From: Turneriella sp.
Lineage (GTDB): Bacteria > Spirochaetota > Leptospiria > Turneriellales > Turneriellaceae
Assembly (NCBI GenBank): GCA_019186965.1
Contig: JABARV010000014.1
Span: 1-64,000 of the forward strand
Direction of reading: 5' to 3'
Length of the DNA: 64,000 nucleotides
Of this stretch, positions 1 through 64,000 are shown piece by piece; positions within the stretch are counted from its first letter, which is position 1; each line of letters opens with the position of its first letter. Both the position numbers and the translations under genes were made by a program. Under the pieces are notes generated by a model. It was not told where the DNA came from and did no database searches. It worked only from the letters and a program-made list of their open reading frames with translations.

Positions 1-537
1 TTACCAGTACGTGCATGCGGCGAAATTAAGCCACCTAAAACGGTGTGTGTCTGGTCGCGAGAAGATATTTTGCGTGTGTGTGACGGCTTTTTCGATAAAG
101 CGTATGGCTTGCCACTTGAGATTCTCGTCGGAGATGAATCTCAAGCTCTGTTTTTCCATAGCTAATCGTTCCAAAAATAGTTCCAAAGCAAGCCGTATAA
201 ATGCCGACATCGTAACCCTAAGTTGCATCGACGCTAAACGAACAAGTTTTTCATCCTCCCCGTAAAGGCACATCACGTGGCGATGCACTCCATCCGCTTT
301 TTGTATTTCCGATTTCGTCACACCGTGCGCCTTCCTTAACACCGGTGTCCAGCGTAGATTAACTTTTCGCGCTAGACGCATCACGCAAAATCGCGTCACC
401 GTCGAAAGCGTTTTTCCTCTGCTTGCTGCCAGCGCGATAATTCGTATCCACCGTCGCGTCGACAAATGTACTTCCAGCACATTAGTTATTTTAACGGGAC
501 GTTTTTCCAAAAATTTTGGTTGTTTTCTGCATTTCAC
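1..537 (-). CDS. Hypothetical protein with ribbon-helix-helix-like segments
   Basis: This 178-residue basic protein has no firm assignment. The reading frame opens upstream at a TTG, but I chose the GTG at 537 because a clear GGAGG lies 6 nt before it. Two similar helical segments are visible, one in the first half (RWIRIIALAASRG followed by STVTRFCV) and one in the second half (LVRLASMQLRVTMSAFIRLAL). Both look like the short helix-turn-helix pairs of ribbon-helix-helix or DUF1564-like proteins common in Leptospira relatives. A DNA-binding role is inferred, not shown. The leader carries a perfect 10-bp inverted repeat that could be an operator. The stop codon occupies bases 1-3, so the gene is complete. 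Confidence 0.55.
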   Translation of the reverse strand: MKCRKQPKFLEKRPVKITNVLEVHLSTRRWIRIIALAASRGKTLSTVTRFCVMRLARKVNLRWTPVLRKAHGVTKSEIQKADGVHRHVMCLYGEDEKLVRLASMQLRVTMSAFIRLALELFLERLAMEKQSLRFISDENLKWQAIRFIEKAVTHTQNIFSRPDTHRFRWLNFAACTYW

Positions 538-554
538 TTTTTTCCTCCATATCA

Positions 555-588
555 GGCGGATTGATTTCTGCGCAAATTTCAATCCGCC
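555..588 (-). promoter_or_regulatory. Inverted repeat in the leader of the RHH-like gene
   Basis: Two perfect 10-bp arms, GGCGGATTGA and TCAATCCGCC, are separated by 14 nt. They lie 17 nt upstream of the chosen GTG start on the minus strand and just before its GGAGG site. The position fits an operator for an autoregulating DNA-binding protein or an RNA hairpin affecting translation. Function is inferred. Confidence 0.4.
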
Positions 589-690
589 CTTATATATTAA
601 ATACCAGAAAACGCACAAATTTTCTCACTTTTACGAAAAAAAGACAATGTTTAATTTTCGACGGCATATCAAGATGCCCTGTTTAGCCGT

Positions 691-1932
691 ATGCCTGCGT
701 CTCGTGCGACAACCTCTTTTATCTTTGTAACGCTACTTTTGGACATTATCGGTTTTGGTCTTGTAATTCCCGTAATGCCACAGATGGTTGCAAAATTCAC
801 CACAAACGACATCGAGACCAACAACTGGTTTATGGTGATGACCGCAAGTTACGGCATTATGCAATTTTTCTTTTCGCCAATTTTAGGAGCGCTTTCCGAC
901 AAGTTTGGCCGCCGGCCTATTTTACTCATTTCTATTGTTGGCTTGGGTGGAAACTTCCTTTTGCAGGGAATTGCTTGGTCTATTCCCATTCTACTCATTG
1001 CACGTATTTTGGGTGGCATTACGGGCGCAAGTATTTCTGTAGGTAGTGCTTACATTGCCGACGTCACGACAGCAGAAAACCGTGCAAAGGGTTTTGGCAT
1101 CCTTGGTATGGCGTTTGGTATCGGATTTATTTTGGGCCCAATGTTTGGTGGTCTTTTGGGACAATACAAACTGGAGTATCCTTTTTTTGCCGCAGCGGCA
1201 TTTTCCCTCCTCAACGCACTTTACGGTTTTTTTGTACTTCCCGAATCTTTGCCAAAGCACAAGCGGAGTAATTTTTCTCTCAAAAAAGCCAATGCATTTT
1301 CGGCCCTCAAGGACTTATCAGAATTTAAAGGACTCGGGCTTTTTATCCTCGCTATTGCACTCACTAACCTTGCCCAGTTTATGACACATTCTGTGTGGGT
1401 AAGGTACACCGAAGTACGTTTCCACTGGACGCCGCGTGACAATGGTATTGCCCTTTTTTGCGTTGGTATTTCTGCCGCAATTGTGCAGGGCGGCCTTTTA
1501 GGCCCACTTGTCCGAAAATTTGGCGAAATCCGCCTTGCCAAAATTGGGCTTTTTTTTGCAACATTGGAGTTCCTTCTTTTTGGGTTATCCCCACACGGAG
1601 GGTATTTATTTCTTGTACTTGCGGTTTGCTTTTTAGCAAACGTCGCCGGCCCTGCGCTCCAATCGCAAGTTTCACGCGTCATCGCTCCCGAAAAACAAGG
1701 GATTGCTATGGGCTCTCTTGCATCGGTTGCGAGCTTAAGCCAGGTTATTGCGCCCTTTGTTGCGTTAACAATCCTTTCGCAGTCGATGAAAATCGCCGAA
1801 AAATCGACTATCTGGATTGGGCTTCCTTTTTTTACGGGAGCGGCTCTACAATTTATTGCTTTAGCAATTGCAATAATCTATTTCGTGCGGCGAGAAAATT
1901 CCAGCAGGGCTATGCCTGTGGCGAACCTTTAA
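691..1932 (+). CDS. MFS transporter, Tet/TCR-like drug:proton antiporter
   Basis: This is a 413-residue inner-membrane exporter of the major facilitator superfamily with about 12 hydrophobic segments. The start LLLDIIGFGLVIPVMP is the typical helix 1 of tetracycline-resistance-like (TetA/TCR) members. The loop 2-3 motif follows at about residues 69-77 (GALSDKFGRRP), and motif C-like glycines follow around residues 145-160 (FGIGFILGPMFGG). Length is normal for the family. The family exports small drugs in exchange for protons. The substrate cannot be read from sequence, and many Tet-like homologues do not confer tetracycline resistance. It stands alone and faces away from the RHH-like gene, with about 150 nt between the two starts. 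Confidence 0.85.
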   Translation: MPASRATTSFIFVTLLLDIIGFGLVIPVMPQMVAKFTTNDIETNNWFMVMTASYGIMQFFFSPILGALSDKFGRRPILLISIVGLGGNFLLQGIAWSIPILLIARILGGITGASISVGSAYIADVTTAENRAKGFGILGMAFGIGFILGPMFGGLLGQYKLEYPFFAAAAFSLLNALYGFFVLPESLPKHKRSNFSLKKANAFSALKDLSEFKGLGLFILAIALTNLAQFMTHSVWVRYTEVRFHWTPRDNGIALFCVGISAAIVQGGLLGPLVRKFGEIRLAKIGLFFATLEFLLFGLSPHGGYLFLVLAVCFLANVAGPALQSQVSRVIAPEKQGIAMGSLASVASLSQVIAPFVALTILSQSMKIAEKSTIWIGLPFFTGAALQFIALAIAIIYFVRRENSSRAMPVANL

Positions 1933-1945
1933 GAGGGTGTTAAGA

Positions 1946-2038
1946 GCCGGTGGTGAACCTCTTAGTCCTCCGTGACTTGGGTTCACCACAAAGACGGCAT
2001 CCGTGCCGGTGGTGAACCTCTTAGTCCTCCGTGACTTG
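1946..2038. repeat. 34-bp direct repeat containing the end of the TPR gene
   Basis: A 34-bp sequence beginning GCCGGTGGTGAACC occurs at 1946-1979 and again, identical, at 2005-2038 (period 59). The second copy contains the last codons and stop of the minus-strand TPR gene; the first is a spare copy in the convergent intergenic space. The first copy also pairs with GGGTTCACCAC at 1979-1989, forming a hairpin that could terminate either convergent transcript. Confidence 0.75.
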
Positions 2039-5000
2039 AGGAGGAACAAAGTCCATAATGACAGGATGATTTTCTCCCTCGCCCAAAGCTTTGCGTTTAA
2101 AACTCAAACGTATATTGAGGTTGGCGATTTCATTTTCTTTACCCAGCCGTTTTGTATTTTCAATCGACCGCCAGTAATGGATAAGGGATTGTTTTTCATC
2201 GTCGAGCATTTCGTAAACCGCGCCAATGTTGTTTTCCACAATCGCAAGGTTTGAAAAAAGCCGCGCATGCTTTTCGTTCCCTGCATCAACACGGGGCACA
2301 CGAGAAGCAAGTGCGCCGTACCTATCTTGCGCATAAAACAAGAGCCCCAGCGCCGTGTTTAAATATTTTTCACGGCGTACTTCATTTGCTTCTTCTATCG
2401 CCAGACGATAATAACAATGCGATTGTGCAAGGCTAAGGTTCGGAAGAGACGCTGCTTTTTCTGGCGCAATTTTTTCCCAATCGGCAAGAGCCTCACGGTA
2501 ATTATTGCGTACAAATTTTGACCATCCGGAATAATAAAGTAAATCACTTTCCGCTTTTGTGCCTGCGATACCCAACCTACGCGCCTCGTCAAATTCTTGC
2601 TCGATGCGATCGAGTTGCGCCAAAAGCGCATTGGTACCTGTGTCAGAAACTGACTGGTACTTTTGCGTTTCTTTCATGCGCAGCCACGAATCGGCGTTTG
2701 CTAAATCACGTATGGTATCTAAATACATTGCTTTACCCAAATTAAAAGGAATGATTCCCACCGGAGCTTCCGACAAGGTTTCGTCGGCTTCGCTCTCTCC
2801 CAGTTCTGCCAATTTGTCAGGGGTACTCAACTCTTTTGCACGGCGTAAAAGTTCAATAGCGCCTGCGTAATCGTTCATCGCCATTAAAAGCTCCGCACGG
2901 TCGTTGAGCGCCATAAAATGGCGTGGATCGTAATGGAACGCGTACTCAAATTGTTTGAGAGCCATACGTATTTGGTTCTTATCTTTCGCGTAAGAGCGTG
3001 CACGCTGGTAGTAACCTTCTGCAAAACGAGAACCTTCGTGCTTTATTCCAAAAATATCGGTTTCGCTCGAATTAAAAATTGAAGTCAAGAGTTCATCCGC
3101 ACGCGTTTTAAGCTCTTGTCCTGTAAGCATATTTTGTGGCGAAATGTTATATTTTACGCGAAGCTCATCGTTCGAAGGAAGGTCTATATAGAAAGCCGCT
3201 AAACGCGCTTTGATATACTGCGGCAGCTTCGCTTCCAGCTTTCGTCCACGGATGAGCGTGTGGTGCTGTATCACCAAACGGGGATCGTCGTTGAGTTTAA
3301 AGAGCTTAAGAAGAGATTTTAAAATTCCTGCGTGCGCAGTAACATTGTTCGGTTCTTTATCGATAATTTTTTTATAATAATCCAGTGCATGGTCATAATC
3401 TTTTTCGTTGTAATAAATATCGCCAATCCCCATAACTGCGCGGTCGAGCATTTCTTCTTTTTTAAACGCAGGCGCTTTCGGTTGAGCCATAAGAACGCGG
3501 CGGTAATAGTCGGCACCTAAGTAATTATTTTTATAAAAAGTTTTAGCAAACCGCGCCGATGGGTTTGCGTGAAAACCACCCAACGCTAAAAGGACTTGTG
3601 CTTCGTCTTTCTTATTATCAAGGCGCGAAAGAACATAAGCGCCTTTTTTGATAAGAGTAAGCGGCGTGCCGTTTACCGTAATCCTTTTATCTCCACTTGC
3701 GTAAGCGACAATCGGAACCCTTTTAAGCGTACCGAAAAGTTCTGCGCTCGAACGGACTTCTTTGTTTTCTACTTTTGCCACAGGGCCTTCAAGTTTTACA
3801 TCAGCAAAAAGTTTGCCAAAAGCTTCAGGGTAAAGGCCTTTGTACCGGTATGCATCCGCGTATTGGAGGTACGCATAAGTGTCATCGTTATAGTAACTTA
3901 TTGCTTTCTCGAACTGTAGCTCCGCTTCGCCAATTCCCGCACTTCCTTTCTGTAAAATGGTGTCGCGGCCTTTTGCGACTGCTTGGCGGTAAAAAAATGG
4001 CTTCAATAACCCAAAATACGTGCCCCCTAAAAGAACAAATATAGCAAACGCAGCAATCGCCCCAAAGCGCGTGAGCTTAATAATACGCTCTTGCCGTGCG
4101 AGGCCCTCTTCGGTATACTCGGGACGCGCCATAATAATCCGCGGGCCTTCGGCATCATGCGCTTCTTCGGAAATTTCTTCAACTTTCTTTGTATCGAGCC
4201 ATACGCCAACTTCGTTTGCCGAGGCTCCTTCGGAAAGTAATTGTAAAAGTTCGTTGGAATCCGAAGGCTTCATGCCTTCGTCGAGAAGGGCATGGCTTAA
4301 ACGGCGGCGTAGCGCTGTTGGGTACGAGCGAACAGTATCACGCACGCGGCGTAGCGTTTGGGGATCGAGCGTTGCGGCATCTTCAGCAGCAAGCGAAGAA
4401 AGGTCGCTAGAAAGCGACGAGGTTGCACCAGAATCCGTGCCTAAAGCAACTTCTGGGGAAAGATCGTCAAGAGACGGCGCACCAGAATCAAAATTAAACG
4501 CATCGTCTTGCTGCGCAGGAGGGGTATCGAAATTAAAATCATCGGCTGGCGCTGGAGTATCTTCTAAAGAAACCGGATCGCTTGCACCTGTTTCTGGTGC
4601 ATCGAAGGTACCTGCACCAGCGTCGGGTAGAGACATGTCGTCCAAACCACCTGAACCAGCGTCGGGTAGAGACATGTCGTCCAAACCACCTGAACCAGCG
4701 TCGGGTAGAGACATGTCGTCTAAGCCACCTGAACCGGTGTCGGGTAGAGACATGTCGTCTAAGCCACCTGAACCAGCGTCGGGTAGAGACATGTCGTCTA
4801 AGGCGTCGCCAGTTGCTGTAGCCGGAGATAAATCTAAACCACCCAAATCAGGAACATCTAAAGGAGTATCTTGTACGGGGGTATCGCTTAGTGGGATGTC
4901 TTGGATTTCACCAGCAGCGCCAGGGGTATCGAAATTATCGATATCCATATTCATGACATCATCAAACTTTGAAAGGTCAGCTACAGGCCGTTTTGAAACG

Positions 5001-5203
5001 TCGGGTGCGATGCCATCGGTATCTAACACACCGCCATCTAACGCACCACTATCGGTATCTGTGGGAGGAATACCATCTGCGGTATCGACTGCAACTTCGC
5101 CTGGGGCTTTATCAAAAAATTGCGTTAGGTCTTGGATTGTTTTTAGTTCTTCGGGCGTATACGTAACTACGCTTTCTTCAGGGGTTTGTTGCTCGTTTGC
5201 CAT
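2021..5203 (-). CDS. Large TPR membrane protein, possible periplasmic flagellar collar protein (FlcA-like)
   Basis: This protein has 1060 residues in three parts. Residues 1-280 are very acidic and low in complexity, with five tandem 13-residue repeats (DDMSLPDAGSGGL). Residues 285-345 form a small helical module (VRSYPTALRRRLSHALLDEG). One membrane helix follows at about 375-400 (FGAIAAFAIFVLLGG). The remaining 650 residues are rich in TPR-like helix pairs, for example GDIYYNEKDYDHALDYYKKII. The topology suggests an acidic cytoplasmic N-terminus and a large periplasmic TPR domain. This plan resembles spirochaetal flagellar collar proteins of the FlcA type (Borrelia BB0236). That assignment rests on remembered architecture and is tentative. 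It stands alone, divergent from the CBM48 gene with a 71-nt gap. Confidence 0.6.
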   Translation of the reverse strand: MANEQQTPEESVVTYTPEELKTIQDLTQFFDKAPGEVAVDTADGIPPTDTDSGALDGGVLDTDGIAPDVSKRPVADLSKFDDVMNMDIDNFDTPGAAGEIQDIPLSDTPVQDTPLDVPDLGGLDLSPATATGDALDDMSLPDAGSGGLDDMSLPDTGSGGLDDMSLPDAGSGGLDDMSLPDAGSGGLDDMSLPDAGAGTFDAPETGASDPVSLEDTPAPADDFNFDTPPAQQDDAFNFDSGAPSLDDLSPEVALGTDSGATSSLSSDLSSLAAEDAATLDPQTLRRVRDTVRSYPTALRRRLSHALLDEGMKPSDSNELLQLLSEGASANEVGVWLDTKKVEEISEEAHDAEGPRIIMARPEYTEEGLARQERIIKLTRFGAIAAFAIFVLLGGTYFGLLKPFFYRQAVAKGRDTILQKGSAGIGEAELQFEKAISYYNDDTYAYLQYADAYRYKGLYPEAFGKLFADVKLEGPVAKVENKEVRSSAELFGTLKRVPIVAYASGDKRITVNGTPLTLIKKGAYVLSRLDNKKDEAQVLLALGGFHANPSARFAKTFYKNNYLGADYYRRVLMAQPKAPAFKKEEMLDRAVMGIGDIYYNEKDYDHALDYYKKIIDKEPNNVTAHAGILKSLLKLFKLNDDPRLVIQHHTLIRGRKLEAKLPQYIKARLAAFYIDLPSNDELRVKYNISPQNMLTGQELKTRADELLTSIFNSSETDIFGIKHEGSRFAEGYYQRARSYAKDKNQIRMALKQFEYAFHYDPRHFMALNDRAELLMAMNDYAGAIELLRRAKELSTPDKLAELGESEADETLSEAPVGIIPFNLGKAMYLDTIRDLANADSWLRMKETQKYQSVSDTGTNALLAQLDRIEQEFDEARRLGIAGTKAESDLLYYSGWSKFVRNNYREALADWEKIAPEKAASLPNLSLAQSHCYYRLAIEEANEVRREKYLNTALGLLFYAQDRYGALASRVPRVDAGNEKHARLFSNLAIVENNIGAVYEMLDDEKQSLIHYWRSIENTKRLGKENEIANLNIRLSFKRKALGEGENHPVIMDFVPPQVTED
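4617..4802 (-). repeat. 39-bp coding tandem repeat, about five copies
   Basis: Units start at 4617, 4656, 4695, 4734 and 4773. They are nearly identical, differing by a few silent or single-residue changes, and the last is partial. Each encodes 13 residues of the acidic N-terminal region of the TPR protein. Because the unit is a multiple of three, copy-number change would keep the frame. Confidence 0.9.
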
Positions 5204-5274
5204 GGCGTGCCGTATAAGTTCTCGCGAAGCTCTAAAGAATTTATCGGATTTTCCGAAAATAATTTGAGGGTTTT

Positions 5275-6102
5275 ATGTCGCCTACTTTTCGTAAAGGTAT
5301 ATCCACAACCATAATTAGTGTTTCGTTACTATGGATAACGAACCTATACGCAGCGGAAGAGACGCCATTCGATTTGGCATCCGACCAGTTGGAACAAAAC
5401 CAAGCGCATGAAACTGTAGTTTATGGAAACACGCTCATGGATATGCGACAAGCAGAAAAGCCGCATTTTATAACCCTCGTCGATACATTTGAATACGCAC
5501 GGGGAGCATCGCTACAAGCGCGTGGAGTACTGTTTTCGTACCGTAACCGCGCTGCACGCGAAGTGCGCTTTATCGCCGACATCCCTGGTTTTCCTGCACA
5601 GGCTATGCGCCGCAATAAATACGGAGTTTGGACGTACTTTTACATTCCCCCAGAAATTGTCCATACAACGCCGCAGAAAAAAATACGTTATAAGTTTTGG
5701 GTCGATGGCCTTTACACGGTCGATGATACACACAACCAACACGAAAGGGATTCGAGTGGTAGCGTTGCTTCGGTATTCCATTTGCTCCACGACCAATTTG
5801 CCGAAGCAACCGGCGTGTTTGTATTAGATACTCCCGTAAACCATGGACGCGAAGTATTGTTCCGCATTCCAGCAGGTAGCGCCGAAACAGTGAGCGTTGC
5901 GGGCGATTTTAACCAATGGAATCCGCAGCGTGATTTCCTCACCAAAAGCGAAGACGGCTATTTTGAACTGCGCAAAGTAATTAGCCCCGGCAAGTACACT
6001 TTTCTTTACCGTATCGATGGCAAGCTGGTACAAAAAATAGCTACCAAATCTAGCCGCACACACCCAGTATACGGACGCGTCAATTTCCTCGAAATTAAAT
6101 AG
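5275..6102 (+). CDS. Exported protein with two CBM48/AMPK-type glycan-binding domains
   Basis: This 275-residue protein begins with a cleavable signal peptide (hydrophobic segment ISTTIISVSLLWITNLYA). Residues about 70-170 form one early-set beta-sandwich, with the pattern VRFIADIPGF then GVWTYFYIP and YKFWVDG. Residues about 195-275 form a second, clearer CBM48 domain (VSVAGDFNQWNP, then GYFELRKVISPGKYTFLYRIDG). CBM48 domains bind alpha-glucans such as glycogen and are usually attached to branching enzymes or kinases. Here no catalytic domain is present. The role is probably glycan or protein binding in the periplasm. A TGAGGG ribosome site precedes the ATG. The 3' end overlaps the convergent lipB fusion by 8 nt. 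Confidence 0.75.
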   Translation: MSPTFRKGISTTIISVSLLWITNLYAAEETPFDLASDQLEQNQAHETVVYGNTLMDMRQAEKPHFITLVDTFEYARGASLQARGVLFSYRNRAAREVRFIADIPGFPAQAMRRNKYGVWTYFYIPPEIVHTTPQKKIRYKFWVDGLYTVDDTHNQHERDSSGSVASVFHLLHDQFAEATGVFVLDTPVNHGREVLFRIPAGSAETVSVAGDFNQWNPQRDFLTKSEDGYFELRKVISPGKYTFLYRIDGKLVQKIATKSSRTHPVYGRVNFLEIK

Positions 6103-7147
6103 CGTTATTTTTAATAGCGCTAAAATTATCTACCATTTGCGGCGGCATTTCAGGAATAATGCCTTTGTTTAATTGCTGCAACGCATCTTGCATCCACGCA
6201 AAAAGCGCACTATGGTTTTTTATATAACGCGGCCAATACGGGTTTTTCTCTAACTTTTCCATAGACTTTCCCAAAAGACTAATTGCGCCATTTATTGCAA
6301 CCACCTCGTACATCCGGTACGTCGCCATCGCCAGTTGTATTATACCATGCAAAAACATAATATAATCAGTTTTGTTTTCTTTACCGTAATACTCCCTGTA
6401 GTCGTGCCAACTGTGCTCCCACGTTTCATGTGCATGCCAATAACGGCGCTCGTTGAAAAAAAGTTGTCCTATACGAAACCCCGCGAAAGGAAAATTAAGA
6501 TTTTTAATCGAAATGGACGACGCTGTTTTATACACGACTTTACCAAACTGCGAAAAACGGTTCTGGATTTTTGAAGCAAGCTTTTCGGCAAATATGCTTA
6601 GGCTGATAGACTCTTGCGATAAATCTTTGAGCCTCGTAATCGGGAGGTTTAATCCACAACTATAGATTTCTTTATAGTCGTTTAAATTATTGTTTAGGTT
6701 AATCGCAATACCGTGGTATACGGTGTTTTTCTTAAGCCCTAACCCAATAAACCCAATTTTACCCTCCTTAGTAAAAACTCCCGAATGAGGGGGATTTGTA
6801 AAAGCAAATACACCATACTCCCAAAGCGTTTCAATAATGGCGCCCTCTAAACGCCGCACGAGGGTTTCAAGCCCAGGCGTTTCACTTAAGGGTACCACAA
6901 AATAAACCACAAGCTGTCCCGGGTTATGCAAAGTTATGGACCCCCCACGGCGGGCCGGTGTTATTTTGAGGTTTGGGTTAACGATATGGTTTTTCTCTGT
7001 ACGTAGACCCGATGTATATACCAAGGGGTGCTCTAGAGCAAACATAAACCCCTGTTTCTCTTCGAGCGCACGAGGAAAATGGTCTTCTAAAAGTTGGATT
7101 GCTTTCGGGTATTCAATATTTCCGAGGTATTTATATATAAGTTCCAT
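6095..7147 (-). CDS. lipB: Octanoyltransferase LipB fused to a C-terminal DUF309 domain
   Basis: Residues 1-210 match lipoyl(octanoyl) transferase, which moves octanoyl from acyl carrier protein to lipoyl domains of 2-oxoacid dehydrogenases and the glycine cleavage system. The RGGSITLHNPGQ motif, the GKIGFIGL segment with the catalytic lysine, HGIAINL and the catalytic cysteine (about C164, in SCGL) are all present. Residues about 215-325 are a DUF309 domain (FNERRYWHAHETWEHSWHD), a small helical family of unknown function normally encoded as a separate protein. I chose the ATG at 7147; an upstream TTG at 7159 is possible, and neither has a clear ribosome site. The fusion makes the protein about 350 residues against the usual 210-240. 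Confidence 0.85.
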   Translation of the reverse strand: MELIYKYLGNIEYPKAIQLLEDHFPRALEEKQGFMFALEHPLVYTSGLRTEKNHIVNPNLKITPARRGGSITLHNPGQLVVYFVVPLSETPGLETLVRRLEGAIIETLWEYGVFAFTNPPHSGVFTKEGKIGFIGLGLKKNTVYHGIAINLNNNLNDYKEIYSCGLNLPITRLKDLSQESISLSIFAEKLASKIQNRFSQFGKVVYKTASSISIKNLNFPFAGFRIGQLFFNERRYWHAHETWEHSWHDYREYYGKENKTDYIMFLHGIIQLAMATYRMYEVVAINGAISLLGKSMEKLEKNPYWPRYIKNHSALFAWMQDALQQLNKGIIPEMPPQMVDNFSAIKNNAI

Positions 7148-7274
7148 TAACGCAAACAAGGCGTAATTTTATGCTTGGGGCGTCACTTACGAAAGAAGTG
7201 ATCGCACAGGCTTCTTTCCCAATTTATATTGCGCTAAAACTTTACACCCTGTCTTCGCTTACATCATTTCGCCT

Positions 7275-7586
7275 ATGCCCAACGATACTAAAAAACTCAG
7301 CATTGCAGAGGTACAAAAAATCGCTGCGCTCAGCAAGCTTCGCCTTGAAGGCGACGAACTCGAAAAAATGGCGCACGACTTTAATGGTATCCTTGGATTT
7401 GTCGCCGAAATCCAAAACGCCGATACCGCCGGAATACCTGCTCTCGACCATCCACTAGGCATCGTCAATAGCGAGCGTAGCGATACGCCTGTCGAATCCA
7501 TTCCGCAGGAAGCAATCCGCGCATTTGCACCCAAATTTGAATCTGGTTTTTTTGTCGTACCAAAGGTTATCGAAACAGATAACTAA
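7275..7586 (+). CDS. gatC: Aspartyl/glutamyl-tRNA amidotransferase subunit C
   Basis: This 103-residue protein is the small subunit of GatCAB, which converts Glu-tRNA(Gln) or Asp-tRNA(Asn) to the amidated form in the cytoplasm. The N-terminal half shows the typical helix pair (VQKIAALSKLRLEGDELEKM then FNGILGFVAEI). It is followed by the extended segment with RSDTP, and length is normal. gatA and gatB are not in this window. The gene is divergent from lipB, with a 127-nt intergenic space that must hold its promoter. A methyltransferase gene follows after 9 nt. Confidence 0.9.
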   Translation: MPNDTKKLSIAEVQKIAALSKLRLEGDELEKMAHDFNGILGFVAEIQNADTAGIPALDHPLGIVNSERSDTPVESIPQEAIRAFAPKFESGFFVVPKVIETDN

Positions 7587-7595
7587 TTAAAAACC

Positions 7596-8201
7596 TTGCT
7601 TTCTCCAGACGAATTTATCGAGTACCAAAAATTCCTCATCTCGGATGTAAGAGAAAAATTAATCCCTCAAACCATTTACACAAGCATAGTTACAAAAGAC
7701 TTACGTGAAAATTTAAATATCCTTGATTTTGGTTGTGGGCATGGCTACGTTGCAATGCTTCTTGCTGATTTACCTTTGAAAGGGGCGCATATATACGCCT
7801 GCGATTGCGACGAAGAATGTTTGGATGTACTCTGGGGGCGTATCGCGCACCGCGAAATAAAAAATTTAACTGCTTTTCACATTCTTAACTACGCACAAAT
7901 TTATATGCCGCAGTGGCTACCCAGCATAGACCATGTGTTTTTTTCATTTAGCGTTTCTGCGTTAGAACATGCGGACATCAGCCTACCGCAAATAGTAAAG
8001 CAAATGCCTGTTGGAACACAATTCCATTTCACCGATTGGCGCCCCGAAGCCACACATCCGCAATTGGATATTTTTGTACCTTCTGCACAGCGTATTTTTG
8101 TAAGCGATTTTAAAAACTTATTAGAGCACAGTGGGTTAAACGTACAGCAGGAAGCAAATGAAAAGCTACTTTACTACACAATGCGTGCGATTAAAACCTA
8201 A
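7596..8201 (+). CDS. Class I SAM-dependent methyltransferase, substrate unknown
   Basis: This 201-residue cytosolic protein has a Rossmann-fold motif I (NILDFGCGHGYVAMLLADL, about residues 41-59), followed by an acidic strand end (IYACDCDEEC) that would bind the SAM ribose. The rest fits the class I fold, but no substrate motif is recognised. The likely start is a TTG 9 nt after the gatC stop, suggesting co-transcription. No ATG lies near the start of the frame. The 3' end overlaps the convergent outer-membrane protein gene by 11 nt. Confidence 0.7.
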   Translation: MLSPDEFIEYQKFLISDVREKLIPQTIYTSIVTKDLRENLNILDFGCGHGYVAMLLADLPLKGAHIYACDCDEECLDVLWGRIAHREIKNLTAFHILNYAQIYMPQWLPSIDHVFFSFSVSALEHADISLPQIVKQMPVGTQFHFTDWRPEATHPQLDIFVPSAQRIFVSDFKNLLEHSGLNVQQEANEKLLYYTMRAIKT

Positions 8202-9153
8202 ACGCCGTACCTGCCGCAAACCCCATAAGCCCGCTTGTTAAATCGACTTGCGCTTCGACGCCTATGTCGAAAACAAAAAGAGAAACTTCAAAACCGAATA
8301 GAATGCGGTGTGTAACAATCCGCGCTGCTTTGCGCTCAGAAATTTCAATTGTGCCTGTTCCGTAGGGGGTAGCACCAACAGTTAAATCGCCTTTAACGTC
8401 GAGCCCTGTGGTCATTTGCCCAATTTGAAGGCCAAGCGAATAACCAATAAAGGGATTAAAAAATTTAAGGTCATACCAAAACCGTGCCTCTGGGCCAACA
8501 CCCAAATACTGCCAATTTGAAGAAAGGGTAGAGCTCATGTTTGCAAGGGACGCATTCCCACTTACAGATTGGCCATCCTGCTTAAAAGAAACACTCCCTG
8601 TGGTATAAGATACAAAACCCGCAATGGTAAATCCGGGTTTTAAAAAGCCGCCTTCCCAAACATGGTACCCTACACGTGCTCGGTATGTGCCAAACTTGAT
8701 AACGGGTAAATCAGCATCGTTGAAAGATATAGGTACATTGGGGAAAAAAGAAAAGCGGATATCCCAACTCCGGGTGATACCAAAACCAAAATTTATCGAA
8801 ATATTGGGCGCTGGTAAAACACCTGGAACAGTATCTTTGACGGTAGAATCAACGCTGTCTTTTACTGCATAAACCCGTGAAAAAGTTGTACCCATTCCAA
8901 CGCCAACATAAAAAGAAGGAAACGCTCCCAAATTGTCGCGTGCGTTTGGCGCCGAAAGGTGTGAGGCAAAAGCCATTCCTTCACCATAATACTTAGATAT
9001 TGCTGCCGCAAGGTTTGTATATTTTGCATCGAGCGCATTTGCTTCGTCAAGATCGGCGCCAGCAAGCCCTGTGAAATTTACTTTTGCAGCAAGCGTTTGT
9101 GTAAAAAAAATCGCAGATATAAATAAAAAAACAATACGGCAGCGCATTTGCAT
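8191..9153 (-). CDS. Outer-membrane beta-barrel-like protein
   Basis: This 320-residue protein has a signal peptide (hydrophobic core IVFLFISAIFFTQTLA) and a mature part rich in glycine and aromatic residues, with alternating short strands such as FYVGVGMGTTF and ISINFGFGITRSW. It ends in FRF, the C-terminal phenylalanine typical of barrels assembled by BamA. I predict an outer-membrane barrel of unknown function. A small helical section (about 40-65) precedes the barrel. It is monocistronic on the minus strand and shares 11 nt with the methyltransferase gene. Confidence 0.65.
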   Translation of the reverse strand: MQMRCRIVFLFISAIFFTQTLAAKVNFTGLAGADLDEANALDAKYTNLAAAISKYYGEGMAFASHLSAPNARDNLGAFPSFYVGVGMGTTFSRVYAVKDSVDSTVKDTVPGVLPAPNISINFGFGITRSWDIRFSFFPNVPISFNDADLPVIKFGTYRARVGYHVWEGGFLKPGFTIAGFVSYTTGSVSFKQDGQSVSGNASLANMSSTLSSNWQYLGVGPEARFWYDLKFFNPFIGYSLGLQIGQMTTGLDVKGDLTVGATPYGTGTIEISERKAARIVTHRILFGFEVSLFVFDIGVEAQVDLTSGLMGFAAGTAFRF

Positions 9154-9242
9154 AGTTAGACGCCTCTACGCGTTAAATATCGACAATAAAAGGGATAGAC
9201 TCAAGCATGGTTGGTTAAGAAACATTTTAGTATATTACGTAA

Positions 9243-9740
9243 ATGAAAAAATACACTGTACTCCTCCAAAAAATAGCCCAATATTCGCTATACCTTATCG
9301 GTTTTTTTGTACTGAGTGCGTTTGTCAACTGGGTACAGGCGCCCAAGGCTACAAACCAAGCATTTGTGAATTTACCCGTTACAACCTTAGACGGAAAAGC
9401 GCACCTGCTTTCTACCGCGCAGGGTAAAACGACAGTAGTTTACTTTTTCGCCCCCTGGTGCACCGTATGCAAGCTTTCTATAGATGCGGTCAATTGGTTT
9501 GAAGGTAGTAGTCGGGTACAGGCTGTTGCCGTGGGGCTTGACTACGAAACGCCAAACGAACTTTTGCAATTCCAAAGCCGCGTAAAAGCTCCCATTTATG
9601 CAGGGTCTTCCGAATTGCAAAAACAATTTCAAATTGACCGTTACCCCACCGTGTATATATTGGATGGCAATGGTCGCGTTCGGCACACAATGGTTGGTTA
9701 CGCAAGCCGTTTTGGGATTTGGCTTCGTACATGGCTATAA
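9243..9740 (+). CDS. Membrane-anchored thioredoxin-like protein (TlpA/redoxin type)
   Basis: This 165-residue protein has one N-terminal membrane helix (YSLYLIGFFVLSAFVNWV) and a periplasmic thioredoxin fold. The redox motif is WCTVC (in FFAPWCTVCKLS, about residues 71-77). The cis-proline loop is DRYPTVYILDG. It probably reduces or isomerises disulfides of exported proteins, as TlpA/ResA proteins do. It is followed after 28 nt by the exported GH1 protein, so the two may be co-expressed. Confidence 0.8.
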   Translation: MKKYTVLLQKIAQYSLYLIGFFVLSAFVNWVQAPKATNQAFVNLPVTTLDGKAHLLSTAQGKTTVVYFFAPWCTVCKLSIDAVNWFEGSSRVQAVAVGLDYETPNELLQFQSRVKAPIYAGSSELQKQFQIDRYPTVYILDGNGRVRHTMVGYASRFGIWLRTWL

Positions 9741-9768
9741 TACCCATTATATATAAAGGACACAAAGT

Positions 9769-11283
9769 ATGTTTAACCGTAAACTCCAAACCACGCTCTT
9801 TATTCTAGTTGTTGGCGCAATACTCCTCGTATCTGTTGGAGGTAAGCGTAGGGGATCAAAACGCCTTACTACGCAAGAAATTACCGCGACCATTACATTC
9901 CCAAAAAATTTTCTTTGGGGGACCGCGACGGCAGCCGAGCAATTGGAACCCACGGATGCAAGCGATTGGGCAAGCCTTGTACGCAAAAGTTACGCGGGTA
10001 AAGGCAATCCTGTTGCAAACGCCCCCATAAAAAATTTACATAAATGGAGTAAACCAGTAATCCAATACAAAACAGACCACGAAAGAAAATTGGCAACCGA
10101 TGTTGCCCTCATGAAAGAACTTGGCGTTAACTCTTACCGTTTTTCTATCGCTTGGGATCGCCTTTTTCCTCGCTCCAACATGGCGCTACCCGACGCTACT
10201 GCCGTTCAGTTTTACGATAAGTTATTTGCTGAGCTAAAGAAAAACAACATTGAACCCTCGGTAACGCTATTCCATTTTAGTGCACCTGCGTGGTTTTTTG
10301 AAGCAAAAGATGGCAAAAAAGGGTGGGAGCGCAACGACGCGGTAGAGCACTTTTCCCGATTTGTTAAATTCGTCGTGGATAGGTGGGGCAAAAATGTACA
10401 CGTTTGGTGTACACTCAACGAGCCGATGGTCTACATTTACTCGGGGTATATGCAGGGAATTTTTCCACCCCTTGAAAAAAGGCCCAACGAAGTTTCTATC
10501 GCGCCAGTCATGGAAGCGCTTCTTAACGCGCACGCAGCCGCTTACAAAATTATTAAAGATAGAGCGGCAAAAAATAAAATGCAGGCGCTTGTTGGCGTTA
10601 CACAGCATACGCGCGAATTTGCACCGTACCGCAATTACGCGATACTCGACCGCATAATCGCGGGGAAAGTCGAGCAGGCATTTATTTGGGATTTCACCGA
10701 CGCCATACAAACAGGCGTACTTAACATTACAAACACGGATATTGCAAAAACAATTCCAGGACTTAAAAGAACCCAAGATTACATCGGCATCAATTACTAC
10801 GGGCGTTTCTATATTAAATCTAACATTTTTAATCCAACTAAATTTGAGGTTAAAAACCATGACAAAGCTGATACAAATGAAATTAAAAACGAACTTGGTT
10901 GGGCAGATTACCCCATTGGTATGAAAACAATACTCTTAGCCGCAGCATCACGCTATGCACTCCCCATTTATATCCTTGAATCGGGAACAGCCAACGCCGA
11001 TTTAAACGACAAACTGCGGCAGCAGTTGCTTATTACCCACCTTGCAGAAGTTGCCAACGCGATAAAAGACGGCGCAGATGTACGCGGTTATTTCCACTGG
11101 TCTTTAATCGATAATTTTGAGTGGGCTGAGGGTTTTGACGCCCGTTTTGGCCTTGTCGCAATAGACTACGAAAACAACTTCTTACGTAAAAAACGCAAAA
11201 GTTTCGATATATACAAAAATATTATCCAATCGGGAATTTCCGCAGCTGTGTATAATAGCGCCGCTAAGGCGTATTTACCTTAA
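9769..11283 (+). CDS. Exported or membrane-anchored glycoside hydrolase family 1
   Basis: This 504-residue beta-glycosidase has a hydrophobic N-terminal anchor (LFILVVGAILLVSVGG) followed by the GH1 barrel, starting FPKNFLWGTATAAEQLEP. The acid/base glutamate is E218 in TLNEP. The nucleophile is E404 in the segment ILESGTA, where most relatives have TENG, so the surrounding residues diverge but the glutamate is kept. The end of the barrel is canonical (GYFHWSLIDNFEWAEGF). GH1 enzymes cleave beta-glucosides, galactosides or related sugars and are usually cytosolic; this one appears to work in the periplasm. AAGGA precedes the ATG. Confidence 0.85.
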   Translation: MFNRKLQTTLFILVVGAILLVSVGGKRRGSKRLTTQEITATITFPKNFLWGTATAAEQLEPTDASDWASLVRKSYAGKGNPVANAPIKNLHKWSKPVIQYKTDHERKLATDVALMKELGVNSYRFSIAWDRLFPRSNMALPDATAVQFYDKLFAELKKNNIEPSVTLFHFSAPAWFFEAKDGKKGWERNDAVEHFSRFVKFVVDRWGKNVHVWCTLNEPMVYIYSGYMQGIFPPLEKRPNEVSIAPVMEALLNAHAAAYKIIKDRAAKNKMQALVGVTQHTREFAPYRNYAILDRIIAGKVEQAFIWDFTDAIQTGVLNITNTDIAKTIPGLKRTQDYIGINYYGRFYIKSNIFNPTKFEVKNHDKADTNEIKNELGWADYPIGMKTILLAAASRYALPIYILESGTANADLNDKLRQQLLITHLAEVANAIKDGADVRGYFHWSLIDNFEWAEGFDARFGLVAIDYENNFLRKKRKSFDIYKNIIQSGISAAVYNSAAKAYLP

Positions 11284-11287
11284 CCCT

Positions 11288-12463
11288 ATGGAATTTTTTT
11301 ACGCCGTTATACTCTTTTTTGTTGGTCTTGGGGTAGGTATCCTTATTGGCCGATTAAGCGCCTCACGTACAAGCATTGTCGCCGCAACAGAAAACACCCT
11401 TTTGCGCGAACGCATCCAAAATTTAGAAGCGTCGCAAAAGAGCTTTGCAGAAAAAATCCAAGAGGATTTTAAAAATATTGCAAACGAAGTTCTCGTAGGG
11501 GGGTCGCGTAAAGCAAACGAAGACGCGCAAAAACAACTTACAACGCTTCTTTCGCCGTTACAAACAAAACTGGGCGAGTTCCAAAACCGCTTGGAGCAAA
11601 GCACGACAATCCAGGTACGCGACAGCGCTGCACTCAAAGAACAAATCCGTGCGCTTACCGACTTGAACAAAACTGTAAGCGACGAAGCAAAAAAGCTCGC
11701 AAACGCGCTTAAAGGCGATGCAAAAGCGCGTGGCAACTGGGGTGAAATGGTTTTGGAGCGACTTTTGGAAGTTGCAGGACTCGTTAAGGGTACACACTAC
11801 GAAACACAGGTGACGCTCAAAGGCGAAGAAGGGGAATTTCGTCCCGATGTCATTGTGCGCTTACCCGACCAAAAAGACATGATTATCGATTCTAAAGTGT
11901 CGCTTGTCCATTACGAACAAATATTTTCCGCAGTAGACATCAGCACACAGGCAACCATGCGCGAAAAGCATCTTGCAAGTATCAAAAAACATATCGACGA
12001 TCTCCAAAAAAAAGACTATTCCGCGCTTAAAAATATTAACTCCATCGACCTCGTTTTTATGTTTGTTCCCATCGAAGGGGCTGTTCTCGAAGCGCTCGCG
12101 GCAGATAGCCTTCTTTACGAATATGCGTTTAGAAAAAACGTCGTACTCTTAACTCCGGGAACTCTCCTTGTAACGCTGCGCCTTGTCGCGCAACTTTGGC
12201 AACAAGACAACCAAAACAAAAATGCTTTTAAAATTGCCGACGAAGGTGGAAAACTCTACGATAAATTTGTAAGCTTTGTTGAAGTTATCCAAAGGTTGGG
12301 CGGGCAAATGGAAACAGCAAAAAAAACTTACGACGAAGCTTTAAAAAAATTACACACCGGTACAGGAAATTTAATAAGCCATACAGAAAAACTGCGTGAA
12401 CTGGGTGCAAAGGCGAAGAAGAAACTCGCCCTGCAAGCAGAGGCAGAAGACGAAAGCGATTAA
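11288..12463 (+). CDS. rmuC: RmuC family DNA recombination protein
   Basis: This 391-residue protein has an N-terminal membrane helix (YAVILFFVGLGVGILIG) and a long coiled coil to about residue 140. The conserved RmuC domain then begins at GNWGEMVLERLLEVAGL and includes RPDVIVRLPDQKDMIIDSK and DLVFMFVPIEGA. RmuC limits inversion between short inverted repeats and carries a predicted PD-(D/E)XK-like nuclease fold. Its start lies 4 nt after the GH1 stop. It converges on the aldolase gene with a 34-nt gap. Confidence 0.92.
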   Translation: MEFFYAVILFFVGLGVGILIGRLSASRTSIVAATENTLLRERIQNLEASQKSFAEKIQEDFKNIANEVLVGGSRKANEDAQKQLTTLLSPLQTKLGEFQNRLEQSTTIQVRDSAALKEQIRALTDLNKTVSDEAKKLANALKGDAKARGNWGEMVLERLLEVAGLVKGTHYETQVTLKGEEGEFRPDVIVRLPDQKDMIIDSKVSLVHYEQIFSAVDISTQATMREKHLASIKKHIDDLQKKDYSALKNINSIDLVFMFVPIEGAVLEALAADSLLYEYAFRKNVVLLTPGTLLVTLRLVAQLWQQDNQNKNAFKIADEGGKLYDKFVSFVEVIQRLGGQMETAKKTYDEALKKLHTGTGNLISHTEKLRELGAKAKKKLALQAEAEDESD

Positions 12464-12497
12464 AAACTGCTTGGTTTGTCTAAAAAGTCACCTGCGA

Positions 12498-13559
12498 CTA
12501 CGCAATTGTAACTTCTTTGCACAAATACACATCTTGTATTGCATTAAGAAGAGCTACGCCTTCTTTAAGGGGTTTTTGGAAAGCCTTGCGGCCAGAGATA
12601 AGCCCCATTCCCCCTGCGCGTTTATTAACAACGGCTGTAGTAATCGCTTCGGCAAGGTCGGTTGCCCCTTTCGATTCACCACCAGAGTTGATAAGCCCCA
12701 TGCGTCCCATGTAGCAGTTTGCCACTTGGTAGCGCGTTAAATCAATAGGGTTATCGGTAGTTAGGTCGGAATAAACTTTCGCGTGGGTTTTCCCAAACTT
12801 GAGCGCATTGTAGCCGCCATTATTGGTTGGAAGTTTTTGCTTGATGATGTCTGCTTGGATAGTTACCCCAATATGGTTTGCTTGGCCTGTGAGGTCTGCA
12901 CTTGTATGGTAGTCAACCCCGTCTTTTTTGAAGTCATTGTTGCGTAAGTAGCACCATAAAATTGTCGCAAGACCTAACTCGTGTGCACGCTCAAACGCTT
13001 GCGCTACTTCCACAATTTGCCTGTCCGATTCGTGGCTTCCAAAATAAATTGTTGCCCCTACTGCAACAGCGCCCATTTGCGCCGCCTCTTCCACTGTACC
13101 AAACATAATTTGGTCGTATTTATTGGGATACGACAAAAACTCATTATGGTTAATTTTTACAATGAAAGGAATTTTATGCGCATATTTGCGGGAGACTGCT
13201 GCCAACACTCCGTATGTCGACGCTACCGCGTTACATCCACCTTCGATGGCAAGCTTTACAATATTTTCTGGGTCAAAATAGATGGGGTTGGGCGCAAAAG
13301 ATGCTCCGCCCGAATGTTCAATCCCTTGGTCTACTGGTAAAATGGAAACATACCCTGTGTTTGCAAGGCGGCCATGCCCGATAATCGATTGCAGCGAACG
13401 CAACACATTGTTATTGCGGTTTGAAGCAGCGTAAATAGTATCGACAACATCTGCCGAGGGAAGGTGGAGCGACTCTTTTGGAATCGTTTTGCATGTGTGT
13501 TTAAGTAAACTAGCCTCGCTCCCTAAGTTTTTTTCAATTTCGCTAATTGATATTCCCAT
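12498..13559 (-). CDS. fbaB: Class I fructose-bisphosphate aldolase, DhnA/FbaB type
   Basis: This 353-residue cytosolic aldolase cleaves fructose 1,6-bisphosphate to glyceraldehyde 3-phosphate and dihydroxyacetone phosphate through a Schiff-base lysine. The N-terminus and the [16 protein letters not shown] segment are typical of the bacterial/archaeal DhnA family. The barrel strands [12 protein letters not shown] and [11 protein letters not shown] follow, and the C-terminal glycine-rich phosphate site is [10 protein letters not shown] plus [13 protein letters not shown] chose the ATG at 13559 rather than the TTG at 13592 because family N-termini match from there. It is monocistronic. Confidence 0.9.
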
Positions 13560-13689
13560 GGTGGAGTGTCTGTTTTGAAGACAACCTGTCAACGGGGATG
13601 TAATTCGGCACCGTTTTTAAAGGAATAAAAAATGAGGAACGACGCACTCACCTTTCTTGCCGGCGTAGGTTCACTTTTCAATTGGGTTC

Positions 13690-14295
13690 ATGAAACTTTA
13701 TGGAAGCATCACTTCGCCGTTTGTGCGCCGCCTGCGTTTTGTGTGCAACGAGCTGGACGTAAAATTTGATTTTGTCGACACCGCCACCGACGCGGGGCAA
13801 GCCGAAATGCGCACTAAAAACCCGATTTGGAAAGTGCCGTGCGTTGAGGCCGACGGACAAATCTTGTGGGATAGCCACACCATCATCGAGTACATTTCCG
13901 AAAAACACGTAGGCCATCCCAAGCTGTTGCGCACCCCGCAAGGCGCAGAAAAATGGCGTGAAAAGAATTTGGTTACCGCCGCCGATAGTTGCGTTGAGTC
14001 GGCTATAAACGTCTTTTATTTGAACAAAGACGGCGTTAAAGTGAACGAAGTGCCGTATATGGTGAAACAAAAGGCGCGTGTGGCATCCATCCTCGCATGG
14101 CTTAAAACCCAGCTTCACGACAATTATTTCACCGCAGAGAAAAAAATCGGCCTTTCCGAACTCACGCTGTACTGCATTCTCGACTGGATGCGTTTTCGTG
14201 AAATGTACCCCGTGAACGACGACGCGGCGCTGAAGGCATACCTTGCGTTCCATGCCAAGCACCCCAGCATCGCTCAAACAAAATTGCCGGGGTGA
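13690..14295 (+). CDS. Glutathione S-transferase family protein
   Basis: This 201-residue protein has an N-terminal thioredoxin-like domain with a serine at the usual catalytic place (MKLYGSITSPFVRRLRFV). The glutathione gamma-glutamyl site is DSHTIIEYI (about residues 58-66), preceded by the cis-Pro loop NPIWKVPCVEADG. An all-helical C-terminal domain follows. It probably conjugates or reduces small molecules with a thiol. The exact substrate is unknown. It is followed by the antiporter gene on the same strand. Confidence 0.85.
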   Translation: MKLYGSITSPFVRRLRFVCNELDVKFDFVDTATDAGQAEMRTKNPIWKVPCVEADGQILWDSHTIIEYISEKHVGHPKLLRTPQGAEKWREKNLVTAADSCVESAINVFYLNKDGVKVNEVPYMVKQKARVASILAWLKTQLHDNYFTAEKKIGLSELTLYCILDWMRFREMYPVNDDAALKAYLAFHAKHPSIAQTKLPG

Positions 14296-14335
14296 TTTAA
14301 ATACACCCCCTACGCACGCCGATAATTTAAGCACT

Positions 14336-16201
14336 GTGCATAAACTAAAATTGGGAAAGTATTTATTTTTTTTAGGCACGGCGCTTTTTGCCGATTCGGG
14401 AAGTGAGATTGATCCCGTACACAACGTACTCATGCACATTGGGCTTGCAATCCTCACATCAGCGGTTCTCGCGTATTTTGCCTTTCTCACTAAGCAGCCC
14501 GTGATTTTGGCGTACCTCGCCGCCGGTGCGCTCTTGGGCCCGAATTTTGGTTTAGGACTCGTTCAGCGCGAAAAAGACATCGCGACTATTTCTGAAATTG
14601 GTTTAATTCTACTCCTTTTCATGATTGGTATGGAAATCGATCTGAAAAAGATCAAAGCGTCGGGAAAATCGCTCATCACCTCGGGAGTGACGCAGTTCGC
14701 CATCAGCGTTGCGTTGGGGTTGGGATTTTTTGCACTACTGGGTTATTCACTCAGTGGAAGTAAATACGATCTTTTTTATTTAGCGGTGTGCTGCGGTATT
14801 TCTTCGACCGCCATCGTCGTCAAGTTGCTTTATTCCAAGTTTGAGCTCGATACGCTGTCGGGGCGTTTGACGCTCGGCATTCTTGTCTTTCAAGATATTT
14901 GGGCGATTATCGTTTTGGGTGTGCAACCCAATTTAGCGAACCCACAAATTTTAGACATTCTTTTGACGTTTGCCAAAGCAGGCGCGTTGGTGGCCATAAG
15001 CGTCGCGATGAGTAAGTACGTGTTGCCGTACGCGTTTTCGCGCATCGCCAAAATTCCCGAGCTTGTGCTTCTAACGTCGTTGGGGTGGTGCTTGGCGGTG
15101 TGCGCGGCGGCGTTGGCGCTGGGGCTTTCTCTCGAGATGGGCGCACTCATCGCCGGTGTTTCGATTTCAACGTTTCCTTACAACCTCGACGTGATTGCAA
15201 AAATCACCACGATGCGCGATTTTTTTATTACGATATTTTTTGTTTCGTTGGGGATGAAAATCCCGCACCCGATTGAAAATTTATCGCTCGTGGGGATGGC
15301 GTTCATCGTGGCGCTTTTTCTCATCGTGGCGCGTTTCTTGTCGATTTACCCCGTGCTTTTCTCTCTCAAGAACGGCAACAGGGTGAGTATCTTAACTTCG
15401 CTCAGTTTAGCGAACATGAGCGAATTTTCATTGGTGATTGCGGCGTTGGGGTTGGCATCGGGGCACATCGACCAAAATTTACTCTCGATTATTATTTTCA
15501 CGTTTGTCATCACGTCGATTTTAGCGCCGTACATGATTAAGTACAACCACCAGATACAGCTTTTTCTGACGCACTATTTAGAAAAATTAGGTTTGCGAGA
15601 CAAAGCAAAATTTGAAGAGCCGCCCGCATCGACGCTCGACAAAGAAATTGCCATCTTGGGTTTCTTTCGCGTCGCCAGTTCGTTGGTGTTGGATATACAC
15701 CGCGAGAAAAATGAAGATTCGTTGAAAGATAAAATTGTCGTCGTCGATTTTAACCAAGCGGTGCACGAAAAATTGCGCGAATATGGAGTGCCTGCGGTGT
15801 ACGGAGACATTGCGCACGTCGACACGCTGCACCACATTGGACTCCACGACACCAAAATTGCCGTTTCGACAATCCCCGACAATATTTTAGTCGGCACGAA
15901 CAACACGAAATTAGTAAAGCAAATTCAAGACATTGCGCCGCACGCCAAAATCGTGGTTACGGCGGAAAATCCGCAAAGTGCGCTTAAAATGTACGAAGCG
16001 GGCGCCGACTATGTCTTTTTACCGCGCATGTTAGCCTCGCAGCATTTAGTACCTGTTTTGCGCGATATGCTCGCTGCAGAAGACACAAATGCCTCTTCTA
16101 AAAGCGCAAAAGAAGCACAAAAGAAAGCGAAAGCACGGTTAGAAAAGTTGCGAGAGGCAGAAATAGCGCACCTAAAAATGCGCACTGAAATTATTCGTTA
16201 A
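14336..16201 (+). CDS. CPA2 family cation:proton antiporter with C-terminal RCK-like domain
   Basis: This protein of about 621 residues has roughly 12 membrane helices of the KefB/CPA2 type. Examples are QPVILAYLAAGALLGPNFGLG, then LILLLFMIGMEIDLKKIKASG, and the cytoplasmic-loop helix ALGLSLEMGALIAGVSIS. After about residue 420 comes a TrkA-N/RCK-like domain (IVVVDFNQAVHEKLREYGVPAVYGD). The usual GxGxxG nucleotide loop is replaced by ILGFFRVASS, so NAD binding may be lost. The frame stays open back into the GST gene. I used the GTG at 14336; a TTG at 14351 is equally possible. A lysine-rich helical tail ends the protein. It overlaps convergent dedA by 11 nt. Confidence 0.85.
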   Translation: MHKLKLGKYLFFLGTALFADSGSEIDPVHNVLMHIGLAILTSAVLAYFAFLTKQPVILAYLAAGALLGPNFGLGLVQREKDIATISEIGLILLLFMIGMEIDLKKIKASGKSLITSGVTQFAISVALGLGFFALLGYSLSGSKYDLFYLAVCCGISSTAIVVKLLYSKFELDTLSGRLTLGILVFQDIWAIIVLGVQPNLANPQILDILLTFAKAGALVAISVAMSKYVLPYAFSRIAKIPELVLLTSLGWCLAVCAAALALGLSLEMGALIAGVSISTFPYNLDVIAKITTMRDFFITIFFVSLGMKIPHPIENLSLVGMAFIVALFLIVARFLSIYPVLFSLKNGNRVSILTSLSLANMSEFSLVIAALGLASGHIDQNLLSIIIFTFVITSILAPYMIKYNHQIQLFLTHYLEKLGLRDKAKFEEPPASTLDKEIAILGFFRVASSLVLDIHREKNEDSLKDKIVVVDFNQAVHEKLREYGVPAVYGDIAHVDTLHHIGLHDTKIAVSTIPDNILVGTNNTKLVKQIQDIAPHAKIVVTAENPQSALKMYEAGADYVFLPRMLASQHLVPVLRDMLAAEDTNASSKSAKEAQKKAKARLEKLREAEIAHLKMRTEIIR

Positions 16202-16826
16202 CGGGGTTATTTCTTTCGCGCCGTTTTTTTAGGAAATATTTTACTACAAAGTAAAGTATGCCCAACCCAATAACAATCAGAATGCCGTTTTCGACACTTC
16301 GGATAACTTCTACCGCATGGTGGATTTGGTCGCCAAAAAAATAACACGAATACACAATTGCGGGAACAGAAATAAGCGCTGCAAGCCCATCGTATAAAAA
16401 AAACGCCCGAAATGGAATTCCCAAAGCCCCTGCCGATAAAAACACCAAAGAACGCAAACCCGGCATAAAACGCGCCGAAAAAATGACCTTGTTTCCATGG
16501 TGTTGCAGACGGTGTTTAACCACTTCGACGCGCTCGGCGTGCATAATTTTGGCCATCCACTTCCATTCAAAAACACGGTAGCCATAACGCTTACCAATGT
16601 GGAACATTGCGCCGTCGCCTAGCATAACACCCAAAAGCCCAACGGCAATCATCACATACACGTCGGCTTTTCCATAGTACGACATTAACCCGCCCGTGAT
16701 AAGCGTAATGTCTTCGGGGATTGGCAATCCAAAACCGCACAAAAGGAGCACAACAAAAACCAATAAATAACTATAAGGTTCGTGGATGGATTGAATCCAG
16801 CCGACTATAGCGTCGACGTTAAACAT
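16191..16826 (-). CDS. DedA family membrane protein
   Basis: This 211-residue inner-membrane protein of the DedA/SNARE-associated superfamily is implicated in flipping undecaprenyl phosphate or phospholipids and in envelope homeostasis. It shows the conserved segments GFGLPIPEDITLITGG, GDGAMFHIGKRYG and FSARFMPGLRSLVFLSAGALG, the last containing the functionally important arginines. Four to five helices are visible, and the length is typical. It is divergent from the polysaccharide deacetylase. Confidence 0.9.
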   Translation of the reverse strand: MFNVDAIVGWIQSIHEPYSYLLVFVVLLLCGFGLPIPEDITLITGGLMSYYGKADVYVMIAVGLLGVMLGDGAMFHIGKRYGYRVFEWKWMAKIMHAERVEVVKHRLQHHGNKVIFSARFMPGLRSLVFLSAGALGIPFRAFFLYDGLAALISVPAIVYSCYFFGDQIHHAVEVIRSVENGILIVIGLGILYFVVKYFLKKRRERNNPVNE

Positions 16827-16914
16827 GATAGCGGGCGTTCGTGCGTCTTTAAGGCGGCGTCAATATTTATACACTACCTTCTTTTCGGCGTGTCGCTTAG
16901 TATATTTATGTCGC

Positions 16915-18216
16915 ATGGCAGAAGATATTCCGCGACCACCATACTCCCGATTTAAAGCTTTTTTATTCCTCACTGTTTTTGCTTTTGGAGTCATTTGGGC
17001 AATTGCGCATTTCACAAACAATAAACCCAAAGGCCAAGATACATCCGCCTTACAAAAGGTAGCACAAAAAAAAGAAAACTTAGCAACGAAAGAAAGCGCT
17101 CCCCTTATCCAAGGAGAAATTCCAGAAGCGTGGCGCGACGATGTAGGAGTACCCGTTCTTTGCTACCACCAAATAGTTTCAGAAGAAGAATACCGTAAAA
17201 AACCGACACCCTTTGCAATTACAGCGGAGGAATTTACCGAACAAATGGAATGGCTCCATGAAAATAAATTCTACACCATTTTACCCGATGAACTTTTAGC
17301 GTATACCAAAGGCGAAAAGAATTTAGATTTCAGTAATGGAAAACGCCCTGTCGTTTTAACTTTCGACGATGGGAATAACGATTTTGTGAACTACGCCGAA
17401 GCACCAATGAAAAAATACGGATACAAGGGTGTGCTCTTTATTTATCCAACATACATTATGGCAAAACCGCGTAAAAAACGCGCACTCACTTGGGACGAAA
17501 TTCGTAGGCTCGGTAAAGAAGGCCATGCGGTAGAAAGCCACACGATGTGGCACCCTAACTTAAGTACAATGACAGACGACGAACAACGCGCACAATTTAG
17601 AGACTCAAAAAAAGCTCTTGATAAACACGCTGGGGTAAACGTGAAGCACTTGGCATATCCTTTTGGGGTACATACATCAAAAAGTGCGGAGCTTTTACGC
17701 GAAACAGGCTACACCTCTGCGTACACAACTTTTAACGGGGGAAACCAACGCGGAGAAGATCCCTACCTACTGCGCCGCTTTCTTATCGTAAAAAGCGATC
17801 AGGGAAAAATTTTTGCACAAAAAACTTTAGCACGCTCTCTACCCTATAGGTTTGAAAACTTTAAAGGAGGAGATATTCTCGAAGGAATGCGCGACTTGCG
17901 TTTAAAAATCCCCAAAAACTTAGATAGCTCGCATCTTAAAGTTCGTATTTTTTCAACTGCGCAAAAATTTGAGTACGTTCCGCAAAGTGGAATCTTAACC
18001 GTACACGCAATTCCCTCTAAAAAAGCATTGAGCGTTTTAGAAGTAGTTTACAAAGAAAGCGGCATTGAATATCGTGCATCTGTTCTCTTAAACCACAAGC
18101 GCGATACTTTATTGGCGCAGCACGTTTCTGGGAAAACAGAAAAAAACACACAGAACAGTAAAAAAGTAAAAAAGAAAAAGCGCAAGAAAAAACGTAATTT
18201 GGCAAACAACGATTAA
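16915..18216 (+). CDS. Membrane-anchored polysaccharide deacetylase with a polybasic tail
   Basis: This 433-residue protein has an N-terminal membrane anchor (AFLFLTVFAFGVIWAIAHF). The NodB/CE4 domain covers about residues 75-300: VPVLCYHQIV, VVLTFDDGNN (catalytic Asp and metal Asp), ESHTMWHPNLS (metal His pair) and LAYPFGVHT. CE4 enzymes remove acetyl groups from sugars of peptidoglycan, LPS precursors or exopolysaccharide. A beta-rich domain follows, and the last 30 residues are dominated by lysine (VKKKKRKKKRN). The upstream in-frame TTG/GTG region lacks conserved sequence, so the ATG at 16915 is preferred. The Yip1 gene follows after 1 nt. Confidence 0.85.
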   Translation: MAEDIPRPPYSRFKAFLFLTVFAFGVIWAIAHFTNNKPKGQDTSALQKVAQKKENLATKESAPLIQGEIPEAWRDDVGVPVLCYHQIVSEEEYRKKPTPFAITAEEFTEQMEWLHENKFYTILPDELLAYTKGEKNLDFSNGKRPVVLTFDDGNNDFVNYAEAPMKKYGYKGVLFIYPTYIMAKPRKKRALTWDEIRRLGKEGHAVESHTMWHPNLSTMTDDEQRAQFRDSKKALDKHAGVNVKHLAYPFGVHTSKSAELLRETGYTSAYTTFNGGNQRGEDPYLLRRFLIVKSDQGKIFAQKTLARSLPYRFENFKGGDILEGMRDLRLKIPKNLDSSHLKVRIFSTAQKFEYVPQSGILTVHAIPSKKALSVLEVVYKESGIEYRASVLLNHKRDTLLAQHVSGKTEKNTQNSKKVKKKKRKKKRNLANND

Positions 18217-18217
18217 A

Positions 18218-18982
18218 ATGGCAAAAAAGGTACTTAAAGAATCTTTTCACGTAAAACCTAAAAGTGCAAAAGAAAGCAAAGCCGATTTTTTTGTCGTTCC
18301 TGAAAACAGCAAACCTAAAACAAAAGAAGGCCAAAAAGTTACCAATTTTAAAATCCCTTTAGGGGGAATGCCTTTGGAAAATAAAGTTGGCCTTAAACTT
18401 ATTGGGTACCGCCTAAAAATGCTGCTCGCAAATTCACCCGATAGCTGGGAAGAAATTAACCGCGAAGAGCACGGAACTTTTACTCGACTTTTTTTACAAT
18501 ACCACATTCCTTTGCTTATCCCGTTTTATATTTTTTTTACTATCCGCGAACTTTTACATTACGTAAATTTTACGCTTTTTATCCGCCACACACTTTTAGC
18601 TTTACCTATCTTTACAGTAGTTTACGCAGGGTATATTTTTACTTTGGGACTAATTGCCGAAGAAACTGCTGAAATTTCTGGAGGGCGTTTTACTCCACAA
18701 AGCGGCATGCGGATTGCTATTTTTTCCTCTTTAATACTCAGTTTTTTGTCAATTACTGCGCTTTTACCTATTGTGAAACTTCCCTTTATTCTCCTTGCCC
18801 TCTTTTGGCATTATAAACAACTTTTCCAAGGGGCACGTACGCTCCTCAACATTAGCGAAAACCACTACAAAATATACCGGCTAACCCATCTTTTAGTGTG
18901 GGTACTTTTGGTTTTTTTAGGGTTTTTGCTCCTAAGCGTGATGAGCTATATTTCGTCCAAACTGGGCCATACAACAATTTAA
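18218..18982 (+). CDS. Yip1 family membrane protein
   Basis: This 254-residue protein has a charged cytoplasmic N-terminus of about 65 residues. The Yip1-like motif comes next (LLANSPDSWEEINREEHG), and five hydrophobic helices follow. Bacterial Yip1-domain proteins are of unknown function and sit in the inner membrane. The gene starts 1 nt after the deacetylase stop, so the two are translationally coupled and probably act on the same envelope process. Confidence 0.75.
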   Translation: MAKKVLKESFHVKPKSAKESKADFFVVPENSKPKTKEGQKVTNFKIPLGGMPLENKVGLKLIGYRLKMLLANSPDSWEEINREEHGTFTRLFLQYHIPLLIPFYIFFTIRELLHYVNFTLFIRHTLLALPIFTVVYAGYIFTLGLIAEETAEISGGRFTPQSGMRIAIFSSLILSFLSITALLPIVKLPFILLALFWHYKQLFQGARTLLNISENHYKIYRLTHLLVWVLLVFLGFLLLSVMSYISSKLGHTTI

Positions 18983-19030
18983 AGACACTTCAAGTTTTAC
19001 GCTTCCACGCTGTTAAGGTGCGACAAAACT

Positions 19031-19252
19031 CTACAATTCTTTTACCTCAATGTCGGTTTCGCGCAAGAATAAAATTCCGCGTTCGATATCTTGTGGGGTA
19101 CCTTCGATTTCAAGGACGACGGTTCCGTTTCGGTTAGGCCCCAGGTTTGCTTCAATAATGTTTGTTTGTAAATTATATTTGGTTACCATCCGAAACACAA
19201 AAGGCTCTTTGACTCGATCGGCAGGCACCTCTAAGTGTAACCTTTTGAGCAT
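19031..19252 (-). CDS. Stand-alone NIL domain protein
   Basis: This 73-residue cytosolic protein has a ferredoxin-like fold of the NIL family: LKRLHLEVPADRVKEPFVFRM, NIIEANLGPNRNGTVVLEIEG and GILFLRETDIEVKEL. NIL domains usually sit at the C-terminus of MetN, where they bind methionine, or next to ferredoxins. Here it is encoded alone, without an adjacent ABC transporter. It is the last chromosomal-type gene before the restriction island and lies on the same strand as it. Confidence 0.8.
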   Translation of the reverse strand: MLKRLHLEVPADRVKEPFVFRMVTKYNLQTNIIEANLGPNRNGTVVLEIEGTPQDIERGILFLRETDIEVKEL

Positions 19253-19464
19253 GCTGCATTGCGGCCTATAGCGAAGCGATTGTCAAGGATAATTGTAAGA
19301 CGCTAAAGGGGGTTGTAAGAGCCTGTGCTGCAACTTGCTGAAGCAAATTTTTTGGAAAAAAGTCTATCCTCGCTTATCTATATTATGTGAGTTCTGAAAA
19401 GAGGTTTTTTTCAAAAGAAAGTTTACTGTATAGCTATTTACCTTAAATAGGTACAGAATCTCTG
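19253..19464. other. Intergenic left flank of the restriction island
   Basis: These 212 nt separate the NIL gene from the HEPN-like gene. Base composition drops towards AT from about 19340 on. I see no tRNA, integrase remnant or direct repeat matching the right flank (26731-26993), so the insertion point cannot be fixed. A weak TA-rich stretch near 19376-19386 resembles a -10 box, but no gene follows it. Confidence 0.4.
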
Positions 19465-20187
19465 TTAATTGTTTACTCTAATTTTAGCGTAATCTTTGAT
19501 TAGGCTATTAAAAGCTATTTCAAAGCTATCCATAAGTGACAGGCTCGATTGTGCAACGGTGGCTCTAAGTTCTTGATACTTTTTAACGGCTTCACCCCAA
19601 ATAGCGTTTTTGTCACCTGCTTTTGCCCAACCTGCTTGTTTTATTAAAAAGTTAATAGCAACAGTATCAACAATTGTAAAAAACATGTTTGACCTTTCTG
19701 TTGAATTACCTTGATATATATTTACTTCTTCTAATTCTGCAAGTTCAGACCAAGTTTCAGTAATGACATCTCTGTCAAAATGAAACATTATTTTATCTCG
19801 AATATGGAAAATTAAATTTCTATAAATTGTGCCTTTGGAGTACCTATTAAGTTCCGTTTCGAGACTTTGAATAGCCTTATCAGGTACATGATATTTTCTA
19901 TAATTATTTGCTATTTGCTTATCTTCAACATTCTTTATTATTTCAGCCAAGTATGATGCTCGTGTAAAAAATATTTCAGTTGCAAACTTTTTATGTTCTA
20001 GTGATTCGTTATTTTTACCCTCTAAGATATATTTACCTTCTGCCATAATCGTTAATCTTAAATGATTTATTAAGCGAGCTGTTTGAATTGCTAATATGAT
20101 TTTTTCATTAACATCATCACCTGAACAAAAAGATTTTTTAAAAGGGTTCTCATTAAACACTAGATTTATCTTAGGTTCATTATTCAC
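19465..20187 (-). CDS. HEPN-like hypothetical protein of the restriction operon
   Basis: This 240-residue, mostly helical protein has no recognised full-length family. Residues 123-128 read RNLIFH, fitting the RNxxxH (Rx4-6H) signature of HEPN ribonucleases found in abortive infection and toxin systems. A second R-x5-H follows at R130-H136. It starts with GTG 1 nt after the TGA of the specificity protein, so it is the last gene of the restriction operon. A role as a defence effector or accessory protein is inferred from motif and position. The alternative is an unrelated helical protein with a chance motif. Confidence 0.5.
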   Translation of the reverse strand: MNNEPKINLVFNENPFKKSFCSGDDVNEKIILAIQTARLINHLRLTIMAEGKYILEGKNNESLEHKKFATEIFFTRASYLAEIIKNVEDKQIANNYRKYHVPDKAIQSLETELNRYSKGTIYRNLIFHIRDKIMFHFDRDVITETWSELAELEEVNIYQGNSTERSNMFFTIVDTVAINFLIKQAGWAKAGDKNAIWGEAVKKYQELRATVAQSSLSLMDSFEIAFNSLIKDYAKIRVNN

Positions 20188-20188
20188 A

Positions 20189-21679
20189 TCACTTCACCAC
20201 CAACTTTGGCAGGCTGTTTACAATTTTTACAGTTTCAACACTCACGGTAATGACTCGTTGAATGTGCTCTAAAATATATTTGGGGTTGTTTTCGGTTTCA
20301 GTAGCCCACAGGTTAGCATCGTTGACGATACCTGATGCTTTATCGGTTGAAACACAGTAGCGTTCAACCACCCAGTCAAGGGCTGACTTGCCGTTCACAA
20401 TATATTCTTGTGATTCGAGGGGTATATCGGTGATGGTGATGTATGGGTTATATTTAATGGTAGTTTTATCAAGCCCTGCATGGCCGCTTTTGCCTGGTAT
20501 TTTACCATAGCTGAGTTTGGTAACGTGGTAATGCTTGTCTTCAACATTCTTGGGTAGCTCAATTTTGACTGGGTATTTTTTAGCGGATTCATAACCCACA
20601 TGCAATTTACCCAGTTCTTTACCTGCCTTTACAAAATGCCAAAAATCGGCGGCGGCTTTAACTAACGGTATTCGCGGCAACTCTTTCGATAGGTTGTCGG
20701 CATACTTACTGCGGTAGTCGGGTGAATGTAATAAGCAGTAGATGTAATAGAAGATGTCCTGCTTTGATATTGCCTCACCCCCTCCGCTACGCTCCCCCTC
20801 CTCTCCATGCTGGAGAGGTGGCCGGGGGGTGAGGTAATACTCCTGAAAGTGTTTCACCCCATCATCGGTTATGGCATCACGGCGGTGGTATTTGCCATAG
20901 TTTGGTTTGAGTTGCACATCATCGCTTTCAAATAAACTAGTTTTGGTGTTTGATTTAGATTCAGGTAATTCATATAGATATAGCGGAAAGCATTGACCAT
21001 TTGCAATTAACTGTATGTCAGGAATAACGGAAGTCATTATTGTTGAAAACTCTTTTGGTGTACCTACTCCTGTTACACAAATAACTAAATTCTCGACCGA
21101 GCTATCAGGGAAGATGTTGGGCATTTGCCCAACACGGTGATTTAGAAAACTACTGTAATATAAAGACTCCTTTGTAAATGGTCGATAGAGTCCATTTGCA
21201 ATATTTTTTTTATCAAACGGTTCGTAATAATTACGTGATAAATTATCAATTAGGCTACTTGACCAACTAATTTTTGTCGAATTAGTATCAATATAATCTT
21301 TGATATTTTTTATATTACTTTTCCCTTTTATAGTCTTTAACTGGGTTTGATAAAACATGAGCATATTCTTAATATTTTTCGTAAGTTCTTTTATTGAAAA
21401 GTTATATACCCAAGCGTCTCGTGCTGTTTCTAAGCCTCTTGAATAATTCTCAAACAGCACCTTAGTGGCTTTATCTTTCTTGTTACCAATTTCAATAAAG
21501 TCATAATAGCTTTCATCGCGTTGGTTCACCCAATCATGGTATTTATCAGGCTCGATGATTTGCCAGCCATTGGCTTTGCTAATGCCATCGACACTACCAA
21601 AGTCAGCGATTTTCTTTAGTTTTTGTTCGCGAGTTAAGTAATCACCAATGTCGTGAAAGTAAATTTTTGCTTTGCTCAT
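20189..21679 (-). CDS. Type ISP-like specificity (target recognition) protein
   Basis: This 496-residue protein corresponds to the C-terminal part of type ISP restriction-modification polypeptides. The start (AKIYFHDIGDYLTREQKL) continues where the methyltransferase protein ends, and later segments match the ISP domain: GLYRPFTKESLYY, QDIFYYIYCLLHSPDYR and ELPRIPLV. This part selects the DNA sequence to be methylated or cut. Residues about 282-303 (LTPRPPLQHGEEGER) are a translated palindromic element inserted just before the conserved IFYYIY segment. ATG lies 1 nt after the DUF1016 stop, so translation is coupled. AT-rich codons differ from the chromosome around it. Confidence 0.8.
   Translation of the reverse strand: MSKAKIYFHDIGDYLTREQKLKKIADFGSVDGISKANGWQIIEPDKYHDWVNQRDESYYDFIEIGNKKDKATKVLFENYSRGLETARDAWVYNFSIKELTKNIKNMLMFYQTQLKTIKGKSNIKNIKDYIDTNSTKISWSSSLIDNLSRNYYEPFDKKNIANGLYRPFTKESLYYSSFLNHRVGQMPNIFPDSSVENLVICVTGVGTPKEFSTIMTSVIPDIQLIANGQCFPLYLYELPESKSNTKTSLFESDDVQLKPNYGKYHRRDAITDDGVKHFQEYYLTPRPPLQHGEEGERSGGGEAISKQDIFYYIYCLLHSPDYRSKYADNLSKELPRIPLVKAAADFWHFVKAGKELGKLHVGYESAKKYPVKIELPKNVEDKHYHVTKLSYGKIPGKSGHAGLDKTTIKYNPYITITDIPLESQEYIVNGKSALDWVVERYCVSTDKASGIVNDANLWATETENNPKYILEHIQRVITVSVETVKIVNSLPKLVVK
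20773..20834. mobile_element. Short palindromic element inserted in frame (no nuclease)
   Basis: This 62-nt GC-rich element lies in an AT-rich gene. It is bounded by CCTCACCCCC (20773-20782) and GGGGGTGAGG (20825-20834), with an inner hairpin CCTCTCCA/TGGAGAGG (20800-20818). The same termini bound the DUF559 element at 23289-23737. It looks like a non-autonomous, MITE- or REP-like derivative. The host frame stays open and gains about 20 residues. Confidence 0.75.
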
Positions 21680-21680
21680 A

Positions 21681-22730
21681 TTAGTTCTGCTTTAATAGTT
21701 TTTTAAATTCAGCTTTGCTTGGTAAAACTGTTTTGTATTTGCTAGCGAATATCTGCTGGTTGTCTTTGGGTAATGTAATTTCAACCAGCATGTCGTTTTT
21801 ATCACGACAAAGTACAATCCCTATGGTTGGGTTTTCGTCTTTAAGTTTAACGAATCGGTCATAGTAGTTAACATACATTTGAATTTGGCCTAAATCTTGG
21901 TGCTTGAGCTCACCTATCTTTAAGTCAATTAGTACAAAACAACGCAGTATTCTATTATAGAAAACCAAATCAACGTAAAAATGTTTTTCGTCGATGGTTA
22001 TACGTTTTTGCCTATCTACAAAAGTAAAACCTTTGCCGAGTTCTAATAAAAACTGCTCTAATTTATCAGTAAGTTTAGTTTCAAGTTCTTTTTCAGTATA
22101 GACAGTTTGTTCAGGTAAACCTATAAATTCAAGAATGTAAGGGTCTTTTATTATATCTTGAGGTTTTTGAATTACATGGCCTTTTTGTGAGAGTTCTTTA
22201 ATTTTCTTTTTATCTCGGCTCAAAGTCAGTCTTTGGTATAAGCCTGAATCAAATTGACGTTGCAACTCACGTACACTCCAACTATTGGTAGTTGCTTCAA
22301 TTTCATAAAATTGTCGCTCGTTAAGGTCGTCGATACGCATTAGCTTTAAGTAATGCGACCAGCTTAGGTTAAACTCAGTCGGTTGTGCTTGTTGAATTAG
22401 TGAGTCTGGGTAACTCTCCCCTTTTGTCAATTTCGTCAACACTGTTGACGAAATCTTTGGTGAAGAATATGCCCTAAAGAAAAACCTCATTCTGTCAAGG
22501 TTCTCTACTGAAAACCCCTTGCCAAACTGTTTGGTCAACTGTTTCGATAATTCTTTCAATACTTCTTTGCCATACTCAGCCCTTTCGTTACCTTGTTGCT
22601 CATCTTCCACTATAATTCGGCCAATTTCAAAATAGGTATGCACCATGGTGCTGTTGACACTGCGAACGACTTGTGTGCGAGCTTGTTCTAAAAGTTCACT
22701 GATACGTTCATAGAGGGTGCTTTTGTTCAT
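21681..22730 (-). CDS. DUF1016 (YhcG-like) PD-(D/E)XK nuclease
   Basis: This 349-residue protein has the two YhcG/DUF1016 parts. The N-terminal helical domain shows HTYFEIGRIIVEDEQQG, LSKQLTKQFGKGFSVENLDRM and LSWSHYLKLMRIDD. The C-terminal nuclease domain has IDEKHFYVDLVFYNR then CFVLIDLKIGEL, with the D-x-K of the PD-(D/E)XK core. Genes of this family are often embedded in type I restriction operons, and their exact role is unclear. I chose the ATG at 22730, giving TAA-G-ATG coupling to the upstream gene, over the GTG at 22739. Its position exactly between the two halves of an ISP enzyme is notable. Confidence 0.85.
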   Translation of the reverse strand: MNKSTLYERISELLEQARTQVVRSVNSTMVHTYFEIGRIIVEDEQQGNERAEYGKEVLKELSKQLTKQFGKGFSVENLDRMRFFFRAYSSPKISSTVLTKLTKGESYPDSLIQQAQPTEFNLSWSHYLKLMRIDDLNERQFYEIEATTNSWSVRELQRQFDSGLYQRLTLSRDKKKIKELSQKGHVIQKPQDIIKDPYILEFIGLPEQTVYTEKELETKLTDKLEQFLLELGKGFTFVDRQKRITIDEKHFYVDLVFYNRILRCFVLIDLKIGELKHQDLGQIQMYVNYYDRFVKLKDENPTIGIVLCRDKNDMLVEITLPKDNQQIFASKYKTVLPSKAEFKKLLKQN

Positions 22731-22731
22731 C

Positions 22732-25700
22732 TTATACACTCTTCTTCTTCACAAACAAGCTAATCGCTATGGGTGCACGGCTACCGCTACCAAATATTTT
22801 ACCACCTTCTTTGCGAGATGTTTCACCAGCAGTTCTTTGGTTGCCTCTTAAGTGAAATATATAAATGCTGGTAAATTCTTCTTCTAAACATTTACGCAAG
22901 CCATCCATCGCATTGCCATCAATCCAGCCAGCATTGGTGACCATGCCCAATATACCGCTGTCACCAATTTTATCGCTGGCCCAACGAATGGCACGAATGT
23001 ATGAATCGTATAGGGCATTTTTATTGGTGCCAGTTGAATATTTTGCATAGGTGTTTGCAATCCGACTGTCTAAACCTTCATATTTTACATTTTGGTTGTT
23101 GTCATTCGCACTTCCTTGGCCACTTGAGTAAGGTGGGTTACACATAATCACTTTTATATCTAATTCTTTTTGGCGATTACGGCGGTCACTGTTGTCAGCT
23201 AAGTACTTGCTGATTTCATCATCTTTTTCATACATCTGAAAAGTATCCGTCAGCAAAATACCTTTGAAGGGTGAATAGGTTGCACCCCCCTCACCCCCTG
23301 ACCCCCTCTCAAATTTAGAAAGGGGGGTTGCTTTGGCAATCTGTTGTAAAACTTGTAAAGTTTTGTTTAAAACTTCATCATTAGTAAAACGAATAATGTT
23401 TATTTTATACTGTTTAATAATTTCTGTTCGTAACTCATCGTACTTTTGTTGATCCGGATTTTTATGATGATTACCGTCAATTTCAATACCGAGCTTAGCT
23501 TCGGCACAATAAAAATCGAGAATAAAATTTGCCTTTAGCGGATGTTGTCGCCGAAATTTTAGATTATTGAATTGCCGATTTCGTAAAAACTGCCATAATA
23601 GCTCTTCTGCATTGGTTTGATTTTTTCTCAGTTCACGAGCATGTTTTAATAATGTGGTCGCTATATCCACTTCAACTGTACGAATGTTTTGTGACTGCTC
23701 CCCCTCTCCAGAATGGAGAGGGGGCTGGGGGGTGAGGATTAAACTATGGTATGTCGATTCGATGTTAATGGCAGCTATGTAATAGGCGAGCAAAACAATT
23801 TCATTGGCATGAATTTCATTTTCATACTTATAGGTGAGCTTGTCTTGGCTAATCAATCCACTTTGCAAAAGCCTTGTGATGAACGTACCAGTGCCGGTAA
23901 AGGGGTCTAAAATATGAACACCTTTAGAGCCAAGTGTTTGGTTAAATTCTTTTTGTAAAAGGTCATTCACACTGTGAATGATAAAGTCAACCACCTCAAC
24001 TGGTGTATAAACAATACCCAGCCTTTCTGTCATTTTAGGGAAGGCACCCCTAAAAAACTTATCATAGAGCTCTAAAATTATTTTTTGTTTACCCTCGGCA
24101 TTGTCGATGCCTTCAGCTCTGAGCTTTACACTGGCATAAAACTTATCAAGCGACATTGACTCTTTGCTTAAATTGTGTGATTGCAATATCTTTAAAATTT
24201 TATCCATCGCTTTCGACACTGGGTTTTCATTAGCAAAACTCACTTTGCTAAACAACGCATCAAAAACAGGCTTTGTGATGAGGTGCTGCGCCAACATCTC
24301 TATCACTTCTTGATCAGTGATAGCATCGTTTAAGTCATCACGCAGTTCATCGACAAACTCTTGAAATGCTTTTATTTCTTTGGTTTTGTTTTGGTTTTCT
24401 AAAATAGCTTTGATTTGGTCTATATGGGTGTTGGCTATTTTAGCAATGTCACCTGCCCATTCTTCCCAGTGACGACGGTTGCCTACCTTTTTAACGATTT
24501 TAGCATAAATCGCTCGCTCTAATTCACCGATTTGAAATTCCAATACCTGTTGGGTGTCTTCCTTGGGTTTCTTAGGCAAAGCGCCTATAGTCTGCCCACC
24601 GAACGCACTATTCACTGTTGATTTATCTGTTGAGTGACTTTTTGCAGTGGGTACATGGTCAGTAACGGCAATGACTTCCATTCGTGCCAAGTTGGGGCCT
24701 ACTAACTCCATCTTGTTCACCATGGCATCAAAACGGTCATCGTGAGAACGCAACGCTTGTAATACCTGCCATACAATTCGATAGCTTTTATTGTTGTCTA
24801 ATACTTCATGCGGCTCTTTGCCAGCAGGAATGACGATGGGTAAAATGACATAGCCTCGTTTTTTACTAGGGGCTTTTCGCATAACCCTGCCTACGGATTG
24901 CACTACATCCACTTGGCTTTGCCTGGGTGATAAAAACAAAACTGCATCAAGGGCTGGTACATCCACACCTTCTGACAAACAACGAACATTGCTTAAAATT
25001 CTACAAGTGTTGGGGTCGGTTTTCTCTTTAAGCCAAGCGAGTTTGGCTTCTTTTTCAGTGGCGTTCATGCTACCATCAATATGTTCGGCTTGGCAGGTAA
25101 GGTTAGCTAATTCAGGCTCACTTTCAAGATAGGTGTTGACCACCTCTTCAAACATTTTTGCAATTAATTTTGAGGATGTAACATCTTGAGCTTTTGAAAA
25201 CTCTATTCGCTGACAAAAAGCTACCGCCTTTGTCATAGGGGCATCATCGTCACCTACCTCAGCACCGTGTTTTGATAATGCTTTAAAGCAACCAATGATT
25301 TTGGCCGCATCATCAACTCGTAATTGATTATCTTCATCAGCTAATAACTTTTGAAGGCGACGGTTTACGTGGGCTTCATCTACTGCTAACACAATGACCT
25401 TGTAATCTACCAGTAAATCCTGGGTTACCGCCTGTGAAAATGTGATTGTGTGAAACTCTTTACCATAAAGCTTTTCATCATCCATGGAACAAAGCTCTAT
25501 AGTACCTTCTTCTTCGGCTTTTGCTTTAGCCACATCACCAAAAATTCTTGGGGTAGCTGTCATGTATAAACGCTTCTTACCCTTGATTATCTTTTGGTCA
25601 TGCACTTTGATAAAATGGCTTTCGTCTTCACCTTCAAACTTAGCACCAGTGGTTCTGTGGGCTTCATCACAGATAATTAAATCAAATTCAGGTAACTTAA

Positions 25701-26730
25701 AATTCTTTTGAGCATCCGCTAACACTTGAATGCTGTGGTAGGTTGAAAACACAACTGTCATCTTTTTAGGGTTGTGTAATGAATTTACTCGACGAGCTAA
25801 TACTTTGCTTTCTGTAGTAGCAGGGTAACTTAATTCATGTGAAAATGTTTCAACCTTTTCATCACCCTTATTTCTCTTTTTGCCAATTTCTGAATCGGAA
25901 CAAACAGCAAAACTTTGAATGGGTATGTCACTTTCTTGTGTCCATTCAGTCAGTGACTGCGACAACAAGGCAAGACTTGGCACCAAAAATAAAACCAAAC
26001 CATCCGCACCTGCTACCTTTTCAGCAATTTTCAAACTGGTATAGGTTTTACCAGTACCACAAGCCATGATAAGTTTTCCACGGTCTTCACTTTTAAAGCC
26101 TTCTAAGACATCAGCAACTGCTTTTATTTGGTGTGGCCTAAGTGTTTTCTTTTTCTTTAGAACGATTTCTTTTTTGGTGGGGCTATACTTCGACCAATCG
26201 ATTAAACTTTTTTCAAGTTCATATAAATCTATTTTGCTAACCGGTATTGCTTGCCCCATGAGAGCATTTTCAGCTGGCTCTGACCAATTATTTGTGGTGG
26301 TCACAATATATCTTGCAGTAAAAGGCTTTTTACCAGAGGCTGTGAAGAAGCTATCAATATCTTCTTTTCGTATCACATGATATGGCTTGTAAAACTTACA
26401 TTGAATCGCATGAAACTCTTCACCACCAGAAGCACCGGCATTCACTTGCGCTACTAAATCAATGCCAATATCCAGTGCAGTAAAACCATATTGCTCACCA
26501 TAGACCTTTGCCCAGTCAGAGAACATGTAAACCTTTGAATATAAATTGCTAAATTTAGGTTCGTTCTCAAAGTAACGCACCATCAACTCTTCAAAGTAAG
26601 TTCCCTTTTCACGTTCTGTTTTTGCAGCATCTTGGAACGATGCTAAGAGTTTCTGTAAGTCACTCTTCTCTCTCACAAAAGTTTCTGTAATATTAGTACG
26701 ACTATTTTGGGTATTTGCTGGCTTTGGCAT
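22732..26730 (-). CDS. Type ISP-like restriction enzyme: Mrr nuclease, helicase and N6-adenine methyltransferase
   Basis: This 1332-residue polypeptide is built as follows. An Mrr-type nuclease occupies about 40-120 (DIGIDLVAQ, AIQCKFY). An SF2 translocase occupies about 190-650, with Walker A ACGTGKT (K228), DEAH at 355-358, TATPRIF and QSVGRVMRK. A coupler follows. The gamma-type methyltransferase starts near 910, with motif I LDPFTGTGTF (D942) and motif IV NPPY (1198-1201). The protein ends at SRAPIAISLFVKKKSV, where single-chain ISP enzymes continue into the recognition domain; here that domain is a separate gene. Residues about 998-1149 are an in-frame DUF559 insertion between motifs I and IV. 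It would translocate on DNA, methylate adenine and cut unmodified phage DNA. Confidence 0.88.
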   Translation of the reverse strand: MPKPANTQNSRTNITETFVREKSDLQKLLASFQDAAKTEREKGTYFEELMVRYFENEPKFSNLYSKVYMFSDWAKVYGEQYGFTALDIGIDLVAQVNAGASGGEEFHAIQCKFYKPYHVIRKEDIDSFFTASGKKPFTARYIVTTTNNWSEPAENALMGQAIPVSKIDLYELEKSLIDWSKYSPTKKEIVLKKKKTLRPHQIKAVADVLEGFKSEDRGKLIMACGTGKTYTSLKIAEKVAGADGLVLFLVPSLALLSQSLTEWTQESDIPIQSFAVCSDSEIGKKRNKGDEKVETFSHELSYPATTESKVLARRVNSLHNPKKMTVVFSTYHSIQVLADAQKNFKLPEFDLIICDEAHRTTGAKFEGEDESHFIKVHDQKIIKGKKRLYMTATPRIFGDVAKAKAEEEGTIELCSMDDEKLYGKEFHTITFSQAVTQDLLVDYKVIVLAVDEAHVNRRLQKLLADEDNQLRVDDAAKIIGCFKALSKHGAEVGDDDAPMTKAVAFCQRIEFSKAQDVTSSKLIAKMFEEVVNTYLESEPELANLTCQAEHIDGSMNATEKEAKLAWLKEKTDPNTCRILSNVRCLSEGVDVPALDAVLFLSPRQSQVDVVQSVGRVMRKAPSKKRGYVILPIVIPAGKEPHEVLDNNKSYRIVWQVLQALRSHDDRFDAMVNKMELVGPNLARMEVIAVTDHVPTAKSHSTDKSTVNSAFGGQTIGALPKKPKEDTQQVLEFQIGELERAIYAKIVKKVGNRRHWEEWAGDIAKIANTHIDQIKAILENQNKTKEIKAFQEFVDELRDDLNDAITDQEVIEMLAQHLITKPVFDALFSKVSFANENPVSKAMDKILKILQSHNLSKESMSLDKFYASVKLRAEGIDNAEGKQKIILELYDKFFRGAFPKMTERLGIVYTPVEVVDFIIHSVNDLLQKEFNQTLGSKGVHILDPFTGTGTFITRLLQSGLISQDKLTYKYENEIHANEIVLLAYYIAAINIESTYHSLILTPQPPLHSGEGEQSQNIRTVEVDIATTLLKHARELRKNQTNAEELLWQFLRNRQFNNLKFRRQHPLKANFILDFYCAEAKLGIEIDGNHHKNPDQQKYDELRTEIIKQYKINIIRFTNDEVLNKTLQVLQQIAKATPLSKFERGSGGEGGATYSPFKGILLTDTFQMYEKDDEISKYLADNSDRRNRQKELDIKVIMCNPPYSSGQGSANDNNQNVKYEGLDSRIANTYAKYSTGTNKNALYDSYIRAIRWASDKIGDSGILGMVTNAGWIDGNAMDGLRKCLEEEFTSIYIFHLRGNQRTAGETSRKEGGKIFGSGSRAPIAISLFVKKKSV
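23289..23737 (-). mobile_element. DUF559 nuclease element inserted in frame in the methyltransferase
   Basis: This element of about 450 nt starts with CCTCACCCCC and ends with GGGGGTGAGG. GC-rich palindromes sit near both ends (an arm pair at 23697-23721, CCCCCTCTCCA with its complement). The middle encodes a DUF559 domain, a Vsr-like PD-(D/E)XK fold, on the minus strand: EELLWQFLRNRQFNNLKFRRQ, then NFILDFYC and GIEIDGNHH. The host frame reads straight through, adding about 150 residues between methyltransferase motifs I and IV. It shares termini with the short element at 20773. Confidence 0.75.
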
Positions 26731-26993
26731 AGTTATTTTATTTGGGCTTTTCGGTTTGCATGGTCATCTACTGACCACTCCACTTTTCAGGCTTTATTTC
26801 TAATGTCATAAGTAAAGCACAATTGGGGAGCGATGTTTCGGCAGGTGATTGAAAACAGAGAAAAACAAGTGATATTTCATTTCAAATGAAATATATTGTA
26901 AACATGACTACTGCAACAGACCCTAACATCAGGTAGTATCCCGTTGAAGAGCAAGAAATTTTTGTACGCGATTCGCTTAAAAAGTTAAAACCA
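26731..26993. other. Intergenic right flank and promoter region of the restriction operon
   Basis: These 263 nt lie between the glycosyltransferase and the restriction operon, both on the minus strand. The space must contain the operon promoter. It holds one perfect palindrome (26872-26894) and otherwise AT-rich sequence. No clear -35/-10 pair, tRNA or gene was identified. Confidence 0.45.
26872..26894. promoter_or_regulatory. Perfect 23-bp palindrome upstream of the restriction operon
   Basis: Arms ATATTTCATTT and AAATGAAATAT match perfectly around one central base, 142 nt upstream of the first start codon of the restriction operon. It is a plausible operator for a dimeric regulator or a recombination core. 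No regulator gene is encoded nearby, so the role is inferred. Confidence 0.4.
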
Positions 26994-27932
26994 TTATATA
27001 ATTTTGAAATTCTTATATTCCCCCAAGCGGTATCCTGTTATTTTTTCAACAACGCTCGATATTTTTTCTTTAAGGGTAACCTCAGAACGGCTAATATCGA
27101 AATCGAAGTGCCAATTTTTTTTATGGATACGCTCTCGCATTACCAAGGGATGCGTTCCTTTAAAGTGGGCAAGCGAATCAATGTTTGAATAATCAAACGT
27201 AACCGTTGATGGAATATTTTTTTTCATCCACGCATCGTCGTGCCAATACTTATGGAACGATTGTTGTTTACGCATTTGTGCATCCGGCGGCTTAACCCAG
27301 CCGTAATGGTAAACACAGGCACCTATTTCTTTTACAGATAATTTTTTATTATCATCTTTACGAAACCCTTGTGCGTCTTTATAGGAATATATTTTTTGTT
27401 CAGGCTTTAAATACCAACGCGGAGGGCGTACAATACGAACCTCTCGACGGTACCAGCGCCGCGAAGTTCCAATATAATCGTACGAACCATAAAAATGGCG
27501 GTACTTGAAAAGTAAACCATCGACGCGGATATCGTCGCGATATTTCTCTGCTGCTTTAAGGATTTTTTCATAGTCTTCTTCGTGGAGGACTTCATCCCCT
27601 TGCAGGTAAAAGGCCCAGTCGGGCTCGGTGTACTCCTGTGCAATTTTATCGATTTTTTTTACACTGGTTTGTGTACCGATAGCATCGTACGCCTTTTGCG
27701 TTTCTTCGGCGAGAACATGCCCTCCTTCTCGTTTAGTATCGTCCCATATTGTTTTCAGAATATGTATCTTCTTTTTATCAATTTTTTGTACGTACTCCAA
27801 CGTCTTGTCGTCTGATTTTCCAACGGCGACAACTATTCCGTCGACAAGCGGCAAAAGTGAACGCAATGATTCAGCGATGGGGTAATCGTACTTAATTGCG
27901 TTACGGATAAAAGAAAAGCCAACTATTTTCAT
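26994..27932 (-). CDS. Glycosyltransferase, family 2-like
   Basis: This 312-residue cytosolic protein starts with the GT-A pattern (KIVGFSFIRNAIKYDYPIAESLRSLLPLVDGIVVAVGKSDDKT shortened: FIRNA, then VVAVGKSDD). The metal/nucleotide motif is close to WAFYLQGDEVLHEED (about residues 127-141). Such enzymes add a sugar to a polysaccharide or glycolipid; the acceptor is unknown. No membrane anchor is visible. It lies 38 nt downstream of the GH32 gene, so the two may form an operon. Confidence 0.75.
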   Translation of the reverse strand: MKIVGFSFIRNAIKYDYPIAESLRSLLPLVDGIVVAVGKSDDKTLEYVQKIDKKKIHILKTIWDDTKREGGHVLAEETQKAYDAIGTQTSVKKIDKIAQEYTEPDWAFYLQGDEVLHEEDYEKILKAAEKYRDDIRVDGLLFKYRHFYGSYDYIGTSRRWYRREVRIVRPPRWYLKPEQKIYSYKDAQGFRKDDNKKLSVKEIGACVYHYGWVKPPDAQMRKQQSFHKYWHDDAWMKKNIPSTVTFDYSNIDSLAHFKGTHPLVMRERIHKKNWHFDFDISRSEVTLKEKISSVVEKITGYRLGEYKNFKII

Positions 27933-27970
27933 TGTCCCGTATTATGGATAGAGACGCCGCGTGAATTAAA

Positions 27971-29488
27971 CTATGGAGAGCCGCGTGTTATCGATGACAA
28001 GACAATTTTTGTAGCGTTTGCCGAACCTTTATTTGCATAAAATTCTATATGCGAAAAAATCTCTTTTGGAAACACCATGTTGGATAATACAACTTGCCCG
28101 TCTAATGCAAAAACTTCAATGGTGGATTTATCGACAATAATGTTAAAATCTATTTTGTCGTGTCTCCCGATAAAAACTTCAGAAATTGTGAATAAGTTCT
28201 TTTTTTTCGCAAGCCAAACCTTCTCCATCTTGCCACGGTCGACTAAAATTACACCCGTTTTTCGGTTATACGCTACAACCACCGCCTCATCTGCAGTTTT
28301 GAGCATTACGCCAACTTCTTCGGCGGTGATTTTTGAAAACTGTGACTCCAGAACAAAGCTACTTTGGTTTAAAGGAATTCGTATTTTTTTTTCATCCAAA
28401 AAAATCTTATCTATGCTTCGAATTTTTCTTTTGTATTTTTCGATTTGTGGCTCAGGAGTTTGTAGAATTCTGTAATCTCCGTTTATAGACAAAAGAGATA
28501 GTTTACGCGGCACAGACATCGTTCCTTTCCACGGATATGTAGGCAAAGAATTTGCATATTCCCAGTTGTTCATCCAGCCTACGATTACACGGTTTGCCGG
28601 CGGTAAATTTTCCCACGAGATTGCCGCGTAAAAATCGTAGCCGTAATCAAGAATTTTGGCATCTCCTGGCGACGGTTCTTTTTTAAAATTTTTTCCGTCG
28701 AAGTCTCCCACAAAATATTGCATATACGAACCTCGTACCGTTTCTGCAACCGAAGTCAATAAAATCCATTTTCCATAGGTTGGATTACCAACGGTGGGAA
28801 GATAAAACAGGTCGGGGCATTCCCAAATTCCTTCGGAGGATTTTATTGCGCTAAAATCACTTAAATGTGTCCAATTGATGAGGTTTTTTGAAGCATAAAA
28901 AGCTATTTTAGAGGCGGATGGCTTTGCAACAACCATTATCCACTGCGCTGTTTTATGGTGCCAAAAAACTTTTGGATCCCTAAACGACCATGAATTTTCA
29001 TCTATAACTGGATTATCTCTATACTCGACAAACGAAAAACCACCATCGTGGCTTACCGCGAGGTTTTGCGTTTGGTTGAGTAGTGTCCATTCTGTGTATA
29101 CGGCAATTAGGCAGGCGGAGTTTTTTTTACAAAGCCCACTTGTATTTTGTGAATCCCAAACAGTGCTCCCAGAAAATTTCATTCTTGGATAGATTGACCC
29201 TTTTTCACGTAAAACAATCGGTTTTTCTTTCCAATGGTATAAATCTTTGCTTATTGCATGTCCCCAGCTCATGTGCCCCCAATCGTTACCAAAAGGATTA
29301 TGCTGAAAAAACATGTGGTAATTACCGTTTAGAAAAATTAAGCCATTGGGGTCGTTAATCCAATTTTTTTGGGAAGTAAAATGGATTTGGGGACGTAGGT
29401 TTTCTGTGCTTTTTTTCTCTTTGCAATAATTTGCGGAAAGTAAAACACTACAAAGAAAAATTGCTCTGTTTATTCTTCTTTTAAACAC
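27971..29488 (-). CDS. Exported glycoside hydrolase family 32 (fructan/sucrose hydrolase) lipoprotein
   Basis: This 505-residue protein has a hydrophobic leader followed by LSANYC, a possible lipobox with C22. The GH32 five-blade propeller carries the catalytic residues: nucleophile D46 in WINDPNG, transition-state stabiliser in FRDP (about 168) and acid/base in WECPDLF (about 218). A C-terminal beta-sandwich includes IIVDKSTIEVFALDGQVVLSN. GH32 enzymes hydrolyse sucrose, levan or inulin. Export suggests extracellular fructan use. The start is GTG with AGGAG 13 nt upstream, somewhat distant. Confidence 0.88.
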   Translation of the reverse strand: MFKRRINRAIFLCSVLLSANYCKEKKSTENLRPQIHFTSQKNWINDPNGLIFLNGNYHMFFQHNPFGNDWGHMSWGHAISKDLYHWKEKPIVLREKGSIYPRMKFSGSTVWDSQNTSGLCKKNSACLIAVYTEWTLLNQTQNLAVSHDGGFSFVEYRDNPVIDENSWSFRDPKVFWHHKTAQWIMVVAKPSASKIAFYASKNLINWTHLSDFSAIKSSEGIWECPDLFYLPTVGNPTYGKWILLTSVAETVRGSYMQYFVGDFDGKNFKKEPSPGDAKILDYGYDFYAAISWENLPPANRVIVGWMNNWEYANSLPTYPWKGTMSVPRKLSLLSINGDYRILQTPEPQIEKYKRKIRSIDKIFLDEKKIRIPLNQSSFVLESQFSKITAEEVGVMLKTADEAVVVAYNRKTGVILVDRGKMEKVWLAKKKNLFTISEVFIGRHDKIDFNIIVDKSTIEVFALDGQVVLSNMVFPKEIFSHIEFYANKGSANATKIVLSSITRGSP

Positions 29489-29621
29489 GCCGGCTAATTT
29501 TCTCCTGAACTAACGGCAAGGCAAGCAAAATGAGGTTTTTTATTTTCTTTAAAATTATTGACTTTTCTGCAAGTTTTTACTGTTAGTATTCCTCACAAAA
29601 ATTCTTACTCTTGGAGGTAAA

Positions 29622-29978
29622 ATGGGAGTAGCTTCACTAGTTTTAGGGATTGTATCCCTCGTTTTTGCGATAATTCCAGTATTCTGGCCTATCGCATGGG
29701 TCGGTGCCATTTGCGGTATTGTTGGTTTGGTGTTGGGTATCCTTGCACGCAAGAATCTTAAAGCGGCAAACCAACCTACAGGCGCTGCAACAGCGGGTTT
29801 TGTAATGAGCATCATCGGCACAATTTTAACCGCGCTTATCTACATTGCATGCGTCGCTGCGGTTTCTAAGGCGACAAAGGCTTTGAATAACCCTGAATTT
29901 GAAAAAGCGCTCGAAGAAGCAGCCAAAGATCCTGAAGCAGCAAAAGCTTTAGAAAATTTAAAAAAGCTGACAAAATAA
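29622..29978 (+). CDS. DUF4190 small membrane protein
   Basis: This 118-residue protein has two long hydrophobic segments (ASLVLGIVSLVFAIIPVFWPIAWVGAICG in part, and AGFVMSIIGTILTALIYIACV) joined by the short loop ARKNLKAANQPTG, typical of DUF4190. A charged helical tail of about 35 residues follows (NPEFEKALEEAAKDPEAAKAL). The function of the family is unknown. A strong GGAGG lies 6 nt before the ATG, and a strong terminator follows, so it is probably a well-expressed single gene. Confidence 0.85.
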   Translation: MGVASLVLGIVSLVFAIIPVFWPIAWVGAICGIVGLVLGILARKNLKAANQPTGAATAGFVMSIIGTILTALIYIACVAAVSKATKALNNPEFEKALEEAAKDPEAAKALENLKKLTK

Positions 29979-29999
29979 ACACCTACCACCACGTTTAAG

Positions 30000-30027
30000 A
30001 AAACCGGCTTTACAGCCGGTTTTCTTA
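30000..30027 (+). terminator. Rho-independent terminator after the DUF4190 gene
   Basis: A perfect 10-bp stem, AAAACCGGCT/AGCCGGTTTT with a TTAC loop, ends in a T-rich run. It lies 22 nt after the DUF4190 stop and ends just before the lgt start codon at 30031, so lgt must use a promoter within or beyond this structure, or read-through. Confidence 0.9.
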
Positions 30028-30030
30028 TTT

Positions 30031-30816
30031 ATGCATCCAATTTTATTCCAAATCGAATCAGCAAGACTGGTGCGCTCAGTCACCACTTATGGTGTGATGG
30101 CAGTCATCGGTATTTTTGTAGGTGCTCTCCTCATTATACGCATTGCCAAAAGCCGCAGCTACAGTGCTTTTGACTTTACCAACATCATCGCTCTCCTTGT
30201 TGTGGGGGGTATCGTTGTTTCTTTATTTACTCATTTTTTAATTTTTTTACCCGAAAGGCTCAGAGCCCCCTCGTTTTGGGAGATGCCGTGGGGCGTGGTG
30301 AGTTGGGGCGGTGTTGTCGGTGGATTTCTTGCCGCACTCTATGCCTCGCGTGCGTGGAAAATCCCCCTCTTGAGGCTGGGCGACATAGTTATCCCCGGCG
30401 TCGCGCTGGGGTTTGCATTTGGCCGCATTGGTTGCTTTTTTGCAGGGTGTTGCTACGGCCTCCATTACGACGGCCCGCTGCATTTAACCTTCACGCATCC
30501 GTTGGCGCCGGCGGCGGTGGAGGTACAACCACTTTTCCCGATTCAACTTTTATCAGCGGTATTACTTTTTACGTTATGCCTTATACTATTGTGGGTTATC
30601 AAAAAGCAATGCGCCAAGGGTATGGCCGTCGCCGTGTACGCAATACTTTACAGTATGGGCCGCTTCACGGTTGAATTCTTCCGCAACGACCCGCGCGGCG
30701 TTTTTTTGCATCTTTCGGATGCGCAGTGGTACTCGATTTTTTTATTTTTAACGGGCACTCTCCTTTGGCGGTATTTGAAATTCCGGCAGATTCAAGGTGA
30801 AGAACTAAAGACTTGA
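30031..30816 (+). CDS. lgt: Prolipoprotein diacylglyceryl transferase
   Basis: This 261-residue inner-membrane enzyme transfers diacylglycerol from phosphatidylglycerol to the lipobox cysteine, the first step of lipoprotein maturation. About seven helices are visible. The Lgt signature appears as FGRIGCFFAGCCYGL (about residues 130-144), and the late motif is RFTVEFFRNDPRG. The ATG lies only a few bases after a terminator and lacks a clear ribosome site. The many lipoproteins in this window are its substrates. Confidence 0.92.
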   Translation: MHPILFQIESARLVRSVTTYGVMAVIGIFVGALLIIRIAKSRSYSAFDFTNIIALLVVGGIVVSLFTHFLIFLPERLRAPSFWEMPWGVVSWGGVVGGFLAALYASRAWKIPLLRLGDIVIPGVALGFAFGRIGCFFAGCCYGLHYDGPLHLTFTHPLAPAAVEVQPLFPIQLLSAVLLFTLCLILLWVIKKQCAKGMAVAVYAILYSMGRFTVEFFRNDPRGVFLHLSDAQWYSIFLFLTGTLLWRYLKFRQIQGEELKT

Positions 30817-30873
30817 CGCAATTACAAATACATAGTTATGAACGCTTCCAAATAAAAATTTAAAGGAGATTTT

Positions 30874-31275
30874 ATGAAGAAAATTTTAACTCTTGCTCTA
30901 GCGGTGTTTTTTGTGTTTGGTGCATGTAAAAGTGACCCAAAAGCAGAAATGCAACAAATGATGACTTCGTATATTAAAGCGATAAAAAGCGATACGGAAA
31001 AACTTAAGGCGGCAAAAAACTCAAAAGAATTTGCTGTAGGAATAACCAGTTTAACTGCAACACTCAAAAAAATGAGCGCTGAGGGCAAAGCATTTGCTAA
31101 AAAATATCCGGATCTCAAAGGAAAAGAAGCACCCGTTGAATTAAAAACTTTAGAGACTGAATTTACGAGCACAATGCGCGCTGCTATGGAAATCGTTATT
31201 GGTGGAGTAAAATACATGAACGATCCCGAAGTTAAAGCAGCAATGGACGCTTTCCAAAACTTGAAAAACGAATAG
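30874..31275 (+). CDS. Small lipoprotein of unknown function
   Basis: This 133-residue protein has a signal peptide ending in the lipobox FGAC (lipidated cysteine about C19). The mature part is mostly helical and rich in Lys, Ala and Glu (KAEMQQMMTSYIKAIKSD and onward). No family was recognised. AAAGGAG lies 7 nt before the ATG. An ABC transporter operon follows after about 50 nt. Confidence 0.75.
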   Translation: MKKILTLALAVFFVFGACKSDPKAEMQQMMTSYIKAIKSDTEKLKAAKNSKEFAVGITSLTATLKKMSAEGKAFAKKYPDLKGKEAPVELKTLETEFTSTMRAAMEIVIGGVKYMNDPEVKAAMDAFQNLKNE

Positions 31276-31325
31276 GATTATATCCTATCCTTAAATTAAC
31301 CCTTCAATAAGTACAAAGGGAAAAT

Positions 31326-32237
31326 ATGGTTATTCAAATCAACGAAGCTACCCGCGTCTTTGGAGATAAACGCGCAGTCGACAAGGTTTCCTTAGAAATA
31401 AAGCAAGGGGAACGCGTAGGAATTCTGGGGCCAAACGGCTCTGGTAAAACGACGCTCATCCAACTGGTGCTGGGTTTTTTAAAACCCAGCGAAGGGAGTA
31501 TAAGTATCGACGGAGTTTCCACGTGGGAAAATCGCTTTCAAATCCGTCGCCGTATCGGCGCACTTATTGAAATTCCGCTTTTATACCCTTTGCTTTCGGC
31601 TCGCGAAAACTTGCTCTTTTTTGCACGCTTTACAGGCGCACCGCTCACACGCGTTGACGAACTTTTAAAGCTCGTTGATTTGAACCCTGAAGAGAAAAAA
31701 CCGTTTAGCACATTTTCACTCGGCATGAAACAACGGCTGGGGATTGCACTGGCGCTACTTAATGACCCCGAACTTTTAATTTTCGACGAACCCACAAATG
31801 GCCTTGATCCTGAAGGTATTGTGCAAGTGCGCACCATACTTAAAGATATTACAAAAATGGGTAAGTCGCTCATTTTGTGTAGCCATTTACTTTCCGAAGT
31901 AGAACAAATTTGCGATACTGTAGCTATTTTGCAAGAAGGTAAGATACTTGCCAAACGTAATGTTAAAGCGCTTTCGCGCGAAGGTACTACATTCCGTATT
32001 GTTTTACAAAACGCTAAAAACGCTAACGGGGTACTAAGCTCTCTTGGGGTCACTTCACTCGAAAATATAAGTGAGGACACACTCCACGTTGTGCTTGATA
32101 GCTCCGTAAGTCCATCCGACTTTTTAAAAAATATAATTGAGAAAGGTTTAAAAGTAGAAGAGTTTGTACGTTTAAACGCGGGACTCGAGAACTTTTTTAT
32201 GAATTTAATCGAATCGCAAAAAGGAAAACAAAAATGA
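31326..32237 (+). CDS. ABC transporter ATP-binding protein
   Basis: This 303-residue ATPase has Walker A GPNGSGKTT (about 36-44), Q-loop near residue 80, signature FSLGMKQRLGIA (in place of LSGGQ), Walker B LLIFDEPTNGLDP and H-loop CSHLLSE. The C-terminal extension is typical of ABC-2 type exporters of the CcmA/NatA class. It powers the adjacent permease, whose start overlaps its stop by 4 nt. The substrate is unknown. Confidence 0.9.
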   Translation: MVIQINEATRVFGDKRAVDKVSLEIKQGERVGILGPNGSGKTTLIQLVLGFLKPSEGSISIDGVSTWENRFQIRRRIGALIEIPLLYPLLSARENLLFFARFTGAPLTRVDELLKLVDLNPEEKKPFSTFSLGMKQRLGIALALLNDPELLIFDEPTNGLDPEGIVQVRTILKDITKMGKSLILCSHLLSEVEQICDTVAILQEGKILAKRNVKALSREGTTFRIVLQNAKNANGVLSSLGVTSLENISEDTLHVVLDSSVSPSDFLKNIIEKGLKVEEFVRLNAGLENFFMNLIESQKGKQK

Positions 32238-33049
32238 GCCCTAATGTGTTTAGTGAATTTTCTGCCGCCTTTGGCGCAGAGATAAAAAAACTCTTAAAGC
32301 TCAAAATACATATTACATTCCTTTCGGTGACGCTTCCACTTATGTTAATAATTATGGGTATCGAAGCAATTATGAGCCAAAACGCCCCTAGCGGCAGTAC
32401 ACAAATTACACCTGCCAACGCCGATGTAACATGGAAAATTTTTCATTTTTTTTCACAATACTTAAACCCTTTGGTTGTCGCCCTTGTGGCAGCTTACCAA
32501 GTGGGAAAAGAATTTGAATGGAAAACATTCCACCAAATACAGCTTAAAGGACAAACTCCACTTACCTACGTTTCGTCGAAGCTTGCGGCGCTTTATACTC
32601 TCTCGACCGGCGTGTACTTGGCACAGATTTTTGTAGTTATTGTTTTTTACATTGTGCGTACGCTTTTACAAAACCAAAGTATCGACATACCGTTTACGCA
32701 AATGTTAGCCGACACTCTTTTTTATTTTACTGCGCTACCTATCGCGCTCATGGTCGCAGTGTTGACCGCCTCGGCCTCGATGGGGATTGTTTTAAGCTTA
32801 GTTTATTTACTCGTACTTGAAATGGTTTTTTTTCCGCTTGTGGGAACTCTTTCAACCGCGTTAGGGCATCCCAATATTGCAACTGTGCTTAGTTATTCTC
32901 CAATGAAACTACCTGTGCAGTTAGTTGAAAATGCGGCTTCTTTGGGGGAAGGCTTTATTTTACTTTTTGCAAACGTCGCGTTTGTCGCTTTGGTAAGTTA
33001 CATCGCATACCTGTCGCTCAAATGCCGCCAAATTGGATTGATTCGGTAG
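32234..33049 (+). CDS. ABC-2 type transporter permease
   Basis: This 271-residue inner-membrane protein has six predicted helices and the ABC-2 pattern: a cytoplasmic amphipathic start (FGAEIKKLLKLKIHITFLSV), a large first loop, then GKEFEWKTFHQIQLKGQTPLTYV (interface with the ATPase). Its ATG overlaps the stop of the ATPase gene, giving translational coupling. Together they form a minimal exporter of unknown substrate. It converges on the MATE gene with a gap of 8 nt. Confidence 0.85.
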   Translation: MSPNVFSEFSAAFGAEIKKLLKLKIHITFLSVTLPLMLIIMGIEAIMSQNAPSGSTQITPANADVTWKIFHFFSQYLNPLVVALVAAYQVGKEFEWKTFHQIQLKGQTPLTYVSSKLAALYTLSTGVYLAQIFVVIVFYIVRTLLQNQSIDIPFTQMLADTLFYFTALPIALMVAVLTASASMGIVLSLVYLLVLEMVFFPLVGTLSTALGHPNIATVLSYSPMKLPVQLVENAASLGEGFILLFANVAFVALVSYIAYLSLKCRQIGLIR

Positions 33050-33057
33050 TTTACACA

Positions 33058-34425
33058 TTAACCGATCACACTCATATTTTTCCACTTGCCGCCGACAAAG
33101 CGGCGCCAGAAAATTACTGCCTGAGTGATACTAAATACTGCCGCCGCGCCCCACGACCAATATAATCCACCTTTGAGGTTAATCAGAAAAAAACTGGGGA
33201 TGACCATAAGAGGCCAAGGCAAAACCAATGCCAAGATAGTGACAAACTTTGTATCGCCCGCTCCTTTAAGTGAAAATGAAAAAACAAGATTGATGCTGTC
33301 TGAAACGGTAAAAATTGCGACGAATACCAAAAGATAAGGCACCATTACGCTCACCTGCGCCCATAGCGTGGCGTTGTCGTTGTTCTTAAACCAATTCATA
33401 TAAAACTGCGGAAAGAGCAAAAAGGTAGCGCCAATACATACGATATAAATTAGCGTCACTTGCCATCCCGCCCACACGGCGCGTACGGCCTGGTCGCTTT
33501 TTTTCTCTCCCAAAAATTGCGCGAGAAGCACCGCGCTTGCCTGTGCAACGCCCATCGCGGGCAACACCGCTAGCATCATTATTGTCACCACAATAGACGA
33601 GGCGGCAAGAGCCGCGTCACCGCTAGCCATGCGACCGACAAAAATTAAAAACACGCTAAAAGCAAGCCCTTCGAGCGCCCATTGCAAGCCCGCTGGCACA
33701 CCAAAACGGATAAAGCGTTTCATAAGCGGAGTGTCCCATGTATACGCGGACGCCAAACGGTACTCGCGGCGCTTCTTGTCACTAAACACAAGAAAAAGAC
33801 CGTAGAACGCCGCCATTGCCGTCGCAATCGCCGTCGCGTAACCCGCACCAGCGATTCCCATTTTAGGAAATCCCCATTTGCCTAAAATCATGGCGTAGTC
33901 GAGTATTGCGTTGGCGACAAGACCCACGCCGTTAATTTGCATAATGACCCGTGTGCGCCCCAAACCCGTAAAATAACCGCTTGCCGTTGCGACAAACGCC
34001 GTGGGCAACGCTGAGAAACACATGGCGACAAAGTAATCGACTTCGAGAATTTGTGTCGAAGCGGGATGCCCCATGAAAGTAAAGAGGGGTTTTGCAAAAG
34101 CGATAAAAGCTAAAAAGAGGAGTCCGCCGATGAGACCAACATAAAGCGATTGCCATACCGCAGGGCCAATCATTTCGTCGCGCTTTGCCCCGAAATACTG
34201 TGCAACAAAAGTAGTCACATAAGATGCTGTTTGTTGCAATAACGCCATCGGTACCCAAAAAACCCCCATGACTGCAATCGCCGCGCCCATCGCATCGGTC
34301 GAGTAGTCGGCCAAGAAAAGGCGATCGATGGTCATCTGGATATTCCAAAAACTGTTGGCGACAATAAGCGGCCACGCGATAGAAAGAATCGTGCGCCAAC
34401 GCGCCGTGCGGCTTTCGGGAAACAT
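33058..34425 (-). CDS. MATE family efflux transporter
   Basis: This 455-residue transporter has twelve helices in two similar halves. Motifs include WPLIVANSFWNIQMTIDRLFLADYS (start of half one, shortened: PLIVANSFWNIQMTIDRLF), TFVAQYFGAKR and, in half two, FGVPAGLQWALEGLAFSVFL and SAVLLAQFLGEKKSDQAVR. The family exports cationic drugs against Na+ or H+. The frame is open for 100 more codons upstream, but that part overlaps the divergent gene and is not MATE-like. The ATG at 34425 gives the family length. Confidence 0.9.
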   Translation of the reverse strand: MFPESRTARWRTILSIAWPLIVANSFWNIQMTIDRLFLADYSTDAMGAAIAVMGVFWVPMALLQQTASYVTTFVAQYFGAKRDEMIGPAVWQSLYVGLIGGLLFLAFIAFAKPLFTFMGHPASTQILEVDYFVAMCFSALPTAFVATASGYFTGLGRTRVIMQINGVGLVANAILDYAMILGKWGFPKMGIAGAGYATAIATAMAAFYGLFLVFSDKKRREYRLASAYTWDTPLMKRFIRFGVPAGLQWALEGLAFSVFLIFVGRMASGDAALAASSIVVTIMMLAVLPAMGVAQASAVLLAQFLGEKKSDQAVRAVWAGWQVTLIYIVCIGATFLLFPQFYMNWFKNNDNATLWAQVSVMVPYLLVFVAIFTVSDSINLVFSFSLKGAGDTKFVTILALVLPWPLMVIPSFFLINLKGGLYWSWGAAAVFSITQAVIFWRRFVGGKWKNMSVIG

Positions 34426-34508
34426 ACAAGTGGGTATGGTATTGTAAGCTCGACAGGGCGTAAGTAAAAATGCCTTGCCAATGCGATCTATTTTATGGAA
34501 ATTATCGT

Positions 34509-35465
34509 ATGCATCGTATCCGGTATCTTGCCGTTTCTTTACTCGGTTCGGGTGCAATCTATGCATGGCAAACACCGGCACCCGCCGCCAAAGATACGTT
34601 TTTTTATAATACCATTTTTCGGACGCAGGTTCGTTATAAATCCGCCTTACCTTTTTTTGAAACCAATTACCGTATTGAAAACGAGAACCAAGGCAATCCG
34701 CGCATCGACGGAACGGCAAACACATCGCCCATGGGGCTTACTGCATTTCGTCAACAGACATGGCATGCTACAATAGGCAGCTATTACAATGTTATACCCA
34801 ACCTCATGGTAGGTGGGTTCTATCGCTATTCTATGGGCGAGCGGCACCGAAACGACTGGATTAGTAGCGGTTGGAATTCGGGTACGTGGGATTGGTTTTG
34901 GCTCAACACCAACAACCGACCCGATCATAGTTTTATCGGTGATATAACATGGCGGCAACTCTTACCTTTTTTGCCGGGAGAGAATTGGGTTTTTGAGCTA
35001 AAAAATCGCATACAATATACATGGTACACCGACGACAGGTATGCCGCACGCGACAACTGGGGGCAAAGTTCGGCAAATGTTGCGCAAACAAAATATATTT
35101 TGCGGCCGGGACTGCAGTATTTTTGGCTGAAAGACGACTCCCCTTTCATCACTTTTTTTCTACAATACGAAGCGCACTTTGCATTAAATTATGGTAATCG
35201 GCGTTTGGTTGAAAGCTGGGGCTACTTCGGTTTTTTTTACCACGTTACCGAAGCGGTGGCACTGGGTATAAATATCGCACGGGCACAATGGTGGTGGAGC
35301 GAATCCGATTCCATCAAGAATGTCCGTGCGCAAGAGATGTGTAATACAACCGTCGGATCTACCGCCGATACCGCATGCCGCGGTATTCAATACACTGCAA
35401 CGCAAAGGGCGTTTGTCCTCGGCATGACTGCAATGATGAGATTCGATTTTACCCCCATTGAATAA
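34509..35465 (+). CDS. Tryptophan-rich outer-membrane protein
   Basis: This 318-residue protein has a signal peptide (YLAVSLLGSGAIYAW). The mature part is rich in Trp and Tyr, with alternating strands such as MVGGFYRYSMGE, DWFWLNTNNRPDHSF and KYILRPGLQYFWL. This suggests an outer-membrane beta-barrel of about 12-14 strands. No family was recognised with confidence. It is followed after 11 nt by a FecR-domain protein with a strong ribosome site, so they probably form an operon. The ATG at 34509 was chosen because the signal peptide begins there. Confidence 0.65.
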   Translation: MHRIRYLAVSLLGSGAIYAWQTPAPAAKDTFFYNTIFRTQVRYKSALPFFETNYRIENENQGNPRIDGTANTSPMGLTAFRQQTWHATIGSYYNVIPNLMVGGFYRYSMGERHRNDWISSGWNSGTWDWFWLNTNNRPDHSFIGDITWRQLLPFLPGENWVFELKNRIQYTWYTDDRYAARDNWGQSSANVAQTKYILRPGLQYFWLKDDSPFITFFLQYEAHFALNYGNRRLVESWGYFGFFYHVTEAVALGINIARAQWWWSESDSIKNVRAQEMCNTTVGSTADTACRGIQYTATQRAFVLGMTAMMRFDFTPIE

Positions 35466-35476
35466 AAGGAGTATCC

Positions 35477-36145
35477 ATGAAGACATATACCATATTCGCC
35501 ATCGCCGCCTCAGTACTGCTTGCTACGGGCTTACACGCCGAAACAGGTAAGTTGGCGTTTGTTATCGGCAAAGTCGAAGTCGGCAAAAGTGATAAAACTT
35601 GGCATAAAGCTCAACTGGGTGAAACGGTAAACCAAGGCGATTTCATCCGCACCGGCAAAGACGGTACGGTTGTCGTCCATCTAAAATCGGGAGCGACTCT
35701 TAAACTAAAGCCTAACTCGCACATCGCTTTGAGCGAGATAGGCGATGCCACGACCATCGACGTCAATGCGGGTTCGCTTTTTTCTAAAATTGATAAGCGA
35801 AAGGCAGGACAAACGTATCGCATCCGTGCGCAAACATTGGTTGCGGCGGTTCGCGGTACGGAATTCTTTTTTGCGTATGGACGAAAAACAAAATCAAAGT
35901 CAGACATGTGGCTTTGTGTCAATGAAGGCAGCGTGCATGTGACTGATTCATCTTCGTCCAGTGCCGTCGATGTAAATAAGGGCGAAGGCATTATCGTGCC
36001 CGTCGGAAAATCGATTCCCAAACCTAAAGCATACTCGTGGACAAAAAATCTCAACTGGAATATGGAGCCTGCGCAAGGTTCGGTCATAGACAAGACAAAC
36101 TTACGTAGTGCGTACAACGACTTACTCAAGAACAATTATGATTAG
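35477..36145 (+). CDS. Exported FecR-domain protein
   Basis: This 222-residue protein has a signal peptide (TIFAIAASVLLATGLHAE) and a FecR domain over about residues 25-170: GKVEVGKSDKTWHKAQLGE, VVHLKSGATLKLKPNSHI and QTLVAAVRGTEFFF. In gut bacteria FecR domains act in anti-sigma signalling, but here there is no cytoplasmic or membrane part and no sigma factor nearby. A periplasmic or surface binding role is likely. AAAGGAG precedes the ATG. It follows the tryptophan-rich barrel gene by 11 nt. Confidence 0.8.
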   Translation: MKTYTIFAIAASVLLATGLHAETGKLAFVIGKVEVGKSDKTWHKAQLGETVNQGDFIRTGKDGTVVVHLKSGATLKLKPNSHIALSEIGDATTIDVNAGSLFSKIDKRKAGQTYRIRAQTLVAAVRGTEFFFAYGRKTKSKSDMWLCVNEGSVHVTDSSSSSAVDVNKGEGIIVPVGKSIPKPKAYSWTKNLNWNMEPAQGSVIDKTNLRSAYNDLLKNNYD

Positions 36146-36149
36146 CTGT

Positions 36150-36170
36150 GGCGCCTTTTTTTGAGGTGCC
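36150..36170 (+). terminator. Hairpin between the FecR and ABC-F genes
   Basis: GGCGCCT and AGGTGCC pair with one wobble around a T-rich loop of 7 nt, 5 nt after the FecR stop and 12 nt before the convergent ABC-F stop. It lacks a tail T-run on the plus strand, so its terminator role is tentative. Confidence 0.4.
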
Positions 36171-36181
36171 GTATGGTTGGT

Positions 36182-38047
36182 TTACGCCAGCGCACTCCAT
36201 TCAGCCATAAGCGTATCGAGTTCTTTTTGCAAGCGTTCGCGTTCGGTGCTTTTTGTGCGTATGTCTTCGGGGGAAAGGCTTTGCAACGCATTGCCGTCGG
36301 CAAAGAGTGCATCAAGTTTTTGGAGCGCTTCTTCGTGCTGAGCTATACCCGCTTCGAGTTTTTTAATTTGCGTTTGCAGTTTCCCCGCGTCGCTGCGTTG
36401 TTTCTTGCGTTCTTCGTACGACAGCGTTTCGGTGGCGGTGGCGGCCTCAGCTTTTTGGCGCGCCAACGTTGCGGGAGCGATTTCTTCGTCCACGTCGTCG
36501 AGAGCGGCAACGCCCGCGTTTAACTCTTGAAGCCGTCCGTCTTTAAGTTCAAAGACGCGATCGCACACGCGTTTAATAAAGCTACGGTCGTGGCTCACCA
36601 TAAGTACAGTACCTGAAAAATTGCGCAATGCTTCTTCCAACGCTTCAATCCCTTCGATGTCCAAGTGGTTCGTAGGTTCGTCTAAAACAAGAAAGTTCGG
36701 TTTTTGGAGCATGATATCCGCAAAAACATAACGCGCCATTTCTCCACCGGAAAGTGCGCTGAGTGGTTTTTTTTGTTCATCCCCTTCAAAAAGCATGTGC
36801 CCCAATGCTGTACGTACTTCTTTAACAGGCTTTGTCGAATGTAGTTCGTGCAAGTGTTCGTGCATGGGCTCCGTCAACTTGCGTAATTCATCGTGTACCT
36901 GCGCATAATACCCCATTTTTACTTCATGGCCAAAATGGACAGTACCGGAAAGAGGCTTCAATTCGCCCGCAATAATTTTGAGTAGCGTTGTTTTTCCATG
37001 GCCGTTGGGTCCAATAATCGCCGCTTTGTCACCTTTGCGTAAAAGAAATTCGGCATGCGAAAAAAGTGGATTATCCGAGAAACGTATCGAAACGTTATGG
37101 ATATTTAAAATATCGCGTCCCGGCTCTCGTTCGTAATTAAAAAAGAAGGATGGCTTGCGGCGCGACGAGGGAATAATTTCTGGAATTTCAATTTTTTCCA
37201 CTTGTTTTGCACGCGACTGTGCTTGGCGCGCTTTAGACGCCTTCGCACGAAAGCGGTCGATAAATTCTGTAAGTTCGGCAATTTTTTTCTTCGCCGCTTC
37301 TGCTTCACGTTCTTTTTGTTCAGCAGCTAAAAGGCGGGCGCCCACAAAACGTTTATAATTCATATTAAAAAGAGTAATTGTCTTGTAGTCGACATCCAAA
37401 ACTTGTTCTGCTACCTCTGAAAGAAATCGCCTGTCGTGTGTGATAAGAAGCAACATTCCATGGAATTCATTTAATAAAAATTTTTCAATCCATTTAATTC
37501 CCGGCATATCTAAGTGGTTTGTGGGTTCGTCGAGCAACAAGACATCACCTTTTGCAAAGAGTGCACGCGCTAAAAGAACGCGCATCATTTGCCCGCCTGA
37601 AAGTTTGTTCGCAGCAATTGTATGCAGAGCGTCGCTAAGACCCAACCCTGATAAAAGGCGTGCAGCTTCAGACGCTGCACGGTAGCCATCGCGTGCGCGG
37701 ATTGTCTCTTCGACTTCTCCCGCATGGATGGGGTCTAAATTTGGGTCTTCGCGTTCTTGAAGAGCCTTCGACAAAATTTCGTCTCCTGCAATAACAATCT
37801 CAATTGCTGTTTCATTTTTTTCTGTAGGAAGGTTTTGCTCCAAATACGCAATGCGCGTTCCTTTTTGGATATCAATTTTTCCTTCGCTAACGTGTTCGCG
37901 GCCAACAAGAACTTTTAATAGTGTCGATTTTCCAGAACCGTTGGCGCCTGTAATTGCATAGCGTACCCCTGGGTTAAGTTGTATCGATACATTTTGGAAT
38001 AAATCACGTGCGCCAAAAGAGACGCCAACATTTTGTAAAGAAATCAT
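36182..38047 (-). CDS. ABC-F ATPase (Uup-like)
   Basis: This 621-residue soluble protein has two ABC domains. The first has Walker A GANGSGKST and signature LSGGQMMRV, then LLDEPTNHLD; the second has GPNGHGKTT, LSGGEMARY and LVLDEPTNHLD. A charged linker (about 240-300) carries the P-site-tRNA-interaction-like helix pair. A C-terminal coiled coil of about 85 residues resembles Uup. ABC-F proteins act on the ribosome (translation factor or antibiotic protection). The ATG overlaps the deoB stop as ATGA, so the two are coupled. Confidence 0.9.
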   Translation of the reverse strand: MISLQNVGVSFGARDLFQNVSIQLNPGVRYAITGANGSGKSTLLKVLVGREHVSEGKIDIQKGTRIAYLEQNLPTEKNETAIEIVIAGDEILSKALQEREDPNLDPIHAGEVEETIRARDGYRAASEAARLLSGLGLSDALHTIAANKLSGGQMMRVLLARALFAKGDVLLLDEPTNHLDMPGIKWIEKFLLNEFHGMLLLITHDRRFLSEVAEQVLDVDYKTITLFNMNYKRFVGARLLAAEQKEREAEAAKKKIAELTEFIDRFRAKASKARQAQSRAKQVEKIEIPEIIPSSRRKPSFFFNYEREPGRDILNIHNVSIRFSDNPLFSHAEFLLRKGDKAAIIGPNGHGKTTLLKIIAGELKPLSGTVHFGHEVKMGYYAQVHDELRKLTEPMHEHLHELHSTKPVKEVRTALGHMLFEGDEQKKPLSALSGGEMARYVFADIMLQKPNFLVLDEPTNHLDIEGIEALEEALRNFSGTVLMVSHDRSFIKRVCDRVFELKDGRLQELNAGVAALDDVDEEIAPATLARQKAEAATATETLSYEERKKQRSDAGKLQTQIKKLEAGIAQHEEALQKLDALFADGNALQSLSPEDIRTKSTERERLQKELDTLMAEWSALA

Positions 38048-39255
38048 AATTGTGAAACCATATTCTCCCAAAAACTCGACGCAGCAAAACGTGCGTTTAA
38101 ATCGTACGAATCGGCAATTGTCTCCGCAACATCGGCAAGGGTCACGCGTGTTCCTAAATTTGCCTGCCTACGCGGGCGAAACATACGCGAATAGACAAGT
38201 AGCGGCACATATTCCCGCGTGTGTTGAGTGCCTTCTGCTGTAGGATCGTTCCCGTGGTCGGATACAATATACAGCATGTCTTCATTTTCCATTGCTCGAA
38301 AAATTCGTGGTAGGTGTTGGTCAAATGTTTCGAGTGCGTCGATATAGCCTATTACATCACGGTTATGCCCGTAAAACGCATCGAGATCGGGAAGCGTTGC
38401 GATAATAAAGCTCTGCCTATACTGGTTCATGTTTCCTTCTCGGATAACTTCGTTTAAAATCTCTAAACACTCGGCGTTCGATTTTGCCTCACGCGCATCG
38501 GAAATTGCAGCTCCCTCCACTAGTTCTGAAACTTTGCCAATTGTATATACGGGAATACCCGCATCGTAAAGGTAGGTTGCGAGTGTGGGTTGTAGGGGAG
38601 GCGATTGGAACATCGCTTTCGGCAATGATGTATCTACGTCGAAATGTGTAATATCGCCTGTAAAATAATGCACGTGTAAACGACCCACACCCAATTTAGA
38701 TAGCACCTCCCATGCGTTGTGTCCAAGAAGATAAAATTCGTCGGGTTGAAATTTTTGTGGGTGTACATAAATATGAACCAGAGAATCGTCCGTTACTAAA
38801 AGAATTGGCGAGCCTGTTTCTATATGCAACTCGCCAAATTTTGTAAGAAACGCTGCCTGCACATCGTTGGTATTTCCGAGAAATGTTCTTCCTGTAGCTT
38901 CAGTAAGCGCTTGGAGAATATCGGTAGGAAGTCCCTGCGGATAAGTCAAAAATTTTTCTTCCTGAAAAACTCCTAATAGTTCGCGGTGGCCACCAATCGA
39001 ATCATTACCTTCGTTACGTTGGGCTACTTTACCGTAAAAACCAATCGACTCTTCTTCACGCGCCAAGTTTTTAATGTATGTTAAATTGGTAATCCCCATG
39101 CGTGCCATATTAGGAATTTTTAGCGGTGGCCTTACTTCGGAGATATGCGAAAGCGTATTTGCTCCACGCTTTCCATAAAGGTAGGCGTCGGGCTGCTCAC
39201 CCACACCAAAACCGTCGAGGACAAGTACGATAGATTTTCCAATACCTAAAGCCAC
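38044..39255 (-). CDS. deoB: Phosphopentomutase-like enzyme with serine at the nucleophile position
   Basis: This 403-residue member of the alkaline phosphatase superfamily interconverts ribose or deoxyribose 1- and 5-phosphates. Metal ligands match known phosphopentomutases: LDGFGVGEQPDA, DLDAFYGHNRD, SDHGNDP and QHTREYVPLL. The cap domain lies between. The usual GKDT-x-TGHWE motif appears as GNDSIGGHRE, so the phosphorylated threonine is a serine here. The enzyme may be active with Ser, or may act on another sugar phosphate. The start is GTG without a good ribosome site. It is the first gene of a pair with the ABC-F ATPase and follows mltG by 18 nt. Confidence 0.82.
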   Translation of the reverse strand: MALGIGKSIVLVLDGFGVGEQPDAYLYGKRGANTLSHISEVRPPLKIPNMARMGITNLTYIKNLAREEESIGFYGKVAQRNEGNDSIGGHRELLGVFQEEKFLTYPQGLPTDILQALTEATGRTFLGNTNDVQAAFLTKFGELHIETGSPILLVTDDSLVHIYVHPQKFQPDEFYLLGHNAWEVLSKLGVGRLHVHYFTGDITHFDVDTSLPKAMFQSPPLQPTLATYLYDAGIPVYTIGKVSELVEGAAISDAREAKSNAECLEILNEVIREGNMNQYRQSFIIATLPDLDAFYGHNRDVIGYIDALETFDQHLPRIFRAMENEDMLYIVSDHGNDPTAEGTQHTREYVPLLVYSRMFRPRRQANLGTRVTLADVAETIADSYDLNARFAASSFWENMVSQL

Positions 39256-39273
39256 AAATTTAATTAAAGCGTT

Positions 39274-40284
39274 TTATTGCCCAATGTATTTCTTTTTCGC
39301 CGCGTTATGTTCTTTGTACGTCTTTGAAAAATAATGCGCGTCGTCGCCTTTAAGGACAAAAAATTTATAGTCTGTTTTTTCGGGATTTACTGTTGCGTTA
39401 ATCGCTGCAAGCCCGGGAGAACCAATGGGACCTGGGGGTAATCCCTTTACTTTATACGTGTTGTACGGTGAATCAACCTCAAGGTCTTTATAAAAAAGAC
39501 GCGCTTTAGGTTTCTCAAAAAGGTATTGTACTGTTGCACACGATTCTAAAGGTTCGCTGTCGCGTAGTCTGTTATGGAAAACCGCAGCGATGAGTCCTCT
39601 TTCTTCTTTAAGTTTTGCTTCGCGTTCAACAATCGACGAGAGAATTACAGCTTCGTGGATTTTACGCGGATCGGTCGGGAAATTTTTTACTGCTTTCACT
39701 TTATCAAAAAAGTGGTCAATCATGTGTTCGAGAATTTTTATTTTAGGATATCCCGGCGGAAGAAAATACGTATCGGGAAAAAGATAGCCTTCTACAGATT
39801 TCGCGGGAATTTTATATTTTTCTAAAAGAGTTTTTGACGACGCATACTGTAAAAACTCTTCGCGAGAGGTGAAGAATTTTTTTTGGACAAATAAATCTGC
39901 GATTTGCCGGTTGTGTAAGCCTTCTGCAATAGTGATGCTAACAGTTTTTGTTTTACCGCTCGTTAGCGTCTGCGCAATTTTTGTAGCAGACATGCCGTCG
40001 TTAAGGTCGTATACACCGTGTTTTATTCGTGCTCCCTTGCCTGTTAATCGCATATAAAGTTTAAAGAAAAACACGCTGTGGATTAAATTTTTTTCTTTTA
40101 ATTTTGTCGAAACCGATTGCAAGGTGGCGCCTGAGCGTACAGCAAAGTCAGTATGCCTTGAGCCATCCGACACGGCACGCAAATTGAGTACTGTTATAAG
40201 AATAAAGAGCAATAGCGCTCCCATAACACTTAAAACAGCTATTACATACGGTTTACGGATTTTATGCATTGTGTCTTGCAGCAT
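39274..40284 (-). CDS. mltG: Endolytic murein transglycosylase
   Basis: This 336-residue inner-membrane protein has one N-terminal helix (VIAVLSVMGALLLFILITVL). A LysM-like part follows, then the YceG catalytic domain. The catalytic glutamate is in LSSIVEREAKL (about residue 215). Other conserved segments are VEGYLFPDTYFLPPG and SPYNTYKVKGLPPGPIGSPG. MltG cuts nascent glycan strands to set their length. It shares the strand with deoB and ABC-F and is divergent from slt, with about 50 nt between the two. Confidence 0.93.
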   Translation of the reverse strand: MLQDTMHKIRKPYVIAVLSVMGALLLFILITVLNLRAVSDGSRHTDFAVRSGATLQSVSTKLKEKNLIHSVFFFKLYMRLTGKGARIKHGVYDLNDGMSATKIAQTLTSGKTKTVSITIAEGLHNRQIADLFVQKKFFTSREEFLQYASSKTLLEKYKIPAKSVEGYLFPDTYFLPPGYPKIKILEHMIDHFFDKVKAVKNFPTDPRKIHEAVILSSIVEREAKLKEERGLIAAVFHNRLRDSEPLESCATVQYLFEKPKARLFYKDLEVDSPYNTYKVKGLPPGPIGSPGLAAINATVNPEKTDYKFFVLKGDDAHYFSKTYKEHNAAKKKYIGQ

Positions 40285-40335
40285 TTGGCCCGATACAATA
40301 GATTGACATGCTGTAAAGCTCCATGAGCATACTGC

Positions 40336-42525
40336 ATGCGACTTATAACTTTATTGTTTTTCTCATTCTTTTTTTTCTGCAAAAATCCCGTAAAAGCAAA
40401 TTCGCTCCTTAACCACTATGCACGCATAGATACACGCACTACAGGCACATACCTTTCGTTCTATGCGAATGCAAAAAAATATACAGTAAAGGCACAGCCC
40501 CAAGAAAAAATGCAGGCTTACTTAGCCTCTGCTTTTTTAAATTTCCCAGAAAAAAGCTTATGTACAGACTGGGTTTGTGTAATAAAAACAATTGAGTCGC
40601 TCGATAAAAAAAATTATTCTCCTTTATTCCCTTATGCGATTTTCCACTTAGCAGCCATTGCAGAAATTGATTCAGACGACCAAACAGCTCTTAAGATTCT
40701 CTCTTACGCACCTTCAAGCACCACACCACTTAATCGGAAAATTTCTCTTCTTAAAGGCCGTCTTTTGCAACGTACAAATTTAAATACTGCTGTTGAACAC
40801 TACCGCGAGCATTTAGAAAAATTTTCCGACGCTGAATCGTTATACTTTGCTGCAGCCGCATTTGAAAAATTAGGAAAAAGGGACGAAGCGCTAAAATGGG
40901 CATTTAACGCTCTGGAAAAACCAGAAGCGGATTTTCCTTTTTCACAATCGGGTATTTTAATTAGAAACATTTTGCACCAAAAAATCTATTCTCTTGAAAA
41001 AGAGAACCAGCGGATTCGCCTTATGGAGGCGCTCCGTGTAGCAAAAGATAAGAAGAGCGCTTTAAAGCTTTTTGACTCACTTAAAAATGCAACACTTAAC
41101 GGAAGTGGCATACCTCTGTTTACCCACTACGCAGCGCGGCTACTTATCGACAAAGCCCGCATCGCTGACGCTGCGCACATTATTGAAAAAAATCAATCTG
41201 ACTTCTTTAAAGAGGAAAATGAAAAAGCAGTTTTAGATGTATGCGAAAGATTGCTTAAGAAAAAAAAATACCACACAGTTGAAAATTTATTTTCCCAAAA
41301 AAAATCAACAAAGGCAACCTTGCAGTGCCAACTACGTAGCGCACTTAGGCAATCAAAATTTAATAGTTTAACTCGTGCTATAGCTGCAGAATATATTAAA
41401 AATTTCGATTCTACATCTACGCTTGCAGAGCGTATTTTTTTGCGCTCGTGCCTTCCTGATACACAAAAGCACAATACTGAAATTTCTATAACATGCCTTG
41501 AAGAGTTACGCAGCTTAACCCAGGAGAACAATGAGTTAGGTGCAGGCGCAAGATACTATTTAGCCCGCGAATACGAAAAACAAGGCAACATTAAGAAAGC
41601 GCAACAGGCAGTTTATGAAATTGCATCACGCTACCACGACGATTTTTATTTTTACAGACTTTTTGAGAAACCCCTAAGTGCACAGAAAAACTTTTTTGAA
41701 AAACACCCTCCACGCTCCGAAAATGAACGTAAAATCTTTAACGCGCTTTCGAAGCAAGACTTGGCTATCGCATCTCCACTGGCTCTCGATAAAAATTTGG
41801 TCGATTTAGAAAGCGCCATAAAGGAGCGCATGCAAAATTTGGACGAAACACGTACTTTAGCACTCCTTCTTTTTGCTGCAGAAAGCAGAGAAGAAGCACG
41901 TGAATTGCTTCGCGATGAAAACCGCGCAAATGTTTACAAAGACCTTATCGCCATGGGGAGTATCGCAGAAAAACCAGATATTGCACTCCATGGAATACGT
42001 TTTTATTTGCGTGACAAAAAAATAAAACCATTTATTTTTGAAATCCCTCCTTTTTTACGCGACGCACTTTATCCACAAATTTATAAAGCGCCTATAGAAA
42101 AATATGCAAAAATGCGTTCGTTAGACCCTGCGGCGGTGTTTGCTCTTGTAAGGCAAGAATCGCATTTTTTTCCTGCCGCACGTAGCGCCGCAAACGCGCA
42201 AGGACTTATGCAACTTCTACCCTCGACGGCAAAGCTTGTTGCACAAAAAGAGAAAATGCGCCATTACGCGCTTTACGAGGTAGAAGACAATATTCGCCTT
42301 GGCACACGCTTTATGCGCGACCTTATAAACACCTACTCAGAAGATTTTGTGGGGGTCGCTATTTCGTATAACGCAGGACCCGGCCGCTACGTTGCATGGA
42401 GAAAAAAATTGAGTACCGACGCGGATATTTTTATCGAAGAAATTCCGTTTCAAGAAACATACAACTATGTTCGTGTGCTTTCTACCGATCGTGTAAAATA
42501 CGAAGCGTTACTTAAACAAAAATGA
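40336..42525 (+). CDS. Soluble lytic murein transglycosylase (Slt70-like)
   Basis: This 729-residue exported protein has a signal sequence rich in Phe, with a cysteine at residue 16 that could be a lipid site. A long helical superhelix (about 30-560) resembles the U-ring of Slt70. The C-terminal lysozyme-like domain has E608 in VRQESHFFP, then AQGLMQLLPSTA and SYNAGPGRY. It cleaves peptidoglycan, forming 1,6-anhydro-MurNAc. The stop overlaps the start of the patatin gene by 4 nt, coupling the two. Confidence 0.88.
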   Translation: MRLITLLFFSFFFFCKNPVKANSLLNHYARIDTRTTGTYLSFYANAKKYTVKAQPQEKMQAYLASAFLNFPEKSLCTDWVCVIKTIESLDKKNYSPLFPYAIFHLAAIAEIDSDDQTALKILSYAPSSTTPLNRKISLLKGRLLQRTNLNTAVEHYREHLEKFSDAESLYFAAAAFEKLGKRDEALKWAFNALEKPEADFPFSQSGILIRNILHQKIYSLEKENQRIRLMEALRVAKDKKSALKLFDSLKNATLNGSGIPLFTHYAARLLIDKARIADAAHIIEKNQSDFFKEENEKAVLDVCERLLKKKKYHTVENLFSQKKSTKATLQCQLRSALRQSKFNSLTRAIAAEYIKNFDSTSTLAERIFLRSCLPDTQKHNTEISITCLEELRSLTQENNELGAGARYYLAREYEKQGNIKKAQQAVYEIASRYHDDFYFYRLFEKPLSAQKNFFEKHPPRSENERKIFNALSKQDLAIASPLALDKNLVDLESAIKERMQNLDETRTLALLLFAAESREEARELLRDENRANVYKDLIAMGSIAEKPDIALHGIRFYLRDKKIKPFIFEIPPFLRDALYPQIYKAPIEKYAKMRSLDPAAVFALVRQESHFFPAARSAANAQGLMQLLPSTAKLVAQKEKMRHYALYEVEDNIRLGTRFMRDLINTYSEDFVGVAISYNAGPGRYVAWRKKLSTDADIFIEEIPFQETYNYVRVLSTDRVKYEALLKQK

Positions 42526-44384
42526 ACACACAGAAAATTTATAAAGCGGCACAAAAAAGTGCACTTTTTAAAAAACTTAGCAAAACCTCTCGACAACGGC
42601 TTATAAAGCAATTTGAAATCCAGTGTCTTGCGAAAGGCGATTACCTTTTTCGCGCCCGCCAAAAAAGTAAATTTATGTATGTCGTTGCAGAAGGTAAGCT
42701 GCGGATAGAAAAACAAGAAACCGATAAAAAAAACTCAAGAATTACAAAAATTGTAACGCTACGTCCGGGTGATGTTGTCGGTGAAGTGGCGCTGCTCACC
42801 GATGGCAGGCACTCGAGCCAAGCGCGCGCAGCAACAGATGTTACTGTATTGCGTATTGGAAAAAATCGATTGCAAGAACTCTTGCGCCACCACCTGCCCC
42901 TTATGGAAAATTTAACGCGCATCGAAGCAAGCAGGCTACGCGAAAACATTACACTTAAAAAAAACCAAACAAAAGAATTGGGATTTATCCTGCACCTCTA
43001 TTTCACAACCCCTTCCGACTTTGCAGCAGCAGAGCCTTCGACGACTTCTGTTTTAGAGACAAATAAATCTGGTACATGCCTTGTTCTTGATAAAAAAGTT
43101 TTGGTTGGAAGAAGCTCTGCCGCTTTGCGCAACATAATAAGTGCACGTTTGTTAAAATATCCATCCGTCTATTTAGCGTTAGACGCATCTAAACACGATT
43201 CCAAAACCCTGGCAACGCTTTTGCACATGGCTGACCGCCTTGCTATAACATTTTCAGAAAATAAAGAGATGGTCGAAAAAACTACAAATTTACTTTTACA
43301 AAAAGACGCACGCCAACATATTACGTCACAGAATATTTTTACAATCGCAGTACACCGTCCACTGCGAGAAAGTATGCTGCGTTCGCAAATCGAAGAACAA
43401 CTTGGATTACCTATAAAATTCCGTTTAAATTTGGGCAACAACTACTGGGAAACCAATGACCACCGCGCAGTACTTATACAATGCCGCACAATTGCACGCG
43501 CAATTAGCGATGCTTCGCAAGGGATTGCGTTTGGTGGCGGCGGCGCACGAGCCTTGTCGGAAATTGGTGTCCTTTCAGAACTCGAACGCCATCATCTTGA
43601 TTTCGACCACGTCGCCGGAACAAGTATGGGTGCGCTTATCGCAGCCCTTTATGCACAAGGGCTTACAAGTCGCGAAATTAGCGAGCGCTTTCGTAAATAC
43701 CTTCCCGACGATAAAGGAATTTTAAGCTACAACCTCCCTTTTATATCATTTTTTCGCGACAAAAATATTAACCGAATTTTACGGCGCCTTTTTGGTAAAA
43801 CACGTTTTGAAGATTTACCCAAGCCCTTAACCGTAATCGCGGCTGATTTACTTTCAGGCACCGAAGTACGTATCGAAAATGGATTATTGTGGCGTGCTAT
43901 ACGTGCAAGTTTAAGTTTACCTGTAATTTATCCTCCCGTTAAATATAAAAAATTTTATCTTGTCGATGGCGGCACAGTCAATAACATCCCTGGAAACGTT
44001 TTACGTGAAAAAGGAGTTAAAAGCGTTTTAGGCATAAACGCAACTCCACTCGAAGACGACACGATTAGAGAATATTTTTCTTCAACAAATCTATTGCAAC
44101 TATTAAGGCCTGGCCAAGAGTTTTGGCGTAACATTAAGAGGTTTGCAAAAATGTTGTGGCTTTTTTTCACACGCCCACCCATTCTACAAATTGCTAACCG
44201 CGCAATGATGCTCGAAGGTTCGGAGCTTATTCGGCAAAAGATAGATGAGTTTGATTTACTTTTAAGCCCAAACGTCGCAAAATTTGGACTTTTCCAATTT
44301 GAAAGACGCGAAGAAATTATCGATGCTGGTCGCAAAATAGCGCACGAAAAAACGGCAGAGATAAAAAAATTATTTAAAACTTAA
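42522..44384 (+). CDS. cNMP-binding patatin-like phospholipase (NTE type)
   Basis: This 620-residue protein begins with a cyclic-nucleotide-binding domain (about 10-150; phosphate cassette GEVALLTDGRHSSQARA). A poorly recognised middle region follows. The patatin domain from about 335 has an oxyanion loop FGGGGARA, nucleophile S368 in GTSMG and D482 in VDGGTVNN. It probably hydrolyses phospholipid or lysophospholipid acyl chains under control of cAMP or cGMP. A cyclase encoded at 56837 could supply the ligand. It overlaps the slt stop by 4 nt. Confidence 0.88.
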   Translation: MNTQKIYKAAQKSALFKKLSKTSRQRLIKQFEIQCLAKGDYLFRARQKSKFMYVVAEGKLRIEKQETDKKNSRITKIVTLRPGDVVGEVALLTDGRHSSQARAATDVTVLRIGKNRLQELLRHHLPLMENLTRIEASRLRENITLKKNQTKELGFILHLYFTTPSDFAAAEPSTTSVLETNKSGTCLVLDKKVLVGRSSAALRNIISARLLKYPSVYLALDASKHDSKTLATLLHMADRLAITFSENKEMVEKTTNLLLQKDARQHITSQNIFTIAVHRPLRESMLRSQIEEQLGLPIKFRLNLGNNYWETNDHRAVLIQCRTIARAISDASQGIAFGGGGARALSEIGVLSELERHHLDFDHVAGTSMGALIAALYAQGLTSREISERFRKYLPDDKGILSYNLPFISFFRDKNINRILRRLFGKTRFEDLPKPLTVIAADLLSGTEVRIENGLLWRAIRASLSLPVIYPPVKYKKFYLVDGGTVNNIPGNVLREKGVKSVLGINATPLEDDTIREYFSSTNLLQLLRPGQEFWRNIKRFAKMLWLFFTRPPILQIANRAMMLEGSELIRQKIDEFDLLLSPNVAKFGLFQFERREEIIDAGRKIAHEKTAEIKKLFKT

Positions 44385-44417
44385 AAGTAAATCTACCGTT
44401 TCTCAAAATATTTATAG

Positions 44418-45215
44418 CTAATTGATACGGGCGCGTTGCATGGTGAAATCTTGACCCGAAGAAAATTTTTCGATTTCAAGCATTGTTTCCCGCGTTGTCT
44501 CCATTTTTGTGGTAATTGCTTCTACTTGTTTTGCAATCATTTGTGGATCAAAAACTTGTACTGATTGGTCACGCAAATATTTTAGCGTCTCTTCTACCAT
44601 TTCAACTTGCGCAAGCAATTTTTTCTTGTTACTTTCGGCGTCGTTTACCATCGCCCCACGCTTTTCGATAAGTTCAATACGTTTTTCTAAAGCATCGCGC
44701 GTCTCCGCTGGTGCATCCGCGGAAAGCGCTGCAAAATCAGCTTTTAGTTTTGCAAGTTCTGTTTCGTGGTTATTCCCCGCTGCTTTTTGCATGTCGTCTA
44801 AACGGCAGTAGCTATTCAAAAGACGTACAAAATTTGCTTCGAGTTCAGAAAGTCCAGAAAGCATCGCTTCACTCGACTGCACAGATGCCTTGCTGTTTTG
44901 CCGCGTATTTTGTTTTATTTGCCGGATTAAATCTTCCGCTGTGGACATTTTAGACTTCATGGGAGAACTTGAACCGTAGATAGCGTTTCTTAATCTGCGT
45001 GTTTCATCTTTTTCCTTTTCGCCACCTTCAATAGAATCAACAGCACGTTGGAATCTTTTATTTGTTGCTGCACCAAAAAGGTAAAGCGCCTCAAGGGCAA
45101 AAAGAACAGGATAAAAAAGCGCATTTGACCATGTTAAAAAAAGTCCTGCAACCAAAGAAATAGAAAAAATAAGTAAATTCCACTTATTGATTAACGCATG
45201 CCATAAATAACTCAT
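44418..45215 (-). CDS. Membrane coiled-coil protein of unknown function
   Basis: This 265-residue protein has two N-terminal hydrophobic segments (WNLLIFSISLVAGLFLTW and ALFYPVLFALEALYLFG), then a long charged coiled coil to the C-terminus. No family was recognised. The start codon overlaps the YqeY-like stop as ATGA, so they are translated together. A scaffold or membrane-organising role is possible but unsupported. Confidence 0.65.
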   Translation of the reverse strand: MSYLWHALINKWNLLIFSISLVAGLFLTWSNALFYPVLFALEALYLFGAATNKRFQRAVDSIEGGEKEKDETRRLRNAIYGSSSPMKSKMSTAEDLIRQIKQNTRQNSKASVQSSEAMLSGLSELEANFVRLLNSYCRLDDMQKAAGNNHETELAKLKADFAALSADAPAETRDALEKRIELIEKRGAMVNDAESNKKKLLAQVEMVEETLKYLRDQSVQVFDPQMIAKQVEAITTKMETTRETMLEIEKFSSGQDFTMQRARIN

Positions 45216-45637
45216 TGGATCACCTCTTTAATTACTGTAGCTGCAAGTTTTCCGTCGTACTCTCCATCGTGGTTTGCCTTTAGGTATTTCATTGCATCCC
45301 CAATATTTTTTGCTCCCGATTTTTGGACTGCTGCTTTAATAGCTGCAGCATCCATTTGCTGTGGAAGATACGCCAACAAGACCGACTTTTCTGTTTGGAA
45401 TTGTGCGCTGCGTGTTGCGTCTAACTTTCCTTGCGCTGCCAAAGCCAAATTTTCTTCGACTCCTTTGAGGAACTGCCTAACAATTTTAAGTACGTCGGCG
45501 TCGGTAACCGCACGGTGTCCATCGTCAATCGCAAGCGCCTTAATTTGCGCAATTGCGGTTGTAAGTACGCCCGCTTTTACTGTGTCGCGAGCCTTTCGCG
45601 CCTCAAGGCTCTCCTTTTGCATTTTTTCGAAAAGCAT
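45212..45637 (-). CDS. GatB/YqeY domain protein
   Basis: This 141-residue soluble protein matches the YqeY family, related to the tail domain of GatB: EARKARDTVKAGVLTTAIAQIK near the start, QFQTEKSVLLAYLPQQMD and IGDAMKYLKANHDGEYDG at the end. It may bind tRNA; the cellular role is unclear. I preferred the ATG at 45637; an upstream TTG at 45670 adds a poorly conserved stretch. It is followed by the coiled-coil membrane protein with a 4-nt overlap. Confidence 0.88.
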   Translation of the reverse strand: MLFEKMQKESLEARKARDTVKAGVLTTAIAQIKALAIDDGHRAVTDADVLKIVRQFLKGVEENLALAAQGKLDATRSAQFQTEKSVLLAYLPQQMDAAAIKAAVQKSGAKNIGDAMKYLKANHDGEYDGKLAATVIKEVIQ

Positions 45638-45685
45638 AAGTGAAAACTCTGTCGCAAGTAACGGTGTCAAGCGTTAAGAAATTCC

Positions 45686-47695
45686 TTGACCCTTCATATC
45701 CACAAACTCCGTTGCAGTGTGGTTTCGCATGTGTACTTTGAATCTTCGCTTTCGCGTATCGCTTTGGAGGCTTTTCGCGAACAGGTGCTTTTTTCTGCAA
45801 TTGAAGATAAGCCAGCAATACGCCAACAAAATATTGACGAAGAGCATGCTGTTGTTTGGTTATTGAGCGCAAAAGGCCTTACAGAGCACTCAAGCCTTAT
45901 TTCCAATTGGTTGCAAAAATACCCACAGCACCGTTCACGTATAATTGTTTTATCCGACCACGAAATTTCACAAACAAATTTTTTCCCATTACGCGAAGAA
46001 CAAATTAGCCTCTGCCTTCCAAGTGCTACCCCAATGTCGCATGTGCGTAAAGCGATTGAAATGCAATTGGCGGCAACACATGCGGAATTCGATCGCCTCA
46101 ACTTACAAGAAAGACTTGCAAACAGTTACATTGAAATCCGCCGTTTAACCGCAGTGGGGCAAGCCCTTGCAACAGAGCGCGATTTCGACAAACTTATTGA
46201 GCTTGTGCTTAATTCCGCTATCGAGCTTACAAGCGCAGATGGTGGCTCTATTTATTTAAGCGAAAAGCACGGAGAAAACTCCGTTGCGACACACATCCGG
46301 TTTAAGAAATCTGCACTGCAACTCGATGCAGGCGAGTTTCTTTTGCCTATCGACAAAAAATCTATCGCCGGTTACGTTGCGTTAACTGTTGAGCCCCTCT
46401 TAATTGACGACGTACACCATTTACCTAAAAACGCAGACTACAAATACAACAGCGAATACGATAAAGCGCATAACTACTACACAAAGTCGATGATGGTACT
46501 TCCAATGAAAAACCACCACGACGAAGTTACCGGAGTTATTCAGCTTATTAACCGAAAACGCGACCCCGATTTAAAACTTACCCTTGAAGACCTTAAGGGC
46601 GAAGCTGTCCTCCCTTTTACACGAAAAGATTATTCGCTCGTAAGCGCAATGGCAGGCCAAGCCGCTGTCGCAATTGAAAATAACCAACTTATGCGCGACA
46701 TCCAAAATCTTTTCGAGGGATTTGTGCAGGCGTCGGTAACTGCAATCGAACAGAGGGACCCTACAACTAGCGGGCATTCGTTCCGCGTCGCCGACTACTC
46801 TGTGCATATTGCGGAAGCGGTTAACCGCGATACATCCAAGCATTTTGAAAATATTCGTTTTACACGTAACCAAATCCAAGAGCTCCGCTACGCTTCGCTT
46901 TTGCACGACTTTGGTAAGGTTGGTGTTCGTGAAGATGTACTCGTTAAGGCAAAAAAACTTTATCCTGAACAGTTAGAACTAATCCGCTGGCGTTTTCATT
47001 ATATCCGCAAAGAAATTGAAGCAAAGCTCCTCAGAAACCTTACACATAAAATGAAAAAATTGCCCCCCGAGGCTTGGGGCGAAATCGAAGCTAAGTTCCA
47101 AATCGAACTTGAAAAAGAGCAGCGTGAAGCAGAGGAAATGTTTTCTGCAATCCTTTCTGCAAACGAACCCACCGTACTTGCCGAAGGTTCGTTTGAATTT
47201 TTGAAAAAAATAGCAGAGAACAAAATTAAACTAGCAGAAGACAAAGAAATGCCTTGGCTTACAAATAAAGAACTTGTAATGCTTTCTATCCGCAAAGGTA
47301 CTCTCGACGAAAACGAGCGCAAGGAAATTGAATCACACGTAACGCATACATACAACTTCTTAAAACAAATTCCGTGGACGCCTAACTTGCGTTCAATTCC
47401 CGAAATTGCTTACGGGCACCACGAAAAACTAAACGGCGCGGGATACCCTCTCCACCGTGATGCGCCACAAATTTCGTTACAAACACGCATGATGACTATC
47501 GCCGATATTTACGATGCCCTCACAGCATGGGATCGCCCGTATAAAAAGGCAATCCCCGCAGAGAAGGCGCTCGATATTTTACACATGGAAGTAAAAGACG
47601 GGCACGTCGATAACGAACTTTTACGAATTTTTGTGGAAGCAAAAATATTTGAGCGCTTAGACGGGTTACGCGCATCATCATTAGTAGGTGGGTAA
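45686..47695 (+). CDS. GAF and HD-GYP protein, probable c-di-GMP phosphodiesterase
   Basis: This protein of about 669 residues has an unrecognised N-terminal part (1-140; possibly a degenerate receiver ending in a linker helix). A GAF domain follows at about 155-345 (LTSADGGSIYLSEK ... VTGVIQLINRK). The HD-GYP domain lies at about 350-650, with HSFRVADYSVHIAEAV, LHDFGKVGV, YGHHEKLNGAGYP and MTIADIYDALTAWDRPYK. An extra helical insert of about 120 residues sits inside the HD-GYP domain. It would degrade c-di-GMP in response to a GAF ligand. The likely start is TTG; later GTG codons are possible. Confidence 0.85.
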   Translation: MTLHIHKLRCSVVSHVYFESSLSRIALEAFREQVLFSAIEDKPAIRQQNIDEEHAVVWLLSAKGLTEHSSLISNWLQKYPQHRSRIIVLSDHEISQTNFFPLREEQISLCLPSATPMSHVRKAIEMQLAATHAEFDRLNLQERLANSYIEIRRLTAVGQALATERDFDKLIELVLNSAIELTSADGGSIYLSEKHGENSVATHIRFKKSALQLDAGEFLLPIDKKSIAGYVALTVEPLLIDDVHHLPKNADYKYNSEYDKAHNYYTKSMMVLPMKNHHDEVTGVIQLINRKRDPDLKLTLEDLKGEAVLPFTRKDYSLVSAMAGQAAVAIENNQLMRDIQNLFEGFVQASVTAIEQRDPTTSGHSFRVADYSVHIAEAVNRDTSKHFENIRFTRNQIQELRYASLLHDFGKVGVREDVLVKAKKLYPEQLELIRWRFHYIRKEIEAKLLRNLTHKMKKLPPEAWGEIEAKFQIELEKEQREAEEMFSAILSANEPTVLAEGSFEFLKKIAENKIKLAEDKEMPWLTNKELVMLSIRKGTLDENERKEIESHVTHTYNFLKQIPWTPNLRSIPEIAYGHHEKLNGAGYPLHRDAPQISLQTRMMTIADIYDALTAWDRPYKKAIPAEKALDILHMEVKDGHVDNELLRIFVEAKIFERLDGLRASSLVGG

Positions 47696-47721
47696 AACCA
47701 CATTACACAACAAATTTTATT

Positions 47722-48501
47722 TTAGAGAGGTTCGTCCGTCACTATATGGCAATTACGGCAACGCGCTTCGTAAATATCGTGCGGAAATTTTTGTAAACTT
47801 TCGGTAAATAACTTGCTCTGCGTAAGCTCTTGTGAAGTACCAACGGTGACAACTTCGCTGTGGAAAGACGCAGGAGCGTACTCGGGTTCGCCAGCGCTGT
47901 TTATCCCCACAAGAGAAAGTTTTTGGCTGTGGTGCGCCTCGGCGCCGCAAACAACACAAATCGCGGCAAGCTTTAAAGACTCGTGCGCAATCGCCAAATA
48001 TTCGCCTACCGTACGCGCCGATTCAGGAATTGGAAAAGGTAGGCGCCGGTAATCTTGGTCAAGCAGGGAAAGAATTACGTCAACGCCTTCACGCGTTAAA
48101 CGGCGGAGTACATCTAAAAGCCCTGCATCGAGAAACTGCGCTTCTTCAACCGCAACGATGTTTGTATTTGTCATAAGCGCAGATAAAATATCCCGTGCGC
48201 GTGAAATCACGTGCGCTTCTTCCCCTACTTGGATAGATTCAACCGCGCCTTCGTCTGTTTTTTCTGTAGCGTTTTGGAGGACATGCCCCGCGTTTGCTAA
48301 AAAATGCGGGAGTACCTGCGAGGCATGGTAGCGGTTGTCGATTGCGGGTTTAAAGAGCTGTACTTTTTTACGCGCAATTTTTGCTCTACGCACACGCCGG
48401 AGCAACTCTTCGGTCTTTCCCGAAAACATGGGTCCGTGGATTACAGTAATTTTTCCTTTACTCGTGTTTTTATTTGTTGTTTTCAATTTTCGTAAAACCA
48501 T
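47722..48501 (-). CDS. tdk: Thymidine kinase, type II
   Basis: This 259-residue cytosolic enzyme phosphorylates thymidine for salvage. The P-loop is GPMFSGKTEELLRR, Walker B-like is VAVEEAQFLDAG, and LLDQDYRRLPFP is the thymidine lid region. Zinc ligands are CVVC and the late CRNCH. It is somewhat longer than the usual 190-210 residues because of the N-terminal lysine-rich stretch and a mid-protein loop. Its start lies 19 nt inside the end of proB, indicating an operon. Confidence 0.92.
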   Translation of the reverse strand: MVLRKLKTTNKNTSKGKITVIHGPMFSGKTEELLRRVRRAKIARKKVQLFKPAIDNRYHASQVLPHFLANAGHVLQNATEKTDEGAVESIQVGEEAHVISRARDILSALMTNTNIVAVEEAQFLDAGLLDVLRRLTREGVDVILSLLDQDYRRLPFPIPESARTVGEYLAIAHESLKLAAICVVCGAEAHHSQKLSLVGINSAGEPEYAPASFHSEVVTVGTSQELTQSKLFTESLQKFPHDIYEARCRNCHIVTDEPL

Positions 48502-49265
48502 GTTCCATGAACAGCGCCTGCCATAAGCTTACGCACAACTTTTATGTCTTTGCCTGCGGCAATGCTCATTATTTGTCCAGCGTTCAAAATTTTCTCTCCT
48601 GCTTGGAGTTTAGTAATCATTCCTCCTGTGCCGCCTTCTGCAGCATCTCCCGCTGCTTTACGGATATCTGGTGTAATGCGTGGAATATGCCGTACAGGAT
48701 TTCCATCGCGGTAGAAAGCATCGACCGAGGTTAAAAGTATTAAAAGCGATTTCGGGTAGAGTAACGCAATGTGTGCCGAAAGGTTGTCGTTATCCCCCAG
48801 TTTGATTTCTTCGTTCGAGACTGCATCATTCTCGTTGATAATAGGCACTGCTTTCCAATCGAGAAGTTGGTTGAGTGTTGCTTTTAAGTTTTGCAGGTGT
48901 TTTTTATTTTCAAAATCGGTACGTGTAACCAAAATTTGCGCGGCAGCTAATTTTTTTTTACTAAAAGCAATTTGGTACGAATCGATCAACAGGCTTTGCC
49001 CTAAAGACGCCAAGGCTTGTTTTTCGCCTAATGTCGCATGCGGTATTTTTAAATTATTGCGTTCTTTAAGGATAACGCGGCCAAACCCTACTGCACCACT
49101 CGAGACGATAATTACCTTTTTACCTTGTTTTTGTAATTCTAAGCATTCACGTGCAATTGCGCGAAAATACGCAAGGCTACGTTTTTCGATATGTTCGGTG
49201 AGCACACTGGTCCCAAATTTTAAAACAACATGCGTTACGTGTTGTAGGCGTTCTTTAATTTCCAT
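48483..49265 (-). CDS. proB: Glutamate 5-kinase without PUA domain
   Basis: This 260-residue enzyme catalyses the first step of proline synthesis, ATP-dependent phosphorylation of glutamate. The amino-acid-kinase fold shows VVLKFGTSVLTEH, VIIVSSGAVGFG, IINENDAVSNEEIKLGDND and GTGGMITKLQAGEKI. The C-terminal PUA domain found in E. coli is absent, as in many bacteria. It starts 2 nt after dxr and overlaps tdk by 19 nt. Confidence 0.93.
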   Translation of the reverse strand: MEIKERLQHVTHVVLKFGTSVLTEHIEKRSLAYFRAIARECLELQKQGKKVIIVSSGAVGFGRVILKERNNLKIPHATLGEKQALASLGQSLLIDSYQIAFSKKKLAAAQILVTRTDFENKKHLQNLKATLNQLLDWKAVPIINENDAVSNEEIKLGDNDNLSAHIALLYPKSLLILLTSVDAFYRDGNPVRHIPRITPDIRKAAGDAAEGGTGGMITKLQAGEKILNAGQIMSIAAGKDIKVVRKLMAGAVHGTWFYEN

Positions 49266-49267
49266 AT

Positions 49268-50389
49268 TTAAACTTGGTGCGTGCGTCGACGCGCAATTTC
49301 TCGTGCCGCGCTATCGTATTTTAACAGGCCGTCGATAGAGTTTATATCGAACGCGCTGTACGGGGCAGCAAGTGCGTACTCTAAGGTATCTGCAATTTCT
49401 CCAAAACGTATATTGCCTTTAAGATACGATTCAACAGCGACTTCGTTTGCTGCGTTAAATACTGTTGGATAATATTTTCCTTTTATCCCCGCTGTACGTC
49501 CCAATGCGTATGCACGGAATTTTTTTTCGTCAACAGGAAAAAACTCGAGCGCGGGGTAGCTATTGGGATTTTTTAGTGGAACGCTAACTTTTGGGTTTTT
49601 TGGATAATACATTGCATACGCAATGGGATAGCGCATATCGGGTTGGCTTACGTGTTGCGAAAGCGTTCCATCGGAATACTCAACCATTGCGTGCACATAA
49701 CTTTGCGGATGGATTACCGCCTGTATTTTTTCATACGGTAACCCAAAAAGAAAATGCGCTTCGATAACTTCAAGCGCCTTGTTTACAAGTCCAGCTGAAT
49801 CGACAGTTATCTTTTGCCCCATTACCCAAGTTGGGTGGTTTAACACACTTTCTTTGGGTGCGTTTTCAAACGCATCGCCCGCTACTTGTAAAAGAGGGCC
49901 TCCGCTTGCGGTTAAATACGCACAGCGTATGGAATCTAAAGCAAGGCTTTCTTTTGCGGTGGGAGATAAAAGGCGCCACAGGCTCGAATGTTCCGAATCG
50001 ACAGGAAGAATTTTCGCGCCGCTTTTACGGCACTCTGCGTTAATTACATCTCCCGCAATTACCAGACTTTCTTTGTTCGCTAAAAGAATTGTTTTCCCAC
50101 GCTTGGCGCATTCGTACGTGGCTGTAATTCCCGCAGCGCCAACGATTGCAATAAGCGCAAAATCAAAATCTAAATGGAAAAGGGTTTCAAAACTTTTTTG
50201 GGTGTCGGGAGAAGATGTTGAGTAAGTATGATTTACACCGAACTCGGTCGCAATCCGCCTGGCTTTCGCTTCATTCGTATGGTAAGTGAAACCAACAAGT
50301 TCAAAATCGTCTATGTGTTGGCGCAAAATATCAAGCGTAGAGTCTCCAATTGAACCCGTTGCGCCAAAAAGAATAAATTTTCGCCGCAC
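49268..50389 (-). CDS. dxr: 1-deoxy-D-xylulose 5-phosphate reductoisomerase
   Basis: This 373-residue NADPH enzyme of the MEP isoprenoid pathway has the dinucleotide motif FGATGSIGDSTLDIL at the start and the metal site ILPVDSEHSSLWRLL (D, E). The flexible loop is ASGGPL and the substrate-binding region is LNHPTWVMGQKITVDSAGLVNK. It starts with GTG 4 nt after the cdsA stop. It supplies isoprenoid precursors for undecaprenyl phosphate, so grouping with cdsA fits envelope lipid synthesis. Confidence 0.95.
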   Translation of the reverse strand: MRRKFILFGATGSIGDSTLDILRQHIDDFELVGFTYHTNEAKARRIATEFGVNHTYSTSSPDTQKSFETLFHLDFDFALIAIVGAAGITATYECAKRGKTILLANKESLVIAGDVINAECRKSGAKILPVDSEHSSLWRLLSPTAKESLALDSIRCAYLTASGGPLLQVAGDAFENAPKESVLNHPTWVMGQKITVDSAGLVNKALEVIEAHFLFGLPYEKIQAVIHPQSYVHAMVEYSDGTLSQHVSQPDMRYPIAYAMYYPKNPKVSVPLKNPNSYPALEFFPVDEKKFRAYALGRTAGIKGKYYPTVFNAANEVAVESYLKGNIRFGEIADTLEYALAAPYSAFDINSIDGLLKYDSAAREIARRRTHQV

Positions 50390-50393
50390 GGTA

Positions 50394-51311
50394 CTAAAGA
50401 CGATGCAGCTCTTGTACTATATAAAAATAGTAATACGCAGCAGGAATCGTTATAAGCATTGCATCGAGTAAATCGAGCACTCCGCCATGGCCGGGGATAA
50501 GCGTGCTTGAATCTTTAATTCCCGCATCGCGTTTAATGAGCGATTCGGCAAGATCCCCCACGATAGAAGCTAAGTAGACAACAATGGCAAAAATAGTAAT
50601 TTCAACAACCCCATATTGGGGCACGTTAAAATACGCTACAGCAACACGGTAAAAAATATGCACAAGAATGTTTTGTAAAACACCGCCTAAAATATACCCT
50701 TCGTATGTTTTGTTGGGGCTAACGGCAAAACCTACTTTATGGCGGCCAAACGCACACCCCATAAAATAGCCTCCGGTATCGGCCATTGCAGTTGCCCACG
50801 CGACCATCCAAACATAGAAAAGGCCGTTTTCAAGCCCATAAAGCAAAAACAAGTGTGAAAACGTAAACGGCAAGTACAGTATTGCTAAAGTAAAAAGCGC
50901 TATTGTAAAAAAAGAATTTTCTACTTGATTTTTGAGTAACTGTATTAAAAGGATGAAAAAAAGGAAAAGGAAAATAAGTCCGCCTAAAAATATATAGTTG
51001 AGCTTAAGCAAATCCAGAGCTTTTTTTAAAGAAGCGTCAAAAAGCGGCGCTCCGGGGACATAATACGTAGCTTGCCATGCCACATACACAAGGGTTAAAA
51101 GAAGTACTGTACAGGTCACCGCGAGTTTTTTTGGGATTTTCGCGTTGATTTTCGCCTCGGCCAAGCCATAAAGTTCGAGTATCCCCAAAATCGCCGCAGT
51201 TAACGTAAAAGCGTAAAGGAGCACCATATACGCGCCTTGGTACGAAATAGTAAAAATAAACGTACCTGCGATAAGAACGCCCCAAATTAAGCGCTTGGAA
51301 GTTTCACCCAT
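50394..51311 (-). CDS. cdsA: Phosphatidate cytidylyltransferase
   Basis: This 305-residue inner-membrane enzyme makes CDP-diacylglycerol from phosphatidic acid and CTP. About eight helices are visible. The family motif appears near the C-terminus as VGDLAESLIKRDAGIKDSS and PGHGGVLDLLDAM, with DTGGYFMG and SPNKTYEGYILGG earlier. I chose the ATG at 51311; the open frame runs 66 nt further upstream without family similarity. It is first in the cdsA-dxr-proB-tdk operon and divergent from rplM. Confidence 0.93.
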   Translation of the reverse strand: MGETSKRLIWGVLIAGTFIFTISYQGAYMVLLYAFTLTAAILGILELYGLAEAKINAKIPKKLAVTCTVLLLTLVYVAWQATYYVPGAPLFDASLKKALDLLKLNYIFLGGLIFLFLFFILLIQLLKNQVENSFFTIALFTLAILYLPFTFSHLFLLYGLENGLFYVWMVAWATAMADTGGYFMGCAFGRHKVGFAVSPNKTYEGYILGGVLQNILVHIFYRVAVAYFNVPQYGVVEITIFAIVVYLASIVGDLAESLIKRDAGIKDSSTLIPGHGGVLDLLDAMLITIPAAYYYFYIVQELHRL

Positions 51312-51423
51312 TTGGAGAGAAGAAAGATTTTTATTCAGGGTGTCAACGAAGTGAAACGTGCTGTACCTTAGTTTCAACCTCGATTTTTATCGACGGTGTA
51401 TCTTTATCTCCGTTTTTGGCTCA

Positions 51424-51864
51424 ATGGATCCTCTAAAAGGGCAGCGCTCGCATTTTCCCAAGCGTGCCGAATTAACACATAATTGGGTAGTTGTCGACGC
51501 CAAAGATAAAATTTTGGGGCGCGTTAGTACGCAAATTGCAACACTCCTTATGGGTAAAAATAAAACAAATTACCAACCAGGACAACTTGTGGGCGACCAC
51601 GTTGTAGTCATCAACGCTTCGCAGGTAAAACTTTCTGGAAAAAAAGAAGAAACAAAAGAATATATTTGGCACAGCCGCTACTACGGCGGAATGAAAACAC
51701 GCCCTTATAAAACCCAAATGGAAATAGCCCCCGAAAAGGCCGTTCTTTTAACCGTAAAAGGTATGCTTCCCAAAACTAAATACGGTAAAAAGCTCCTTAC
51801 CCGCGTTCGTGTGTTTGCAGGCGCAGAGCATAACTTGCAAGGCCAAAAGCCTGCTGCAAAATAG
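51424..51864 (+). CDS. rplM: 50S ribosomal protein L13
   Basis: This 146-residue ribosomal protein shows the typical segments WVVVDAKDKILGRVSTQIATLLMGKNK, shortened here as DAKDKILGRVS, then GDHVVVINASQVKLSGKK and VKGMLPKTKYGKKLLTRVRV. It binds 23S rRNA early in assembly. The C-terminus has a short extra tail (HNLQGQKPAAK). It is followed by rpsI after 8 nt, the usual pair. Confidence 0.96.
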   Translation: MDPLKGQRSHFPKRAELTHNWVVVDAKDKILGRVSTQIATLLMGKNKTNYQPGQLVGDHVVVINASQVKLSGKKEETKEYIWHSRYYGGMKTRPYKTQMEIAPEKAVLLTVKGMLPKTKYGKKLLTRVRVFAGAEHNLQGQKPAAK

Positions 51865-51872
51865 GATAGAAA

Positions 51873-52388
51873 ATGGAAAACCAGACAGAAAAGAAAGAAG
51901 AAAAAAAGAACGAAGCTGCCTCTTTGGCCGAATCGATGACACGCCGTAAGGTTCTTTTGAAAAAAAATCCACAGGTAAAGGCACAATCAAAGCGCGTGCG
52001 TAAACCAACAGACCAATTTGTAGGGCGTCGTAAAACTTCTGTGGCACGCGTCGCTTTAAAATCTGGTTCGGGTAAAGTAACCATTAACAACCGTGACATC
52101 AACGAATACTTTAGCCGCTCAGACTTACGTGCGAGAGTTCTTACTCCTTTTATTGTTACCGAAAAATCAGGCCAATACGACGTAAAAGTTACTGTCTACG
52201 GTGGTGGCATCCGCGGCCAAGCTGAAGCTATTTCGCTGGGGATTGCGCGTAGCATCGACCGGAACGACGAAACAGTGCACTCAAAACTAAAAGCGGCTGG
52301 CCTTTTAAAGCGCGACCCCCGCATGGTCGAACGCAAGAAGTACGGCTTGCACAAAGCACGCCGCGCAACCCAATTTAGTAAGCGTTAA
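51873..52388 (+). CDS. rpsI: 30S ribosomal protein S9 with N-terminal extension
   Basis: This 171-residue S9 is longer than the usual 128-130. The extra 40-odd N-terminal residues are rich in Lys and Glu (MENQTEKKEEKKNE and onward). The core begins at FVGRRKTSVARVALKSGSG. The C-terminus RATQFSKR keeps the basic tail that reaches the P-site tRNA. It is co-transcribed with rplM and converges on the PPIase-like gene with a 4-nt overlap. Confidence 0.96.
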   Translation: MENQTEKKEEKKNEAASLAESMTRRKVLLKKNPQVKAQSKRVRKPTDQFVGRRKTSVARVALKSGSGKVTINNRDINEYFSRSDLRARVLTPFIVTEKSGQYDVKVTVYGGGIRGQAEAISLGIARSIDRNDETVHSKLKAAGLLKRDPRMVERKKYGLHKARRATQFSKR

Positions 52389-53686
52389 TTTAATTTTTTT
52401 ACTAACCTGTCGTTAAAGACAATTTTGAGTTTTGCTCTGGCGTCTTTAATATCAGGTTCGTATACGGCGTTGAGCATTTGTGTACGTAGATCGTTTTCTA
52501 CTTTCCACGCAACGTCTGTTAATTTCACTTTCTCCAATGCTCTTTTTATGTCGTAAAAACGTACAATGACAATCCCGTCGCGCCCCAAGTAAGGCTCAGG
52601 TTCTTTTATATCACGCGAGGCCATATCTAAAATAAGGCGATCGTAATAATTACGGGCTTCTCTTTCATCCACACCACGTTTCGGGTTATACCCTTTAATG
52701 CGGTGTGGGCGTGCGGTTTGGGCAAACTTTGGAGCAATTGCATACCTTGCCGCAAGTTTTTCAAAATCCTCTCCTCTTTTAAGTTTTTCAAGAATTTCAT
52801 CGGCATAACTATCTTCTGCGACTACGGTATACGCCGCTTTTACCCAAAGTACATCCGCGAGGGTGTTTTGCATTTTAAAAAAATGGTCGTAAACTTCTTT
52901 AGGTTGCAATGGAATTTTTTCCATAGATGCTGGATAGATTCCTTTGCCTGCTTTGCCGTATAACACTTTTAAGTAAAGAACTCCTACGCGATCGTGGTCG
53001 TACCTTAACAATTGTTTTTCATCGGCGAAATACTGTTTAACCATCTTGTCGTAGATTTTTTTCTCTAAATACGCTTTAAGAGCGTCTTTCATTGCTGATA
53101 AAATTCCTTGGCCGCGCAAGTGGCGCACCTGATCGTAGTCTAAAGGTGGCATCAACATTTTTAAATCGGAGAAAATTATTTTTTTACCTTCGTACTCAGC
53201 GACTTCAAGCGCATCTACTTCTTTACCTCGATTCACAAGGTCGCCAAACGCTTGCGCAAATTGTTTTTGATCGTATTTTAAGCCTTCCGCGGCAAAAAGC
53301 ATTTCCCAATTAAATTTCTCTTTATATTTTTTTTGCCAATGTACAATTGCAGCTTTTCCGTACCGTGCTTGTTTTTGGCGAAACATGTAATCAGCGTACG
53401 AAGGGTCTTTTTTTAATCCCTTCTTTGTGGCTAAACTTCCAATCCCATCAAGGTCGGCTAAATCTTCAAGAATTGCTTTGTTACGCGCTTGCGGAGTTTC
53501 TTCATCCTCAAACTGGTCTTGGTAGTATACATCGCGTAAAAAATAAAATGTTCCACGCGTAAGCTCTCCCCCCGAGTAATGGTAGACAGTGTTGGAACAA
53601 CTGGCAGCTACTATAGCAAAAAACACCAAAGAGAAAATTTGAAAACAGAATTTTTTGTATGTGGATTTTTTAATCATATACGCCAT
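52385..53686 (-). CDS. Lipoprotein related to SurA/PpiC-type peptidyl-prolyl isomerases
   Basis: This protein of about 433 residues has a signal peptide ending in the lipobox VAASC. The body resembles parvulin-type chaperones. It has a helical SurA-like N-terminal region and repeated inhibitory helices, and the C-terminal part has DEILEKLKRGEDFEKLAARYA followed by PYLGRDGIVIVRFYDI. The parvulin active-site residues are not obvious, so chaperone activity without isomerase function is possible. I chose the ATG at 53686, with GAGG 7 nt upstream. Confidence 0.65.
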   Translation of the reverse strand: MAYMIKKSTYKKFCFQIFSLVFFAIVAASCSNTVYHYSGGELTRGTFYFLRDVYYQDQFEDEETPQARNKAILEDLADLDGIGSLATKKGLKKDPSYADYMFRQKQARYGKAAIVHWQKKYKEKFNWEMLFAAEGLKYDQKQFAQAFGDLVNRGKEVDALEVAEYEGKKIIFSDLKMLMPPLDYDQVRHLRGQGILSAMKDALKAYLEKKIYDKMVKQYFADEKQLLRYDHDRVGVLYLKVLYGKAGKGIYPASMEKIPLQPKEVYDHFFKMQNTLADVLWVKAAYTVVAEDSYADEILEKLKRGEDFEKLAARYAIAPKFAQTARPHRIKGYNPKRGVDEREARNYYDRLILDMASRDIKEPEPYLGRDGIVIVRFYDIKRALEKVKLTDVAWKVENDLRTQMLNAVYEPDIKDARAKLKIVFNDRLVKKLN

Positions 53687-53745
53687 TAGTTGACCTCGCC
53701 CATGCATTAAGCGGCGTCGCCAAGCACTTTAACATATGAAAGATT

Positions 53746-54138
53746 TTATTGCCGCCAAATTATTTCCCAAAGATGGCGATCTAAATCTTCGAAATATGCA
53801 GCCATTCCCCATGCATAATGGACTGCCTGCCCACACGGAGTACCGCCTGCATCGGCTACATTTTTGAGGATACGGTATGCATCGTCACGTGTTGTTACTG
53901 TCGCACTTAAAAGGGCGGTAAATTTTTCTGTACCAAACTCTGGCGATGCGCCTGTTGGTTTAAGTATAGAAAGAAACGCTTCATGTTCCATAAAAAAATA
54001 GAGCGTGCTCCCTATGCGTAACGACACAACGTTATCTTCAAAATCTACATTCTGTGTACCAAAAACGCTACGGTAAAAAGCAACTGAACGTGAAGCGTCG
54101 CGCACAGGAAGATTGATAGCAGAGTCAACAAACTGCAC
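53746..54138 (-). CDS. VOC family protein (glyoxalase/bleomycin resistance fold)
   Basis: This 130-residue protein has two beta-alpha-beta-beta-beta modules: VDSAINLPVRDASRSVAFYRSVFG then FTALLSATVTTRDDAYRIL and the end AAYFEDLDRHLWEIIWR, with the metal-ligand glutamate in the last segment. The family includes glyoxalases, dioxygenases and antibiotic-binding proteins, and no specific activity is evident. The start is GTG. It lies 48 nt downstream of the serine hydrolase gene on the same strand. Confidence 0.85.
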   Translation of the reverse strand: MQFVDSAINLPVRDASRSVAFYRSVFGTQNVDFEDNVVSLRIGSTLYFFMEHEAFLSILKPTGASPEFGTEKFTALLSATVTTRDDAYRILKNVADAGGTPCGQAVHYAWGMAAYFEDLDRHLWEIIWRQ

Positions 54139-54186
54139 CGCAGCAATTTATCACAGGTGTAGTGTGCGTGGCAAGAGAAAAACCAA

Positions 54187-55377
54187 TTATACGCAAGAGT
54201 AAAGCGCATGGCAAAGCGCAATAGTCTTGTCGGGACGCAGTTTGTAATCCATCTTGTTGCAAACATACCCAAACGAAAGCTGCGTCTTGGGGTCTGCAAA
54301 CGTGAGCGAACCACCCATACCTGTGTGCCCAAAAGTTTCTGTATTAGGCGAAAAAAGATGGGTTTCTTCCTTTAGAAAGCCCAAATTCCAACCAAGCCGT
54401 TTTTGCAGAACACGATCGTAACGGAGTGGATTTTCATAAGTCAAAAGCTGTACCAAAGAAGGATTGGCAAAATCGGCCTTTCCTTTTTTTCCACCCGCGG
54501 CAAGTACATCCATAATTGTTGCTAACGCACGCGCATTTGCGATACCGTTTGCCCACGCAAGCTCTGCTGAACGTACCTTAGGTTCGTTAAAAGCACGCAA
54601 GCCCAAGTCTCCCATGGAAGGGTTTGTGTACGCACGTTGGATAGAAGTATCTCCCGAGATGAGCGCACGTGCAATACGCGCCTCCGTCGTGTCGCCTTTG
54701 AATGCATCGAGCGCAACCATCGCGACGCGCTCAAACGCCGACACGGGATACACCGTTGCGACGGCGTCTTGTTTTGAATCTGGAAGGCCAATGTACGCAT
54801 CGACGCCTAATGGCTTTGCAACTTCACGCGAAAAAAAAGTTCCAATACTTTCTCCCGTTACTTGCTTAAATAGTTCAGCGGCGTACGCGCCCCATGCCTG
54901 CGCTCCGTACCCTTGTATTTCCCCTGGACGTGCGACGGGCTTTTGGTAAATTAAAGCATCGTACGCTTTTTGTGGATTGTCGATAAAATCGTAAATACTA
55001 AGTTTTCTATCGAGCGCATAAAGTCCTGCACGGTGCTCGAGTAATACCTGGCATGTAATATCGGTTTTTCCCGACAATGCAAAATGTGGCCAATACGAAG
55101 CTACAGTTTTTTCATAATCAAACTTTTTTCGCGTAGCGAGGATGAGAAAACAAAGAGAAGTTAATGCTTTAGTTACTGAAAAGATAGTTGCCAGAGTATT
55201 TTCACCCCAAGGCTCTTTTGACTTAGTGTCTTTAACTCCACCCCAAACATCTACCACCTTTGTTCCTTTGTGGAATACACATAACGCTGCGCCGTAATCT
55301 TCTTTTGTGTTAAAATTTTTCTCAAACGCTGCAACGAGATTTTTAAAGCGCGAATCCCATTCTCCATGTACCTGCAT
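54187..55377 (-). CDS. Serine hydrolase of the beta-lactamase class C/EstB type
   Basis: This 396-residue protein has the SxxK motif (SVTK, about residues 68-71) and a tyrosine motif candidate in GYGAQAWGAYAAELF. A late GHTGMGGS segment corresponds to the KTG/HxG box. No signal peptide is seen, so it is probably cytosolic, as for EstB-like carboxylesterases. The substrate is unknown, and beta-lactamase activity should not be assumed. Confidence 0.87.
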   Translation of the reverse strand: MQVHGEWDSRFKNLVAAFEKNFNTKEDYGAALCVFHKGTKVVDVWGGVKDTKSKEPWGENTLATIFSVTKALTSLCFLILATRKKFDYEKTVASYWPHFALSGKTDITCQVLLEHRAGLYALDRKLSIYDFIDNPQKAYDALIYQKPVARPGEIQGYGAQAWGAYAAELFKQVTGESIGTFFSREVAKPLGVDAYIGLPDSKQDAVATVYPVSAFERVAMVALDAFKGDTTEARIARALISGDTSIQRAYTNPSMGDLGLRAFNEPKVRSAELAWANGIANARALATIMDVLAAGGKKGKADFANPSLVQLLTYENPLRYDRVLQKRLGWNLGFLKEETHLFSPNTETFGHTGMGGSLTFADPKTQLSFGYVCNKMDYKLRPDKTIALCHALYSCV

Positions 55378-55513
55378 ACCGCCAAAACCAAAGGTAGAGA
55401 GTAAGCGTCGAGCGGAGCTACGTTTAGCTTAAAAAACTTGTAGGGTACGCGCCCAAACTTGTAGCTATACTATAAATTTTTGAACTTTATTTTAGTCCTT
55501 TCGTCAAACCAAT

Positions 55514-56434
55514 ATGAAACGAACAACATCCGCTATTTTTTTCTTTACTCTACTGCTTACGGAAATACTCAATTGGGGTTGTTCCCGTGTAAAAGAAGAA
55601 AACTCCGCAACACACGAAAGTGCGCCAACGCCAGTTATCGCACCCGAAAGAGAATCTCGGCCTAAATTTGCTGATAAAATAAAAAATAATGACGTTGAAC
55701 CACTTGTTGAACAAAAAGCAGGGCATGCCGAAACAATACCATTGGGTCCTATATTTAAACCAGCATCTATCGATGAAAGAAATTTGGAATACACCGCAAA
55801 CCTTACGTACCAAATTAATGATTTGAAAACAGCCCGTACTTTTTTCAGCCAATGGATTCCCCGCTATGGTTTTTTAGTAAGCGAAACGACTTCGGGTTAT
55901 GGTAACGGCTACCTCTCCATACAGGTAAAGGTGCGCAGTAGCCAACTCTACACAGCGCTCACTGAACTTGATTCTATCGGAACGTTGGCTACAGAGCAAA
56001 TAACTGCAGTTGACCACACGGGAAATTTTGTATTTCGCCAGCTGCAAGCAGCGCGAGAAGAAATCCGCCTGCGTAGACGAGCACAGGCACGCAACGAAAC
56101 AGGAACGCAATCGCGTAACTGGCAGATTACAGAATCGCTTTTGTCATCGAGTGAAGATAAGGATTTACAGCTACGGATGGAAGAGTGGCGGCTTAACGAC
56201 CGCGTAAAGTGGGCGACAATTTCGTTAAAACTCCAAACGCCGGCCGCGACGCATACCGCGCCGATTGAAGTTCCACACTTCCGCAACGCTTTTATCGGTA
56301 TACTGAACATACTCTTGCAAGTGCTTTACGTGTGTATTTACCTTATACCGCTTTTACTTATAGCATGGGGCGGATTAAAGCTTGCGCTGTGGATTTACCA
56401 CTACCTACAAAACACCAAAAACTGCAAAGAATAA
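55514..56434 (+). CDS. DUF4349 lipoprotein
   Basis: This 306-residue protein has a signal peptide ending in LNWGC (lipid cysteine about 23). The DUF4349 domain runs from about 90: LEYTANLTYQINDLKTARTFFSQWIPRYGF, shortened as YQINDLKTARTFF, then YLSIQVKVRSSQLYTAL. A coiled-coil part follows, and a C-terminal membrane helix (ILLQVLYVCIYLIPLLLIAWGGLKL) lies at about 265-290. Lipidation plus a C-terminal helix would anchor it at both ends. The function of the family is unknown. Confidence 0.85.
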   Translation: MKRTTSAIFFFTLLLTEILNWGCSRVKEENSATHESAPTPVIAPERESRPKFADKIKNNDVEPLVEQKAGHAETIPLGPIFKPASIDERNLEYTANLTYQINDLKTARTFFSQWIPRYGFLVSETTSGYGNGYLSIQVKVRSSQLYTALTELDSIGTLATEQITAVDHTGNFVFRQLQAAREEIRLRRRAQARNETGTQSRNWQITESLLSSSEDKDLQLRMEEWRLNDRVKWATISLKLQTPAATHTAPIEVPHFRNAFIGILNILLQVLYVCIYLIPLLLIAWGGLKLALWIYHYLQNTKNCKE

Positions 56435-56516
56435 TACGACGATTCGAATTGAGCTATTTTTATAGATTTTTAAGAAAAATTTTCTTAACTTTTAGGAAAT
56501 AGTTAAGAGAAACTTA

Positions 56517-56822
56517 ATGGGTGTTGGAGTAAATATTGAAAATAGCGAACCACCATGGCAAAATTGTATTGCTGTGTGCTTTAAGTGCGCTCAAAAAATT
56601 GGTGCGGTGGATGCCGATAAAACCCAGTTACGTGTCGCGCTAAAATCTCTTGTTGCAGAGCGCGGGCTTAAAGAGCGCGTGCGTCCTGTCGACTCTTCGT
56701 GTTTTGATATTTGTCCCGAAGAACGTATTACAGTAATCCATTTTACGCGCAACGGCGTAGACGCGACGACTGTAGATTCCAAAACGACGCCACACGAAGT
56801 TCTTTCAAGATTTGGTTATTAA
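56517..56822 (+). CDS. Small thioredoxin-like [2Fe-2S]-type or metal-binding protein
   Basis: This 101-residue cytosolic protein has cysteines spaced as in thioredoxin-like ferredoxins or the DUF1636 group: CIAVCFKC (about residues 17-24) and SCFDIC (about 61-66). The fold prediction from alternating segments agrees with a ferredoxin/thioredoxin-like domain. A bound cluster or zinc is inferred. It starts 82 nt after the DUF4349 gene and is 14 nt upstream of the response regulator-cyclase, so it could be a redox partner in that signalling unit. Confidence 0.65.
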   Translation: MGVGVNIENSEPPWQNCIAVCFKCAQKIGAVDADKTQLRVALKSLVAERGLKERVRPVDSSCFDICPEERITVIHFTRNGVDATTVDSKTTPHEVLSRFGY

Positions 56823-56836
56823 AATAAAGTTGTACT

Positions 56837-57901
56837 GTGAAAAAAGCTAAAATTTTGATTATTGAAGATAGCGAAACAGTTGCGTTGTTACAAACCACTC
56901 TTCTTGAAAAAAATAATTACGACGTAAAGCATGCTGCAACAGGACACGAAGGTTTACGGCTTATTTCTGCATGGCAACCAGAGATACTTCTTTTAGATAT
57001 AGTTTTGCCAGATACAAACGGGATTGAAATTTTAAAAAAAATTAGTTTTGAGCCTCCTGAAAAACGTCCCGATGTAATTGTACTTTCGGGACACGACGAT
57101 CCCGAAATTACCTTCGAATCGCTACGACAAGGCGCGGTAGATTTTATCCGCAAACCATTCCACACACAAGAGTACCTTTTACGTGTTTCTGCAGTCACAG
57201 AATTACGCCATTACCGCGAAGCAAACGAAGCGCTTAAAACACAATTAGAACACGATTTACGTAAACTTAGCCGCTATTTTTCCCGAGATTTAATCCATGC
57301 AATTTTAGACGGAACGATTTCAACCAAACCAGGGGGAGAAATTGTAACAACGTCGTTACTTTTTTTTGACTTGCGCCACTCCACAATGCTAGCGGAACAA
57401 ATGGGGCCACAAAAGTTTTTCCAGTTTTTGAGCGCTTTTTTTGCGGATATTTCCGATTTAATTTACAGCTGTAACGGAGTAATTAATAAATTTACAGGCG
57501 ATGGTTTTCTTGTAACATTTGGGTTGCGAAACTATAATGAAGACGCTACGCGAAAGGCCATCGACTGCGCTCTTAAAATTCGTGCACACATTAAAATGTA
57601 CAATAGCGTTCGCTCCAAGGAGCTTCCTGAACCAATTGGTTTTGGTATCGGAGTTACAACAGGAGAGGTTTTCGCAGGCAACATTGGCAACGTACATAAA
57701 ATTGAATATACAATTTTGGGTGACCCTGTAAATTTAGCGGCACGCTTAGAAAGTATGACAAAAAAAGCGCGCCTCGATATCCTTATCGATGAAAGAACAC
57801 GCAAAATTTGCGGCGATGCGCTCAAAGTAAAACGTTTACAAACACGAAATGTGCGCGGAAAAAGCGAAGAAGTGACGATTTATTACCCTGTGAGTTATTA
57901 A
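56837..57901 (+). CDS. Response regulator with adenylate/guanylate cyclase output domain
   Basis: This 354-residue protein has a receiver domain at 1-120 with the acidic pair near IIEDSE, phosphoacceptor D54 in LLLDIVLP and the conserved lysine in IRKPFH. A linker helix follows, and then a class III cyclase domain from about 165: D178 in FFDLRHSTML and D222 in FTGDGFLVTF (metal ligands), then IGFGIGVTTGEVFAGNIG. It would make cAMP or cGMP when phosphorylated. No histidine kinase is adjacent. The start is GTG, 14 nt after the ferredoxin-like gene. Confidence 0.92.
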   Translation: MKKAKILIIEDSETVALLQTTLLEKNNYDVKHAATGHEGLRLISAWQPEILLLDIVLPDTNGIEILKKISFEPPEKRPDVIVLSGHDDPEITFESLRQGAVDFIRKPFHTQEYLLRVSAVTELRHYREANEALKTQLEHDLRKLSRYFSRDLIHAILDGTISTKPGGEIVTTSLLFFDLRHSTMLAEQMGPQKFFQFLSAFFADISDLIYSCNGVINKFTGDGFLVTFGLRNYNEDATRKAIDCALKIRAHIKMYNSVRSKELPEPIGFGIGVTTGEVFAGNIGNVHKIEYTILGDPVNLAARLESMTKKARLDILIDERTRKICGDALKVKRLQTRNVRGKSEEVTIYYPVSY

Positions 57902-57962
57902 AGAGGGTGGATAATGGCTACGTTAGTAGCTATTACCCACCCAAAAAAATTCTAAATTTATT

Positions 57963-57995
57963 GGTATTTTTACGCGCTATACGCGTAAAAACACC
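57963..57995. terminator. Bidirectional terminator-like hairpin
   Basis: A 14-bp stem with one mismatch (GGTATTTTTACGCG and CGCGTAAAAACACC) has a 5-nt loop and lies between the convergent cyclase and FecR genes. A second, GC-richer hairpin (57905-57942) precedes it. Neither has a perfect T-run on both sides; together they probably stop both transcripts. Confidence 0.65.
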
Positions 57996-57998
57996 AAA

Positions 57999-58925
57999 TT
58001 ATTTTTGCGGAAACTTGTTTTTGTTGAAGAGTTCGTCCCGCTTTTTGCGCTGCTCTTCAATGCTGTTTTGCATTTCGTCTTTCTTTTGATCGGTGCCTTG
58101 TTTCATTTCTTGAATTTTGTTCGTTGTTTCACCTTTTTGGGCATCAATTTTTTGCTGCGTTTCTGCCTTTTTATCTTGGATCATTTGGTTGTTTTGATCA
58201 ATAATTTCTTTTACTTTATCTGTTCCACCAGCCCTCTCGAGGGCTTCTTTTTGGAAACGGATTGCATCTTCGAGCATCTGCTGTTGCTGTGCACGCGCAT
58301 CGGCAACTGTCGTAAATTGTTTCATTTGTTCGAGAGTCGACGCGTCAATTTTACCTGAAGAAACTGAACCAGAACCATCTACCTGCGCTTGTTCACCAGC
58401 GTTGATTGCATGCTCTGCTGCACCCGACTGAACCGCGACACGTCCTTCGGTTACCGCAACCTTGCCGCCACCCTTGTCGTCGCTTGATGTCATAAATTCA
58501 GTTCCACGTACCCCCGCCACAACGGTTGGAGTTTGGATTGCAAAACTCGAGTGTATACCTAACTTTGCAACCTTCGCAAAAACTAACCCACGCTGCAAAT
58601 AAAGTTTATCGTTTTGCGCACCATCTGCACTTGTTGTTAAAGTACGCATTTCGACCGTTGTGTTTTGATCTACACGTACAACAATTCGGTTAGGGAGGAG
58701 TAAATCTACAATCGATTTAGCGCCTGTAATAATGCGATCATTTTGGCTTACCAAAGCACCTTTTTTCGCTTTTACAGTCCCCGAAGCATTTACAATATTC
58801 GCATTTTGTCCAGAGACAAAAACAACCGCAACTGCGTGTGGCGTTGCTTGCGCTGGAGGCGTCGGTTTTTCTTTACACGAAAACACCAAAAGCACAAGAA
58901 ACGCAATAGATAGCTTTTTCATCAT
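57999..58925 (-). CDS. FecR-domain lipoprotein with C-terminal coiled coil
   Basis: This 308-residue protein has a short signal peptide ending in the lipobox VFSC (cysteine about 17-18). The FecR domain follows at about 35-190: LVSQNDRIITGAKSIVDLLL, GIHSSFAIQTPTVVAGVRGTEF and GKVAVTEGRVAVQSG. The last 100 residues are a Gln/Lys/Glu-rich coiled coil. The frame is open further upstream (to 59207), but that part overlaps the next gene and has no signal peptide. I used the first of two adjacent ATGs. As for the FecR gene at 35477, no sigma factor is nearby. Confidence 0.8.
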   Translation of the reverse strand: MMKKLSIAFLVLLVFSCKEKPTPPAQATPHAVAVVFVSGQNANIVNASGTVKAKKGALVSQNDRIITGAKSIVDLLLPNRIVVRVDQNTTVEMRTLTTSADGAQNDKLYLQRGLVFAKVAKLGIHSSFAIQTPTVVAGVRGTEFMTSSDDKGGGKVAVTEGRVAVQSGAAEHAINAGEQAQVDGSGSVSSGKIDASTLEQMKQFTTVADARAQQQQMLEDAIRFQKEALERAGGTDKVKEIIDQNNQMIQDKKAETQQKIDAQKGETTNKIQEMKQGTDQKKDEMQNSIEEQRKKRDELFNKNKFPQK

Positions 58926-59019
58926 GGGACATTTTAGCCAACGCGGTTGCCGTTGGCAACCATTTTGGAATTTGTACAAAATGGCGCGGGCGCGGACTGC
59001 TTCCAATTCTCTGCTATCC

Positions 59020-60768
59020 TCATTGTTCGGCGCACAGGAAGTGTTTAAACAGGTTGCATGGAGAGGTGCTTGCGCTAATTGCTGTGCTGCTTGTCGAAGT
59101 CCCGTCTCCCACGCGCCCATTTCTGCTCGATGAAGAACTCGCCCATGTAGGACCCAAACTGCTTGGATAAACCGTTGAAACAATACAGCCGTCTGAAACA
59201 GATGCACCCGAACTTAATCCTGTCCAATACTGCACAGATGAATTATGTACAGAGTTTGTAAGCGTCGCCGGCAAAGCACCAAGGGCTGTGGTTGTACCCA
59301 CAAAATTACCATCGGCGCCGCGGTAATACTTTGTATTTCCCAAAAGAACCCAGTCCGTAAAGAGGTCGCGTTCGTAAGTAGGATCGTAAACAACAGGTGG
59401 ACCAGGATCCGAAACAACCGCGCTTGAAGCATCTCCTAAAACGGCTTTGTATGTACCCGCTCGTGGCTTTGCTGAATCCGCATTGCAGACGGCGTCTGCG
59501 GCCGAGCTCCCGCCAAACGAGCCATTTTTGGTTGAATTACTTACAAACAAAAATTTTCCCGAATCTATATTAGTATTAGTTACCAAAACATCGGATGGAT
59601 TGATCCCATTGTAGGCAATATCGCTGCTCGTTGCGGCTGCTGTGACAATACTATAGCCGGTATTGCCATCAAGGCGGTTATCTGCCACGCCCGTAACCGT
59701 CACTGTTTGGTTAGAATTCCAATTGGCGGTTGTGAAAGTGAGACTTGCCGGCGACACAGTTCCTTCGCTTATGTTGCTCGACGTGAGCGCAATCGTCACG
59801 TTGGCTGACGGCAGGGTATTGAGCCGCATATTGAAGCTTGCCGTACCACCTGCTTCGGTCGTGACGAGGCCCGATGTCGCGCTGAGCGTGAAACCTGCTA
59901 TATCGTTGTCGGTGCTCGTCATGGCGACGTCGGGCGCATCGAATCCATTATAGCTGGTGTCTGCACTCACCGCAGGCGCAATAACAATCGTGTAGGCTTT
60001 GTTTCCGTCAGCGACCAGTTCATCGACACCCGTCACGGTAACAACCTGCGTAATGTTCCAGTTGGCTGCCGTGAAAGTCAACGTGCACGCTCCGGTTGCG
60101 ACAGTACCTGCATTGTCGCAGACACCAGTTGTACGCCTAATTCTGCCCTCATTCTCGTCAGAGCTTGTCAGCGAAATGGTCACATTCGCCGACGGCTGCG
60201 CCTGCAACACAACACTAAACTGAAAATTGCCAGCGGCTTCGGATGTACTTCCGCTCGTGGGGGTCACAGCCACGGCTGGTAAATCGTTGTCGGTGTTAGT
60301 AACCAAAACGGCGGATGGGCTTAAACCATTATACTTGGCATCAGAGCTTGCGGCGGCAACGGGAAAAAAAATAGTATAAAGGGCATTACCGTCGGTGCTA
60401 AGATCATCTTGACCGACGACCGCAATGTCCTGTGGCTGATTCCAGTTATCTGGCGTAAATACCACCGTGCATGCCGTAGTAACGGTGATGCCATTCACTG
60501 CGTCACAGGCTCCCCCTAGTGCCCGCAAGCGTCCCTCGGCTACGTTGCTGCTCTGCAGCGTAAGGGTGACATTCGCTGTCGGTTTTGTACGTAGTTGGAT
60601 TTGAAAAATAGCAATATCGCCCGATTCGGTCGTAATCAATCCACTTGGAGTTGTAATAACCCCTGGACCTTCCACGACCACGCCAAACTCGGCGTCGAGG
60701 TCAAATGGTTTTGAGCACCCTGCAAAGATGAGGGCGATACTTATCGCATAGTTAAAAATTTTTTTCAT
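59020..60768 (-). CDS. Surface lipoprotein with beta-sandwich repeats and DUF1554 domain
   Basis: This 582-residue protein has a signal peptide with lipobox IFAGC. Four repeated domains of about 100 residues follow (about 30-400). Each carries a Calx-beta-like pattern such as ANVTLTLQSSNVAEGR, FTPDNWNQPQDIAVVG and ending YNGLSPSAVLVTNTDND. The C-terminal 180 residues (from GKFLFVSNSTKNG) match DUF1554, with several conserved cysteines and FTDWVLLG. DUF1554 proteins are surface proteins of Leptospira relatives with unknown function. It overlaps the upstream gene by 4 nt. The gene is richer in G+C than its neighbours. Confidence 0.85.
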   Translation of the reverse strand: MKKIFNYAISIALIFAGCSKPFDLDAEFGVVVEGPGVITTPSGLITTESGDIAIFQIQLRTKPTANVTLTLQSSNVAEGRLRALGGACDAVNGITVTTACTVVFTPDNWNQPQDIAVVGQDDLSTDGNALYTIFFPVAAASSDAKYNGLSPSAVLVTNTDNDLPAVAVTPTSGSTSEAAGNFQFSVVLQAQPSANVTISLTSSDENEGRIRRTTGVCDNAGTVATGACTLTFTAANWNITQVVTVTGVDELVADGNKAYTIVIAPAVSADTSYNGFDAPDVAMTSTDNDIAGFTLSATSGLVTTEAGGTASFNMRLNTLPSANVTIALTSSNISEGTVSPASLTFTTANWNSNQTVTVTGVADNRLDGNTGYSIVTAAATSSDIAYNGINPSDVLVTNTNIDSGKFLFVSNSTKNGSFGGSSAADAVCNADSAKPRAGTYKAVLGDASSAVVSDPGPPVVYDPTYERDLFTDWVLLGNTKYYRGADGNFVGTTTALGALPATLTNSVHNSSVQYWTGLSSGASVSDGCIVSTVYPSSLGPTWASSSSSRNGRVGDGTSTSSTAISASTSPCNLFKHFLCAEQ

Positions 60769-61919
60769 AACCGTAAACCAACTCCCATAGTAGTGATTAT
60801 ATTGCCAGAAACAGATCCCCTAAGAAAACTTGTTTGATAACTTGCCCCCAGCTCCCAACTGAGAGAGCGATTGATTTGCAAACCAAACCTCAACCCCGCA
60901 GAAGCAATCGGCCCAAACAGGGCGCCAGAAACTTGAGAGATATTTTCTCGACTACCAACGGCAACAGGTGGATTTTTAAGTCCTAAAAAATCAAACTTAA
61001 ATGCCGTGTAATTGAAACCTCCCCCGACGAGTGCTGTCGCAAAAAATTGCTTAAACCGATAAATTTGATAACCCAGCCCTGCTTCGAGAGTACCAGCGTA
61101 TCCGCGTGCCGAACTTTCTGTTGTTTCGTTAGTTACTGGAAAGCTAACATTAATAAATTGCGCATTAAGCTGTGCATAGCCTATTAACCGATTGATTTTG
61201 AAAAATCGATCGCGACGAACCTCAACTCCCGCGATAAATCCACCGAGGTCAGCAGGTAGTATTCGGGCACCGGTACGCAATTCTCTGTTGCTGCGCAGCG
61301 CTGCGAGGGATGAGTTCAGGTTGTAGCCTGTCAATATGCTAAATTGTGTCATACGTACCGGTGTGTACTGGTCGAAATCGTACTCACCCTTATTGGGAAG
61401 CACAGCTTTTGCCTCTTGGACGATACGCGAAGAAAACTTATCGATAGACGTAAAAAGATTACTGTCGACCAGCATTTCGCCGACGATACGTTTAACGAGG
61501 ATTCGTTTTTCCACATCTATAATGAACACTTCTAGCGAAATAACCGCAGTTCCATACCCCTTGTCACGCTGCCGAAATCCCCCACTAAGCACGACGTCTT
61601 GCCCTGTAAGCAAACCCAATTGTAGCGCCACGTTTTTGTTATGCAGATCTTCTGCGAAAATAAATGATGCATCGCGCATTTGGCTTGCAACTTCTTGCAT
61701 ATCAGGTTCGACAATTTCGTATTTTTCGTGGAGGTATTTACGTACGCTGTCTGTTAATGAAACCTCAAGATACTGGAAATTGGGGTCGCGGTCAATACTG
61801 CGAAAATCGAGAATAAGTATGCGTTTTGCAGCAAAAATGGCTATAAAACAACCAGAAGCGAGAAAAATCGACAAAATGCGCACAAATTTGCCAATGGCAG
61901 AATTCCACATGCCATCCAT
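60765..61919 (-). CDS. Exported protein with TolB/CsgG-like N-domain and C-terminal beta-barrel
   Basis: This protein of about 384 residues has a hydrophobic leader (FVRILSIFLASGCFIAIFA). Residues 30-170 follow a pattern common in CsgG/TolB-type domains: RILILDFRSID, then NKNVALQLGLLTGQDVVLSGGF and RILVKRIVGEML. Residues 190-384 look like an eight-stranded barrel with glycine-rich strands ending in VGLRL. I chose the ATG at 61919 because AGGGGG lies 8 nt upstream. It is coupled to the DUF1554 lipoprotein by ATGA. Confidence 0.6.
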   Translation of the reverse strand: MDGMWNSAIGKFVRILSIFLASGCFIAIFAAKRILILDFRSIDRDPNFQYLEVSLTDSVRKYLHEKYEIVEPDMQEVASQMRDASFIFAEDLHNKNVALQLGLLTGQDVVLSGGFRQRDKGYGTAVISLEVFIIDVEKRILVKRIVGEMLVDSNLFTSIDKFSSRIVQEAKAVLPNKGEYDFDQYTPVRMTQFSILTGYNLNSSLAALRSNRELRTGARILPADLGGFIAGVEVRRDRFFKINRLIGYAQLNAQFINVSFPVTNETTESSARGYAGTLEAGLGYQIYRFKQFFATALVGGGFNYTAFKFDFLGLKNPPVAVGSRENISQVSGALFGPIASAGLRFGLQINRSLSWELGASYQTSFLRGSVSGNIITTMGVGLRL

Positions 61920-62029
61920 ACGCACTACCCCCTAAATTGGTGCCAGTTATTTTTACTCGATTGCCAGCTAAGCACGTAAACGATCAGAAATAAATACAAA
62001 AATGTGGCATCTCAATACCATCCAAACCG

Positions 62030-62066
62030 TATAATTCCGCAATGTGCAAACACGCAATTTCGTGTT
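62030..62066 (+). promoter_or_regulatory. Promoter-like -10 box and leader hairpin
   Basis: A perfect TATAAT lies at 62030-62035. Its -35 is weak, the best candidate being near 62003-62009. A hairpin AACACG/CGTGTT (62049-62066) sits a few bases before AAAGGAG. It probably drives the small exported protein at 62085, and the hairpin may adjust translation or mRNA stability. Confidence 0.5.
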
Positions 62067-62084
62067 AAAAAAAGGAGAATGATT

Positions 62085-62357
62085 ATGAAAAAAACACTAC
62101 TACAAGCCGCCTTGGTTCTTGGTTTGATGCCAGTTTCTGTTTGGGCAACTGATGTCGCTAACCAAGACAGTAAAAGCTATGTGATTAAGGTACAAGGCGA
62201 AGGTAACCTTAGTATTTCGGAACATACCGTTTCACCCAACGGTACTCTATACGGTTTATGCGGATACTCTTTCTGTAGCTTCGAAATTCCAGGTAGTAAG
62301 ATAAACGCCGACAAAGGAGACCGTATCACAATTAGGAATGGAAATCTAACCAAATAG
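62085..62357 (+). CDS. Small secreted protein of unknown function
   Basis: This 90-residue protein has a clear signal peptide (LLQAALVLGLMPVSVWA), so the mature part has about 68 residues. It contains two cysteines (in GLCGYSFCSFE) that could form a disulfide, and a beta-rich pattern. No family was recognised. AAAGGAG lies close to the ATG. It sits alone on the plus strand between two minus-strand surface-protein genes. Confidence 0.7.
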   Translation: MKKTLLQAALVLGLMPVSVWATDVANQDSKSYVIKVQGEGNLSISEHTVSPNGTLYGLCGYSFCSFEIPGSKINADKGDRITIRNGNLTK

Positions 62358-62361
62358 CTAT

Positions 62362-63747
62362 TTATTCGATGCGACGGATTACAAAATCTGTGGAATCGGA
62401 GATAAATAAATTTTTTCCATCAGAGGTAATGCCGATGGGTTCGGCAAAGCCTGCGTTTCCTGCTGCGCCACCAGTCCCAATTTGCGTCGTTGTACGTGAA
62501 TCCCAGCCTGAAAGCGCAGCAGTGTAACCTGTATTTAAATCAATTTTCCAGACGCTGTAGCATTCTTTATCTGTAGCATAAAGGAATTTTCCGTCGATTA
62601 CAATATTGCGCAGTTTTTTGAATTGCGCAGTAGAACCCAAGCCTTCGACGCAACCCCATGATCCAGTACCCGCGAGTGTTGTAACGTTATAAGGCGAAGC
62701 TACGATATCGATTACTCGTACGGCTTGGTTAGAGCCTTCCACAACGTAGAGTTTGCCGTTGTAGTATGTAAGACCGTGTGGAATATTGAAAGTTGCACTC
62801 GGCACTGGGCCATCGGTGCTCGTCGCAACTCCTGTTCCTGCAATAGTTGATGTCGCGCCACTTACTGGATCAACACGCCGAATGCGGTGGTTTGAATAAT
62901 CCGCTACATAAAGCCACGTACCATCGTACGTGATTCCAATAGGATTATTAAACCGCGCTGTAGAACCTGGCCCCACTGGAGCCTCGGCATAGTTACAAGT
63001 AAACGCTGCACCCGCAAGTAACATTACACTATTATCCGATAAGCGAATTTTACGGATTGTGCAGTCATTGAAGTTTGTTGTATAAAGATACTCACCATCG
63101 AAAGTTAGTCCGTCGCTACCCGAAGAATTTACCAGCGTAGTTACTTCGCGCGTCGAAATATTGATACGCCTCAATGTACCAACCGGATTCGATTCAAGCA
63201 GGTATATGTACGTACCGTCGGTGGACATTTGTGTGGGCGCAAGAAATCGTGCGGCTGCGCCAAAGCCATCTGTAGCCGCACTTGCTCCGACAAGGCCTGC
63301 AAATATTTCGCCGTACGTAGTATCGACAGAACCAGAAAGGGATAATGTATTGATGATAGAGCCTCCAACCAGTGGACCGTTCGACGAACCGTGGGTGCAA
63401 TGGGCTGTCACAACAATACCGATACTGCCGGCAGTGCCGGACGCATTGCCCAGTACACAATACTGTCCAGGTGTTGTTGGATGCTGCAAAATAGATACTG
63501 CATAGCGCTTTCCGCGTTTTATTCGCGTAGAAAACTCTGTGGCACCATTGGTATTTATGCTAAGGATTTCTCCCTGTAATTTAACTTTTAAACCCACACC
63601 AAGCAAACCAACCGTCGCAACGCTAACCTTCACAAAACGGTTTAAGCTTGCATCGGCGGCATCAAGGAATTCAGTAACTGCGGTATCGGAGCACCGCGAG
63701 AAAATAAACAAAATAGTAATAAAAATTCTTGAAAGAAGAGGTCTCAT
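62362..63747 (-). CDS. NHL-repeat beta-propeller lipoprotein
   Basis: This 461-residue protein has a signal peptide with a relaxed lipobox (IFSRC). A beta-sandwich (about 35-130; GLLGVGLKVKLQGE) precedes a propeller of NHL-type blades. Repeats such as FNNPIGITYDGTWLYVADYSNHRIRRVD (shortened: ITYDGTWLYVADYSNHRIRR) and TFNIPHGLTYYNGKLYVVEG recur about six times. Such proteins bind ligands or partners at the surface and are abundant in Leptospira. It overlaps the next gene by 4 nt. Confidence 0.85.
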   Translation of the reverse strand: MRPLLSRIFITILFIFSRCSDTAVTEFLDAADASLNRFVKVSVATVGLLGVGLKVKLQGEILSINTNGATEFSTRIKRGKRYAVSILQHPTTPGQYCVLGNASGTAGSIGIVVTAHCTHGSSNGPLVGGSIINTLSLSGSVDTTYGEIFAGLVGASAATDGFGAAARFLAPTQMSTDGTYIYLLESNPVGTLRRINISTREVTTLVNSSGSDGLTFDGEYLYTTNFNDCTIRKIRLSDNSVMLLAGAAFTCNYAEAPVGPGSTARFNNPIGITYDGTWLYVADYSNHRIRRVDPVSGATSTIAGTGVATSTDGPVPSATFNIPHGLTYYNGKLYVVEGSNQAVRVIDIVASPYNVTTLAGTGSWGCVEGLGSTAQFKKLRNIVIDGKFLYATDKECYSVWKIDLNTGYTAALSGWDSRTTTQIGTGGAAGNAGFAEPIGITSDGKNLFISDSTDFVIRRIE

Positions 63748-64000
63748 AAACGATACTCGACACCTGCAAGAATACCGGGTAAAATCAACGGGTTTAGTTT
63801 ATCGTGAAAGTAAGCTACACTAATTGATAAGATAAATAGCATTTGTCCGGTGAGGTTACGCCGTAACGCCAAATAAGATACAGCAGCTGGAATTAGCGCC
63901 CGTATAGTTGTGGTATCGGTGATACCGTGCGTGTACGCCCCACCAAGAACAAGCCCCATTGCGCTCGTAAAAGAAGCAAAAGAATAATGCGAGGAATACT
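63744..64000 (-). CDS. Partial outer-membrane protein, cut by the window edge
   Basis: The frame is open to base 64000, so only the C-terminal 85 residues are visible. They contain strands with glycine and aromatic residues (MGLVLGGAYTHG, LFILSISVAYFHD, GILAGVEYRL) ending as a beta-barrel. An internal ATG at 63959 is not the true start, since in-frame barrel-like sequence continues upstream. It overlaps the NHL lipoprotein start by 4 nt, so the two are in one operon. Confidence 0.6.
   Translation of the reverse strand, partial: YSSHYSFASFTSAMGLVLGGAYTHGITDTTTIRALIPAAVSYLALRRNLTGQMLFILSISVAYFHDKLNPLILPGILAGVEYRL

Follow-up and report, generated by a model that had tools for sequence, protein, structure and literature searches.

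In-frame palindromic elements with and without a DUF559 nuclease domain in a type ISP operon of Turneriella

Introduction

Palindromes that lie in frame in unrelated conserved genes and are translated with them are known from Rickettsia (the RPEs) and Wolbachia; experiments in support of a transposase that moves small bacterial repeats were lacking (PMC2229807, PMC10969869). Some REP sequences are also located inside genes, repair genes included (PMC3733652). Here we analyse a 64,000-nt stretch of a Turneriella sp. contig (JABARV010000014.1, forward strand positions 1 to 64,000; hereafter the window) in which a 62-nt palindrome and a longer element encoding a DUF559 domain are both read in frame within the genes for a type ISP enzyme. 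The 62-nt insert may be a reduced relative of mobile elements of a kind that has received little description.

Results

A 62-nt palindrome is read in frame in the type ISP specificity gene

The short element and the two genes that encode the type ISP enzyme are as follows.

20773..20834, minus strand: nuclease-free palindromic element, 62 nt (sequence, fold, absence in most ISP relatives, alignment with genus copies)
20189..21679, minus strand: host gene, type ISP C-terminal specificity (target recognition) domain, 496 aa (Type_ISP_C PF18135, E=2e-102; LlaGI, 5ffj, E=5e-73; LlaBIII, 4xqk)
22732..26730, minus strand: nuclease-helicase-methyltransferase part of the type ISP enzyme, host of the DUF559 copy (Mrr_cat_2, ResIII, ISP_coupler, DUF559; PADLOC PDLC03597)

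The closest solved relative of the ORF at 20189-21679 is LlaGI. The type ISP enzyme is a single polypeptide in relatives; here PADLOC profile PDLC03597 was split over 22732-26730 and 20189-21679, and a YhcG/DUF1016 PDDEXK nuclease gene (21681-22739, minus strand) separates the two halves. A 240-aa ORF that lies downstream in this operon (19465-20187, minus strand) gave neither a Pfam nor a PADLOC match. No ISP relatives were found among viral contigs.

Read on the minus strand, positions 20773-20834 form a 62-nt imperfect palindrome (CCTCACCCCCCGGCCACCTCTCCAGCATGGAGAGGAGGGGGAGCGTAGCGGAGGGGGTGAGG) with outer arms CCTCACCCCC and GGGGGTGAGG and an inner hairpin, CCTCTCC...GGAGAGG. The fold of this strand was -38.1 kcal/mol compared to -26.7 ± 3.2 kcal/mol for dinucleotide shuffles (z -3.6), and none of 200 such shuffles reached this value. 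Within the 496-aa ORF the element is read in frame and encodes most of a 21-aa peptide, LTPRPPLQHGEEGERSGGGEA (the full length, which continues beyond the first 15 aa), placed between 'HFQEYY' and 'ISKQDIFYY' of the ISP protein. A scan of 19000-27000 yielded no Rfam match. The first-pass annotation had described the segment as an in-frame palindrome in the recognition gene, and sequence, fold and ORF context all bear this out.

Most ISP relatives lack the insert and have about 3-5 residues at this position, e.g. 'HFQAAYSGAKIMKEDIFYY' or 'HFQEAYPKETITKEDIFYY', which excludes the reading that the segment is part of the normal ISP domain. The ISP homologue of another genome of the genus (G004; 64% identical in this part) carries RDGSPLRGSGGAVS at exactly the same place. 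The corresponding DNA contains a 17-nt exact match (GAGGGGGTCAGGGGGTG) to an arm of the DUF559 element of the window, while the longest match was 11 nt in 2000 shuffles and 9 nt in 166 other windows of that locus. We conclude from this arm remnant that element sequence has occupied the site in a further species as well. Within the genus, another type ISP protein (L062, from G006) contains a 49-nt in-frame copy at about residues 596-612, at a different point of the loop region, ~35 residues from the insertion point in the window.

Short copies are dispersed in the genome and the genus

The exact 10-nt ends of the element occurred 15 times in the genome compared to 2 occurrences of a reversed-pattern control; several of the 15 are true family members and the rest are chance occurrences. 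Across 41 related genomes, a both-ended pattern, CCTCACCC-N30-60-GGGTGAGG, was found at 17 places, of which 16 belong to this genus, whereas the control pattern was found at 1 place. The genome search that had been proposed as a check therefore recovered further copies in the genome and in the genus, excluding the case that none exist. Genus copies are 48-70 nt long, and those listed have CCTCAC/GTGAGG ends. By a hand count on the alignment, the window copy is ~89% identical to a copy in G005 (L084). Neither target-site duplications, direct repeats nor a common target motif were found in the flanks of the both-ended genus copies.

At least 5 of the 16 genus copies (14 were examined) are open, in frame and sense inside Pfam-recognised proteins. 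The hosts are the ISP_C protein of the window, a second ISP_C protein and an acyl-CoA dehydrogenase of G006, and UvrC and an HTH_8 regulator of G005. We left out of this count one copy from the window's own genome (C3, L003), which looked in frame but was followed by an ORF without a match to the host family, as well as L082, L088 and L089, which had no host match on both sides; L089 precedes a flagellin domain. A rearranged copy is present in the inter-domain linker of MetH in the window's own genome. At the insertion points in MetH and UvrC, the genus orthologues have other, variable linkers.

These positions bear on a preference for sites or frames that the first-pass annotation had suggested. 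Insertion in tolerant loops or linkers is supported by the data. The preferred LTP-x-PPL frame had to be rejected, as the left arm is read as LTP (window, L083), PHP (L062, L081) and TSPP (L076) in the in-frame genus copies, i.e. in all three frames, and as SSPPAPL in the related DUF559 copy of L092, which occupies the ISP site described below. The two window copies share their orientation, but two copies are too few to show a preference.

The same operon contains a DUF559-bearing member of the family

The second element in the window has the following parts.

23289..23737, minus strand: DUF559-bearing copy, 449 nt, in frame (sequence, Pfam, alignment of arms)
23697..23737, minus strand: left palindromic arm CCTCACCCCCCAGCCCCCTCTCCATTCTGGAGAGGGGGAGC (alignment)
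23329..23649, minus strand: DUF559 (Vsr/EDxHD-like) endonuclease domain (Pfam; invariant family residues E15, D45, E56, G59 and H62 all present)
23289..23327, minus strand: right palindromic arm CCCCCCTTTCTAAATTTGAGAGGGGGTCAGGGGGTGAGG, inverted relative to the left arm (alignment)

The DUF559 copy thus has an arm of the same element at each end, the two being inverted, and the earlier assignment of both window copies to one palindromic family stands. In a Cryomorphaceae genome (L092), this ISP position is occupied by the same arrangement; its DUF559 segment is 65% identical to that of the window, and the host is 51% identical before it and 62% after it. Among the best 80 of 476 matches in the genome collection, the closest relatives of the window's DUF559 domain are mostly from Bacteroidota (69-74%), which suggests horizontal transfer. 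Other DUF559 genes of the genus (L028 and L018, G001) lie outside host genes, yet are bracketed by the same arms. L023 (G006) contains no more than a fragment of DUF559, beside a complete short copy.

The DUF559 profile found 3HRL and, weakly, the homing endonuclease I-Bth0305I (3R3P, E=0.0016). An AlphaFold model of the window's DUF559 domain (pLDDT 85) was then compared with solved structures using Foldseek, giving E=6e-8 for 3HRL and E=9e-4, TM 0.66-0.71 and prob 1.00 for the catalytic domain of I-Bth0305I. DUF559 thus shares the fold of I-Bth0305I and is predicted to be a small endonuclease. To our knowledge, neither an activity nor movement has been described for a DUF559 protein in this group. 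The DUF559 protein VsrA of Caulobacter has been proposed to act in mismatch repair (PMC12907096), and hence a nuclease function in the DUF559 group need not mean mobility.

Palindromic arms bracket DUF559 in loci of many phyla

The genome collection was scanned with a two-sequence DUF559 alignment; a nine-sequence alignment was too diverse. The sample consisted of the best 80 of 476 matches, with one genome per species, and is close to the window's own DUF559. An inverted repeat with a score of at least 16 bracketed DUF559 in 34 of the 57 loci with full flanks, compared to none of 228 displaced control positions taken from these loci. In a stricter control, in which flanks were paired between different loci, 15 of 226 pairs were bracketed because the arms are alike across phyla. 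At least 30 of the 80 loci are sense and in frame inside long ORFs, often conserved genes, that extend >100 aa on the N-terminal side of the domain and >60 aa on its C-terminal side, with arm-encoded peptides (e.g. SPLPPGEGSGVRE) at the host/DUF559 junctions. Pfam and NCBIfam identified the hosts as HsdM, HsdR, MnmE, a type III-like DNA methylase, UvrC (twice), YgiQ, RsmG, MetG, LipB and IleS. DUF559-bearing loci were also found in ISP, and the loci come from many phyla.

The association was also apparent at the level of whole genomes. Of 229 genomes in one class, 27 had both the arm pattern CCCTCACCCCNNCCCTCTCCC and a strong match to DUF559, 13 had the pattern alone, 28 had DUF559 alone and 161 had neither (Fisher p=7e-11, with the relatedness of the 229 genomes ignored). 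The G005 genome contains four complete short copies and has no DUF559 match, so that the pairing of palindrome and DUF559 is not strict. If the nuclease is needed, G005 has lost it or the nuclease acts from elsewhere.

Empty, short and full states occur at one site in MetG

Across a family of 74 genomes, the linker that precedes the tRNA-binding domain of MetG is empty, contains a short palindrome, or contains arms plus DUF559, in each case at the same site. Linkers with a short insert had a median fold of -31.6 kcal/mol compared to -20.5 kcal/mol for empty linkers (p=1.7e-6), the classes being partly defined by palindrome motifs. On a tree of the MetG core, a quick tree with some long branches, the empty state changes at least 14 times, and 11 of these changes are forced by starred branches. 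No second MetG match was found in the three genomes with DUF559 in MetG; their other matches are distant class I synthetases and other DUF559 genes. MetG-embedded DUF559 had a dN/dS of ~0.1 (dN 0.05-0.12, dS 0.70-1.17). Judged by this ratio, the domain is under purifying selection and is kept in MetG as a working protein domain. In two MetG linkers (L201 and L218) a tandem duplication covers an arm and the codons downstream of it (GEGKSTGADAxIT twice), a hint that sequence was duplicated locally or inserted repeatedly.

The two window copies had been proposed to be an autonomous/non-autonomous pair. For the family as a whole this reading is well supported, by the arms around DUF559 in many phyla and by the alternation of full and short forms at one MetG site; the long form is putatively autonomous, and the short copies of G005 occur without DUF559.

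Discussion

The simplest account of these results is a palindromic family in which some members bear the nuclease and others lack it, both kinds persisting in frame where protein loops tolerate them. The 62-nt segment is probably a reduced, nuclease-free member of such a palindrome-bounded family, one that settles in frame in loops and linkers, is translated with its host and would be spread by DUF559. Full members consist of two inverted hairpin arms around a DUF559 gene, whose product is either a domain within the interrupted host protein or the product of a stand-alone ORF. The most likely mechanism, by analogy with homing endonucleases, would be that DUF559 nicks or cuts DNA and that repair or hairpin-mediated copying then places arms at the break, whether or not the gene comes with them. 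In needed genes an insertion would survive only if it preserved the frame and lay in a tolerant loop. Short copies could arise when the DUF559 segment is lost between the arms or when arms are copied in trans, and either route might have given rise to the 62-nt copy.

A broader proposal is that of a pan-bacterial class of selfish element that homes with a Vsr-like endonuclease. It would reside permanently and unspliced in the proteins made from essential and restriction genes, and would give rise to palindromic 'solo' inserts that lack the nuclease. We put this forward tentatively, with a little more doubt than belief. If true, protein-coding palindromes would gain the mobilising enzyme that they have lacked ever since the description of the Rickettsia elements.

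Instead of depending on DUF559, the short palindromes could be ordinary MITE- or REP-like repeats moved by an unrelated transposase (e.g. RAYT-type Y1), with DUF559 as cargo captured between two copies. RAYTs have been proposed to mobilise other palindromes (PMC3733652), Y1_Tnp genes are present in the genus, including the window's genome, and the short copies of G005 exist without any DUF559 match. However, the Y1_Tnp loci of the genus (L289, L290, L294, L296 and others) are bounded by different palindromes with a GGGTTTAAACCC core and not by CCTCACCCC arms, which led us to reject the Y1 transposase as the partner, and the element has no GTAG/CGTC end tag. Chance capture also fits poorly with how often the arms bracket DUF559, in loci of many phyla, and with the purifying selection on the domain. 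We consider movement by a transposase unlikely. It is more doubtful still that the element is a structured RNA or DNA signal, such as a transcription attenuator or mRNA stabiliser, whose in-frame position is incidental. Its hairpin is very stable, and intragenic palindromes have been proposed as post-transcriptional signals in other bacteria (PMC3733652), but no Rfam family matched in 19000-27000, the element sits in the middle of a gene, and the frame stays open in the copies found in many different genes. A signal would also leave the DUF559-bearing forms unexplained.

An element might also be skipped after transcription, by ribosome bypass or splicing, so that the host protein is made without the insert, in the manner of byp elements or inteins. 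The byp elements are short, GC-rich sequences of yeast mitochondria. Insertion into essential genes (MetG, IleS, UvrC, LipB) invites a removal mechanism and the insert is flanked by hairpins, yet the copies in long ORFs are open and in frame, which removal does not require (the loci were picked partly by open frames), and the insertions lie in linkers that vary freely among relatives. Pfam detected no intein (Hint) domain in the window ORF or in the ten long DUF559 ORFs scanned. Removal is very improbable. Independent low-complexity loop growth, with the likeness to the family arising by chance, would be in line with the variability of the neighbouring ISP loop in relatives (L048). This explanation is hardly credible, being contradicted by the ~89% identity to a dispersed copy of another species and opposed by the conservation of both termini and the 17-nt arm match at the same site in G004.

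The preferred account, a palindromic family with nuclease-bearing and nuclease-free members, has several implications. The mover is unknown for the Rickettsia elements, whereas the nuclease-free copies described here have a gene-bearing counterpart with a homing-type nuclease. As this counterpart occurs in many phyla and in conserved single-copy genes, the origin of in-frame palindromes becomes testable. Some of the puzzling 'insert domains' and 'PSPLPxGEG' linkers seen in protein annotations may be debris of mobile elements, and the linker of a protein such as MetG can house an entire nuclease domain. In a literature search that was largely without subscription journals, we found no paper linking DUF559 to palindromes and none containing both arm strings.

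Like RPEs, the elements are short, palindromic, dispersed and translated in frame in unrelated protein genes. They differ in being 48-70 nt long in the genus rather than about 105-150 bp, in being G+C-rich with the sequence CCTCACCCC..CCCCTCTCC and present in many phyla, and in having full members with a gene for an endonuclease, whereas PMC2229807 and PMC10969869 name no mobilising enzyme for the RPEs. As in MITEs, a short non-autonomous form shares terminal inverted repeats with a longer gene-bearing form, but the long form here has a DUF559 endonuclease with no transposase found, and no target-site duplication was seen in the flanks of genus copies, in a comparison from which exact empty sites in near-identical strains were absent. 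The likeness to REP/RAYT systems (REPtrons) is that palindromes flank a nuclease-type gene and that many gene-free copies lie elsewhere. The GTAG/CGTC tag is absent here, the gene encodes a PD-(D/E)XK-type nuclease and not an HUH tyrosine transposase, and the element does not flank a Y1 tyrosine transposase, the Y1_Tnp genes of the genus having other palindromes. The DUF559 copy, as opposed to the 62-nt copy, shares with I-Bth0305I (3R3P) its fold, conserved acidic and histidine residues and location in conserved genes. Occupied and empty alleles at the same site (ISP in the window and L092; MetG) further recall EDxHD/Vsr-like homing endonucleases, from which the present family is distinguished by a nuclease left inside the host protein, by palindromic arms and by nuclease-free short forms; neither an intein domain (Pfam, window ORF) nor an intron (Rfam, 19000-27000) was detected.
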